Part shown: one piece after another, positions 1 through 64,000 of the stretch | How positions within the stretch are numbered: position 1 is the stretch's first letter | Layout: every line of letters begins with the position of its first letter | DNA from: Ulva prolifera | Taxonomy: Eukaryota > Chlorophyta > Ulvophyceae > Ulvales > Ulvaceae | Direction of reading: 5' to 3' | Assembly (NCBI GenBank): GCA_023078555.1 | Contig: CM041201.1 | Span: 4,037,713 to 4,101,712, forward strand | DNA: 64,000 nucleotides | Translations under genes and position numbers: made by a program | Notes under the pieces: model-generated | Seen by the model: only the letters and a program-made list of their open reading frames with translations | Database searches by the model: none | What the model was told of the DNA's origin: nothing

Positions 1-190
1 AGGCCAGGAAGGGGCTTTCGGTATGTGACGTTTTGCAGCTCCGGGATGGCTGCCGGGGGCACCGATGAGGAGGCTGCTCCTTGGTCCCCGGCAGGCCAGG
101 AAGGGGCTTTCGGTATGTGACGTTTTGCAGCTCTGGGATGGCTGCCGGGGGCACCGATGAGGAGGCTGCTCCTTGGTCCCCGGCAGGCCA
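1..190. repeat. 92-bp tandem repeat at the window edge
   Basis: Positions 1-92 and 93-184 are the same 92-base unit with one visible difference (C at 43, T at 135), and a third unit starts at 185 but breaks off after AGGCCA. The array probably continues left of the window. Each unit contains GTATGTGACGTTTTGCAG, which looks like a donor directly followed by an acceptor but is far too short for an intron. Confidence 0.93.
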
Positions 191-1463
191 CAATTGTTTA
201 AAGGTGCTGGACTCAGCCATATGCATGTCACTCAACACACACTGGGCTGGCTGCTGGGGGCCCTGATGCTGCTTGAAGTTGGCGCTGCATTTCAGCCGCA
301 CCGCACGTCTTCGCACACCACCCCCACATTGAGGGGTGTGAAGGTAAATGCTCATTTCATTTTGTATGGAAACTTTCACTGGATGCCGTGGGCAGTGCTG
401 GAGCCGAGGGGCCCACGCGAGCAACGTTCTTTTCCATGGTTTTCAAGTAAGCCCGCAGGCAACATTTCTTTTCCACGTTTTCCAGGTCATCCTGCTGTCA
501 GCACTGCAAGCAGCTGTTCGGCAGTTGCGGTGTCAGGACCATAGTGTGCAATCTGTCACAGGCCACGGTGGCCTAGGCCGTGTCAATGAGGGATGGGTAT
601 ACTGGCTTCATGGCGAACCCTAGCCAGGACTACCTGCCGCTTGCAGGTATCAGGGTATCCTCTGGTGTCATCGTCTGTGTGTGTACACGTCGGGGCGCGA
701 GTGTCAGGGGAAGGCTTGTGTCAATTGGGGTGTGCTTTAAAGCACACACCTGTACGAGAGCACTGATTTGTACTCTGATTTGTACTGCAGTGGCCGTGGC
801 TGTGCGGTGAATGGCGATGTACGCCCATACGCGGCATCTGCACAGTTGAGAGGGGTAGAGATCTGTGGAGCTGAAGCCAGAAAGATCGTGACACTCTTAA
901 TGTGATTCTGTGTAGAGCACATGCAGAGTGCTACAGTGGACTAGCCCACAAAGGTCTTGATAGTGCCTTGGTCTTCATTGTGCGGCAAGTGCATGCCAGC
1001 AAAGTATAGATCCAAAAAACAGTAACTGATGTCGGTCGACCAGTTCTGCCGTGCAAGCGATGCCATGTGTAAAGTAAAGTAAGTGTGTATGCTAGTGTGC
1101 AAGCCCGAACTCATGCACTGCACTGAAGTCTGCGAGATCTACAAAGCGAACTGGCCTGATCACATGAGATGTGTTTGCGTCACTGACCTGAGGACACATG
1201 CATCACTGCCTGAGGGGTGCAGGCCCCGGGGTGCAGGCCCCACTTCTGCGTGTGCGATGGCGGGCTTTCGGGTGGGTCTGGGGCCCCGCTCGCGTCGGCC
1301 TGCTGTTTACCGACAACACTTTCGTGTACTTTTGAAAACCGTGACGCGTTCGGCGGCTGACACGCACACTCATGCATGACTCACGCATATGCGTCCACAA
1401 GGCCTCACACAGGACACCGGACAAAAAGACAAAGGACTCAACCAGTCACATCACAGGGGATCC

Positions 1464-1500
1464 TGCGGTGCTGCCTGCCTCTCCAAATCTTGCCCTTGTA
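1464..1500 (+). repeat. SINE-like 3' core, diverged fragment
   Basis: This is a short match to the family core (TGCGGTGCTGCCTGCCTCTC, then CCCTTGTA). Only the 3' end is recognisable, so it is either a truncated or an old copy. Confidence 0.4.
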
Positions 1501-1617
1501 CCACACCACAAAACATGTGCACAGTCCAAATCAACCTCGGCATCCCCAGCGGCAGCCACCCTGGGCCCGCCGCCTGCTGTCTGACGGCTTTTAATCATCT
1601 GTGGCACCGTCATGAGT

Positions 1618-1714
1618 ATGGTGAGTTTTGTGCGTGGTGTGCGTGGGTGTCTGGGTTTGTACTTGATCTGCTTGCTTCTTTCGCGGTGCTGCCTGCCTCG
1701 CTTGCTTTGTCCTC
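1618..1714 (+). mobile_element. SINE-like element copy
   Basis: A GT-rich 5' part with a GTGGTGTGCGTGGGTGTCTG stretch is followed by the family 3' core, GCGGTGCTGCCTGCCTCGC then TTGCTTTGTCCT. The same core appears at 1464-1500, 5351-5388, 7398-7431, 41355-41392 and on the minus strand at 37092-37151. I found no clear target-site duplication for this copy, so its ends are approximate. Confidence 0.55.
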
Positions 1715-3186
1715 GCACACGCATCCAGAGGAACTGCACACCCACGCAACCAGCAACCAGCCCCACCGGTACCCCACACAACCAGCCCCACACAGCACAC
1801 ATCAGCACACCTACGCAACGTCCTCCCTCCTGCGCTGGCAGTGTGCACATGTGTGTACTACATACTATACAGGGCTGCCATGTGAACCTGTGGTGTGGCA
1901 CATTCCGGAATGTGCATGGCGTGGCTGCCCATGTGCATGGTGGTGCTGCCAGGCATTGTAGCAGACATGGGGCACTGATGGTGTGCACAGCCACATTGTG
2001 CACTGGCAGGCAGGTGCTCTCCTTGCATTCTCATCCTCGCCATCTGTGTTACAGGCTGCCTGCCAACAGTCAACACGCACTTACCAGTGCACTGCAGTGT
2101 GCACTAGCACTAGCACATATGTCTGGAGCTTGCAGCTGTGATGCTTTGAAGTTTGGCCATGGCAGTCCAGACATTTGCAGACATCACACCATTGCAACTA
2201 TGCAGGCACGGTAGCTGCTGCACTCACATTGCACTAGTGCTACTAGCATCATGCCCGGTATGTGACAGTCTGGCCTCTGCAGCAGTCTGGCCTCTGTAGC
2301 ACCGCACCTCTGTAGTGAGGGATTTACTACAGAGGCCATAGTTTCGACTCTCTTTGGGGAATCGAAACAGCCATGTGCGTGAACAGCTCACTCAGCAGGA
2401 CGAAGCCCTGTGACCTGTGTACGGTTGTCAGGGGTCTATGGCTCCCCAAGTGGTTTTCCCTTTTGGCATATGGTCCCACTATCTGCAGTTGTAAATTTCC
2501 TCTGGGAGGCGGCCAAATAAAGCCACATTTGCTTGCCTTTACGTATAGAAGAGTAATTGGGTACAGGCCTAGGCATCCACAGTACAAGGACAAACTGGAG
2601 GCAGCCTGCACATCCGGAACTGCAACTGCCCCCATCCACAAGCACAGATTGTACAGGGCCGGCTTGATCATGATATTTGGATTCTGGTGCTGTATTTGTT
2701 TGTTTATTCCGGTTCACTGGTGGCACGTCTCTGTGATTATATGATGCTTGCAGTGAATGCGCATGTAGACCGCAGCAAGCCCTGTGGTATGGTTCCAGTT
2801 CGGTCCTGAGTTCCACTTCAGTCCTGATGCTATATATGCCAACATACACGTGGTGGATTCGGTTTCAGTGTTTGTTTTCTCCCGTTCACTCTTTTGTAAT
2901 ACGTTACACGTGGTGGATGTGAATGTCATAAGAAAATTCAGGCTCCTCAAATCCCGTGAGCTCAGCTGAATCCCCTGGGACCGTTTTCAAGCTGACTCGA
3001 GCCCGGCCGGTACGATGGCGCAACCCGGGTCCACGCACCCGGGTGGGGTTAACCCAACGTTGCGGCATTCCGGGTGCAATAAATTAAATTTTTGAGGTAC
3101 GATATGAGCCAATACGCCAGGCATACGGAATCCCTATGCTTACTACTCATCCTGCTGTCTATGTGCAGCAACACCTGTGAATTTGT

Positions 3187-3413
3187 TTACAAAGGACAGA
3201 GGCCGGCAGGGCTGGCCGCGCATGAAGCCGGTTCTCGGAAGCCACTCGCGAATCCACTCACTCATTCATGGCACTACGCCAGGCACGAGCTCGCACCACA
3301 GCCTGAATGAATGTAGTTATAAAGGACAGAGGCCAGGCATCGGGCCATTGCTAGGAATCCACTCGCGAATCCACTCACTCGTTCATGGCACTAGGCCGGG
3401 CACGAGCGCACTA
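3187..3413 (-). repeat. Retroelement 3' tail repeats, copy A (two ~105-bp units)
   Basis: Two tandem units begin near 3187 and 3311 on the plus strand. Each starts with ACAAAGGACAGAGGCCGG, continues through a CGAATCCACTCACTC segment and ends with GGCACTA-GCC-GGCACGAG. They lie immediately downstream of the minus-strand retroelement frame, which makes them its 3' tail. The same unit occurs at 4921-5124 and once more at 21262-21372. Confidence 0.85.
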
Positions 3414-4920
3414 CCGCCCTGCCGGAGACTCCAGCCAATAATTGAAGCCCTGCACGGAGCACAATAGCATTCCCTTTGCACAACGCCACACTCAACCGGC
3501 GCAGAGCATTCGTCACAAACAAACCACGATGCACAGCACCACACCGAGACGCAACCTCCGCCAGCCGATTCAAGTGATCCATTGCAGGATGTCCCAAGCG
3601 GCCGTGCGTCTCATGCGACAACGGCACAAAGCTATATGTATCAGGGTCGTACAAACGATAAGCATTGCGTTTCTGCACGTCCCGCGTCACCGCAGCACCC
3701 CCGTCCTCCCGGGCCGCCCGGCCGCAAACGGCATCAGCACAGGGGTTCACAATCGACACATCCCCTATGCACAAGGGGTCACCTGGCGGCATAAACATGA
3801 TGCCCCCCAGCTTCTCTTGGCCCACCGCCCTGAGCACCCGCTCCAGCCCCTCCGCCTGCGCGGCAGCGGCCTGCTCCCCACGCCCCATCGCACCCTGGCC
3901 ACCTTGCACCGCCGCCGCCGCCGGCGCCGCAGCCTGCGCGGCGTCCGGCGCGGGTCGCCCCACATGGGCGCTGTGTCCAGCATCGGCATCGGCGGCCTGA
4001 GCAGTCGTCGGCGCCAGCGCCGCGGCCACACGCGCGGCCGGCGGCGGCGGCAGGGCCGCAGGCATCGGTTCCGCGGGCCAGGTCGCCACGCGCGAAGGCC
4101 CCGCGACCGGGGGGGCGGGCTGGGGTGGGTCAGGGGGGGGCGGGCCCGGCGGGCCAGCGTGGACCTGCCTCAGAGCGTCCGCAAGCCGTGCGCGGACGAA
4201 CGGTGCTGTGCGCCGGATGCGCGTGGACGCCACACATGCGTGGGACCCGATCTCGCGCCATTGTTTTTCAACGATTTTGTGGCGCGAAGCCCAGGTCCCC
4301 GACTGTGTGCAATTCATCGCGCGGTCGAGATCATGCGGCTGTATGAGCGTGCCACATTCGCAGCGTGAGCCGACGGCATCGGGAGGGGCCGGAGACATGT
4401 CCAGGAGATACCTGATGCACAACATGAACTCAACATCGGTCACGCGCAGCGCCTGTGAGAGCGGCAGGATGCTCAACCACAGGGTGGCCGCACGGCAAGC
4501 ACAGTTGCGCAGCCATGCCAAGTTGCATGCACCCTCGAGCGTGGTGATATCATGGCTGGCGAGCAGAGCCCGGCGGCGCAGGGCAACCCTCTTGTTGACA
4601 CGCTGTTGCAAGGCAGGTAACACCTAGGGGCGGCGAGCGGCGACACCATCGCCATGGCTTGCGCAAGCTCGGCGATGGTGTCGCCGCTCGCCGGCCCGGG
4701 CATCCCCGGGCAGAGCTACTCAGCGACGTTGAGGGCCTGCCAGGTTTCCTACAATCGTTGCCCGTGCGGCCCACAGAACGGCTGCATGCGCTAAGGGCCT
4801 CCTGCGAATGCCTTGTGGCTCACCGCAGCTGCAGCGAGGTACGCTCCGTCCGCGACCTCCCGCGGCGTGGACATGATGCCCAGGCCACCGAGGCGCGGCG
4901 GTAGGACGCGTACGGCTGAA
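3391..4920 (-). pseudogene. Non-LTR retrotransposon (restriction-like-endonuclease type), 5'-truncated copy A
   Basis: The minus-strand frame 4623-3391 (410 codons) reads as the C-terminal part of an R2/NeSL-like retrotransposon protein. It contains a Cys/His cluster (CECG, then H and C), a Pro/Ala-rich linker, and a restriction-like endonuclease signature: an IGDVSIVNP strand, a KRNAYRLYD lysine strand and an FVPLSHETHGRLG segment. Further upstream, in other frames, 4990-4800 still reads RLGGLGIMSTP, typical of the end of the reverse-transcriptase region. These pieces are separated by frameshifts, and the polymerase core itself is absent, so the copy is truncated and dead. Tail repeats follow directly at 3413-3187. 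Domain names are from family knowledge; the frame breaks and order are seen in the sequence. Confidence 0.85.
4631..4693. repeat. Near-perfect 63-bp palindrome inside the retroelement
   Basis: 4631-4653 and 4671-4693 are perfect 23-base inverted repeats. The spacer contains a second palindrome, GCTTGCGCAAGC (4657-4668), so nearly the whole segment can fold into one hairpin. On the minus strand it falls between the reverse-transcriptase-end frame and the 410-codon frame. Confidence 0.93.
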
Positions 4921-5124
4921 TGAATGGATGTAGTTACAAAGGACAGAGGCCGGGCATCGAGCCATCGCCAGGTATTCACACGCATATCCACTCACGCAGT
5001 CATGGCACTAGGCCGGGCCATGAATGGATGTAGTTACAAAGGACAGAGGCCGGGCAGCGAGCCGTCGCCAGGAATACACACGCAAATCCACTCACGTAGT
5101 CATGGCACTAGGCCGGGCACGAGC
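4921..5124 (-). repeat. Retroelement 3' tail repeats, copy B (two ~100-bp units)
   Basis: Two tandem units start at about 4921 and 5022 (both with GAATGGATGTAGTTACAAAG) and end in GGCACTAGGCCGGGC. Read on the minus strand they follow the copy B coding fragment at 5289-5125 and directly precede the truncated 5' end of copy A. Confidence 0.85.
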
Positions 5125-5289
5125 ACGTACCACAGCTCGGCCGGTGATGCCAGCCAAAGATTGAAGCCCCGCACGGAGCACAAGAGCAGTCCCCTTGCAC
5201 AACGCCACACTCAACCGGCGCAGAGCATTCGTCACAAACAAAGCACGGTTCACCGTGCCACACCGAGACGCAACCACACCGAGACGCAA
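5092..5289 (-). pseudogene. Retrotransposon C-terminal fragment, copy B
   Basis: The frame 5289-5092 repeats the last ~50 codons of the copy A protein with substitutions (LFVTNALRRLSVALCKG is shared, and the following residues differ slightly). It is a separate, more 5'-truncated insertion of the same family in the same orientation, and runs into its own tail repeats. Confidence 0.85.
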
Positions 5290-5299
5290 TGAATGGATG

Positions 5300-5390
5300 T
5301 ATGCATGGTTACGTGTGTGGGGTTCCTGTTTGTGTCTTGCGCGCGGAGTCTGCGGTGCTACCTGCCTCTCCGGCTTGGTCCTTGCAACAC
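5300..5390 (+). mobile_element. SINE-like element copy
   Basis: A GT-rich leader (ACGTGTGTGGGGTTCCTG) is followed by the family 3' core TGCGGTGCTACCTGCCTC and TGGTCCTTGCAACAC. It sits immediately beside the retroelement fragment of copy B. No duplication of flanking bases was found, so the ends are approximate. Confidence 0.55.
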
Positions 5391-6578
5391 TGAAAGCTTA
5401 ACCGTGTGACGAGGTCTCGAGTCGCGAGGTCACGCGCGTACTTTACAAAACAAGCATGAAAGCATATATGCATGTTCAGCGGAACCTTACTCATGGCATG
5501 TACGTGTATGTATGCATGCTGAATGATTCGCCTGGACTACCAGTTGTATTCAGTAGCAGCTTCCTGCTAGGCCGCCTGCATGCTTGCACCGCGTGCGACG
5601 CCACGAGCGTGTGCCGCGATATGCATCAAGACTTCCAGCTGCACCGAGAGCCTGACAGCCCTGCATGTGCCCAGGCGAAATGGCAACTGTATGTCAGCTG
5701 TGAAGATAGAGCACAGCAGCCAGTCAAGTAAAGTAAATCAGTTGATCGACTTGGCCATATCCGTGCAGCACAGTCAGTGTACTCCTGGAGATCTCCCAGC
5801 ATATTCTTGGAACGCTTGAGAATCTTTTGTGGAGTGTCCCCATCGTTTTGTGAGCTTGTGCTTCACACCCCAAGACCCACTCAGTGCAACATTTGCATCC
5901 GCAGAGTCAGTGACAACATCCACTGAATCGAAACGTGGCCAATGGCCACTCAAAGGAAATTTACAGTCTTTGTCTTGTCTCTGTCAGAGACTCTGCATCA
6001 TGAGCGGATGGCAACACCGAGAGAGGTATCTGAGGCACAGCTGGATACCTCGCATCGATATTAGTGCATGCACATATCTCTAGATCTCTAGGTCTCTAAA
6101 GATATATATCTGGCACGAGCAGGAAGCACTACACATGGCATGGGAATCTTGGACCACTGGAATATATGTGTAGCTTACCAACTGGAGAGGAATGAGAGAC
6201 TCCGTAGCTACACGTGTAGAAACAGCTGTTTCTTGTAGCACTATAGTATGTATATCCTGGTACAGCATTCTGGTGCCAGAGAACACTGCGGCCCCCACGT
6301 CCAAGTGTCTTATAGTATGTCTTCATGTCTTCATGGGGGGGGGGGGGCTGTGCACCTGTGCGCCACTTGTGGTGCATCACCATCAGAGTGGGCTTGGAGT
6401 GGGCTTGGACCAGGCCAGGCCATAGGTCCTTGCCCAGATCAAAATCATACGTGTGCGTCACAGGACAGCTGCAGCATGCACTGAAGGGTGTCTTGAGATA
6501 GACTGCATGATTCAGTGTGGTATCTCTGTAGTCACCAGTGTACTATGAATACCCATGGTAGACACCAAATGAGTGAGG

Positions 6579-6741
6579 AGTGCGTGCGTGTATGGATGCA
6601 TGTGCGGGTGTGTGCTTGGCGGTCTGCGGATCTGTGTTGCTGCGCTTGTGTGCTTGTGTCGCGTGCGTGGGTGTCTTGGTGTCTTGTTTGCTTCGTCTGC
6701 TTGCTCCTTTTGCCCGCCTAGCTGCCGTTGTCCTTGGAATA
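6579..6741 (+). mobile_element. SINE-like insertion with 15-bp target-site duplication
   Basis: The direct repeat ACCAAATGAGTGAGG occurs at 6564-6578 and again at 6742-6756, bracketing a 163-bp GT-rich segment. The segment shares the CGTGGGTGT-TTGGTGT stretch and a TTGTCCTTG end with the 41-kb copy, although its 3' core is more diverged. The exact flanking duplication is what marks it as an insertion. Confidence 0.75.
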
Positions 6742-6795
6742 ACCAAATGAGTGAGGTGAGCATGTTCTGCTATGTGTTGCCGGACAAGAGATACC

Positions 6796-6852
6796 ATTAA
6801 TGGATTACCATTATACTTGGAATAATTAATGGATTACCATTATACTTGGAAT
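6796..6852. repeat. 29-bp tandem duplication
   Basis: The sequence beginning ATTAATGGATTACC at 6796 is repeated from 6825 with the same 28 bases and a one-base spacer. It lies in AT-rich DNA, unlike its surroundings. Confidence 0.85.
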
Positions 6853-7321
6853 TCCCACACACTTGAAATTGAACGGATGAGATCGGATGAGATCAGATGA
6901 GATCAAGATGAGATCGGATCAGATCTCGGACCGGATGAGATGAATTCGTAGATCTCATCAAAACAGGTTGAACCTCGGCGGCCTCATGCAAGGGCCCCCC
7001 ATTAAAGCTTTATAAAGGGCGGTCTTGGCTCATCACATTGTCAAGTCATGCCTTTGCTGCATGGCAGGATTCAATGTCGTCACGTACATGTTGCCAGGCC
7101 CCCAGGCCCCGGGCTCACTGCAGGGCTGTCACAATTTGGGATATGACACGTATCCGCATGTCATGTCCCGACATGCAGTCCGGACATGCAGTCCGTGGTA
7201 CACAGCACACAGCACACAGCACACAGCACGGGGGATGGGTATGTAAAGTAAAGTAAATCCCTTTTTACTGAGCCGGACATCGACAACTCCAAATTAACGG
7301 GACCACATATGTACATATGCC

Positions 7322-7431
7322 GATGTATGTTGGTCTGTGTTGCATGGTTGGTGGTTGAGTGGGTATGTGGTTCCCCTGTCAACACAAATCTGTGGCCTGC
7401 GGTGCTACCGGCCTCTGGCTTTGTCCTTGTA
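7322..7431 (+). mobile_element. SINE-like element copy
   Basis: A GT-rich leader is followed by the core GCGGTGCTACCGGCCTC and TTTGTCCTTGTAACA at 7398-7431. Assignment to the family is by the core; the 5' boundary is a guess and no flanking duplication is visible. Confidence 0.55.
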
Positions 7432-7726
7432 ACATAGCACGGCGGTGCCGCAGCATGGGGGCCACTCCGATGCAGTCGGTCGCCCGGATCCTCGAGGGCC
7501 AGGGTGCACGTGCAGCATAGGCTCAACACCGTACACACCACCCACAAGAATGCAAAGCGAATCGGGTTTCGACACCTGCCATCACGCCTCGCCGGGACGG
7601 GCGATGGCCTCTGCACCCCAGGCAGGGGCGCCCTTCGATCGGCCAGCGGCCACCTCTTCGAACGGCAGCCACCGCACATGTGCCGCAACAGCAATCCTCA
7701 GCGGGAATGCGTGGGCGGCGCGGGGG

Positions 7727-7727
<1 letters not shown>

Positions 7728-7761
<34 letters not shown>
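7728..7761. repeat. Run of 34 G
   Basis: There are 34 consecutive G residues, preceded by a shorter G run. No gene overlaps it. Confidence 0.95.
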
Positions 7762-7762
<1 letters not shown>

Positions 7763-7998
7763 CGTCAGGGCACTGTGATCGCGCACGAGGGGGCTGCGGC
7801 CAAGAAATAAAAACCCCCGGCATCGGCCACAAGCGCCACAGGTCCCGCGGCATCCCCACACACTCACGCTGCTGCGCCGCCACGATGTTGCAACCAGGTG
7901 GAAACAGTCACTGCGGACGCTGCGAACGCCGGCCGCGACCACGGATCCGTGCGTGTGAAACGATGGCAGGCCTCGTGCACGCTGCCCTCCTGTACATG

Positions 7999-8017
7999 CC
8001 CCCCCCCCCCCCCCCCC
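7999..8017. repeat. Run of 19 C
   Basis: Nineteen consecutive C residues, about 240 bases after the G run at 7728-7761, so that the two could pair in single-stranded DNA. Confidence 0.95.
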
Positions 8018-9607
8018 TCTCCCCCCTGCACCACCGCACATGGGAGCGAATCTGTCCGACCATCTCGCCCGCTGTTTGTGACTGGCCGATGGATGGGCGC
8101 TGGCGCAGCAACCTGCCTCTACGTGGGCGACATCGGGGTGCACGTGCACAACCCACAGCGTGCGCCGTCTGCTGAGGATCTGCAGGGCAGCAACACGCAT
8201 GAGCTCCATGCACACATGCACGTGTGCTCTGTGAGGCTGTGCGTCCTGTACGCAGGACGTACGCTGAGGCACGAGCTGGCATATAATTGAGTCGACAAGC
8301 AAGCAAGCAAGCAAGCAGGCAGGCGGGCTGCGAGCAGCGGCAAGGGGGCCTGGCCCATCGGGGCGCTGCATTCCGCCGCCCCTACCCCGCCGCGGCGGCA
8401 GCAACCCTCTGCTGCAGCAGGCCGCTGCCCCGGAGTGCCTCAGTCTGATTGCGGTGCATGCCAGCTTGCCCACGCGGGCCGGGCCGCCTGGGGTGCGTAC
8501 ACCGTACGGCCGTCTGCGGCATCCTCATGCATGTGACTTATCAGGTGATGGCCCGGGCCATGCGCAGTGTAAGGCCTGATAAGCATACGGCTGAACCAAT
8601 CGAAGGTTCAACAGTTTCATGTGCTTTCCTTCAATATACACCACCTGCGAGGCGCACGCGGTGCCGTAACTGTGCCGCCAGCCACGTGCGCATGCGCTTC
8701 ATCGGTTTGATATGGCTGCTCCTTCTGCGGGATCCATGGACCCCCTTGTGCATGTGTGGTGTGCATGCCCGTGTCTGTTGTAATGCAGCTTACACACACA
8801 CGCGGGCTTCTTTTGCGGAGGAAGGCTTGCTAAACCGAATGGCAGAGCAACGCAGTTGTTGTTGCCACGGTTTGTGGTGGTATGAGGCTGCATGCTACTG
8901 ACATCTCCATTTAGGGGCGGGATTCGCTGTGTCACGTCCGTCCTGCATCCAAGAAAGGCCTACTAGTAGCTGCAGGGTCTGGAAGCCGGAAATTCAAACT
9001 TTTTGTTGATTTCCAGCGATGATTGGATGGGTGTGCACCTAGTGGACTCTACGGGGAAGTGTCACATGTTTGCACACTTGATGAACTGGGCGCAAATTCA
9101 GCCCTGAGCCGAGCAGAGCGTGTCCCCATTGGTATATTAATCATTATGTGTAATAAAGTGTTACTGGTTTTTATAAAGTGTTCTTGCTCAGGAGCAGCAT
9201 CGGCACAGCAGCGGTATACTGACCCTGTTTTTCTGTCCGCGTGTTGGAGTCTCTTGCAGCATGTCGTGGTCGACGTTCACGGAGTCCTAAAGAAAGCCAC
9301 GATCTGGTGCAGGACCAGCACTGCGGGTGTTTGCGCGCACACCCGCAGTGTGGCCTCTTGCTGGGCATTGTGGCCTCTAGTGCCGACGCGTCCGTGGATC
9401 TTGCGTTTCCTTTACCTGGATGTTGTCCACGCCTGCGCGCATGTGACGTCGCAGGACGCATCCTGTTGAACGATGTTGACAATGTACTGCGACGGGCGTG
9501 GCCGTGATCGATATGCAAGTCTCTTGAGGTGACACAACCGCAGCATCGGACTGAAGCGGCTAGAGAGCGCAGATCGTTGGGTCTATTTGCATCCCCTGAC
9601 ATCCAGC

Positions 9608-11601
9608 ATGCTGAAGATTCCATCTTCAAGATGCAGGCTGCAACATCCCGCTTTTCTCGCGGGTAAAGGGGCCGCATCAAGGCGGCATGTGTGTCGTAGC
9701 AACTCTCGGGACACAGGCCCGATGCGTCGGACGCTGCTGCTTACGGGCATTCTGACCGCCACACAACTTCCAGCGCATGCTGACTTCACCTCTCAGCTGG
9801 CGCAATTCTCATCTCCCAAGAACGTCGCTCCGGTTGATGCCGTGGTACAGCTGATGGACGCAGTTTCCGTGCTCAGGGCGGTCCAGGTGTGTAGAACAAG
9901 CATGCGCCACTTGTGGCAGAATCACTATGATCATTATATTCTACCGTTTGCTGACGTTATTTCTGACTTCGCCGGTTTGGCCAACATCAGGTGTACCTGA
10001 GGACACACATCACGCCACAGAGCCATGCTTCCCTGCTCCTCCCCTTCCCAAGCTGCCCCTGCTCTGCATTATAGCTGCCGAGCCACATGCATACAAGTGG
10101 CGGCATGACCACTTTGTGAGCCACAAGGCTTCCGGTACTCAGGCACAGTACAACATAATCTTCACAGTGAACCGTTTGCTCGCCCTGCAAGCGGTTCTCA
10201 GACATCGACTCACATATACATAAGCCAGAATGGCGAAGTACCAAGCTTTTCTGGAGCCGGGAATGATGTATTCTCCACTCTGCAGTTCCATGTCATGCCG
10301 CGTCCTATGCTTTGTTCCTGGGCTGTACGGATGTGACTGTTTGGAATCCATCCATGATGCACCCGAGAGCCACGCCAATGACAGAGCAGCCGTGTCATAT
10401 TGGCAGAAAGGTGGCCTTTTGCTTCGCTTACGTTGGGTTTTTGCTGGCATTCAGGATCTGGCAGACACTCCAGCAGACAGCGAGCTGCGGTTCCGGTCGC
10501 GGGCACTGCTGCCAGCATACGCCAAACGCCTCCGCGACGTCGGGCCAGCTGTCAGCGTCCTCATCAGCGCAGACGGGCTGCTGGACACATCGCAGATCTC
10601 CTCGCGATATGGTGGCGATGCAGAGGGCATCACGCCTGCAGACGAGGTGCTAAAGTGCATCGGAGCAACCATCACAATCAGCGGACGGTATGGCCCCTGG
10701 TCATCCCACACACCCAGGCCTACTCCCACTCCATGCCCTGTGACATGCACCTGTTCCGGCTTGATGATGTTGCACTTGAGATAACACAGAACTAGTCTAC
10801 TTACAGACTGTGCACTTCACACACGGGGCCCTTGAGGTGAGAGAGTGTTGTGGGTCAACACGAGATGCGCTCCATGAGTGAAGCCTAGACAGTCACCGCT
10901 CTGGCCGCACTCATGCTGCAAAGCTCTGCAGCTGTGGATGAGCTGCAGGGCAGCATGGTCCAGGAAGCCTGGATGTGATGTTGCATCAAAATCACCTTCT
11001 GTTGCCTGTGCTATGCCCACTGACACGACGATTCGCAGGTAACTTGTATGCCTGAACAAAGCACATTCTGTTGAGGCACCGCGTGTGCATCTCCAACATG
11101 GTCTACTGTGACTTACGCGGCATGTTGTTGGCAGTCAGCCGTGCCATGCTGTGTTGAAGCTTGTGAGCGTGGTATTGCTGCTGCGCTGAGACATGTCCTT
11201 AATTTGGACAGGCATCCGGCTCCCCCGTGCCATGAAACCCCCAACGAAACAGACAGTTTTCTGCAGTAATCTGACCCGCTCAAGGTATTGCTGTGAGCAA
11301 CATGGGGATGCGCCTAGGCTGCATGTGTTTGGCTGCTGGTGGTCTTCTGCACATCCCATGGATGGCCCGTGATGCAGACGAACGGGTTGAGCGGAAGTGT
11401 GATCGACATCGGTATGCTGTAGTACTGAGGGGCTCGGACCTTCTGTGCAGGACGCTGAAGCCTGAGCCATTAGAGCCTAGTTCACAAGTGGCGAACACTT
11501 CCCGGGAGGCTATCCAGCGCTTCTTAGATACTTTGCCCGCAAGCTTGACTGAAGAAGCTCAGGCATTCAGAGTAGAAAGAGCCAAGAAGGCCAAAGCATA
11601 A
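9608..11601 (+). CDS. Predicted thylakoid-lumen protein (Tat-type bipartite signal)
   Basis: Exon 1 (9608-9886) starts at an ATG and encodes a basic, Ser/Arg-rich transit peptide, then GPMRRTLLLTGIL and an AHA|D cleavage site. This is the transit-peptide plus twin-arginine layout of proteins imported into the thylakoid lumen. A GTGTGT donor joins in phase to exon 2 (10455-10687, acceptor ATTCAG), which continues DLADTPADSELRFRSRALL and ends at a GTATGG donor with two bases of a codon left. The last exon most likely ends at TAA 11599-11601, reading a helical, Lys-rich tail (AFRVERAKKAKA). Acceptors at about 11452 or 11479 both fit the phase, and a 30-base exon at 10788-10817 would also fit. 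About 200 residues before processing. I do not recognise the family. Targeting is inferred from the signal; the exon 1-2 join is well supported, the 3' part is tentative. Confidence 0.65.
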
Positions 11602-12356
11602 AGGCGCCGTTGCCAGACGGCCTCATGTTACCTGTGACTGGAAGGGCACTGTGCGCAGCACTGTGCAGCAGTGAAAGTTGAGTCGAACAGGAATTTTCGC
11701 ATATGCATAATGAAACTGCAAAGCCGATTGTTAATAGATACTCGCAACATCTTGCCACGACCTCGATGCCGCCTATTCGGTTGAGGTGCAGCCTGAGAAG
11801 AGTTTTCTGGGCAGTCCCGCGGGATATCAAGCATGTGCGGTGCACTACCTGGCACAGAGCTTCGGCGCAACGATACGACGCCAAGCCGCAGATCACCTCC
11901 GTAACGGCCTGATCCTTTTGATGGCGCATCACGGGAGTAGCCTGGACGATTTGATATGAAGGCCTCGAAGCAGACAGCAGGAAGCATAGCATCGTTGGCC
12001 TGGCTCCCAAACCATTGTTGTCCACACACACGCACACACAGATACACTGAGAATGTGTTGAATAATTTCTTCGCAGTGCTGTCTGCGACCCGAATCCGCG
12101 ATGAGCCCAGGAATCGCCACCGCCATGCTAGCACCAGGAGCGATCGATGCAGGTCAGGTAAGCAAGACCATGCTGCAGTGATCAACTCTGGACGCTAGGA
12201 CTGCAATGTTTCGTATTCCACGTTCTGGTTGAGATCTGACACAGAGGTGGTCGACTGGGCCCTCTACTCAACTCGTGAAGAACACTGCACAGCTCATCAG
12301 GTCCTGCACAACTCACAAGTCCTGGCTCCTGACACACCTGAAACTTGCATATACAG

Positions 12357-14939
12357 GAGGTGCCTCACCTGCAGCTCGCACTAGCAGAAAAAGGCGCACG
12401 CCCAGTCTCTCGCCCAGATCTCAGCATACCAGCAATCAGTGCCTGGTTTGATCGCTTCTTTGATCCACTCCAGCCCCCGCCTCCAGCATCGTGCCTCACA
12501 ACTCCAGATGAACCTCCACATGCGTATCCTGCGCTCCCTGCTGTCACACCTCCTCGATTCGCAGATCCTGAGGCTGTTGATCAAGGCATTCGCCGCCAGC
12601 GCTTCACCCCACAAACCAGAACCCTTGATCTCAGACCCCCAGACCCCGACTCACAGCCCAGGCATCCCGTGCAATCTGCCCCTCGCCCAAGCCTCCTTCA
12701 AATGTTCCATCACGGCAGGCGGGACGCAGCTTGTGAAGGCGCCTGGCCCTGCCCTGCATCCACGAAGTCAGCTGCGTTTCCTGCCCTGATGTGCACGTCC
12801 ACGCCCGCTGACCCCGTCGATGCCTCGATTCCCTCCAGCCACGGCACCGCCAAGGCACTCGCCAGTCGCCACAACCCGCACAGCAAGCTTCCTGGGCCTA
12901 ACGTGCGAGCTCCCCTGTTGTCAGCGGAGCTGCGCAACACATCTGAACCAGCAGGCACAGGTGCATGTGGTGGAGTTCACCACACCGGCCACAACTCTAT
13001 GCTCGACCAGGAATGCCCGTGGCCTGCCCAGGCCACACTGCAGCCGTACTCGGACCATCTCCTGCAGCAAGGTGACCCCACGGCCGGTGGCAGTGGCGCT
13101 GCTATTGCTCGCACCAGGCGGCGCGCGCCCCGCGTCCGCGCGCCGCGGCTGCCGTACGTCCTCGCATGCATGAACGTCGACGACGTCGCCATGCAGCGGA
13201 TATTTGCCGACTCGGGCGGCCCCCGCGCGGAGGACGGGGACCTGACCCAGGCGCTGCAGGAGCTGCGTGAGACGGCATCCGGTCGGGTGGAGGGTCTGCT
13301 GGGGCTCGTGCAGGCGGGCGCGAAGCGTGGGGGCGACCTCAAGCGCATCCTCACGGTCTCGGCAAAGCCGATGTGCGAGCGCGAGGTGCGGCCACCTGTA
13401 GCGCCGCGTGCGTAGCACATGCGGGCCGCCTGCCGCGATCGCTGTGCAATACCGGGCATGCACTCGCGTGTCCACAACTGTGCCAGTGTGACAAGGAAAT
13501 GGGTATTACCCCACCTGACAGTATTCCGCTGCGTGACCGTACGCAGCGTCGCCGCTGATGTGCCGACCCGCCATAGACAAACAGAGGTGCCCCTGTGCAG
13601 GTTCTCGAGGCGGCGGCAATGAAGCAGGGCATCATGCGCCGTGCCGAGAGGTCGCGGCGCCTCTCGCGCGCCATGAAGGTGCCGGCAGGAGAGGCCGGCG
13701 CGGCCCTCCTGCACTCCAAGAGCGTCGCCGGTGCCTTGTCGAAAGGCGGCCGCAGGAGAATGGACCGCAGCGGGTATGCCCCCACACGGCTGCGTGTTGC
13801 CAGCCTTGGTTGCTCAGCCGCCCACCCGCCAGGGCTCCAATGGCCCCTTGTCTAGCGTTGGCAGATAGCGTTGCCAGTGTGGTGCGCATGCATGTCACAT
13901 CCATGCACATCATGCATGGAGTCACTCAACTCGCCCCCATTGCCCCACGGTATGCTCGAAACCTCCGCGCTGTTGTCCGCCCTGCCTGCAGTCTATACGC
14001 CTGCGCTGCAATGCGCCAGCCACACCTGTGCAGAGAGCTAGGTAAGCAGCTCGAGCGGGGCACGCCGACGCCGGCCGTGTGGCTGACGCGGCACGGCGAC
14101 CAGCGCGTGCCCGTGCTGCTCACGGTCCCCCGCAACGACATGCCCTTCCGCATTCCGCCCGCTGTGCTCGACGCGATGCGCGCGGACCTAGCGCTGCCGC
14201 AGCTTGTGCCGCGCGCCGCGCCAGACGCGGCGCAGGAGTCTCCGCGCACGGCGGACGCCGCGGGGGCGGCCGCCGCAGTCCCCGGCCCGCGGCCGCGCCG
14301 CACGCTGAGCATGCGCTCGACACGGTCCGGCATCGGAGGCCTCGGGACGAAGCAGTCGTCTGTGCGTTCGACCCGGTCGGCGGGGAGCCAGGGTGACGCT
14401 TTCCCAAACGATGCCTGAGGTGACGCACAGCCACTCACTGGAGGCGGGAGTGGCTGCGTACGGCGGTCGGAGGTGGGCGCATATCCAGGCAAGCGCGGAG
14501 GCTATGACGGGGTCTACGCTTCGGATGAAGGTGCTGGCAGCATGGCGGTGTTGGGAGGGGGCATGCGCGATGCCTGGGACGACTTCGCAGCTGCATGTCG
14601 GCAGATGAGGCGGTCGCGGGGCAGGCACACGGTTCTGCAGCGGCGGCTTGTCGAGGGCCTGCACGAGGCCGGTGGGTTCGCGAAGCATGCGGGACCGGGT
14701 GGTATGGGTAGGCTGCAGATGACACAGATGAAGGGTGGTCAGCTTTGGGTGCTGATGTCATGGTGTGCTGCTGGAGAGCCCCTCACACGCCTCAGACCCG
14801 GGCAAGGCTGCTCAGGCAGACACTTCTGCCTTTGCTGGACCTCGATTCGAGAACAAGCATGCAGGATCCGTCCAGCCCGCTACTACACATGGTCCTGGAT
14901 ATTGCAGTCGTCAATGTGCCTGCGGACTTGGCTATGTAA
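12357..14939 (+). CDS. Unrecognised protein, five exons seen, N-terminus unresolved
   Basis: Exons 12357-13385, 13601-13773, 14034-14392, 14489-14748 and 14820-14939 all join in phase. Donors are GTGCGG, GTATGC, GTGACG and GTGCTG, and every acceptor ends in CAG. The frame ends at TAA 14937-14939. The first seen exon opens after a CATATACAG acceptor, so at least one upstream exon is missing. The protein begins Pro/Ser-rich and low-complexity. It then has a charged helical block (NVDDVAMQRIFADSG, then LKRILTVSAKP), a basic block (MRRAERSRRLSRAMK), a strand-rich part (QRVPVLLTVPRNDMPFRIPP) and an Ala/Pro linker with SMRSTRSGIGG, which looks like repeated phospho-sites. I recognise no family. The last intron would be only 71 bases. 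Part of this gene is duplicated and decayed at 16640-17125. Confidence 0.6.
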
Positions 14940-16330
14940 CCATGCACGCATACGTACAGAGAAATATGGCACCGGGCTTGAAGGAAAGCGCACGTCGACG
15001 GATCCACATGGGGCTTTTTCATAGCAAACGATCTGTGCACTCAGCTTTCTTGGGGACCGTGTAGTCAAAGCGGACTCGCAAGCAATGAGGACCCGAGCTG
15101 TGACTATACGCTGATAAGTGCTGTGTCAGCATCGCAGCTTGCCAACACACCCAGGGGGGTAGGCGAGACCAGACTGCATACAAGACAGCCGAAGCAAGCT
15201 AATCCTGGACCCACCTTACATTGACAGAGCCCTCAGGCTCAGCCCTGACAACGTTCTCTTGCATCTCTCCATCAACGCACTGCTCAAAAGAAAACATTCT
15301 GATGTTCAGAACTTTTCTGGCTCTCTTGTGGTGTCAGATGCATGCCCTTGCTTCACATGTCACACCGTCGGTCCGACAGCTGCAATGCTTTTCGCTGCCT
15401 CCGCGCGTCCGATCCGGTCTGCAGAGTTGGGACTAATGCGCTGATATGATGTACCCTCTGGACCTAATCGACCCACTACGTGGGCTCCAAGAACATACGA
15501 CGTCGGCCTGGCCTCGTTGCCCCGACTTGAACGAGCGTCTATGCCTGTGCGCCGAGGCGGCATGCAATGTGGACAGACGATGACGGTCTTTGGTGCCGTC
15601 GGAAGTGAGCGCTTCTATGCAGCCTCGCGATTGATTCATTGCGTGCTGGCTGGATGACACGCTGCGCACTACGCAGGTGCAACGCACGTGCTCCACGAAG
15701 TCTCGACGCAACCTAGGTCTGGTTTTTGTTCAGATGTTCTCTGCTGTGACTCCGCACCGCTGATTGGCACGCTGGTCTCTCTGCACCGACTGTCAGGACG
15801 CATTGCGCTGAGCTGATGCCGTGTTTGCAATTGCTTTCTTGGCAAGATGTGTGCAACGATATGTCGGCAAGTATGCGAACTGTTGTCCCAATCATGATGG
15901 CAGAGTTTCACCTCCTTGGGTGAGCTGGGTTCTCAGCTGTGATGAATGGCATAACAGCGTTGTATGGCAACTGATGCGGCACGATGAATAGCCAGCATCA
16001 TCTGCCTTTAACAGCATAGCCTCAAAAAGTGACGAACTATGCACTTAAGTTGTGGTTGCATCCCATAGGTAGCTCAAGTATGCTTGTGTCAGCCATCTGC
16101 GCGATGCTGACCTTCTCAGCCAGGCACCGTAACTGGGTAGATGAATATGCAAACAGTCGCCGAGCCTTCTCAAAGCATACCCCAGCACAAAACGGTCGTG
16201 CTGGCCCTGATGCCGGGGTCTTCTATTGCCTTGCTGGTGGTGGCATCCACTTGTATATTCAGCAGTAAGCTGTGCTTCCCATGCCCGACGCTGAGATGGA
16301 GCATTGCGAGTGTTGAACACTGCAACATTT
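14940..16330. other. Gene-free stretch
   Basis: The base composition is more even than in the exons, and only short scattered frames on both strands occur. I see no domain, repeat or RNA gene here. Confidence 0.5.
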
Positions 16331-16346
16331 GCTGTGTGTACAGTTA

Positions 16347-16500
16347 ATGATGGCTTCATCAGAGCTGGAGGCGTTCATTCAAGGGTGTGAGAACCTGCCA
16401 CCAGGCACTGTGGATAGGTTGCACGAGAAGACGTACACCAATGTGGCTATGGTGCAAGCTGCGACGAGGGAGGAGTTGCAGGCTGCTCTGGGGCAAGGTC
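16347..16500 (+). CDS. Small helical (SAM-like?) exon of unknown gene
   Basis: After a TACAG and two ATGs (16347, 16350), the frame reads SELEAFIQGC, then LPPGTVDRLHEKTY, then MVQAATREELQAAL. The spacing of hydrophobic residues resembles a SAM-domain-like helix bundle. Unlike neighbouring noise it has balanced codon use and a coherent hydrophobic pattern. The open frame runs on to about 16553, but the part after 16500 looks unstructured. It may be a single exon of a gene otherwise lost. The resemblance is an inference only. Confidence 0.35.
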
Positions 16501-16639
16501 CAGGAGGCCTGCTTCACCAGCACTGTCACCCAAGCTCATGTGCGCATCGGTAACAACGTGTTTGAATGCGTAGCTGACAGTATTACACTACATTAGAGAG
16601 AGGCTTGACCGGCGGGCTTGCCAAGTCAGGTGCCACCGG

Positions 16640-17125
16640 ATTCCCTGCATGCCGCTGTGTGTTGACACACGCTGAGCATGCGCTCAACACTGCCCGGCAA
16701 CGGAGTGGGACGAAGCTGCAGTGTGTGCGTTCGACCCGGTCGGCTGGGAGCCAGGCGACTCTTTCCCAAACGAGGCCTCAGGTGGCGCACAACTACTCAC
16801 TGGAGGCGGAAGTGGGTGCTTGGTGTCCGCTGCAATCGCAGTCGGGCGCATGTCCAGGCAAGCGTAGAGGCTACAACGGGGGCTACACTTCGTACAGAGC
16901 TGGGCTGGCAGCATGGCGGTCCTGAGAGACGTGCGGTGTGAGGGCCGAGGTTGCGGCTGTATATTGGCAAATGGGGCGGTCGCGGGCAGGCACACGAGCC
17001 TGTCACTACGGTAGTGACGGCTTGTAGAGGGCCTGTACGAGGCAGATGGGTGTGCGAAGCATGAGCAACCAGGTGGCATGGGTAGGCTGCAGATGAGGGG
17101 TGGTCAGCATTGGGTGCTGATGTGA
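16640..17125 (+). pseudogene. Decayed partial duplicate of the 12.4-14.9 kb gene
   Basis: This stretch follows 14270-14770 in the same order: ACGCTGAGCATGCGCTC, the CGTTCGACCCGGTCGG segment, CACTCACTGGAGGCGG-like intron bases, the CCAGGCAAGCG acceptor region, GCTGGCAGCATGGCGGT, and finally GGTAGGCTGCAGATGA. It contains many substitutions, small insertions and deletions, and in-frame stops, so the reading frame of the source exons is destroyed. The source intron is retained, which points to DNA-level duplication rather than retroposition. It begins about 1.7 kb downstream of the source gene's stop, in the same orientation. Confidence 0.85.
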
Positions 17126-17419
17126 TGTGATGTGAAGCTTCCCCAACGATCGGGGTGCCGGCAGCGTGGCCATGGTGTACAGCGACCGTGCAGTACATCA
17201 GACAAGTATCCATTGCGCGTGTTGCAGCGCATACCGCTGGCACACGGCCACTGATCAGCCGTGCATGCATGAGTCTCCACAAGCAACGAGAGCAAGCTGC
17301 ACTGCAATAGACTGTCTGCGGCCAGCATGCTCATGCTGAGCCCCACACAGTCGCGCCAACCCAGTTGGACCCCACACTGTGCAGCACACCCCCCCCCTCA
17401 CGGTGGTCTTACCCGGCCG

Positions 17420-17686
17420 TCACAGCCAGGGCGCCCAGCCGGGGAAATGCATGCACAGCAGCGCGGGGTCCGTCGCCTCATGGAGCAGCTGCGTTACATG
17501 CCCCTCAATGCTCAGCTGCTCCGGCTCCCCCCAGTCAAGGCCGCGCAGCTTATCCGAGACGCGCGAGATGGCGTGCCCGGCGTCCGGGCTGAGCGCCGGC
17601 TCGCCGCTGTCGCCGCTGGCGCGCTGATGCTTGGACAGCTTGGCCGGGGTCGCCGCCCACGCCTGCAGAGGGTCGTGCACAAACAC
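17420..17686 (-). CDS. ATM: ATM last exon: FATC domain
   Basis: The acceptor GTGCAG at 17687-17692 joins in phase to VFVHDPLQAWAATPAK, which directly continues the VATVVE end of the kinase exon. The frame then runs through GHVTQLLHEATDPALL to FPGWAPWL and a stop at 17422-17420. The aromatic C-terminus is the FATC hallmark. Confidence 0.95.
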   Translation of the reverse strand: MFVHDPLQAWAATPAKLSKHQRASGDSGEPALSPDAGHAISRVSDKLRGLDWGEPEQLSIEGHVTQLLHEATDPALLCMHFPGWAPWL

Positions 17687-20600
17687 CTGCACCACCGTCG
17701 CAGCACCTCAGCGCGCCCCTGCGATCCGGTCTCGCTGCGGCGTGTCACACGCGGCAGACTGCCGAGTGTGTTACAAGGCTTCAGACGGAGACGCGGGCAG
17801 CACCGCGGGGCGCGTGACATGACACATCACGAGACCAGAGGGACGCGCATATGCAAGCCAACTTGCATCAGCCGATCTGTGTGGGGCCACAGCGCTGATG
17901 CAAGGTAGACAGCCTGGCGAGATTGCATGTGCTGAATATGCAGCCCTGGATCATGTATGCTTTGCGTGTCTTTGGTGTGCCAATCGGTGGCTCAGTGCGA
18001 GAGCAGCAGCAAGCGTGGGCGGCGGGGTCGGCTTGGGAGGCGCACCTCGACGACGGTGGCGACGGCGTCGTGCGCGGCACGCAGCACGCGCAGCGCGTGC
18101 TCCGCGCAGGCGCGCAGCGTGCCGTTGACGCCCTCTACGCCGAGGCCGTCCACGACATCCCGCGTCATGCGGAACGGCGTCAGCTCCGGCGTCGGCAGCA
18201 GGCGGCCGCCCTCAAAGGCGATACCGAGGTCGATGTGCAGCACCTCGGCGGTGGCAGCGTCCAGCAGCACGTTGCTGCCGTGCCGGTCGCCGAGGCCAAT
18301 AATGTACCCCGCGATCGACGCGACCGCCACGCTGCGGCCATACGCCCGCCGCTTCTCCAGCCTGCATGCTTCGCGTGCTATGCTCCGAATGCAAACAGTC
18401 ATCAAAGCAAGCACGCTGCACCCGCTGCATGCGTGGGATCGCACCGCGCTGTGCGGAAGACCAAGGTACGCACCACAGCATGGCGGAGGTGTAGCGCTCG
18501 GTGAAGAAGTGCCGCAGCACGGGCGGGAAGCGCGCGGCGACGCGGTCGTACGCAGCGCGCACGCCGCGCTTGCCGGGCTCTCGGTGCGCCGTGGACAGCG
18601 CGGTGTAGCAGTCGCCGCTCGAGAGCTCCCCGGCGCGGCGGTAGCGCTCGTGCGCGCCCCCGGCGCCGTTGGCAGCACCGCCAGTCAGGTAGTCGTTTAG
18701 GGAGATGGTGTTGGTCACCCACTGCACGAGGCCGCAGTCTCCGGAGAAGGCGACCGCGTGGTAGGTGGCCATGCGCAGGCGCCGAGTCGCCGAAGCCGCA
18801 TCGGACGCGAGGAGGTGGTTAACCAGCGCAAAGTACTGCTGCATCACCGCGTCCTGCCGCAGGTCGTCGTTGCTCTTCACCAGCTGCTTGTGCCTCTGCA
18901 GCAGATAGATGCTTTGGGCCCATGCATGCGAGCCCTCCATGCATGCACTCCCTCCGTGCCGGCCGTATCTTGTGCGGTTACGTGAGGGAGCAGATCTGGG
19001 GCATCGCGCAACCGCAACAAGTGCATTTTGGCGCCGGAACTTGCTGCAGACACCCGGAATCGACGTTTCATTGCATGCGCGAGGTGGGCACGCACCTGGC
19101 CAGAACTGTCGACGACCTCGATGCATTTGGGTGCATGGAGACCCCCAACAAACCTGATGTTCGTCAGCACCTTGGTCACGTATGGAAGCCCCTCGTAGCC
19201 ACCGTCAGGCCGCGGCGCGACCGGCAGCGACAGCACGGGTACGCGGCTCTTGCCGGCGACCGCGTCGGCTGCGCGGGAGAGGCCCATCTGGGCGAACGAT
19301 GCGCCCCGGCGGTGCTCCTGTGTCGGCACTTTGGTCGCGATCGCCACGTAGCCGCCGACAACCGTTCGGAGCTCCGACACGAGCTTCGGCAGCTCGGCGG
19401 AGTGGCCCTCCGCCTCCTGCATGCACCGCGGCTCAGGCACATACCCCGTCGGACACATACCCTTGCGGCGGGGGCGCATGCAACAGGTCGGGGCTGTGGG
19501 AGAGAGAACTACATCACCTCCGTCGTTGCTTGACAGAGCACCGGAGCACACTACAGACCACTGCAACCAATAGCACATGACCCATAATCAGGCTGTGGGG
19601 GATTTCAGGAGGGACCCCGCCCTGTGGCTCTGAAGATGTGCCTTCACAGGCGGCCCGTGGTGACAGAGCAGAGGCGAGAGACACCCGTATGCAGCAGGAA
19701 ACTGGCCTAGCTGCATCATGAGCCCCTTCGGCTGGAATCACCATTCTCCTGACACTGCTTTGTGCAGACATGCTTACTCAAGCGGCGGTCCCGACGCGCG
19801 CTGAGGCCACACACCTGTAGCACCTGCTGGGCAGCTTCCTTCCTCGTCACACTCGAGTGCGTTTCCAGACACAGCAGGTGCAGCAGAACGTGGTGCGGGT
19901 GCTGCACCGCAAGCCGCGTCACAACCTTCCACAGAAGCTTCTGGAAGGGCGTGTCCTGCATCGTCAGCCGCGACGCCATCTGGTACGCGAGATACAGCAG
20001 CTTGTGGCTGGGCACGGCCTTCAGAACCTTCCGGAAGACGGCCTCGAGCTCCGGCGCGTCGTCGGCGGCGGCCGTGTTCTGCAGCCACAGCTGCACCAGC
20101 CGCAGCATAGCACGCATGTCGTACGCGCTGCTGTGGACCAGCGCGTCCGAATACGCCACCAACGCCACCTGCATAGAATGAACAAAATACTAGAGCTCAG
20201 GCCATTGTGTGGCAGAAGCATATCACCAGGCATTGCAAACACAAGTCCTGACCGGCCACCTGCACAGCATGCATGCACATCGTCTCGGCGGCGAGCCCCC
20301 TAAATCCCAGCTTGCGTGTTTCAGAGAAGCAACGCGCAGCGACACAGCAAATCCACATGTACGGTACCGGCATGTCCCCAGAGCCACCTTGACCGGCTCC
20401 GTCTCCCTTGCTCTTGCGGCATTCAAAGCCATATTTTTATTTTTATTTTAGCGCAGCGCTCCAGCACAGTGCACAACAGCACCACAAACAATCAGGCGCA
20501 CATCATGCGTATGCGTTATACCTCCGCCGCCCCCTCCACACCTGCCCCCCCCCCGGAGCAACGGCCCAGCAGAGGATTCACAGATACGCAGAGCACAAGC

Positions 20601-23600
20601 GCAGCAAGCACGCTGGGCTGATTCGCCAGGCACCTCTGGGGCATCAGCACTCCCGCCTTTGACCTCTGCTGCATGCATGCGTTTGGGAGGGTGGTCAAGG
20701 GTCGGCCGACACAGCTCGGGCCGCGGGACAGACCTTCAGGTAGTCCCCGGGCCGCGCCTCCGCCTCCGCGATCTCCTGCTCGAGCGCCGGCACGCTCTTG
20801 CTGTTGTGCGCAAGCGCAGCCTGCATCTGGTCGTGAGCGGGATCGGCGTAGAGCCGGCCGCCGTGCCGGTCCTTCAGGGGCTTCACGGCCCCCCGCCGCT
20901 GCTCCTCCTGCCACGCCGCGCGCAGCTCGGCCGCGCGCTGCCGCTTTTGCCTCAGCAGCGCGCAGCGGTTGCCGTGGTCGAATGACGCGAGGTGCTTGAC
21001 TGCCGCGCCGTGCTGCCGGTCCGCAAAGTGCGCGAGCCGGAAGTGAACCCTGCACCCGCAGCTGCTGGGGCCCACATTGCTGTGCGCTGTGCTGTGCTGT
21101 GGAAGCGCGCTGCGCGGGCTTTGACCGCACGTGCTGGCTCAACCCGGGTGGTCCGGTGGTTGCGGACCGCACTGTCGGGACAGGCACGGCTGTGGGCGCT
21201 CGGCTCCCACTTGCATGCCATCACACACAGCACCATGTCATGCGCAACAGTGTCTGGGGTGTATGTATGTATTCACAACGGACAGAGGCCGGGCATGCAA
21301 GCGGTTCTCGGAATGCACTCGCAGACCCACGCACGCACTCATGGCACTAGGCCGGGCACGCACCACAGCCCTACCGGCGATACCTACCTGTGATAATGGG
21401 TGTGGTCAAAGGTGTGCCACGAGCGCAGCATGCCCATCGCTTGCTGGCCTGCCACTAAGACGCCGACACGCATGACCCACCCACAACATGCATGCGCTGC
21501 CAGCGCAGGACTGGTTTCTCCCAACCCCGGAACGCGGCTAAGTCAGCATCCCCGCAAGGCACAGCGGTTCCAGCGAGTGCTCGTTGCATGGGGCGTTATG
21601 GACCACAAGCAGCGCACCTGCCGGCCAGTGTCCGCGCGGCGCGTTGCGGTGGCGCCGCCGCCTCGCTCCTCACCAGCTCCACAGCACGCTGCAGGCTCTC
21701 CACGACCGCCCGCGAGGGCTTGTTGCGCAGATGCATGCTCCACTTGCCTGCCAGCGCAACAATGCCCGCCGCCCGCTCCGCATCCCCTGCACCGACCGCC
21801 ACGCATGCTCGCAGGTACCCGGCCCCACCGATGCAGCGCCAGCTCGACGTGCATGTACCCTGTGTTGCGCTGCGAACGCTCGGGCGGAAGGCACGGCAGC
21901 GGCAGCAGGCGGGAAGCGCTCTCGCAGATGCATCCAGCTGTGCAGCTCTGAGAGGCATGGCATGCGTGGCAGCGGCCCCATGTGACCGCAGAGGAGAGTC
22001 TCAGCCAATCATGCACCTCTTGACGCTGACTCTGCATCATCTGGGGCAGCCGGAGAGGGGTGTGACAGGCATGCGCGGTGCAGGTACAGTCTGAGGCAGT
22101 GCCTGCCCAGAAACAGACACAGATCGCAGCCTTGTGTGATCTCAATACACTGATTTCCGTCGCAGCTTGAAAACTTGTTCGTTGTGAATTGGTAACCCGC
22201 AGACATGTGCTGCACAGGTGTCATCAAGGACAAGCGGCCGCACCCGCCGCCACACAATCGAGGTCGCCCTGCAGCTCCTCCACCAGCTTCACAGCCAGCT
22301 GCTGCCGCCCGGAGGCCCACAGCAGCTTCGCCTCCTCTAGCCGCCACGCCGCGACCGCCGCCGTGTGCGGCGACCCGTCCGCCCCCGGCTCCTCTACCGC
22401 CGCCACAGCCCCCAGCAGCGCATGCAGCTCTAGGTGGTGGTGCATCGCGGCCGCGAGGCAGCCGCCCTTGCGGAGCGCCGCCGCCTGCGCGGCCGCCGCG
22501 GCGGTGAGGGTGGCTACGGGGGCGCCGATGGCGCGGAGGAGGGAGGTGTGGAGATCGTGCATGCCGCTGCCGTGGCGTGGGTGCTGCTTGATGAAGTCGG
22601 ATGCTAGCAGGCTCTCCCACGTGCGCACAACCACCTGCACTGTTGCACAGGTTGCGGCATGGCATGCACACGGGGGGAGGTAGCCAGCACATACATGACT
22701 GATGAGGTAGTACAGGAACACCAAGCGTACTGTCCAGGGCCGACTCCGCACTAGCATGCATGAGCGTAGTCGCGGCCGCCACTGACACACCAACCACAAT
22801 CAAATGTGACAGCGATGTGTTGTGATCATGCATGAGCTTTCAGTCTCGCTTGCGGCGAGCGCATAGCTTGGCGGTATGCAGTTGATCAGAGCAGCTAGAG
22901 CAGAGCAGAGTGTGCTCTGATCCATCATCAATAGCAATCATGCATCGGTGAACAGCCGATGGCCTGTACGAATGCCGAGACAGCCTTGATGCAGCACCGG
23001 GCGGCAGGCCACGGGCGCAGGGGAGCTCATACCTGCGACTGCGCTGCGGCTTCAGAGCCTTCTGGAAGCTTCTGCAGCTGGCTAATTGTGGCGATGGTGG
23101 CCTCGGTCGCCTGGAGCTTCACCTGCAGGCCGTGTAGCTCTGCGACGTCCCCTAAGCCACCACGGCGTGTGGCCGCAACGACGGCGGCCTGCCCACGGAG
23201 AGCCGCCTGCAGCGCCGCCGTCAGCGCGCCTGCCGCCACTGCGGTCAGCGCATCATGCATGGCGCTGTTGGACCCCCCTGAGCGGCTGCTTCTGGTACCC
23301 TGCATGAGCCAGGCACAGAGGTCTGAGTGGCCATGGGGACGTCATGTGACGGTGACAGTTTCAGCATCACAATGGTCCCACCCCACACCAAATCCCCTGG
23401 TGGCCCCAGGCAGCTCACTGCACCCACTGCAGCCGCAGCTGTGGTAAGTTGTGGCGCGAGTTGCGCAGCGCAACAGCAGGAGCAAAGAGGGAGACAACCA
23501 GCAGTGGGTGAACACTGCGAAAGCCTCTTTCACCAGTCCACGACAGCAAGCGTACCGCTGGGTGGTCCCAAGCGCCTACGGCGCTTGCCGCCGCTGCGGC

Positions 23601-26600
23601 GGTCACCGGCCCCACCCCCGCCCCGTGCTGCGTGCTGCGAAACCATGACGCAGTGGCTGTGCTGCTGCTGCTCTGCAATGCATGCACGCCATGCACGGGG
23701 CTCTGCAGGTCGCGCAGCAGGCTGCCACAGCCGAGCTGCGCAAGGCAGCGCTGCACGCCCGCGATTGCCGTGGCCGCGGAGTGCTGCATGTGGCCAGAGG
23801 TGGCGCCGCTGGTGGTTACGAGGGTGTGCAGGCGATGGGCGTGCAGCTGGAGCGCCTGTGGCCACTGCCCCTGCAGGTCTGCCATCGCCAGAAGCACTGG
23901 CTCCTGCAGCAGTGTCTGCCCCTCAGCCAAGTTAGCATCTACAACCTAATTATGGTTGCGCAATGGCCGCCTGTTCAAATGCCAGCAGCTCTAGCAGCCA
24001 AAATTGTAGTCCGGGCAGGATGTTTGGAGCGCGCCACAGCACAGCAGATCGCAGCAGGGCGGCAACGGCGGTGTATGTGCAGCACCTTGGGCACGCTGGC
24101 GAGTCCGTGGGTGGCGTCGGGGTCGCGCAGCATGCGCAGCGTCGCCCACAGCAGGGCCTCCTCCTTCTGGAGCACTAGCCCGGCGGCCACCGCTGCCGGC
24201 GCAGAGCCCGCCTCTGCAGCCGTCGGGAAGTGCGCGCTCTGAGTGTGCGCCGCGGCCCAGAGCTCCAGGTACTGCAGGGCCTCCTGTGGCCACCCGACAG
24301 CCAGACACGCTGCCACCACCTACGGCAGCCACCTCAGCAGTAAACGGCGATGCGCATCCATGTCGGAGCGATGTCCTGTCAGGGCATTGCCTGGGGCTTG
24401 GCCACCGGTCGCTGTGTTGAGAGGCGTAGCCCCACCATTGCCTGGCAGCTTGATGGACACTTTGAGCCAAAGCATGGGCTTGTGCCACGTAAGCATGCGC
24501 CAAAACTTGAAGACATGAGGAATGGGGGCCACGCCATTTCGTTGCTGTGACCCAAGCTTGCGCTGCCGGCCAAACGGGGGAGGAGGATCACAGGCAGATA
24601 TTCGTTGCTTGTCGGCCACATTTACTAGGCTGCTCTTGATATACAACATGACGCACGAACAACGTGGCCACACTGTAATGCAGCGTGGCAGATTGAGCAG
24701 GCCAGAAAACAACGGGTACACGTTAGTTTGTATAGAGCAAAGCAGATGCATCACCTGCAGGAAGTCGATGCGGATCCATGCCTCCGATTCCCAGTCGCAC
24801 ACCCACGCTGCCTGCGCCTTCATCTGCGCAGCCTTTGTCAGCCGGAACACACGCGCGCTGCCGTAGCACACGCGCAGCGCAGCCAAGCACGACAGCGCGA
24901 GGCGCAGCACGCCCTGCGGCGCCGCGGTCAGCGAGGCCCGCTCACGCTGGGAGCCTGTGCCGGCCTGCGTCGCCCCGACATGCATGGACCCTCCCCCGGC
25001 GACCTGTGACGACCCCTGCGCAAGCTGCGGAGCATTCTGGAGGATGCTGGAAGATTCCGTGGGGGAGGGGAGCAGGTGGGCGGACAGGAGGTCTGAGAAC
25101 TCGGCGAGCAGGTGGGAGTAGCTGGCATGCATGTCGGCGCCAGTGCTGTCTGGAGCAGTGGCGGCAGAGTGCTCCGAGTTTCCGCAGTCGCAAGCGGCGG
25201 TCGTCAACGCGAGAGGCACGACGGCGGCAGAGAGGCGGGCGGAGAGGCCGGCAGCGATGCGGAGGTGGCGTAGGGGTGTGCGAGAGAGGCAGGGGTGCTG
25301 TAGCAGCCACCCTGCCATGCACACGCCCCATGCACTTGTCGAGGGGGGGTCGGCGGCGGCGGACGGGTGCGGCTCTGGGCTGGAAGGCTCTGGAACATTC
25401 GCGGGGGACGCGTCGGTGGTGCCGGAGCACGCCACTGCAGCAGGGGCGGCACATGTTGAGGGGATGGCGTTGATGCGAATGGTCGGGGATACATTGCATG
25501 CTCACGTCGCCTCTGTGTTCAGCACGCCGTCTTCACCTTTAATCGTTATGGGCACTACATCATTATTTAGATCTGGTGCCATACAATGTGCACACGCCCC
25601 ATGCTCCCGAGGTGCATCTCCACTCCGCAGCACCACGGGACACTCCTCCACACATAGCTCAAGGTGAACCTCACATCCAATTCATTTCGCGCTGCATCTG
25701 GTGCCTGCGTTGTGTGAGGTTCACGGTGGGAGCGAGGGGTGGCCGCACCAAGAAGTCCGGCAAGCGTCGCCAGCTCCACGCTGCGTATCTTGGGTTCGTT
25801 TTCCAGTGCTGCGGAGAGCGCTGCACGCGCAGCCTCTCGCACACCTTTGTCCCGCAGCATGCGCAGCAGCGCTGTGGCCGCGGCGTGCGTGTGCGCGGCG
25901 GACGCGGTGGCGGGGTCGAGCGCGGCCGCTGTGGCCGTGAGGTCTACGAGCGCAGCCGCGAGCATGCAGGCCTGCTCCTCCGTGATGGATGGTGTCTTTG
26001 CTTCAGGGGACGGCGCGACCCGCCGGGCCAGAAGCTTCCTCTGCAATCATGGCTGACGGCTGTGCCGGCTGCGTGCCATCACGCTGGCGTGCAGCAAGTC
26101 TGCAGGCATATGCATGTGCGGCCTTTCCAAGAACGTGACCGCACACGCGCAGGCGCAGTGAGGGGGCTGTTTCTCCATGACTCCGTAACATACCAACAGC
26201 CGCATCGCAGTGGTCAGATGGTGCTGTGACCTCAAGCTAGCAAGTCAATCCAGCGAGCGCGCACTCTATCATTGTGTAAACATGGAGCTGCGCGAGGAGC
26301 GGGGGATCCGGGAAACATGGAGTGGCACAAGGAGACGGCGTTCCGTGAAACATCGCAAGGGGCGCACCCACAGAGGGGCCACATCGGGCGCGGTGTGCGG
26401 CAGCGAGCCAAACGCTGCCACTTCGGCTGTATGGACCGCGACATGCGCGTCGCTCACGCCCCCAGGAACGTTCTTCAGCAGCGTGGCCAGAAGCGCTCCC
26501 GCCTCAGTATCCATGCGCCACCCAGCCGCCCCCTCCGCCTCTGCTGCTGCAACATCTGCACCCTCCAACGGCGTAACCCGCGCACCCCGCTCGGCCGCTC

Positions 26601-29600
26601 CCCCCGCTGCAGCCAAACTCGTGGAGCCGACTGCACTGTCACCCGCAGAAGCGTCCGAACACAGGGCCTCTGAAGATGCATGCATGGCTGGCATGCGTGC
26701 TAGCAAGGTCGCTGTTGCGGAGAAGGTCTGGGGGGGCAGGCTGTCTGAAGCGGCGGCCTGTGCTGTGTGTGCTGCGTGTGCTGTGGGGCTGCATGCGCTT
26801 GCCAGTGCGTCCAGCGATTCAACGGCTATCACGCGGCAGATGTGCTGTGTGCGGTGGCCCCTGGCCGCAAAACCGGCACACGACTCGTCCAGGAGCTCCT
26901 GTTGCTGCTCATTTGACACAGCAGAATGATCCAGAAGCTTCTTCATCCTGCACAGCGCTTGCAACTGCCTCGATGCGTGTCCTTTCGGCCCCTTGGGTGA
27001 GGGCGGATAGCTGAGCCAACGGGAAGAACATGACAACATGCATGGTGCATGCATGGGCACCATGCATGGTTAGTTATGAGATGATGGCGCACATGCGGTG
27101 GTGGTGCGATTGCCGCCCCAGCGCTCGCGGCAGCACGCCCATGCCCGCGACCAGAGCCGTGCGCCGCATGTCCATCGCGTCCATTGCATCGCCGGCGCCA
27201 TCACGCAGCTGCACGCATCTGTCACATGCATCAAACGCTAGCGCGACGCACGCATCGATCAGCTCCACCGCAGCTGCCGCGGCCTTCGCGGCCCCCACGC
27301 TTGTACGCTCGAACACGCGCCCCGATGTCACCATGCCCTGTGTACCCCATTCTGTGATCTGGTGTCCCGCAGAAGCGTTTATTTGGAACCGGCGCAGTGT
27401 TTCAGTCGGAGATTCGCCCGCCGGCCGGGCGTCTGGCCAGGGCGTGGAGCACGGCAGCGCAGAGAGGCAGTGGCGCAGGTGGTGCGTGGCTGCCTGTAGC
27501 AGGGTGGCCAGAGGTGCGAGGATCGCAGCGAGGAGCGGGCAGTGGCTACCGGTGCTCGCGGACTGGAGGGCGGTTTGCAGCAGGGCGGCTGCGGCCACGA
27601 GTGCTTCGTGGCCAGCATCTGCAGCAGGCAAAATCACTGAGGTGCGGCTTTCTATCTGAGAGTGCCCACCATGACCGATATGACATCCCAGGCGGGACGT
27701 CACAAAAGCTCACCGCTCCACAAACCCCAGAATTGAAGCACGAAAAGCAAGAAGCCGGCCTGAGGCACACCTCGACAGTCCGCGCCCATCAGATCTGAGA
27801 TACATGAAACAGGCATTCCAAGATGGAAGAGATGCAGATGGAATCAAGGCTGCACACGCTGAGGCTCGCTGCCCCACAGATCAGCTGGCTCGAGCTTGGC
27901 GTGGGCAATCCCACCGCCTGGGGTGCAAAAAACTGTGCAAGCGACACAATCTCAGGGCAAGGGGCCCAGTCGAGTTGTGCAGAGCTCAAGGCTCCGCCTG
28001 CCTGCTGGGGAGGTGATCGCCATAGCATGAGAAGGCCAGCACGCAACGCAACGCACCCAGCAGGTCATACCGGCCTGCCCGGCAGCAGCCGATGCATGCG
28101 CTCAGCAGCCGCAGAATGATGCGGAACGTCCCGGCTAGCGCCGGCGTGCTCGGCGCCGCTGCCCCTGCGCTGCTGCTCTTGCGGCGCTCTGCTGCCAACA
28201 CCTTTTTGCCCCACAGTGCCGCGGCAGGCGCGACAGTCGCATGCAGCGCCGCCGCCGCCGCGACGCCGCGGCCGAGATCCGCGGGCCCCCTGAGGTGCGC
28301 AGCTAGCCGGTCCACCACATGCACGAGATGCATGGCCTGCATGCATACGCTGGTTAGGGTCATCAAGCCGACAAGTGCGTCAGAGAGCGGCTATCCGAAA
28401 CAGCAAGCCTGTGCCAGCCCCGCGCACAGCATACGGACAGCGAGTCACGGGCTTCAGACAGTGTCTGATAGACCACACTACTTGAAATGACATGCATCAC
28501 TTGTTGACCAGTCATGGCTGTCTCAGATGCGATTTGTAGCCTTGACTCCCAGAGCTTGGTCTATGTGACCGGTTCGTCTGCCAATGGTAATCCCCACCGC
28601 CTCGATATCAGTCCACCATCGTGTGACCCTCTCAACACTAGCATGAACGGACTAGCAGTCTACTGTGGCGAATATCATGCCTAAAATAGCCAGGTGGGCT
28701 CCAACTGAGTCGTTCAAGGTGTGGAGGTGCACCTGCTCCGCTGCAGGCATGCCCGCCGCCGCCGCACCTCCGGCCTTGTCGACAGACAGCACCTGCGTGG
28801 CGGCCGCGGCCACCGCGAACCACGGCCACCCCCGCGCCACACACGCCAGCATGCCCTCATGCTGCGCCTCCTGCTGTGCTGCCACGTCACTGCTGCGGTG
28901 CGCCCACGCCTGTGTTGCCGCCTGCGCCACCTCGCCGACCGTGCCGCCGCCGCCGTCGGCGTACGTCGGGCACTGCTGCGGCGGAGCAGCCCGCATGAGC
29001 AGCTGGCACGCCACAGCACACGGTGCACTCTGGAGCACCTGCTCAGCTACCTGCAGCACAGCACGCAGCTCGCGTTGATGCGTTGCGACCTACAGCTTGG
29101 ACCATTGCTATGCGCTGACGAATCGTAATGACTGAATCCTTGCTTGCGCATGCGGGGACGCGTATCCCAGGTGGAAAGGATCTCGAGGAAGAGCATCCGT
29201 TGGAGTACCTACGGCAAAAAAACTCCAAGCAAAATCCCCAACACTGTCGGGTAAAGTCCTGCTAGCAGCTGATACAATGGCGACTGCCATGTCGTGCCGT
29301 GGCTTCTGTGCGGGGCACAGGGAGCATGGGCATCGCACTCCGGCATCGATCGATTTCCGAATGGACTTCGCCTCTGTCGCCACAGGGCCGTCATCAGCAT
29401 GCATGCCATGATCAGCCTGCGCGGCCTCCGCCGGCGCCGCCGCCGCAAGCAGGTCCGGAGCGACTGCAGCACGCAGCACCTCAGCGCTGTGGAAACCAAA
29501 CACCCGCGCGAGGTGATCAAGCTGGTCCCTCGCAAACCGGAACGCCCGCTTTGCCAGGGCTGGCAGCGGCAGCTGGGGCGGCGCCTCGCCGTCGGGGGCG

Positions 29601-32600
29601 TCATCGGCGGGGAGGTTGAAGCGGTGCGGCCGTTGACAATGCATGAGGGCCATGTATGCCGCCACAACTGCTCCCAGCAGCGGCCCCAGTGCCTGCATGC
29701 CACCTTCCGCGTGCTCATCGGTATAGTCTGGCGATTGCTAGAGGACAGACGCGTACCTGTCTTGTATGGATCTTAACATGGCCAGGTAGATTCAGGTCTG
29801 CTTGACTTTACTCTATCGAAGAGATGACAAATGTGTGGCTTGCATGGAACGTGCGCTGTGCACCAGGAGACACAGGCTCTGTGAAGAACAGACAGCATTC
29901 TGTCTGGAACCGGTGGTCCAGCCAGGCAGCACCACACAGCATCGCACAATGCTGCAACAAGGGCGAGCGCGCCTGCTGTGCATGACAGATGTCATCATAC
30001 ACCGACTCCTGGCCTCCCGCGATGTCATTGATCGTCATCGCCACGGCCGGCGCCACCACGCGCATGTCCGTTACCGGCCCGTCTCCGTGGCTACCGGGGT
30101 CTACGAAGTGGCTACAGGGGTAGAACACCTCCTCGTCTGTATGCACCACAGTCTCGCCGCCGGGGCCCGGCGCGGTGGCTCCGAACGGCCCCGAGAAGAC
30201 TGCCGCACCCCCCGCCTCCTCCGCAGCAAAAACAGGCTCTCCGTCATCCGTGGTGGCAGCCCCAGGCAGCGACAGCAGCGGCGAAACGAGTGTGAGGTCG
30301 GTGATGGTGCAGCCGACGGAAGCCCAGGTGGCCAGGAGCGTCGAGGCGCGGACGCGCAGCATGTGTGGCCATGAGGGGTATCCCTCCCGACACGCGGCCC
30401 AGTTGAGCAGCGCTCGGATCGGAGCAAACTGCACATTGCACAGACCTCATGGCGTGGGCTCCGCCCGTCCTGGCGGTGGCATGCAGCACCTTGCCTGCCC
30501 AGCGGGTCCCACCTGCAGCACCTTGGCAGTGCTGGCAGAATTCCTCCTACAACCTCGTGCAAGGGGAGGTCCAGAAGGCAATGATTTCGGTGATGACAGC
30601 CTGATGCCACATAACGACTGGTGCACGTGCAGTCAGCAGATCGAGGGGCGGTCAGAGATGCACACGTATGCTCGCAGCTTGTCGACGGTATTGAGACTTG
30701 CGTCGTCCGAGGACGCCCCCGCCGCCATGAGCGCAGCCACAAGCGCCTCCTCCCCGGCCCCCCCGCCACCCGCCCCGCTGCGGTGCTGACTCAGCGCGAC
30801 GTACGCGGCCACGGCACACTCGCGGCGCTCTGTCGCCGCGCATGCCGGCGGCGCCTCCGCCTCCAGAGTCGCTTCCAGAAGGTTCTCGGGCGCGCCCTCG
30901 GGCCGCAGCGGCGCCCCCTCGGCGCGCTTGCGCCTGCGAAGCGTGTCAGCGTACCCTGGGAGATGAACGTACAGCGCCACAGCAGGCAGCACGGCCTCCG
31001 CGCCCTTGTGCCTGCACCACAACCGCGACGGCTTGCGAGCCACTCTGAAACTCACAGCAAGAACTCGACAACTTTCGATGTTGGCATGAGAATTGTTGAG
31101 TCTCGACAATTGCCGGCCACTGTGACCGGCCCTGCAAGCATCTCCTGTTCAACCTGCAGTGGCACTGCAGGGTAGCTGCAGTGGCCCTGCGGGGTAAACA
31201 GGAGAACTATTCATCTCGCCGTGCACAGCCATGCTCGCATTCTGTGCTACTACGAATCAGGGGCGACCGCGGCCGCATTGCACAGGGCAAGGCTAAGAAT
31301 GAATTAACGAGGGTGTCCAGGAGCGCACGCAAAGATCGAGGGCACCGCCACAGCGGCGGCGAGTCGTACACGCACGCACGGGTCGGCCAGGCAGCTGAGC
31401 GCCACCTCGCGCAGCTCCTCCGTTATGCATGGAACGCATGCGACGTGGCGCGAGACCTCCGCGATGGTGGCGAGCCAGTGGCAGCGCAGCTGCGGAGGCG
31501 CTGCGAGCCGCAGCACCTCCGCGGCACTCGTGTCCCGGCCTACAGCAAGGGCGTCGGTTCATGACAGAGGGCAAGCCAGCAAGGGCGTCGGTTCATGACA
31601 GAGGGCAAGCCAGCTCCAGGCAGCGCCGCCCATCCACGCGCATGGATCCCTGAGAAGCTGCAATGTGCAAAGTAGGTGCATACCATGCGAAGGTGAATAC
31701 GTGTGTTCAGCCGGGACAGCTGCCACCTCAGGGCTGAGCCACTTTAGGACCTGCTCAGAGGCAAATATTCGGGACATGCAGCCGGGGGAAAAGGAGGCAT
31801 TCGGTGATCCCCAGTGCGCAATGTGTGGGGCGGCGTACCGCAGAGCTCAGCGGCGACGGCGCTGCAGCGGCGCAGCAGCAGGGGTAGCAGGTCGGAGAGC
31901 TCCTGCAGGATGCCGACCTCGTCCGCCCCGCGCGCCCCCGGCGGCGGCAGCAGGTCGGCGGCGGGCTGAACGGCGGCCCAGCGGGCCATGGCGGCCTGCA
32001 GGGCCAGCAGGGCGTGGCAGGCCTGCAGCATCACAACCAAAACTCGATCTTGGCCGGAACGTGTGTGGTGCCATAGAGAACTGTAGTACAAGGCATGTAA
32101 TTCATCAGCCGTACCCTGTACTCTGGCGTGATCGGACTACATACCGACGGGGCAGACAACCTGATCTGAAACATCCCCCAAACATCCGCACGCGGCGTGC
32201 ACAACCCCACATACAGCGCTTTTGGCAAACTTTGCAGGATAGTCAATTCGGCGAGCGCATGCCACCGGTGACCGCTGCTGCGCGGCCTCCCACCACACGC
32301 ACCTGCAGGCTCCCGGGCGACCACTTCATCAGCCCGAAGGAGTCGTGGTACACGAGGTCGGTGACAAGGCGCCACGCGGCCGCCCCGGCGCCGCACTCGC
32401 CGCACACCGCGGCCGCGTTGCCGAGGCCGACCACCCACTCTGCCGGCGGCACAAACCCTACACCCCCGGGCGCCGCGCCGCGCTCCTCCCGGTCGTCCAG
32501 CAGCTCGAATGCGTGCTGCAGGGCGCCGAGGGCCGCGCAGGGGGCAGCGTGGGAGAGGGCCGAGAGGACGGCGAGGGTGCGGGCGTGCGCGGCGGATAGG

Positions 32601-35600
32601 TGCGGGGCATCGAGGGTTGCGGCAGGGGCGGAGCGGCGGGCAGCCTTGGAGGGCCGCGGCGCGAGAAAGTCATCTCGGGGCTTCTCCGGAGCCTTTTCAT
32701 TGGCCCTGCATTCCTGAGTCTTCGCTTCTGAAACATATTGTGTTTGCGATCGCGTTCGCGCCTCACGGATTCTTGGACCCTATCGGATGGAAAGCGGCTT
32801 CCGGGCAACCAACCATGAACAGGAGTCAGTGTCATTTCACGGCATGGTGCATAAGCGGGCCGCAATACAGTGTGCCAGGATTGTTGCTGAGGAGGAGTGG
32901 CAGAAGGAGCGGCGCACAGCTTGTCACTTTCCGAGTACACGCCTTCAAGCACCTGAACGCATGCCTGGCATGCATCACCGCAGGCGCGCTCGACCTCGTC
33001 CGGCAGCAGCCGCAGCTGCCGCAGGCCGCCCAGCGCGCACAGCAGCACCTGCAACGTCTGCACCACATGCATGCTCAGGAACGGCTCCGCATCCTCACAC
33101 CCCTCCGGCAGCACGTCCACCGTTGCGCCGTGGTTGGAGAACAGCGGCGCTGGTGCCTCCTGTGGCCGCGCGGCGGCCCCCTGCGTCCTGGAGGCGGCGC
33201 CCGCCTGTGTGGCCACAGCGCGGGCAGTGCCGATGGCAGGGAACATCTGCGTACCCATCACCACTGGCGCGGCTTCCAGCTGCCTTGGGTCCGAGAGGAG
33301 GGAGGCCAGAGCGGCAAAGAGGCCGGCGGCGGGGGCAACGGAAGGCCGGGAGTCGCACAGCGCGGCTTGGATGGCAGCACACAGCGCGCGGGACAGCCGG
33401 CCGCCGTGCTGGAACAGCTCTGCCACAGTGGGGTCTGCAGCAGAGCTCTGTTGGTGCAGGAGGCAGCTCCGGGCACGAGTACTGCTGGCTGGGTCTGCAA
33501 AGGCTGCGGCCCTTCACTGTGGCAAGGTGTGCCGTGCGCTCAACAATGGCCTCTGCAGCTGTATGCAACGACACGGCCAGCCTTTCTGCGGGTACCTGTG
33601 GAAACTGTTTGGCAATACGTACACAGGTGAGAAGACCACCTGTGTGGGGTGACACAGATCACGTGGCCAAAGATCGTCACGGACCCAGCACGCGCTACTG
33701 TGCACATGCATCTGCAGCATGCATGCGATGATAGTACAAGCGGCCACGCACCCACGTCGTCAGCGCTGTCGAACGTGGCGCTCTGCGCGGCCGCCAGCAT
33801 GCATGCAGCGGCCGTGGCGAGAGCGTCCAGCTGCGCAAGTGTGGCTGCGTGCGTCGCCGCGGCCGTGCTGTGCCGCTGCAGCTGAGCGGTCAGGGAATCG
33901 CACAGCGCAGCGTAGCCGGCGCGGTGGCGGCGCGCAGTGTAGTGCAGGCATGGCGTGTGGCCGGGGGGCTCCGCGCGCTCCTGCTGCGCCGCCCAAACGT
34001 CTTTCGTGGCGCGTGGGCCGGGTGCACACGAGTCAGGGACCTGCACCGCTATGGCCCACATGCATCCGGCCAGGTGCCGCGGAGGATTTGCGCAGACATT
34101 GACAAACATCGGTGGTGTGTGTCAAGTGAGGGGCGGCCGGGTGGAGGTAGCAGTGTGCAGCACATCAACATGCCGCCACCACTCTCACCCTTATCAATAT
34201 GATTCCACCGAGTGCAACACCATGCTCAGCACAGTGCGAGACTCCTCCTATGCTACAGGGGCAAACTTCCAAGAGATGGCGCTAGCAATCTGCCGCATGT
34301 CATGTGTATGTCGCCGCAACAGCTGACCAGAAGCTGCGGCACAGGACAGGCATGCCGCACCAGGCAGTCCAACGCTTGGACAGACTCGTGCGCGCAGCCC
34401 CATGCGTTCATCGTTCCGCAGTGCCCTCCAGAGGCCTGCCCCTCCACCGCCGCCGCGTCTCGCATGTGGCCCAGCAGCCCGCCTCGGTCCGCGCACCCTG
34501 GCCACAGCGTGTAGGCCTGCCTGGGAGCTGCCGCGGCGCGGTGGCTGGCGCAAGATGTCTGCAGGGCGGCGGCGCGGAGGAAGGGGTGTGGGGCCGGGAG
34601 GCCGAGGCCGAGGACGAGGGCTTGGATGCGGGGGAGTGGCGGTAGCGGCGCCGAAAGGGCAGCAAAGACGAGGCACTGGAGAGCTGCCGGCGGACATGCA
34701 TGTAGGGAGTGCATGACGTGCAGGCGCTGCGCTGCGGCCTCGAGTGCAGCGCGCTGCAGGTCCTGCAGGCAGGGGGTGGTTGACGCATGAGGTAGTGCGC
34801 ATGCTGTGCGCATTCATCGCGTTGCGTTTAACACGTGGTTGGCCCGGGGCAGGTTTCAGCCCACCGCAGCAATGTACAATGGAGGCAGTGTATCATTGCT
34901 GCACAGGTCCAAGCTGCAAGCGGCCAGTTGCATGTGGCATGCTTGTCGTAACAGTTCTGGAGGGTATCCTGCGGCACGGCGTGACTGTCAGACAAGCCTA
35001 CCGCAGAGCCGTTCACTCAGTCATCGGAGAGGCCAGGAGGGCACGCGGAGCCAGAGGGGGCGCACGAGGCCGCAGGCGGACGCGTCGCGCAGGCATGGGG
35101 CCTTCTGTGACGCGTGCGCTGTGCCGTGGAGTCGAACGGCCGTGCGCGGATGCCGCGTGCCCTGCGAGCCTGCGTCCTGGGAGCCACCCCTAAGCCACTG
35201 CTGGGCAGTGCCGCTCTGCGCACAGCACACAGCGGCAGGTGAGAGGTGATCGCACGTCGTGACACCAGCGTGCGGAGCCAAGGCTGCAGCAACCTTGCCG
35301 GATATGAGCAGACAGAATGTCAGCACTCCGGCACGGCTACATGGCGCGGTGCTAGGATGTAGAAGCTGTGCTGTAGACGGTTCGGAGCGGATGTTGACGG
35401 CCGATTACCGAAGACAGGTCAGCCAGATAAGATACATCGAGGCGCGTTGGTGTTTACGGCAGAGGGGGCCCGGCGCACCATCAGGGAGTCGACCACGGCC
35501 CAGAATGCCGCGTTTTCCGGCACTCCAGGCTCCAGGTGTCTCTGCAGTAGCGCCGCCCGTAGCCACAGCGCGCGGCACGCCGCAGCATGCGCATGCGGGC

Positions 35601-38600
35601 TGTCCGCACGACCGGCCTGTGACACGGCGGCCTCGGCCAGTGCGGCCATGCGTGCGCATGGCAGGGCTGCCGCGAGCACCTGTGGCCACAACTCCGGCAC
35701 ACGGTGCGATTGACCGCCTGCCCCGTCCAATGACCTGCATGCATGTGCACCTATGCCTTCTGCCAAAAGCATGTCCCCTAGCTCCTAGTATGCCCCCCCT
35801 CATCAACTCCGTAGAACCCTATCTAGTGTTGTATACGGCACCCTGCGGCAGCTCCCGACGGGACAGAGTGAAGAGGCGGATTTCACCGTTCACAGCAGAT
35901 CATATGCCATGACAACAACGGTGCGTGCCCAATGGACAGCAGCACTGTGCGCCAAAGAAGCACACCGATTCGGCAGGGGCACCCCCCAACCCACCCGTGC
36001 TGCGCCCTCCAGCACAAGCAGCCCCCATGCCGCAGCGCCCCACGGCAGCCCCTCCCCTCCTCCGGTCTCCGCCTCCCTGCCCCCTCGCTGGCGCTTCACC
36101 ACCGCCGCAACGGCGTCGCACGCCGCGGTCACGATCTGCGCCACCTCGGCCACGTCGAGCGCGTGCGGCAGCTCCCACAGGAGGTACCCCGCTGCTGCGA
36201 GCCACGCTGCCTGCTGTGCATCGGGCTCACGCATGCTGGCGCAGAAGGTCTCCAGAATCGGGTCCCCTGAGGCTGCTCCAACCTCAGCACCTGGAATTGC
36301 CCCATGCGTTTGACCATGTCCAGCCAGTATGCCACGCCAGCGTCTCATGCTGGTCGCGTGCAAAGACTCAACATGTACAAAACGACACTCCAGTGCGGCT
36401 GACCCGTCAGATTAGAGGCAGAGCGGCGTGCAGGCAACTATAGGGGGAAGGTAGAACTGTCCAGGCTGCTCTGGAGAATCATGCTATGAATCAGGTGCCA
36501 GTGATGGGGCTGCTGGCTTCAGGCAACAAGGCATCTCTGCACTGCAAGCAAACTTACGCATGCTCTCCACGTTGCACCTGTCAGGAAGGGCAGTTAGTCA
36601 ACAAGGCCTCACCTGCGGCTCCAGAGGGGGGTGGCGCGGAGGCGGGCGAGCGGCCGTAGCGGCGGCGGTGGCGGAGCACATGCATGGCCACCAGGCGCAC
36701 GGCGAGGGCCTGCGCGTGGCTGAGGGGCCCCGGCGGCGCGTGCGCGTGCACCAGCGAGCCCCACGGCGGCTCCGGAGGGTGCCGCAGCAGCCGCACCTCG
36801 GCACGCACCAGCGCCCACAGCTCCTGCATGCCGCGCCTCATGCATGCTCAGCGCGCCAATCACGACCACGTGCTCATGGCCGGCGGATCTGCGCGGTGCA
36901 GCCGTGCTGTGCGCCCGCGAACGAGCAGCTGCGGTGCTGCGCAAGCCACGGCGCTCTGAAGCGGCATGCTGCGCGCGGCCTGCTGCGCGGTCACCTCCGC
37001 ATCGCGGCCCGTGGCGGTCCTCCAGCGGATGCCCGCCATGCCGCGCGCAGCTGCGCGACAGCACGCACGAGGCCACAGGGGGCAGCTGTGTTACAAGCAC
37101 AAAGTCACGAGCGAGGCAGGTAGTACCACCGCAGGAACCACGCACACCACAGGGGCAGCTGTGTGGCCGCGCGGGCAGTAGACCTAATGTGAGGCGCACC
37201 TGGAAGAGGCGGCGGCGGCGCACGGCGTCTAGGCGGAGGGCTGCCAGGGCCGTCTGTGCACACGCGAGCCGAGCCTGCACTGCCAGCTGCGACTCCACCC
37301 CCGCCAGCGCCTCCCCCCACAGCAGCCGCACAAACGGCGCCGCGGCCTGGTACACCTGCACGACCCCGATCACCTAGATGCGCCGTACATAGCAGTTGCG
37401 AGGTATGCAGCGGAAGTGAGCAATGTTGGGCAACTGCAGCTCATGCTTCAGCAACACAGGCATTCATCCATACTTGCCGGCTGGAATTCAATTCATGAAA
37501 TGCATGAAACTGATTTGTATTTGAACAAGTGGCTGAGTCGACACAGAGCAACAGCCGCAATGAGTGCGGCCGACCATGGCTGCATGGAACACTTGCTAGG
37601 GAGACCAGGTGTGGATTCTTGCAGAGGTTGGCGGCAGGGGAAGGGGAGCACCATATGCACGCTGGCGTAGACCTGCACACCGTGCTGCAAAAAGAAACTC
37701 GAGAGCGCGGTGACGGCGGCGTGCGCCAATGCATGCTGGCCATGCATGCCCGCAAGGGCGGGGAAGAGCTCCGCGAACCACTCGAGCAGCTGCTGCGCGG
37801 CCGTGTGCGGCAGCGTGGCCGGCACAGCGCGCAGCAGCGCCTCCAGCCGCTGTAGCACCTTGGTGATCTCGGACGTGGTGGAGACGCTGCGAGACGCTCC
37901 CGCGAACTGTGTGCTGACCTGGCCGTCGGCGACCGCGGTGGCTAGCAGCACCTTTGCCTCAAGACACAGCATGCGTATCAACTCGGCAAAGTCTGCGGCT
38001 GAGCAGAGGGGGGGCAGGTAGGGGGAAGCGAGCATGGAGGACAGGGCACGCGAGTACGCCTCTCCAACTTCGGATGCCAGGCCGAATTCAGACATGCGGG
38101 AGACGGTGTGGGCGAACATGCGGCCGGCGACCCGCGTGGCGGCGGTGGGAGGGCGGTTGGGGCGGGTGGCGGAAGCAGCGACAGCTCGGAAGAGTTTGAC
38201 CAGGTTGGCATCTGGGCCCTTCTTGGATTTAACAACCTCGGTCTCAGCACAGGTGATGACTGCCCGTATGAGGCCCGGCCAGGAGATCCCTGCGAAAGAT
38301 ATGGCGTCCGTGGGTCGATTCGTGTGGCCTGGTGTTGCATGTGATCCAAAGAATGGTGTGTGTTTATGCACTGTGGTGAGGCGGTCTTGCACACATACAC
38401 AGGAGGGCTTGTGGTCCACGGCACAGCGCCAGCGAAGCTTACAGGAATTTATTAACCCATGGAGACTAGCTTTGTGGCCAGCTACGGCGACGGGGTAGGC
38501 GGCATACATGGAGCGGAGGGGTCCCCTTCGTTGCTGGCATATCGGATGGACTTCCCGGGAGACACAGTCCGGCGATCTAGGTACCGCTGCAGTGGCTCCG

Positions 38601-38788
38601 TATCGATGTGCTGCAGCAACTTCCTGGCTTCTCCCTGCATGCCGTCTTCATCGTGGCGATGCAGCGGGCGCGCTGGCCCGCGTTGAAGCTCCGTTGCAGT
38701 CCAAACAGCCACGACCAGGCCGTACCTTCCTATCCTTCGCTGTCGTTGATGTCAACCCATCAATAACATCTTCTACAATTTCGTCCAT
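17420..38788 (-). CDS. ATM: ATM-type PI3K-like protein kinase (whole gene)
   Basis: One minus-strand gene of about 21 kb with more than 25 exons. ATM kinases sense DNA double-strand breaks through the MRN complex in the nucleus and phosphorylate SQ/TQ sites. The assignment to ATM rather than ATR, TOR or DNA-PK rests on the N-terminal TAN-like start (MDEIVEDVIDGL, then RKLLQHIDTEPLQRYLDRR), a HEAT segment (ADPCVRVRLAAAVAVPSIF), the FAT segment (YLAYQMASRL, then AVQHPHHVLLHLL), the kinase loops (DDLRQDAVMQQ, GLGDRHGSNVLL, HIDLGIAFE) and an ATM-like final FPGWAPWL. The start ATG is 38788-38786 in a CACCATGG context; the stop is 17422-17420. The first four exons and the last fourteen join in phase; the middle exons are less certain. 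Two retroelement-derived insertions lie in its introns (37092-37151 and 21262-21372). No disabling change is visible in the kinase. Confidence 0.95.
18046..19416 (-). CDS. ATM: ATM kinase-domain exons
   Basis: Exons 19416-19096, 18895-18474 and 18361-18046 join in phase. The first contains the N-lobe (YEGLPYVTKVLTNIRFVGG). The second has RHKQLVKSNDDLRQDAVMQQ and the helices before the catalytic loop, and ends TSAMLW. The third has GLGDRHGSNVLL (catalytic loop with D, H and N), HIDLGIAFE (Mg-binding D) and the activation loop PTPELTPFRMTRDVVDG. All residues expected for an active PIKK are present. Confidence 0.95.
19815..24319 (-). CDS. ATM: ATM FAT-domain exons
   Basis: Eight exons join in phase: 24319-24086, 23903-23697, 23627-23556, 23299-23033, 22634-22244, 21786-21618, 21049-20734 and 20168-19815. 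Landmark matches to ATM include ALQYLELWAAAH at the start, GVQRCLAQLGCGSLL, WRLEEAKLLWASGRQQLAVK, RLAHFADRQHGAAVKHL and YDMRAMLRLVQLWLQN. The FAT domain clamps the kinase and bears regulatory contacts. The 21.6-21.05 kb intron contains a solitary retroelement tail repeat. Confidence 0.92.
21262..21372 (-). repeat. Solitary retroelement tail repeat in an ATM intron
   Basis: This segment matches the ~105-bp tail unit of the 3-5 kb retroelements (GGACAGAGGCCGGGCATG, CATGGCACTAGGCCGGGCACG) and continues about 40 bases into the end of their coding frame (to about 21390). It is a strongly 5'-truncated insertion, in the same orientation as the gene, between the exons at 21786-21618 and 21049-20734. 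Confidence 0.8.
24755..37199 (-). CDS. ATM: ATM middle: HEAT-repeat solenoid exons
   Basis: Exon-like blocks with ATM-like alternating helices lie at about 36820-36600, 36360-35950, 35770-35440, 34800-34260, 34100-33750, 33420-32940, 32700-32310, 31520-31300, 31100-30640, 30430-30100, 29710-29220, 29060-28690, 28345-28080, 27630-27130 and 27010-26458. The last two (26040-25749 and 25434-24755) are resolved and join in phase. The final one ends in WIRIDFLQ, which continues into the FAT domain. The helices are Ala/Leu-rich and poorly conserved, as HEAT solenoids are between phyla, so individual boundaries here are estimates. Introns carry frequent TGCATGCA octamers. Confidence 0.7.
31543..31610. 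repeat. 34-bp tandem duplication in ATM intron
   Basis: Two identical 34-base units (31543-31576 and 31577-31610), each beginning CAGCAAGGGCGTCGGTTC. They lie just upstream, in gene orientation, of a HEAT-repeat exon. Confidence 0.9.
37092..37151 (-). mobile_element. 5'-truncated SINE-like insertion in an ATM intron
   Basis: On the minus strand this reads GTGCGTGGTTCCTGCGGTGG, the core ACTACCTGCCTCGC and CTTGTAA, the 3' end of the SINE-like family. It is flanked by GGGGCAGCTGTGT at 37079-37091 and 37152-37164, a 13-base duplication that extends to 17 bases with one extra G. It lies in the intron beginning at 37199. Confidence 0.8.
37200..38788 (-). CDS. ATM: ATM exons 1-4: N-terminal TAN region
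   Basis: Exon 1 is 38788-38726 (21 codons, GTACGG donor), exon 2 is 38634-38508 (acceptor GGCATGCAG, donor GTATGC), exon 3 begins at 38289 after TTCGCAG, and exon 4 ends at 37200 with a GTGCGC donor. Exon 3 carries the Tel1/ATM N-terminal motif region, seen as DANLVKLFRAVAAS followed by a long helix pair and LASPYLPPL. Exon 3 ends at 37661 or 37673 (GTGCAT or GTCTAC donor, both phase 0), and exon 4 most likely starts at 37355. In ATM/Tel1 this region contributes to nuclear localisation and damage-site recruitment. Confidence 0.88.
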
Positions 38789-39209
38789 GGTGATGTCACT
38801 CTTGGATGAACGCCAACGGGACACAGTCAAACTCGAAGCAGGACATGCAGGCCGGATGTGCCCTGGCACTGGGCGCTCGCGCTCCTACATCGCACCAAGA
38901 CTACAACTGTCATATCAGAATGAATTCTTCCTGCAGTTGATGTTTCTTCCGTTAGAGGCTCGCAAGATCCTATACGGCAAGATCTCGTGCCACTGGCTGT
39001 CAGAACTGCACCAGCCATGCGCTGTCACTGGCGATGCGAAGCAGCGGTCCTGAACATGCACACGCCACAAGCAATCGCAACTCTGCGCAGATGTATACAC
39101 TCATGGCAGCCACGCACTCGAGGCTATGTACACAAGTAGGTTACGCCGCTGCACAATTGGCTGCGGTTTGAAACACGACGAATCCGGACGCCGCGCTGGC
39201 CACTCTCCG

Positions 39210-39211
<2 letters not shown>

Positions 39212-39242
<31 letters not shown>
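39212..39242. repeat. Run of 31 C upstream of ATM
   Basis: Thirty-one consecutive C residues, 424 bases upstream of the ATM start codon. The minus (ATM sense) strand therefore carries a G run in the likely promoter area. Confidence 0.95.
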
Positions 39243-39243
<1 letters not shown>

Positions 39244-41191
39244 ATTCGGCACATCTGCGGCATTCTCACAGCTCACCCGAGCACACCACTGTGGCATTTG
39301 AGACCAGACAGCTCTGATTCCATGGCATGTTAGTGTGCATAGATTAGAGACCATGACCACCGTTTTCAGGCCTCAGCCTCAACAAAATGAGGCCGTGGTG
39401 TTAGCCTGTGTCTCTGCTGGCGCCCTAAATCGCAGCTCTGTGACATTCACACAGCCACAGGGCATGATTCAATTGCATTGCAGGTGTTGAAAATTCCGGT
39501 GCTGTTGCCTTTCCTTACAGTGAAACCAGTGGAAACCTGCTCAGACATAGCGTGCGTGTCACACATGCACTGCGGATGCCTGCAATCTCATTGCTGAGGC
39601 ATTTTGCCGCTCTGCGACCATGGTGTAGTGACGATCGGATGCCAACTCTAATTCAGGTGAATGCTGTGTGAGCCTACGTGCGTGTGCAGTGAAGCGGACA
39701 AACAGCCATGCATGCATTGGTTCTGCCCTGGTGCTGCCTTTGATGCGGGGCTGTTGGAAACAGCGTGCTGCCTTGTTCTTCCGCAATCAGTGCAACGACT
39801 CCCGTAACACCGCGACGATGCGATCCGTTGCAACACAGAAACACAAAGTGCAAGCTAGCATGCGGGCCGATGCTGCTGCAGGCAGTAGGCTCCAGGGCAC
39901 ACATCGCTTGTATGGCAGCTGTGGTGGTGGCCCATTTGGCATCACTGCAAGATGACATGATGTGTCCCTGATGTACATCACGGTAGCTATCAGTTGTGTT
40001 ATCGGGTACGAAGCGGCTGCAGCATCATTCGCATCTGCCTTGAACGGCTGGCTGCGATGGCGTCACTGTCACAAATGCTATGCTTTATGCAGGTCAGACG
40101 CGCAGTCTTAGTACAGGTCAGGTCAGGACAGCCAGCGTTCCATACCTGCTGCGAACGGAGGTAGAACCGAGGAACGCTCAAGGGGAGATGCTGGTACCGT
40201 GAAACAGTAGAGAGCATGGTCACAGATATGTGGTCCCGTTGCCTCGGAGTTGTCAATGTCCAATAGGATACGGCTCAGTAAATTCAGATGTACTTTACTT
40301 TACTTTACAGATCACTGTGTGCACACTAATATATGCACACTGAACAGCCAAGATTACGGCGGGAGATCCGTCACAGGATCTCCCTCACTACTCCGGGACA
40401 ATCCCGCTGGCGGCTTACCCCTGCACTCGATCCGCAGACTGATCGTGCATGGATGCACCTGTCACCACACTGCTGCCTGCAGGCTCATGCATTGTGACAC
40501 CGCCCCCTCCCCCTCGTCCTCGCCCCTGCAGTCAGTGTCATCCCTGCCATGCACACGGTGGCGGCTGCGCTTGCGGCGGTGCAACACATTGTGGTGAAGC
40601 GCCCGGATCCATCTCGAGCTGGGCTCAAGATCTTCGACATATGCAAGCTTAACTAGTGCACAGCCCAAGAGATTAACATTTGCATGCATGCATTCCTCGG
40701 TGCCTCGCACAGTACCCTCTGTACTGCTTGTTTGTTGCAAGGGCTGTATCGGGTCACACCGAAAGATCTGCACAGAAAGAAGGCACCGCCACGCCACCCT
40801 GACCCTGGACACGCCAACATGTCGCTCCCCGACTGTCTGCAACAGTCTGGCCGAGACGCAGTGGCGCATACAACTGCCGCACCACGCGGGTTCATGCAGT
40901 AGTGCAGCTCGCTAGCTCTCTGAGATGTGCCTACTTGTCACGACAACCACCCCCTCCCTACCCATGCATGGGCAGGTAGCTCAAGCCTGGTAGGCCGCAG
41001 CATCCACAACACATGCATCATGACGGCACCCAGGGCTCCCTTCAGGGGTTCCCATCATATACTTCGGGGGCGCGTCTGCATGCAATCACGCCCTCGAACT
41101 ACGGCAGGACCATGGCATGCATATGCACCAGGCATGCCATCACGTTTACGCGTGTGCATCCGTCACACAAGACAGCCATATGCGCTCTCCT

Positions 41192-41392
41192 TGCTGTTGG
41201 GCGGGGTTCGGGTGGGGATGGGCGTGTGGGCATGGGCGTGTGTGTGGTTGTGTTGCCGTGTCGCTGTGTCCGGCGCGGGTGCTGCCGTTGCGTGGGTGTT
41301 TTGGTGTGCGCTTTGTGTGGCTTGCTGCGTGGTGTGCGTTTCCCCTGATTCTTGCTTGCGGTGCTACCTGCCTCGCTTGCTTTGTCCTTGTA
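41192..41392 (+). mobile_element. SINE-like insertion with perfect 27-bp target-site duplication
   Basis: The 27-base sequence at 41165-41191 (begins ACACAAGACAGCC, ends CGCTCTCCT) is repeated without mismatch at 41393-41419. Between them lie 201 bases: a GT-rich 5' two-thirds (GGGCGTGTGGGCATGGGCG, GTGTGTGGTTGTGTTGCCG) and the family core GCGGTGCTACCTGCCTCGC with TTTGTCCTTGTA. The long duplication, absence of terminal inverted repeats and fixed 3' end fit target-primed reverse transcription of a non-autonomous element. I see no clear pol III A/B boxes by eye. Confidence 0.85.
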
Positions 41393-42403
41393 ACACAAGA
41401 CAGCCATATGCGCTCTCCTGAGGTTCTTGGCTTTGGCCCATGGGTGCTCAGCATGGCCACGTAAAGGAAAATACAATTGTTTGTGATTAGGCCAATCAGC
41501 CATATCATTTACAAGCCCTCCGCAGGTGCGGATGCCGCGACAACAGGCCGGGGAGGGAAATCACATGGACATCGACAGATCTGGCCCCTGCCAGACCACC
41601 ATGTGCACTGCACTGGCACACGCGGGGGCTCCTGCTGTGCTGAGCGAGGGCGCACAGCACAGGAGGTGCGGCGCGCCGGGCGAACTCATGATCGGGCGCA
41701 TGATCGTTTGCCAGAAGGATCCTCGAGGGGTTTTGCTGCTGCTTATACATATAACGTACGAACAGGATGCTGTCTTCAGCAGCTGCGTTAGGCAATCAAA
41801 ATCGCCTACATCTCCTGAGCTCTTGACCGTCCCGCGCTGCAGCAAATTCGCAGGAGATTTTCAAATGGGGCTCAGCGCCCGCGTGGGAGGGGCCTGCGTC
41901 GGTTGCAATTGTGGCCGGTACCTGGGCAGGTACTCCTTGGGGTCAGCATTGCTGTTCTGCGATGCAATGGCCCAAGCCGATGCCCCTGTAGGTAAGGCGC
42001 GTTGAGCTGATTCGAGTTATTACGCTTTATGTCCATGTCAGCTTCAGGCCGGCTGTCCTTGGTGTGAGGGCGTTCTCAAAATCTCGATGTCCCGGCATAG
42101 CGCATCAGAAGCACGCAAAGCCATCAGCGTGGAGAGGTCGAACTCGAACATTCGAAGCGCCCCAGCTGGGCGAACTTGATGGGCCCCGAATCGCGTTCAA
42201 TGTTATGGTTGCAAAGAGCGAGGAAACATGACAACAATAGTGCGTCGGAAACGTTCACGTGAAATTAGTGCTCGGCGCTCGCCTACGTAGCGCAAGTAAG
42301 CCTTTCAACATAGGGCAATTGCGCCAGCCCGGGTTGACAGGCTGAAGAGCTGCTGGAGCCCAGCAGTATGTAGATTTTGTTTTATTGTTGCTGAATATCT
42401 CTT

Positions 42404-45400
42404 ATGATGAGAGCGGTTGCAGGTTTTGTTATCTGCTTCTTGGAGCTGTTGAGCTGCACACACACGCAGGCAGCAGCAGACGGTGACGAAGATGTCCTTC
42501 TCCGGAGCCCGGCGCAATGGGAAGTCATGGAGAAAATATATAGAGAGGCAGTAGATACTCGTACCATCGAGGCGACCCACGACGGCACCTTTGACGCCAC
42601 GGCAACGTTGGGCTTCAGGCCGCAGGTCAGCAGTACTCATTGCCAGCCGAACAAACGCATAACGTGATATATGCAGGTGTCTATGACGCTGCATAAGCTC
42701 AGCGTCAGTGTGATCCTTGTGTCATGGCTCAAATGTGTTTTGACGCCCTCTCAGCAGTAGAAACTCTCTGGTGAGTCAAAGTACTAGTCATGACCGCGAC
42801 CCCCAGCCGCGGGCTGAGGATGGTCGTACAGAGCTTGGCCCATTTTAGCACGCATCGATGTTGTGTATCAAACAACGTATTTCATGCCCATCGCCGGCTG
42901 CGCAAAATGCACACCCGTGCATTTGCAACCTACATGGGCGCGTCAGTCTGAGAGTCCGCAACGTACTGTTACCGACACAATGCAGTTCTGTATGATTTTG
43001 CTTAAGCGTGGCTATCGACATGTGTTGTTTTGTTTCATTGGGGTGGCGCGCTCAACGGTCAGCTGTGGGCACTTCGGCACCGAGTTCCAGCGGACATGCA
43101 AGCTCGTAAACCACGTCTCGCAAGCTTGAAGTAATGGCTGCGGCGCATTGCCCACCGCCGAAAGTACCATCGGTTGCATGCAAGTACCTAAATGTGCATT
43201 ACAGCAGTGTACTGCAGAGGACAATCGATTATGTACATTTGTCATTCATTGCGATATCCAACAATTTCAAGCCTAGTCCATCGGCACATTGCCTCCAGAG
43301 CTGTTGACGCTGATTCCATGCAATGCCATGTCCCATGGGCACCAAGCGCTCAGCCCTCACCTGGGCCTGATCACGGACACAGGAACCACAGGAACACAGC
43401 CCTTGTGGGCACACATCACAGACCCCGGCCACACAACACACTGTCTGTCAATTCAGCAAATCACCTGCGCAGCTGCACCATCTCCATGCGCTGCTGCTGC
43501 TGCTGCTGCGTCAGTGGCCTCTGCACATGTGAATCAACGCATGAGGTACATGCATGCAGGTCAACTGGATCGATCTCTGGGGCCCGACGTTCACGTGCCC
43601 GACGATGGAACACGTGGGCGTTGTCGGCGATGGCGGTAAGTGGCTGTGCGCCGTTGACAAGCTCCTGCAGCGGTGCGCCCCGACGTCCCTCCCCGCCTCC
43701 CCCCAAGCGCCACTTCTGCCCCCCTCCTGGCTGCCAGGCCCGCGTGTTGCACCCAGCGAGCATCCGAGTGCACAGCTCTACCAGCATGGCTCAACACCAC
43801 GTGCGGGCGACGACACCAGCACCGTATCAAGGGCCCAGATCTCCCGAAATCGGCACAAGGTTGACCGAGCATGTCACAGTGTTTCGATTGCCGTTCACGC
43901 TGGGGTGCTGGCAGCCCCACCCTGGCCATGACAACAGCCGACCCCTCGCTGCCGCACCCCCACGTCAGCAACACCCGCCGGCATGCATGAGCCGGAACCC
44001 CCCCCGCAAGCATGAACGAATACACAGCAGACAAGTGCCTTTGCTATTGGATGATGTATTTGCAGCACCAGCAGCTCCAGCCCACCGCGCGCCGGCATGC
44101 CAGACACACGCGTTCCACTGCTTCCGGAGGCACTGACGCGGCGGCTCCGGCCTTGCGCTGCAGGCAGGGCTGCGTGGTGTACTCCCTCGGCTCGTTTGAC
44201 GACTTCACGTTTGAGGCCGCAGTGCTGCAGCGCACGGCGTGCACGGTGCACGTGTTCGACCCCACGGTGCTGCCCTCGGAGATGCGGCGGCGGGAGGAGG
44301 TGCTGAACGGCGACGGCCCCGTGCGCGTGCGCTGGCACTCCATCGGCATATCCGACGAAGACACTGACCACTCCTCGTGCGCCGTTTCCTCCTTCCCCTT
44401 ACCCCCCGATTCGCATAGCTATGCTGCATACTAGACTGTGTCGTATGGACTGCATATGCATGCACTGCGAGTACTGCATAGTGGAAACGTTCATGTTTTA
44501 TGGCCGGCAGCGCGCATGTTTTCGTGCATGCAATTCTGCAGCCGGTCGCAACATGGGTGTGGTCACAGAAGCACCTCTCAGTGAACAAGAGATGTATGCA
44601 TTCGGTGCTTTCGCGCCCGACGGTAGGCTGACTGGCCAACGCTGACCGCTGCGTCGGCCTCAGATGACGCGATTCCGACACTTCGGCCCGCTCCAGAGGT
44701 AGGCTTGCATGCAGGGCACTGAAGAAGTGCTACGGAGGTCTGCATCTCCCAGGCACCCGCCGATCGCTCTCCCCCGCCGCTGCCTCAGCCAGCCCGACTG
44801 GCGAGCGGACGGAGGTGCGCCAGATGATGTGGCAGCCCGCCGACGCCGACGGCCACATGGACCGCGCGGGCGGCTTCGCCCCCTCCGAAGGGGTCTACTC
44901 AGCGACAGCGGGGCGCGAGGGGGCTGTGCGGGATGTGCTGTGGGAGCTCAGCGCGCAGCGCGACCGCATTGTGTCGGCGGTGGACACGTGCGGGCCTGCC
45001 TCGCACCGGCCGCGCGGGATCGCGCCGCTCCCCGATGCCGTGGCCACGGGCGCGGATATCGCGGGCATCAGCGAGACGCCGCATGGCGACGCGCGGACGC
45101 TGTGCCGTATGGCCACGCTGCCCTCCGTCATGAAGGTGCGGCATGCATGTACCTCGTGCATTGCTATAGCTTGTGTAAATATCGGACTGCATAGCTGCCG
45201 TCTACGCATGCATGCATGGCATGTATGACTGTACGAACCCATCCGCCGCAAGATGACCTAGGCAAGACGATGACGATGCATGCGTACAGACGCTCGGGCA
45301 CGACTGGCTGGACGTTCTGAAGATGGACATCGAGGGCTCAGAGTTCCAGGCGCTGCGGCACCTCGCGGGCCTCCCCGGCGATGCGATGCGCTTCACGCAG

Positions 45401-45667
45401 CTGCAGCTTGAGCTGCACTGGGGCCGCGGGGTGGCCGCGGCGGCGCCGAACGTCGAGCAACTGCGCCTGCTGGCCGCCCTGCAGCGCCGCGGCTTCCGCA
45501 TGGCGCTGCTGGAGCCCAACATCTACTTCAACGCGCAGACGTGCCACGAGCTGGCGCTGCTCAAGATGGACGCGTGCGGGAACATTGTCGCGCCGGATCC
45601 CGGGCCGGAGGCGCCGGATCCTGGGCCGGAGGCGCCATCGCAGCCGCAGCCGCAGCGACAAGCGTAG
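42404..45667 (+). CDS. METTL24-like methyltransferase (secretory or membrane), five exons
   Basis: Exons 42404-42625, 43560-43672, 44164-44376, 44793-45135 and 45290-45667 join in phase to 422 codons plus TAG. Exon 1 begins MMRAVAGFVICFLELL, a signal peptide or anchor. Exon 2 has LWGPTFTCPTMEHVG and VGDGGKWLC. Exon 3 opens with CVVYSLGSFDDFTFE and a VFDPT strand, the SAM-binding fold of the METTL24/Methyltransf_22 family. Exons 4-5 carry LCRMATLPSVMK and DVLKMDIEGSEFQ, the family's acidic DxEG strand. The tail has two copies of PDPGPEA. The likely role is S-adenosylmethionine-dependent methylation in the secretory pathway; the substrate is unknown even in the family. The exon 3-4 junction (GTGCGC donor, GCCAG acceptor) is the least certain, and the 43559 acceptor is a TGCATGCAG. 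Confidence 0.82.
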
Positions 45668-46819
45668 CTCATGTGCACAACGCAGGTGGCCTTGGTGCTG
45701 GTGCTGTGTGGCAGGCCTCTGCGGCACACTTGTGCATTAGCGGCAGCCTGCGGAATGGAAGTGCGTGTGCCGTGGTGGTGAAGTTTGAGTGATGAGGCGC
45801 AGACGGTGCGGGTGCTGCGTGCATGCCATGCCTACTCCGCAGCGCTGAAGGAGGGGGGTTCCGGGAGTGCGGCACAGGTGCAGTGCTCAGGGCCAGGATG
45901 TGGGCTGCTCCTGGAGAGACTCTGGGCCGCAGTGCGTCTGGGAGCTATGAGAGACCCTGCTTCATGGCCCTTGATTGAGAGTGTACCACCGCAGGGATGC
46001 GCCTGTCGTTGATCTGTTACACTGGCTCGACGGGGCTCACTGCTGCGTGGGAATGGGGGGTAGTCCGGACTTGGGTTTCAGGAGTGAGATGCGGTGCTCA
46101 TGACAGCTCGCAGCTTCGTTCGGTTACAGAACGTGCACCCGTTGATGTGTAAGCAAAAACTCGCAGCAGGCACAGTGACAGCTGTGGTGTTGCCTCAGGC
46201 CAACCATGTGACTACATGTATTTCTGATACACCAGCAATTGACTGAAAAAACACAAAAACGCACACATGAGTGACAGCTCAGAAAGTCTGTGGAGCTGAT
46301 TCTCAGGGCTTGTGGCATTTATGTTCGTCTACATCCTCTCGGGTCTCGTGGTACAAGCATGCTGCAAGCTCTGTGTATTATAAAGCTGCCGTTGCCTGGC
46401 AGAACTCCCTTCAATGAGCAGGAACGTCGATGCCATGTGATGATTTGCTAACACGGATCACACAGTCGTAGCACAAGCTCTGTAGCCGCAGGATGTTCTG
46501 GTAATGGTCTGGCCGGGGCCTGGAGGTCTGGCAAGGGCACGGTGCCTACCAGTGCCACCGTGAGTCACCGATGGCAATCGTGGACGCGCACTCGCGAAGA
46601 GTACCACGACTGCGTCTGTGATGCATGCTGTACTGTTGCATGTGCCAAACGCTATTTTGTGCGCGTGCCATGTGATTATGACGTGCATGCAGGCAGATTC
46701 GTCTCAGCAAATTCAGTAGCGCAGTCACCAGTTGGTGTCCTCCGCTCTCCACAGAGCAGTCATAAAGGCACATGGTGTAGATGGAAATTGTCAGTCGCTG
46801 CAACGCGTGATCCTCCTCA
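45668..46819. other. Intergenic region between the methyltransferase gene and MED6
   Basis: Two plus-strand genes are separated by 1.15 kb that holds the 3' flank of one and the 5' flank of the other. I see no further gene or repeat in it. Confidence 0.6.
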
Positions 46820-47808
46820 ATGAGCGGAATTCCAGCTCCATTGGACCAGACCGAACTCAAGTGGAGAGACAATGTCTTCCTGCAACAGTTTCCGCTGAAC
46901 CAACATACCGTGCTGGACTACTTTTCAAGATCTGACTTCTACGATGAAGCATGTAATAATGCAGAGTGCAGGAGACAGGGCTTGAATCCCGATGAAGCGC
47001 TCAGGTGTGTGCCAATGAACAAGTCGCCCATGCAAGCATGTCAGATGCACAATCACGCAAGCATGGAAGTAGGCCTTTCATTGCAGATGATTCAGGGCCA
47101 TGAAAAAGAGAAATTTCCTGCAGGACGATGCCGCCAGGGATTGAATATGTACTCACCTTTGTGCAAGAGCCCAGCCTGTACGTCATCAAAAGACAATACC
47201 GCACAAGCCCTGAATCAGCAATCCAGCAGGCGTTTTACTACTGCTTATATGGCGACATATTTCAGGCCCCAACGCTTCTAGCGTGCATTCAAGCACGCAT
47301 GGAGCGATGCAAGTACCACATGGGACAAGTTTTTGATAAGCTCAAATCAGATCTCGAGCCATTGGGCTGGAGGACCCGGCATAGAAACAGTAAGATCAAA
47401 CGTGCAAAACGGCAGCATGATACAGCGGTACAGAATCAAGGCGTCGAGTGCAAGACTCTTGACGATGAACGGCTTGATATCGAGATAGCCAGAGCTGCAG
47501 CCAACAATGGTGCAATAGAACTGAGCAAGGCAGCCGATGGCACAGGGCTCGAGCAGGAATTGGAACACGAAGGGGTGCGACATCATATGTTACAGCCTGC
47601 TAAACAAAGGTTGAACACTGCTGAGTACAGCTGTATCCATGATGTCCATGCTCCTCACCATCTGCAGGCAATGCTGATGGCACAACCACCGCCTGCTCCA
47701 CCAGACCATCAACAGTGGACGAAACAGGCAGACAACATCATAATGAATGTATTATTACGGTGCGGCGATGCTTCACCACACCCCACTGCTACTGATACAT
47801 GCCCATGA
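46820..47808 (+). CDS. MED6: Mediator complex subunit 6
   Basis: Exon 1 (46820-47004) and exon 2 (47124-47808) join in phase across a 119-base intron (CTCAG|GTGTGT and CCTGCAG|GAC), giving 289 codons. MED6 is a conserved head-module subunit of Mediator that links activators to RNA polymerase II. The match covers the family core: TELKWRDNVFLQQFPL, NTVLDYF-like LNQHTVLDYFSRSDFYDE with CNN, then GIEYVLTFVQEPSLYVIKRQ, AFYYCLYGDIFQAPTLL and the following helix. The C-terminal ~120 residues are charged and unconserved, as is usual for MED6. The ATG lies just before SGIPAPLDQTELKW, so the N-terminus is short. Codon use is less GC-biased than in ATM or VPS16. Confidence 0.93.
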
Positions 47809-48913
47809 CCAATCCAAACCTTGTCACCATGGTATTTGGATATCCGCTGCCCGGCATCTTCTCGCTTTGTGTGCAGGCACAATACAGCTGTGCATGCTCA
47901 ACCGGATCTCGCACCCGCAGCAGTACATGTCGGTAAGCCTGTGGGCGCTCCTTTGATAGACATAGAAATGAAAGATCCGGACGCGGATGAGAAAGGGGGT
48001 AATGAAGGCCCCCAGTGACGAAGACCTTTGTAACGTCTTGTACTCTCATGCAGTATCTGATATCACAGTATCTGGCCAAGCCAACGTTTTGCTGGCCGTA
48101 CATGCCGAGAATGCCATAGCTGGAACTGAAGCCCAGTCATGCGTTTGCTGTCTGATACAGTGAAATATCACATAGGCGCAATAGTGAGCCTGGGAGGTCT
48201 GGCACTGCATGCGCACCTCAAAAGTGCCACGTTGATGCAGAAACGAGTCAGCTGATATACAAGTTCATCACAAGATACCCCTCACAGCTGCATGCCTGGG
48301 GCGCATGAGAGCTTCTGTCTAGTGGTGAAACAACCCTCAAATGCACGACACGTCAGTCTCAAAGTTGCTTCTTCGTGTAGCTGATAGTCCAACAGCGGCA
48401 CCAGTGGTGAGCACCATTCAGGTAGATAAATCAGCACGACATCCTTCAAATATAAAGATTCGCGTTCTTTTGTCAATCACTGCTCGAGACTGATTTTGAA
48501 CGGCTTCAGCGCCAGCCCCGATTCATTCGTGGTGCCCAGGCGTCCGGCGTTCCCATTCTGGTTCTCCCGCTCTCCACCAGACAAGGACGTATTGCCCCGC
48601 AGACTGCCATCGGGGCCTGCAGGCGCCGTGTCCTGCGGGACGTCGTCAGCAGCGGCTCGGCCCTGCTTGTCGCGATCGAGGTTCGAGGCCTCGTCCTCCG
48701 CCCGTTCCAGTCCGATGTAGTCGTCTGATTCCGAGATACATGTGAACAGCTGAGCTTTGGCAACCTCCAGAGCCTTCTCGGCGTCCTTGACTTGTTCGTG
48801 GCAGGATTGTACGTTTCTTGCAGCTTCCACGAGGCTCATCATGTGCTGACCCCTGCACTCACAGACCACCGTCAACCACAACCAGAAGGCCACTGTCAGC
48901 GATCGCATCTTAC
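47809..48913. other. Convergent intergenic region, with a possible alternative last exon of the RS protein
   Basis: MED6 (+) and the RS/RRM gene (-) converge here. The minus-strand frame 48920-48477 reads a coiled-coil-like stretch (HMMSLVEAARN, DAEKALEVAKAQLFTC) and an acidic, Gly/Asn-rich tail. From the acceptor TGTGAGTGCAG near 48860 it could replace or extend the end of the RS gene. A TGTAA lies near 48029, a candidate MED6 polyadenylation signal. Confidence 0.45.
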
Positions 48914-50622
48914 TCAGCACATGAAGCGCACAACAGGGTGCTGGAAGGCGTACCGCAGCTGACTGCGCTTCTTCGCACCCTTGAGTTTCAAGCGGTAGTC
49001 ATACAGCTTGTTGTTGGCCTTGTCCGCAAGCTCCTGCAGCTGCAGCTGCAGCTGGGCAGACTCCGCCTGCGCCTGGGATCTCTCGGAACGCACACGCAGT
49101 AGGTCACCCCGTATCTTCTCTACTTCATCTGAAGGTTTCCTGTCTGCAGGGGGTGGTGCTACCTCAGCGCTGCGCGGCGGAGGGCTGGGCGACCTGCACA
49201 CGCCACATACGCTCTCGCACACAGCGCTCGGTTGAGCACGCAGGCCACAAGTCACGCAGGATGTGTGTTACGCGCATGCAAAGGATGGCAGGGGGGTCGG
49301 AGGGGTACCTTCTGCGGCGCTTGGGGGCTGGCAAATCTGCGTCTGGCCCCTCACCAGGACGATGCCGGGGCGGAGGGTAGCGTGGGGGCGTTGGAGAGCG
49401 GGGCGGCGGTGAACGAGGTGGGGGGCCGCGGGGGGGATACATGTACGGCGGCGGAGCACGGCCATGCGGGGGGTACATTCCTGGCGGGCCACCCATGTTA
49501 TTGCCACGCATCATCCAGGGTGGGCCGCCCCCATCAGGGCCATCAGGAGGGCCACGCCTGAACCGTTGGATTTGAGTGTTGCGTTGCTAAGCCTTCGTTA
49601 AACGCGAGCAGACCAGGAGACGAGTGCACAAATTTAATAAACCTTCAACTGATGATTTAGACTTGCCCTTCGGTTTAGATCGGAATTAATGGGAACATAA
49701 TAAAATTCTGGTGGAAGTATTGCTTGGCCACATTAACCCATGGAACAAATTATCAAAACACCTGAAGAAGCTTGCATATTGGAGAATTGTTGGGAGAAGC
49801 AGGCGCAGGTGTGAGGGCATGGGGTTGGATAAGAGCGCACCGGAAGTCACGGGGTTGATGGTGGGGTGGGTACTGCTGCCGGCCTGGGGGCTTGTTGTAC
49901 TTTGCAAGGTTGACACGAATTCGGCTGCCAAGGATCTCATGGCCATTCCCAATATCGGCTGCTTCTTCTGCACAACGCTGTGAATCGAATGTGACAAACC
50001 CAAATCCACGGAATTCCTGGGTGTCATGGTGATAGATGAGCTTGACATTGGTCACGTTCCCATATCGGGTGAAAAAATCTGCTACATCAGTGTCCTTGGT
50101 GTCACTTGCAAGGCCGCCGACGTAAATGGTCCGCAGGTCAGACTGCTGACCACCGCCGCCTCCTCCTCCTCCTCCTCGCCCTGGGGGTGGCGAACGGCGC
50201 CCACGATGGTGCTCAGCTGGGGAGGGCCGCCCACGGGCTCTCGCAGGGCTTTGGCCCTGAGAGTAGCTCGCAGACCTCCGCGGGCTGCCTGACCGAGACC
50301 TAGGTGTCCATGGATCAGAGCCAGGCGGAGGACTGCGGCCGAGGGGCAGAGATCGACGAGGCTTGCCAGCAGCATCGTCAGAGTAGCTATCTTGCTCCCT
50401 TTCGTCGTCTGAAAAGCGTTGTGGTGGTCCACGGGGAGGAGGACTTCCAGAACGACGTGGTGATCTGGCCCTGCAAACAGCCCATGCTCAGGCCGACAAA
50501 GATGGTCCTATGTCACGCTCCGGATCATCGAATGCACGAGGTCATTGGAGTGTCATTGGTTAGTGTGACGGGCTGGCAGACAGCACAATGGGCCCTGAGT
50601 GACCTAGCCACCTCTTAGGCAT
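48914..50622 (-). CDS. RS-rich RRM protein (SR splicing-factor-like)
   Basis: Four exons join in phase: 50622-50612 (MPKR), 50470-49901, 49557-49309 and 49193-48914, making 369 codons plus TGA. The N-terminal region is rich in RS, SP and RG (ARSPRRSGSPPPRG, PRSRSGSPRRSASYS) and has a Gly stretch. One RRM follows, with RNP2 TIYVGGL and RNP1 RGFGFVTF, then LGSRIRVNLAK. The third exon is Pro/Gly/Met/Tyr-rich (MGGPPGMYPPHG) and ends KRRRR; the last is a coiled coil (EVEKIRGDLLRVRSERSQAQ) ending VVRFMC. Such proteins bind pre-mRNA and recruit spliceosome parts in the nucleus. A perfect-looking donor, GTAAGATG, starts at the last base of the stop codon, hinting at an alternative end. The very short first exon is the least certain part. 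Confidence 0.88.
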
Positions 50623-52476
50623 CACGGCACTGCACGAACGGACCACCAGACGAGAATCACGTATAACACATCAGTGTATTGCATTGCACAGACATACAAA
50701 TTCGCCCGGCTGGTCGCGATCGTGCAATGTCGCAACCGCGTTGGGCGCTATGCAACGGCGACCATCGAAAGGCAGCCACACTCGCTACGCTCTCCAACAT
50801 TAAACCACATGCACCACATTCAGTGCTGCAGGCATGATGATCTCACCTGTCCTGCCCGGGAGCTGCGCCGGCTTCTCCTTCGCCACTCATCTAGGCGCGG
50901 CTGTCAATGCCGGGAACGCCAACAAAAGCTCTGAAGATCCTCCGTAAACAGGGCGATGAGGACTTTTTGTCTGTCTGCGTGGCAGGTGCACCAGCTCGGC
51001 CTCCTGCGTTTTCAAGGGCGATTGACCTCAGCTGCCGGAAGAATGCCGTCAGCAGGATAATCTTGATTGCTTACCCCTCGAATCCTGCACAGACCTATAT
51101 CCCAATGCCTGTGTAATTTCCATGCGCAGGACTCATCAACATGGACACGCCGGCGCGACCACGACCGAACCAGGTTTCGGCAGGTCGCACATGCATGCGG
51201 TTGTCAAAACCAGTCGATCCCCTTGACACACCTATGCATTGACCCGGTTGGTCAACTTCGACAACCGATGCGATGTACGAAGATCGCCTCCGGGCGACTC
51301 AAGATCAGTTTCTCCGGAGAACGGCGCGGGGCTGTTTGACGAAACCCGGTTTGGCGACGGCTTGTGCGGACTTCGGCGAAAAGTGGCGACTCAATCTTCA
51401 CATATATCTCGATATGACTTGATAAGGGGAAATTCAGTCTGACCTCTTCATGCTTGGGAATCTTTGACGGACAAATTGCGCTCGTCCCGAAATACTCGAC
51501 AAACCTAAGCGCGCATTCTGTCTGGCGTTGGTCGCGACACCTCTGAAACACCTGAAGCACGTCCCCAGTGCCGTGAATCCCATGTGGCTTCAGCATTGAT
51601 GCTGAAGAGCGTCACTGCAATGTTCAAGTGCAGCCTGTGCCCGCTTGTGGGCAATTTGCAACTCTCACCAACATCGCGTGGCTGACTGCCACAGTCTCTG
51701 TTGCAATGTACTGGCCGTGCAAAAACAAGTCGGCGGAAACGCTTCCTACCATACCTCTGCATGTGATTTCTACATACGCAGCAGAGGCCAAGCAATATCT
51801 ATAGCATATCACCGTACCCAGATAGTTCTCCATCACCATCACGGGGATCAAGAAACTGCCATGGCGCCATGGAACGGTCAACCAGCCTGACTGTCAGCCC
51901 CGTGCATCGTGGATTTTCTTGTGTTTACGGCCCTCCGAAGCCAATTCTTGGAACAACGGCAGCATTACATGATCGCGTTGGTTGCACGAGGTCATGCTAT
52001 CTACGTCTTCATTAACACCAGCTGAGTCCTGCACTACAGGCTGCTTAATCCCACACGCATGCGCTAGGTGAGCCAAGAAGCAGCCACCGACAAGTTGTAG
52101 CTTGAAGCTTGTGGCCTTGTACAATGCTGTGCAACGACCTGCTCCTCTGATGATTTGATCTACATGCTGGAGGCAGTATCGGAGGAAGATGCCGCCAGCC
52201 TGTTCGCAGGGGCCCGGCCAGCAGCTGGCCTTCTGCCCCTGTATGCACCCACAGCTGAGAATTGCACGCTCGTCAGCTGCAGGCATGGTTGAACATTGGT
52301 GGTTCAAGTGCAAGCATCATCTGGTCTGACCATGACATCCAGTGCACCACGAAGTGCATGCAGCGCAGGCTGGCCCAGTTCACACCAAAATGGCCCCATG
52401 TTTCAGGTCATTCGTCCCCAACACCAGCTCGCTGCATGAGATGGAGCATGACCTGGCTGGTATGCTATCAGCTTCG

Positions 52477-52508
<32 letters not shown>
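52477..52508. repeat. Run of 32 C
   Basis: Thirty-two consecutive C residues in the region between the RS/RRM gene and VPS16. Confidence 0.95.
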
Positions 52509-52577
52509 ATCATGCTCCCCCCACCACATACATTGCGAGTGACCGTTCTCTTGGTGGGTGGCTATTGGAGGCCAGCC

Positions 52578-52633
52578 TGGGCGTCATTGATGTCTGAACA
52601 GAATTCGGGCGTCATTGATGTCTGACCAGAATT
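52578..52633. repeat. 28-bp tandem duplication
   Basis: The unit beginning GGGCGTCATTGATGTCTG occurs at 52578-52605 and 52606-52633 with a single A/C difference. Confidence 0.9.
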
Positions 52634-53850
52634 CGGCTTAGCGATGCGATGCTATGACTCTGTAGTCAACGCGATGGTACAAACCAGTTTCTTCGGGAAT
52701 TCAGTTGCATTCGCTGACATGGCTCAACAAAAAAACCCCAAAACGGGCATGATGGTGGAAGGCAAGGGGGCTCAGCGGCTATGTGCGGCACCAACGGTGC
52801 AACAGCGTGTGCAAGGAGTGTGTCAGCTGTATCGAACCATGTTCATGCTTGCAAGTGAATGACCAATACCTTGCATGATCCATGCTGTGGGGTGCCCGCA
52901 CGCCCTGCATGACCGCTAGCTGGTGTGACCACAAGTATGGCACAGGATGGTTTGTGATTGTTGCGGTGCCGCGTGTGCTTCGTTTGTGTCTTTGTCTTCA
53001 ATGATTCTCCAATTGGATGCATGATTCGCATGCAATGCCTTGTCGCCACGCACAGCGCGACCTTCAGAACTTCGGACGTTTCACCGTGCAGTCGGAAATC
53101 GGTGGCTGACTCATGCAATAGCTTGGCACGCTATCGGTGGTCTCTTGTTGGGGACCGTCCGCGTGCTTCAGACCACGCAGTGGGAAGCGTTTGTGCACAA
53201 TGGATAGTTTGGCTCGTATTTCATCTACACCAACAGCAAGTCTGCTGCAGCTTAATTGGGATATTATGGCTGACTGAATTGTTTGTGAATCATCTCGTGT
53301 TGGTGTTGGTGCCCTTCCTCAATATTCTTTGTGTCTTTCTCTGGCACGCAAATGGGGATGCAAGGCGATGTACGGGGCGAGCGCGAGACTTGAGTAGCGT
53401 CGATTTTGAAATCGCGACTGTCATTGAGCACACCTTCTTCTGCCTTTGGCATGAGTGCATGATCGTGAAGGTTGCACGATCGGTGCTGGGCCAGTGCGCT
53501 TAGATGACGCAGTCAGAATGTGAGATCCCTTCACCCCGGCTCCGCAAGTACCCTTGCGTGCACGCTTCATGCGGCCTTCACATATCGGAGGCTGCATGTA
53601 GTCGAAAACTGGACGCAATTACAAGAGCTGGAGGATGCTGTGGTCAAGCCATCGAAGCTCTCCACTACCGGCGCTGGACCAGGCACCCAGCTCGCTGTGG
53701 AACATGCCTTTCGCTGTGAAAATCGCGGCTACCCCAGAAGTGAAACGTATGCCTACTGTGGCCAACCTGTAGTGCGAGCCAGCCTGCGTTGATGCTTGCT
53801 CACGATGTTCATGCAATCATGTTAGCATCGATTCCTGTTTTCTGCTGCAG

Positions 53851-60703
<6,853 letters not shown>

Positions 60704-61140
60704 GGGCCGCCATCAGCCACACGGCGCCTTGCAGGCGTGAAGCATGGGCCGTGACTATTGTAAATACATGTACGTCATGCGCGTGGGTGTTGTGAGGAGA
60801 GTCACCAAGCGCATACGGATCATCACTTCCTGGTGATGGGGGCCCACAATCCAAAACACGTGGTTGGCAGCGGCCATTCGTTGCAACACCTTCATCACGA
60901 ACCGGAATTTTGCAGCAAAAGCCATGAAATATTTGGAGAGGGAGCGCACGGCACGGGCTGTGCCGCATGCGCCGCCCTCGCAGCAGCAAGCACTTCTGCA
61001 TGCCGATGCCCAGGGTGTCAGCCAACCCACGTTCCTACCTACTTGCATCTACACCTCCCGCACAGGCGCCGACGCGCACAGCACCCGCCTGCACACTCCT
61101 GGCCACGCACAACAGCCTTCAGCACCACCACAAACACGCG
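60704..61140. other. Convergent intergenic spacer between VPS16 and the CBS gene
   Basis: A 437-base spacer between two converging stop codons. It contains the VPS16 TGTAA signal; I see no gene. Confidence 0.7.
60759..60763 (+). promoter_or_regulatory. TGTAA polyadenylation signal of VPS16
   Basis: TGTAA lies 56 bases after the VPS16 stop codon. TGTAA is the usual chlorophyte poly(A) signal, and its position is suitable. It supports both the stop placement and a green-algal origin. Confidence 0.55.
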
Positions 61141-63385
61141 TCACTCCCCGGCCCTTTCGGCTTCGGTATCATCCCCGCGCGGCTCCGCGTCGGGGTGGTC
61201 CGCCGTGCCCATCACCACACTCGCCTCCACACCCGGGCCCGCCAGCGACCCCGAGCCCTCAAGCGGCCGCGCCGGCAGCGCCACCTGCGGCACCGACTGC
61301 ACCGACGTGGACACCGACATCGCGCGGTCCGACTGTCCCGACGTCGCGGCACTTTCGTTCAGCAGCGCCGGCAGGCGTGGCGCGGCGTCCGCAGCGTTCG
61401 GCGTCGCCGGCGTGCCCCCCCGCCGGAACCCCCCGTCCAGTGCGCGGTCCCGGCAGATCGCGGTGAGCGTCGCCGGCGCGGCCGCGTTGACGACCGTCTG
61501 CAGCACGTCGGCCATCGTGATGGCGCTCAGCGGCTTGCTGTCCGGGTCGACCACGTACACCTGGTGCACGTCGTGGGAGGCCATGATCGCCATGACCTCT
61601 GCGAGCGTCGACGTCGCCTGGCAAGTGAGCACGCGCTTGCTCGGCGGTGCCGCGCCACGCCGTCGCTTTGCAGCGGGCTGATCTGGGTCCTGCACGACGT
61701 TCGCTCGATTCCTGCGGACTCGGACCTCGACTGTCACGGCATACCGCGTGTGATGCGCGTGGTTGCGTAGCATCAGGCGGGATGCGCCAACAGCTTCAGG
61801 GCGGTACTATAGGCTGTACAGTGCCGCCCTGAAGCTGTTGCGGCAGTGTCTTTTGTTCAGGCTGGCGGCAGGTGGGGTGTGGACGAGGCGGCGCAGGAGC
61901 GCGGGGCGCACCGTTGCGGCTGCCTGCCGCACCTCCTGCAGCAGCGGCCGCTGCTCGAGGAACGTGTCCACGGGCAGCAGGAGCGTGTGGAAGAGGCCGG
62001 GTGCGAGGTGGCGGAGGTCCGTGGCGCTGAGGTGGTGCTTCAGGGTGCCGTCCGGCGCAAGCACCCCGATGCCGCAGTCCCGGTTCATGCACATCCGCCG
62101 GAACGCCTCGAGGGCCGTCTCGGTCGAGGGCACGAGCGTCAGGCGGCTGCCGAGCGTGAGCTTGCCGCGCCGCTCTGACGTCTCGGAGGAGGTGGTAGAG
62201 GGGGACGGCGGGACGTCAGTGGAGCAGAAGCCGATGAGGCCGAGGTCCTTGACGGTCTTGTGACTCACAGAGGTGCCCTGGTGGCCGCCCTGCAATCAAT
62301 TTACAACATCCCGGGCCATTGTATGGCAGAGCAATTACTCAAATCAACCAGCAACGAGCGGCATCCACACGAGCAGCAACTGCCAAATCTCACTCCAGCC
62401 GATGGCCGCCCTGCAGGCCTTGCTGGTGATGTGGGTTTGCAGGGCAGTGGCGCAAGGGGAGGGAGATGGGGTCACACCTGTTGCTCGTGTGTGTGCAGGC
62501 ATCGGATGACGTCTGTTTGGGAGATGATCCCGCTGATCTTGTCCTCGTTGGAGGGCGACTCGGTGACATACATGGCGACGTGATGGATGCTTTTGGCTGG
62601 TGACTTGGGCGGGCGCATGATGCTGCCTGGTTTGGAGAAGAGGAAGCATTGCCTGCAGCATTGGGGCGTCGTGTTCGTGCGATGTTTGGTGTGTTGTTGG
62701 TGATCTGCGATTGGATGATGGTGCTGACCTGATGATGGAGTTGATCGAGGCGCTCTCCTCGCCTTTCAGGGCCCAGTCGCGGGCCATGGGCCCATGGAAT
62801 GCGGCGACACCATCGTCTAGTAAGCTGCCTACTTGTTCTTCGCAGAGCTTCTGCGCTATTCGCTCCAGATCTTGTCCGCTATGTGTCACAACATTTCCCT
62901 CAAACACACCTACACACCAACCCACCGCCCTGCCTGCCGTGCGCGCTCACAACGTGTTGAACCTCACATGATCACATCAAACAGGTTATAGATAGTTAAT
63001 ATAGTATGTGAACGGCCCGCCGGCTCAGCATTTGCACCCCAGAGCTTATCATGGCATGAGTTACAAGGAAACGGCGAGGCTGAAGCGCACGTCTGAGGAA
63101 GTGCTGCAGAATAACGCTGAGATCAATGAACCCCTTCAGCTCGTTTACGAGCACGCGGGAGAACATCCTGTGTTCCTCATTTTGGTCCTTAGTCTTGTTG
63201 CTATCTTGATCCGCATGGGCTGAATCTGAAACCACAAGCGCCGAGACAAGACCCTCGTCGGCCAACTTTTCCAAAACAAGCTTGATGGAATCTGATTGTT
63301 TGAAGCACAGTATCGGGAAACGTCTATGGCCGTCGTTCAAAAGCGTTGCTGACACCGACTGCTCCAAAAGCTGCTGCAGCCGCAT
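61141..63385 (-). CDS. Four-CBS-domain protein (AMPK-gamma / SNF4 / PV42-like)
   Basis: Exons 63385-63091, 62909-62729, 62622-62478, 62289-61933 and 61689-61141 join in phase to 508 codons plus TGA. CBS pairs bind adenine nucleotides and, in SNF4/AMPK-gamma proteins, tune a SnRK1/AMPK-type kinase. CBS1 reads SIKLVLEKLADEGLVSALVV and LKGFIDLSVILQHFL; CBS2 ends SNEDKISGIISQTDVIRCL; CBS3 reads LTLVPSTETALEAFRRMCMN and HLSATDLRHL; CBS4 reads VLTCQATSTLAEVMAIMASH, VYVVDPDSKPLSAITMADVL. The layout of two CBS pairs fits gamma-like proteins and plant PV42. A Ser/Thr/Asp-rich tail of about 100 residues follows CBS4 (NESAATSGQSDRAMSVSTS), which may be regulatory. The last acceptor could instead be 50 bases downstream at a CTTGCCAG. 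Which kinase it serves is inferred. Confidence 0.85.
61788..61840. repeat. Hairpin with 17-bp perfect arms in a CBS-gene intron
   Basis: CAACAGCTTCAGGGCGG (61788-61804) is the exact reverse complement of 61824-61840. A G-T/G-U pair and three more base pairs extend the stem inward, leaving an 11-base loop. It lies in the intron 61932-61690 and would be transcribed with the gene. Confidence 0.92.
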
Positions 63386-64000
63386 GATCGAAAGATCACG
63401 GATTTATGTGAGCCACAGATACTCTCAGCTCTATGGTGTATGGGCACAAAGGTTTCTTGTACTTCTCACTGCGTTGATCGGTGGTCGGTGCTTATTGCTT
63501 CTACATAGGTTTCATGCAGCGCGCCTGTCGAGATCTACGATCACAACACAAGATCAGCAGGAAAACAAGCGAAACAGACGCGATTGTCCAGTGGAGGTCG
63601 AGCCTGGGCCCGGCAGCTGGTCACTGACATCTGCATGTTGCGAAGCCACTGTCGCAATGGCATTCCTAATGCATATCGAGATTTCTGGTGTCGCACGACA
63701 AACCGTCACACCAAAAGACAGGCTCACAGCACACAGAAACACTTGATCATCGTGAACGGCGACCTCGAATGGAGACTCCTCGCTTGAAAACTTTGCTGAA
63801 TTTCCCTCGGATAGAAATTTGAATTCCGAGCAGTACATCTGCACGCAGGGTAAGTGCCCGACACGAGTGCACTTATACGACATGTGACAGCTCCTTGGCA
63901 TTGTATCATAGACTTCCGATGACGCCCACACTGCGAGCCGCTCCCCAGCCATTAACTCATGGACAACTCCGGCCTGTCAGCGTTGCCACAAAACGGCTCA
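63386..64000. other. 5' flank of the CBS gene
   Basis: The minus-strand frame 63952-63554 is open but has no recognised domain and no splice path I can support. The remaining sequence likely carries the CBS-gene promoter. Confidence 0.5.

Follow-up and report, generated by a model that had tools for sequence, protein, structure and literature searches.

The GT-rich element of 201 nt that lies between two copies of a 27-bp direct repeat at 41.2 kb in the window very probably derives from a LINE (non-LTR retrotransposon) as a 5'-truncated copy that was dead on arrival. It corresponds to the final 201 nt of the 3' UTR, GT-rich and 558 nt long, of a family for which we coined the label LINE-A. 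The initial annotation had taken it for a member of a SINE family. That label was wrong because the element is the LINE's own 3' end, as became apparent from the comparison with resident LINEs that the same annotation had suggested. Target-primed reverse transcription, also proposed there, is well supported as the ordinary mechanism, given the long duplications, fixed 3' end and variable 5' truncation of an interspersed family. The window is the whole 64-kb stretch of DNA analysed (contig C6:4037713-4101712), and the genome searched comprises 88.9 Mb in 44 contigs.

LINE copies in the window

The window contains fragments of LINE-A, of a second family labelled LINE-B in this analysis, and of a more distant relative associated with CATA repeats (CATA-type).

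41165..41191, plus strand: left target-site duplication, 27 bp, starting with ACACA, perfect direct repeat
41192..41392, plus strand: LINE-A copy by sequence match, 5'-truncated, 201 nt, GT-rich, ending in CTTTGTCCTTGTAA
41393..41419, plus strand: right target-site duplication, 27 bp, perfect direct repeat
6579..6741, plus strand: LINE-B copy, 5'-truncated, with a 15-bp duplication (6564-6578 / 6742-6756)
1618..1714, plus strand: degenerate LINE-B tail, 83% identity over 1638-1713
7322..7432, plus strand: third-type tail with the core ..GCGGTGCTACCGGCC..CTTTGTCCTTGTAA; 7395-7432 matches the LINE-A tail (86-88%)
5300..5390, plus strand: degenerate tail of the same kind as that at 7322..7432, 86% identical to the LINE-A tail over 5351-5387
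37079..37164, minus strand: short truncated tail (37092-37151) with a 13-bp duplication (37164-37152 / 37091-37079)
1464..1500, plus strand: degenerate core and tail, doubtful, without a match in the sequence comparison with the LINEs
3187..5295, minus strand: head-to-tail cluster of four 5'-truncated CATA-type LINE copies, by sequence match to the relative
21275..21384, minus strand: CATA-type LINE tail, 79% identity

The 41.2-kb copy is 97.6% identical to positions 5229-5433 of LINE-A (5,433 in total), and the terminal A of its CTTTGTCCTTGTAA also belongs to the duplication. The three duplications initially reported, of 27, 15 and 13 bp, were all recovered. Among the four further copies listed at the time, those near 1.7, 5.3 and 7.4 kb hold up as matches to LINE tails (83-88%), while the one at 1464-1500 is in doubt. 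A possible duplication of 11 bp with one mismatch (7221-7231 / 7432-7442) accompanies the 7322-7432 copy and is weak (score 7); a search for duplications around those at 5.3, 1.7 and 1.5 kb gave none that was convincing (best scores 5-7). Both shared motifs exceed their expectation in the window: TTTGTCCTTGTAA, at up to two mismatches, occurs 6 times against 0.43 expected, and GCGGTGCTACCTGCC, at up to three mismatches, 12 times against 5.2, these counts being reached in none of 100 shuffles in either case.

Several other features of the window were recorded. It carries chlorophyll a/b-binding protein genes (38 matches to PF00504), which, taken with the size of the genome, mark the host as a photosynthetic eukaryote, probably a green alga. 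At 14301-17127 lies a pair of diverged direct repeats, spaced by about 2,365 bp and with piecewise similarity of 74-92%; a 92-bp tandem duplication (99% identical) occupies 1-184, and at 7718-8040 a long G run faces a C run about 240 nt away. Both GC skew (0.18) and AT skew (-0.21) are strong at 58000-60000, where a minus-strand ORF consists of simple repeats.

Full-length LINE-A and its truncation products

Three 5'-complete copies of LINE-A sharing the same 5' starting sequence were found in stretches of about 10 kb read around copies (loci L044, L045 and L051). The element is 5,433 nt long (L044:4021-9453) and consists of 267 nt, a single open frame of 1,535 codons (1,490 aa from the first ATG) and the 3' UTR, which ends in CTTTGTCCTTGTAA without poly(A). 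L044 is flanked by a 21-bp target-site duplication and L051 by one of 17 bp; L045 sits in a CACACG repeat, where a duplication is unreadable. The insertion junction is not always exact, since L044 carries two bases between TGTAA and its duplication.

The family is abundant. The 14-mer CTTTGTCCTTGTAA occurs exactly 1,519 times in the genome (770 + 749), whereas its reversed-letter control is absent. A search with positions 41190-41393 (204 nt), in which the best 40 of 999 candidates were scored, returned at least 42 matches, and 40 of the 42 listed were 97-100% identical over nearly the whole query. Thirty copies with 98-100% identity to this query have a single 3' end and, 202 to 1,704 nt away from it, 30 distinct 5' limits (two of the copies, L007 and L021, run off the stretch examined). 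The 41.2-kb copy lacks a 5' end proper: 28 of the 29 others reach further upstream, each to a different point. Upstream of the last 560 nt or so, the longer copies carry the reading frame. The 5' end of LINE-A (20-mer, up to two mismatches) was found 4 times in the genome and its 3' tail (30-mer, up to one mismatch) 476 times, an imbalance of more than a hundredfold between two patterns of unequal length and mismatch tolerance.

That short copies are far commoner than 5'-complete ones would also be expected of a genuine SINE family, with a separate promoter head and a 3' tail borrowed from a resident LINE, and parts of PMC3747384 describe Chlamydomonas SINEX/RandI and L1 pairs, short and long retroelements that share a 3' end as is the case here. 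We nevertheless consider a SINE very improbable. No common 5' end exists among the 30 copies whose 5' limits were read, and the 201-nt body is LINE 3' UTR that in longer copies runs into an ORF, namely the 1,535-codon reverse transcriptase (RT) frame, hence the family is neither non-coding nor non-autonomous throughout. The tRNA-related head and pol III boxes that had been suggested for inspection did not materialize: no tRNA or Rfam match was obtained within the window, and the B-box pattern occurs there at chance frequency (12 against 11 expected) and never inside the element. Unlike in the Chlamydomonas SINEX pairs, the short copies are truncated LINEs, with no separate head found.

Whether duplication-bracketed copies derive from these LINEs was assessed by coverage, defined as identity of at least 75% over at least 85% of the copy length, with tandem clusters left out. 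At this strict setting, 20 of 25 bracketed copies longer than 60 nt match LINE-A or LINE-B, compared with 7 of 125 shuffles; 22 of 30 pass when all copies of at least 50 nt are included. Of the copies that fail, L108 (114 nt) and L110 (59 nt), at least, carry tails resembling the third type at 7.4 kb in the window. A looser version was discarded and only the strict one used, since the former was largely driven by composition, with shuffled GT-rich bodies passing in 47 of 75 cases.

Target site and mode of insertion

Tails with the LINE-A end are preferentially followed by the tetranucleotide CACA. Genome-wide, it comes directly after 1,126 of the 1,519 exact tails (581 + 545), while CACA starts at only 0.9% of window positions, both strands considered. 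Flanks were read on contig C1 in 60 stretches picked by list order (the tail of L044 being skipped), which contain 69 tails and were not selected by body similarity; the 14-mer served to find these stretches, so that its conservation there is ascertained rather than measured. The four bases after the 69 tails are C in 66, A in 64, C in 63 and A in 60, and further bases show no strong preference. Six CA units follow only 29 of the 1,519 tails, hence the preference is for CACA itself. Specificity for (CA)n microsatellites was accordingly ruled out for most copies.

Duplications scoring at least 9 bracket 42 of the 69 sampled tails, against 1 of 69 when downstream flanks were swapped between loci; not all tails are independent, as 9 of the 42 positives fall in three tandem clusters (L088, L068 and L076) and the pairs L070/L072 and L052/L054 share a downstream flank. 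The remaining 27 tails have no duplication at this threshold; as only about 650 nt upstream were read, some copies that are old or longer may have been overlooked there. Duplications measure 9-34 nt (38 rows, L088 left out) and copies 14 nt (tandem clusters) to 588 nt.

These data also bear on two further explanations. Copies that are short, numerous and placed between direct repeats could be MITEs or other derivatives of cut-and-paste DNA transposons, an origin we regard as extremely improbable given that duplication length varies over the range just cited, that copy length is graded with one end fixed, and that the sequence is continuous with a reverse-transcriptase gene. The least probable explanation of all, to the point of being negligible, is chance likeness among unrelated GT-rich, low-complexity repeats: such bodies do align readily even when shuffled, but long copies from different contigs mostly share 98-99% identity, and both the tail count against its reversed control and the duplication count against swapped flanks refute it.

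Truncated LINE copies remain the preferred reading, and their insertion could proceed as follows. The element protein would nick the strand reading TGTG, and the freed 3' end would prime reverse transcription of the element RNA from its TGTAA end. The TGTG primer may pair with CACA that the RNA would have retained, at its 3' end, from the source site. Reverse transcription would usually stop early, leading to 5' truncation, and staggered cleavage of the second strand would generate the long target-site duplication. TGTAA is a green-algal polyadenylation signal, and at the end of the element may double as such. RNAalifold detected no conserved 3' hairpin, or any structure, on 48 distinct tails. 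Since a copy inserted beside CACA still has CACA at its flank, the site is reusable; the small tandem arrays at L088 and L113 fit with such reuse.

Micro-arrays of LINE tails with steps of 23-78 nt were observed at L088 (C1:1803672-1804550; step of 39 bp), L068, L076 and L113 (step of 78 nt), apparently the outcome of tandem amplification at a single site or of several insertions there. Nested antisense self-targeting, in which GT-rich 3' UTRs would serve as targets, was considered and dropped: of the 30 LINE-A copies, 5 have antisense and none sense neighbours within 150 nt (3 and 3 in the far control), and in the C1 sample the numbers are 5 antisense and 6 sense of 33.

The LINE-A protein, its relatives and their significance

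A search of the PDB with a two-sequence profile showed that, by sequence, the RT of LINE-A is R2-like. Its nearest matches are five R2-type sequences (E 2.2e-16 to 5.6e-8), three labelled R2 and two, 8gh6 and 8ibw, labelled 'Reverse transcriptase-like protein', which we take to be R2Bm; LINE-1 ORF2 follows at E 0.0048 or weaker. Against Pfam RVT_1, LINE-A scores 20.8 bits, below the cut-off of 29.6, and the CATA-type relative at L048 scores 42.7 bits, above it. Upstream of the RT, the L044 frame contains two C2H2 patterns (residues 65-85 and 103-125, by pattern match alone). Downstream lie a CCHC-like knuckle (residues 1132-1147), about 200 Pro/Ala-rich residues and a GD-X12-D motif (residues 1386-1400) with GD in place of the usual PD, followed by a KR common to LINE-A and the CATA-type relative. 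The knuckle, CX1CX8HX3C, departs from the CX2-3CX7-8HX4C given for restriction-like-endonuclease LINEs in the relevant part of PMC5678591. Searches of PDB and Pfam with a C-terminal profile returned low-complexity matches alone and no meaningful relative, and a structure model of the 410-aa C-terminal frame of the window was set aside (pLDDT 41). The RT similarity, protein layout and C-terminal motif make it likely that the nuclease of LINE-A is restriction-like, as in the R2 group.

LINE-A resembles the members of that group (R2, HERO, NeSL/Togen and others) in having a single ORF with N-terminal zinc fingers and a central RT, to which its CCHC-like knuckle and putative endonuclease-like end may be added. 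LINE-A differs from them in its Pro/Ala-rich spacer between knuckle and nuclease motif and in its RT catalytic box, which is usually YADD or FADD and is CHDD in LINE-A (L044 residues 792-800; YHDD in the CATA-type frame of L048), with HDD where ADD is usual. It also differs in its target, mainly the tetranucleotide CACA and rarely a long (CA)n run; among fish, Togen families are specific for (TG)n, and microsatellites are the target of some HERO families, according to sections of PMC4640811.

Alternatively, the LINE could be of the APE type (L1, RTE or RTEX), which we judge unlikely, although less so than the other alternatives considered. In its favour, our interpretation of Table 3, the part of PMC3747384 relevant here, is that (CTTGTAA)n or (CA)n terminates the green-algal RTEX elements, and (CATA)n or (CA)n the L1 elements, so that these Repbase clades, compared by description alone, resemble the LINE-A group in ends and flanks. 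Within LINE-A and the L048 relative, no Pfam endonuclease, APE or other, was matched upstream of the RT. RTEX and L1 are clades carrying APE, and LINE-A further departs from the APE type by its single ORF, its N-terminal C2H2-like fingers, its CCHC-like knuckle and GD-X12-D after the RT, and an RT nearest to R2. Copies of mammalian-type L1 have a fixed 3' end, graded 5' truncation and target-site duplications, following the same truncation logic as LINE-A; LINE-A has no poly(A) tail, in contrast, and targets CACA rather than an A/T-rich site.

Tails in the genome sort into several types. The 3' end of LINE-B was located at L112 (C9:2505300-2506700), at the position where a 3' end would be expected for an RT with 79% identity to that of LINE-A; its tail, of the type found at 6579-6741 in the window, ends in CCTTTGTCCTTGTAA followed by CACA. 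Window positions 6584-6739 are 78% identical to this 3' end, and the 6579-6741 copy is thus, on sequence grounds, LINE-B, a second LINE with the terminal motif of LINE-A. The CATA-type relative is 40-42% identical to LINE-A and has many copies, L048 carrying a frame of 1,202 codons. Its 3' end, ..CTCTGTCCTTTGTAA, is similar to the LINE-A tail, and it inserts mostly at CATA repeats: in six elements with seven tails (L048 and L113-L117), the flank begins with CTACATAC in four, CTACATGC in L116 and CTATATAT in L048. CATA-type RT pairs spaced by about 4.1-4.3 kb on the same strand, resembling head-to-tail arrays of full-length elements, were noticed on contigs C1, C2, C3 and C9.

In the window, a 410-aa frame of the CATA-type LINE at 3391-4623 (minus strand) spans the CCHC knuckle and the endonuclease-like end. 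Downstream of two copies of the 3187-5295 cluster stands the same CTACATCCATTCAT; the flank of a third is similar and that of the fourth is not, which suggests that one target site was used repeatedly. A 27-nt inverted repeat (96%) at 4627-4697 lies within a truncated CATA-type copy, near the gap between coding pieces.

A literature search of partial coverage, in which Repbase sequences were not compared, yielded no published description of LINE-A, and within the same bounds our guess is that it represents an undescribed family of a known kind. More tentatively, and at somewhat less than even probability, a single undescribed R2-like clade may have radiated in this one algal genome, keeping a common 3' end, switching targets and scattering more than 1,500 tails. 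The targets would be CACA for LINE-A and LINE-B, and mostly CATA repeats for the 40%-identical relative. Each tail would carry the common end ..TGTCCTT(T)GTAA, which is also a polyadenylation signal, and scattering would have occurred with heavy 5' truncation, some copies being reduced to about 25-60 nt.

The claimed new SINE family gives way to a LINE, for which a single genome shows full-length copies, target and truncation products alike. Its 3' end on TGTAA raises the question of how the RNA ends and is recognized without poly(A). If the nuclease is confirmed to be restriction-like, LINE-A would provide an R2-like enzyme that prefers a target of four bases, and its relatives with shifted targets would constitute a natural series for the study of site choice.
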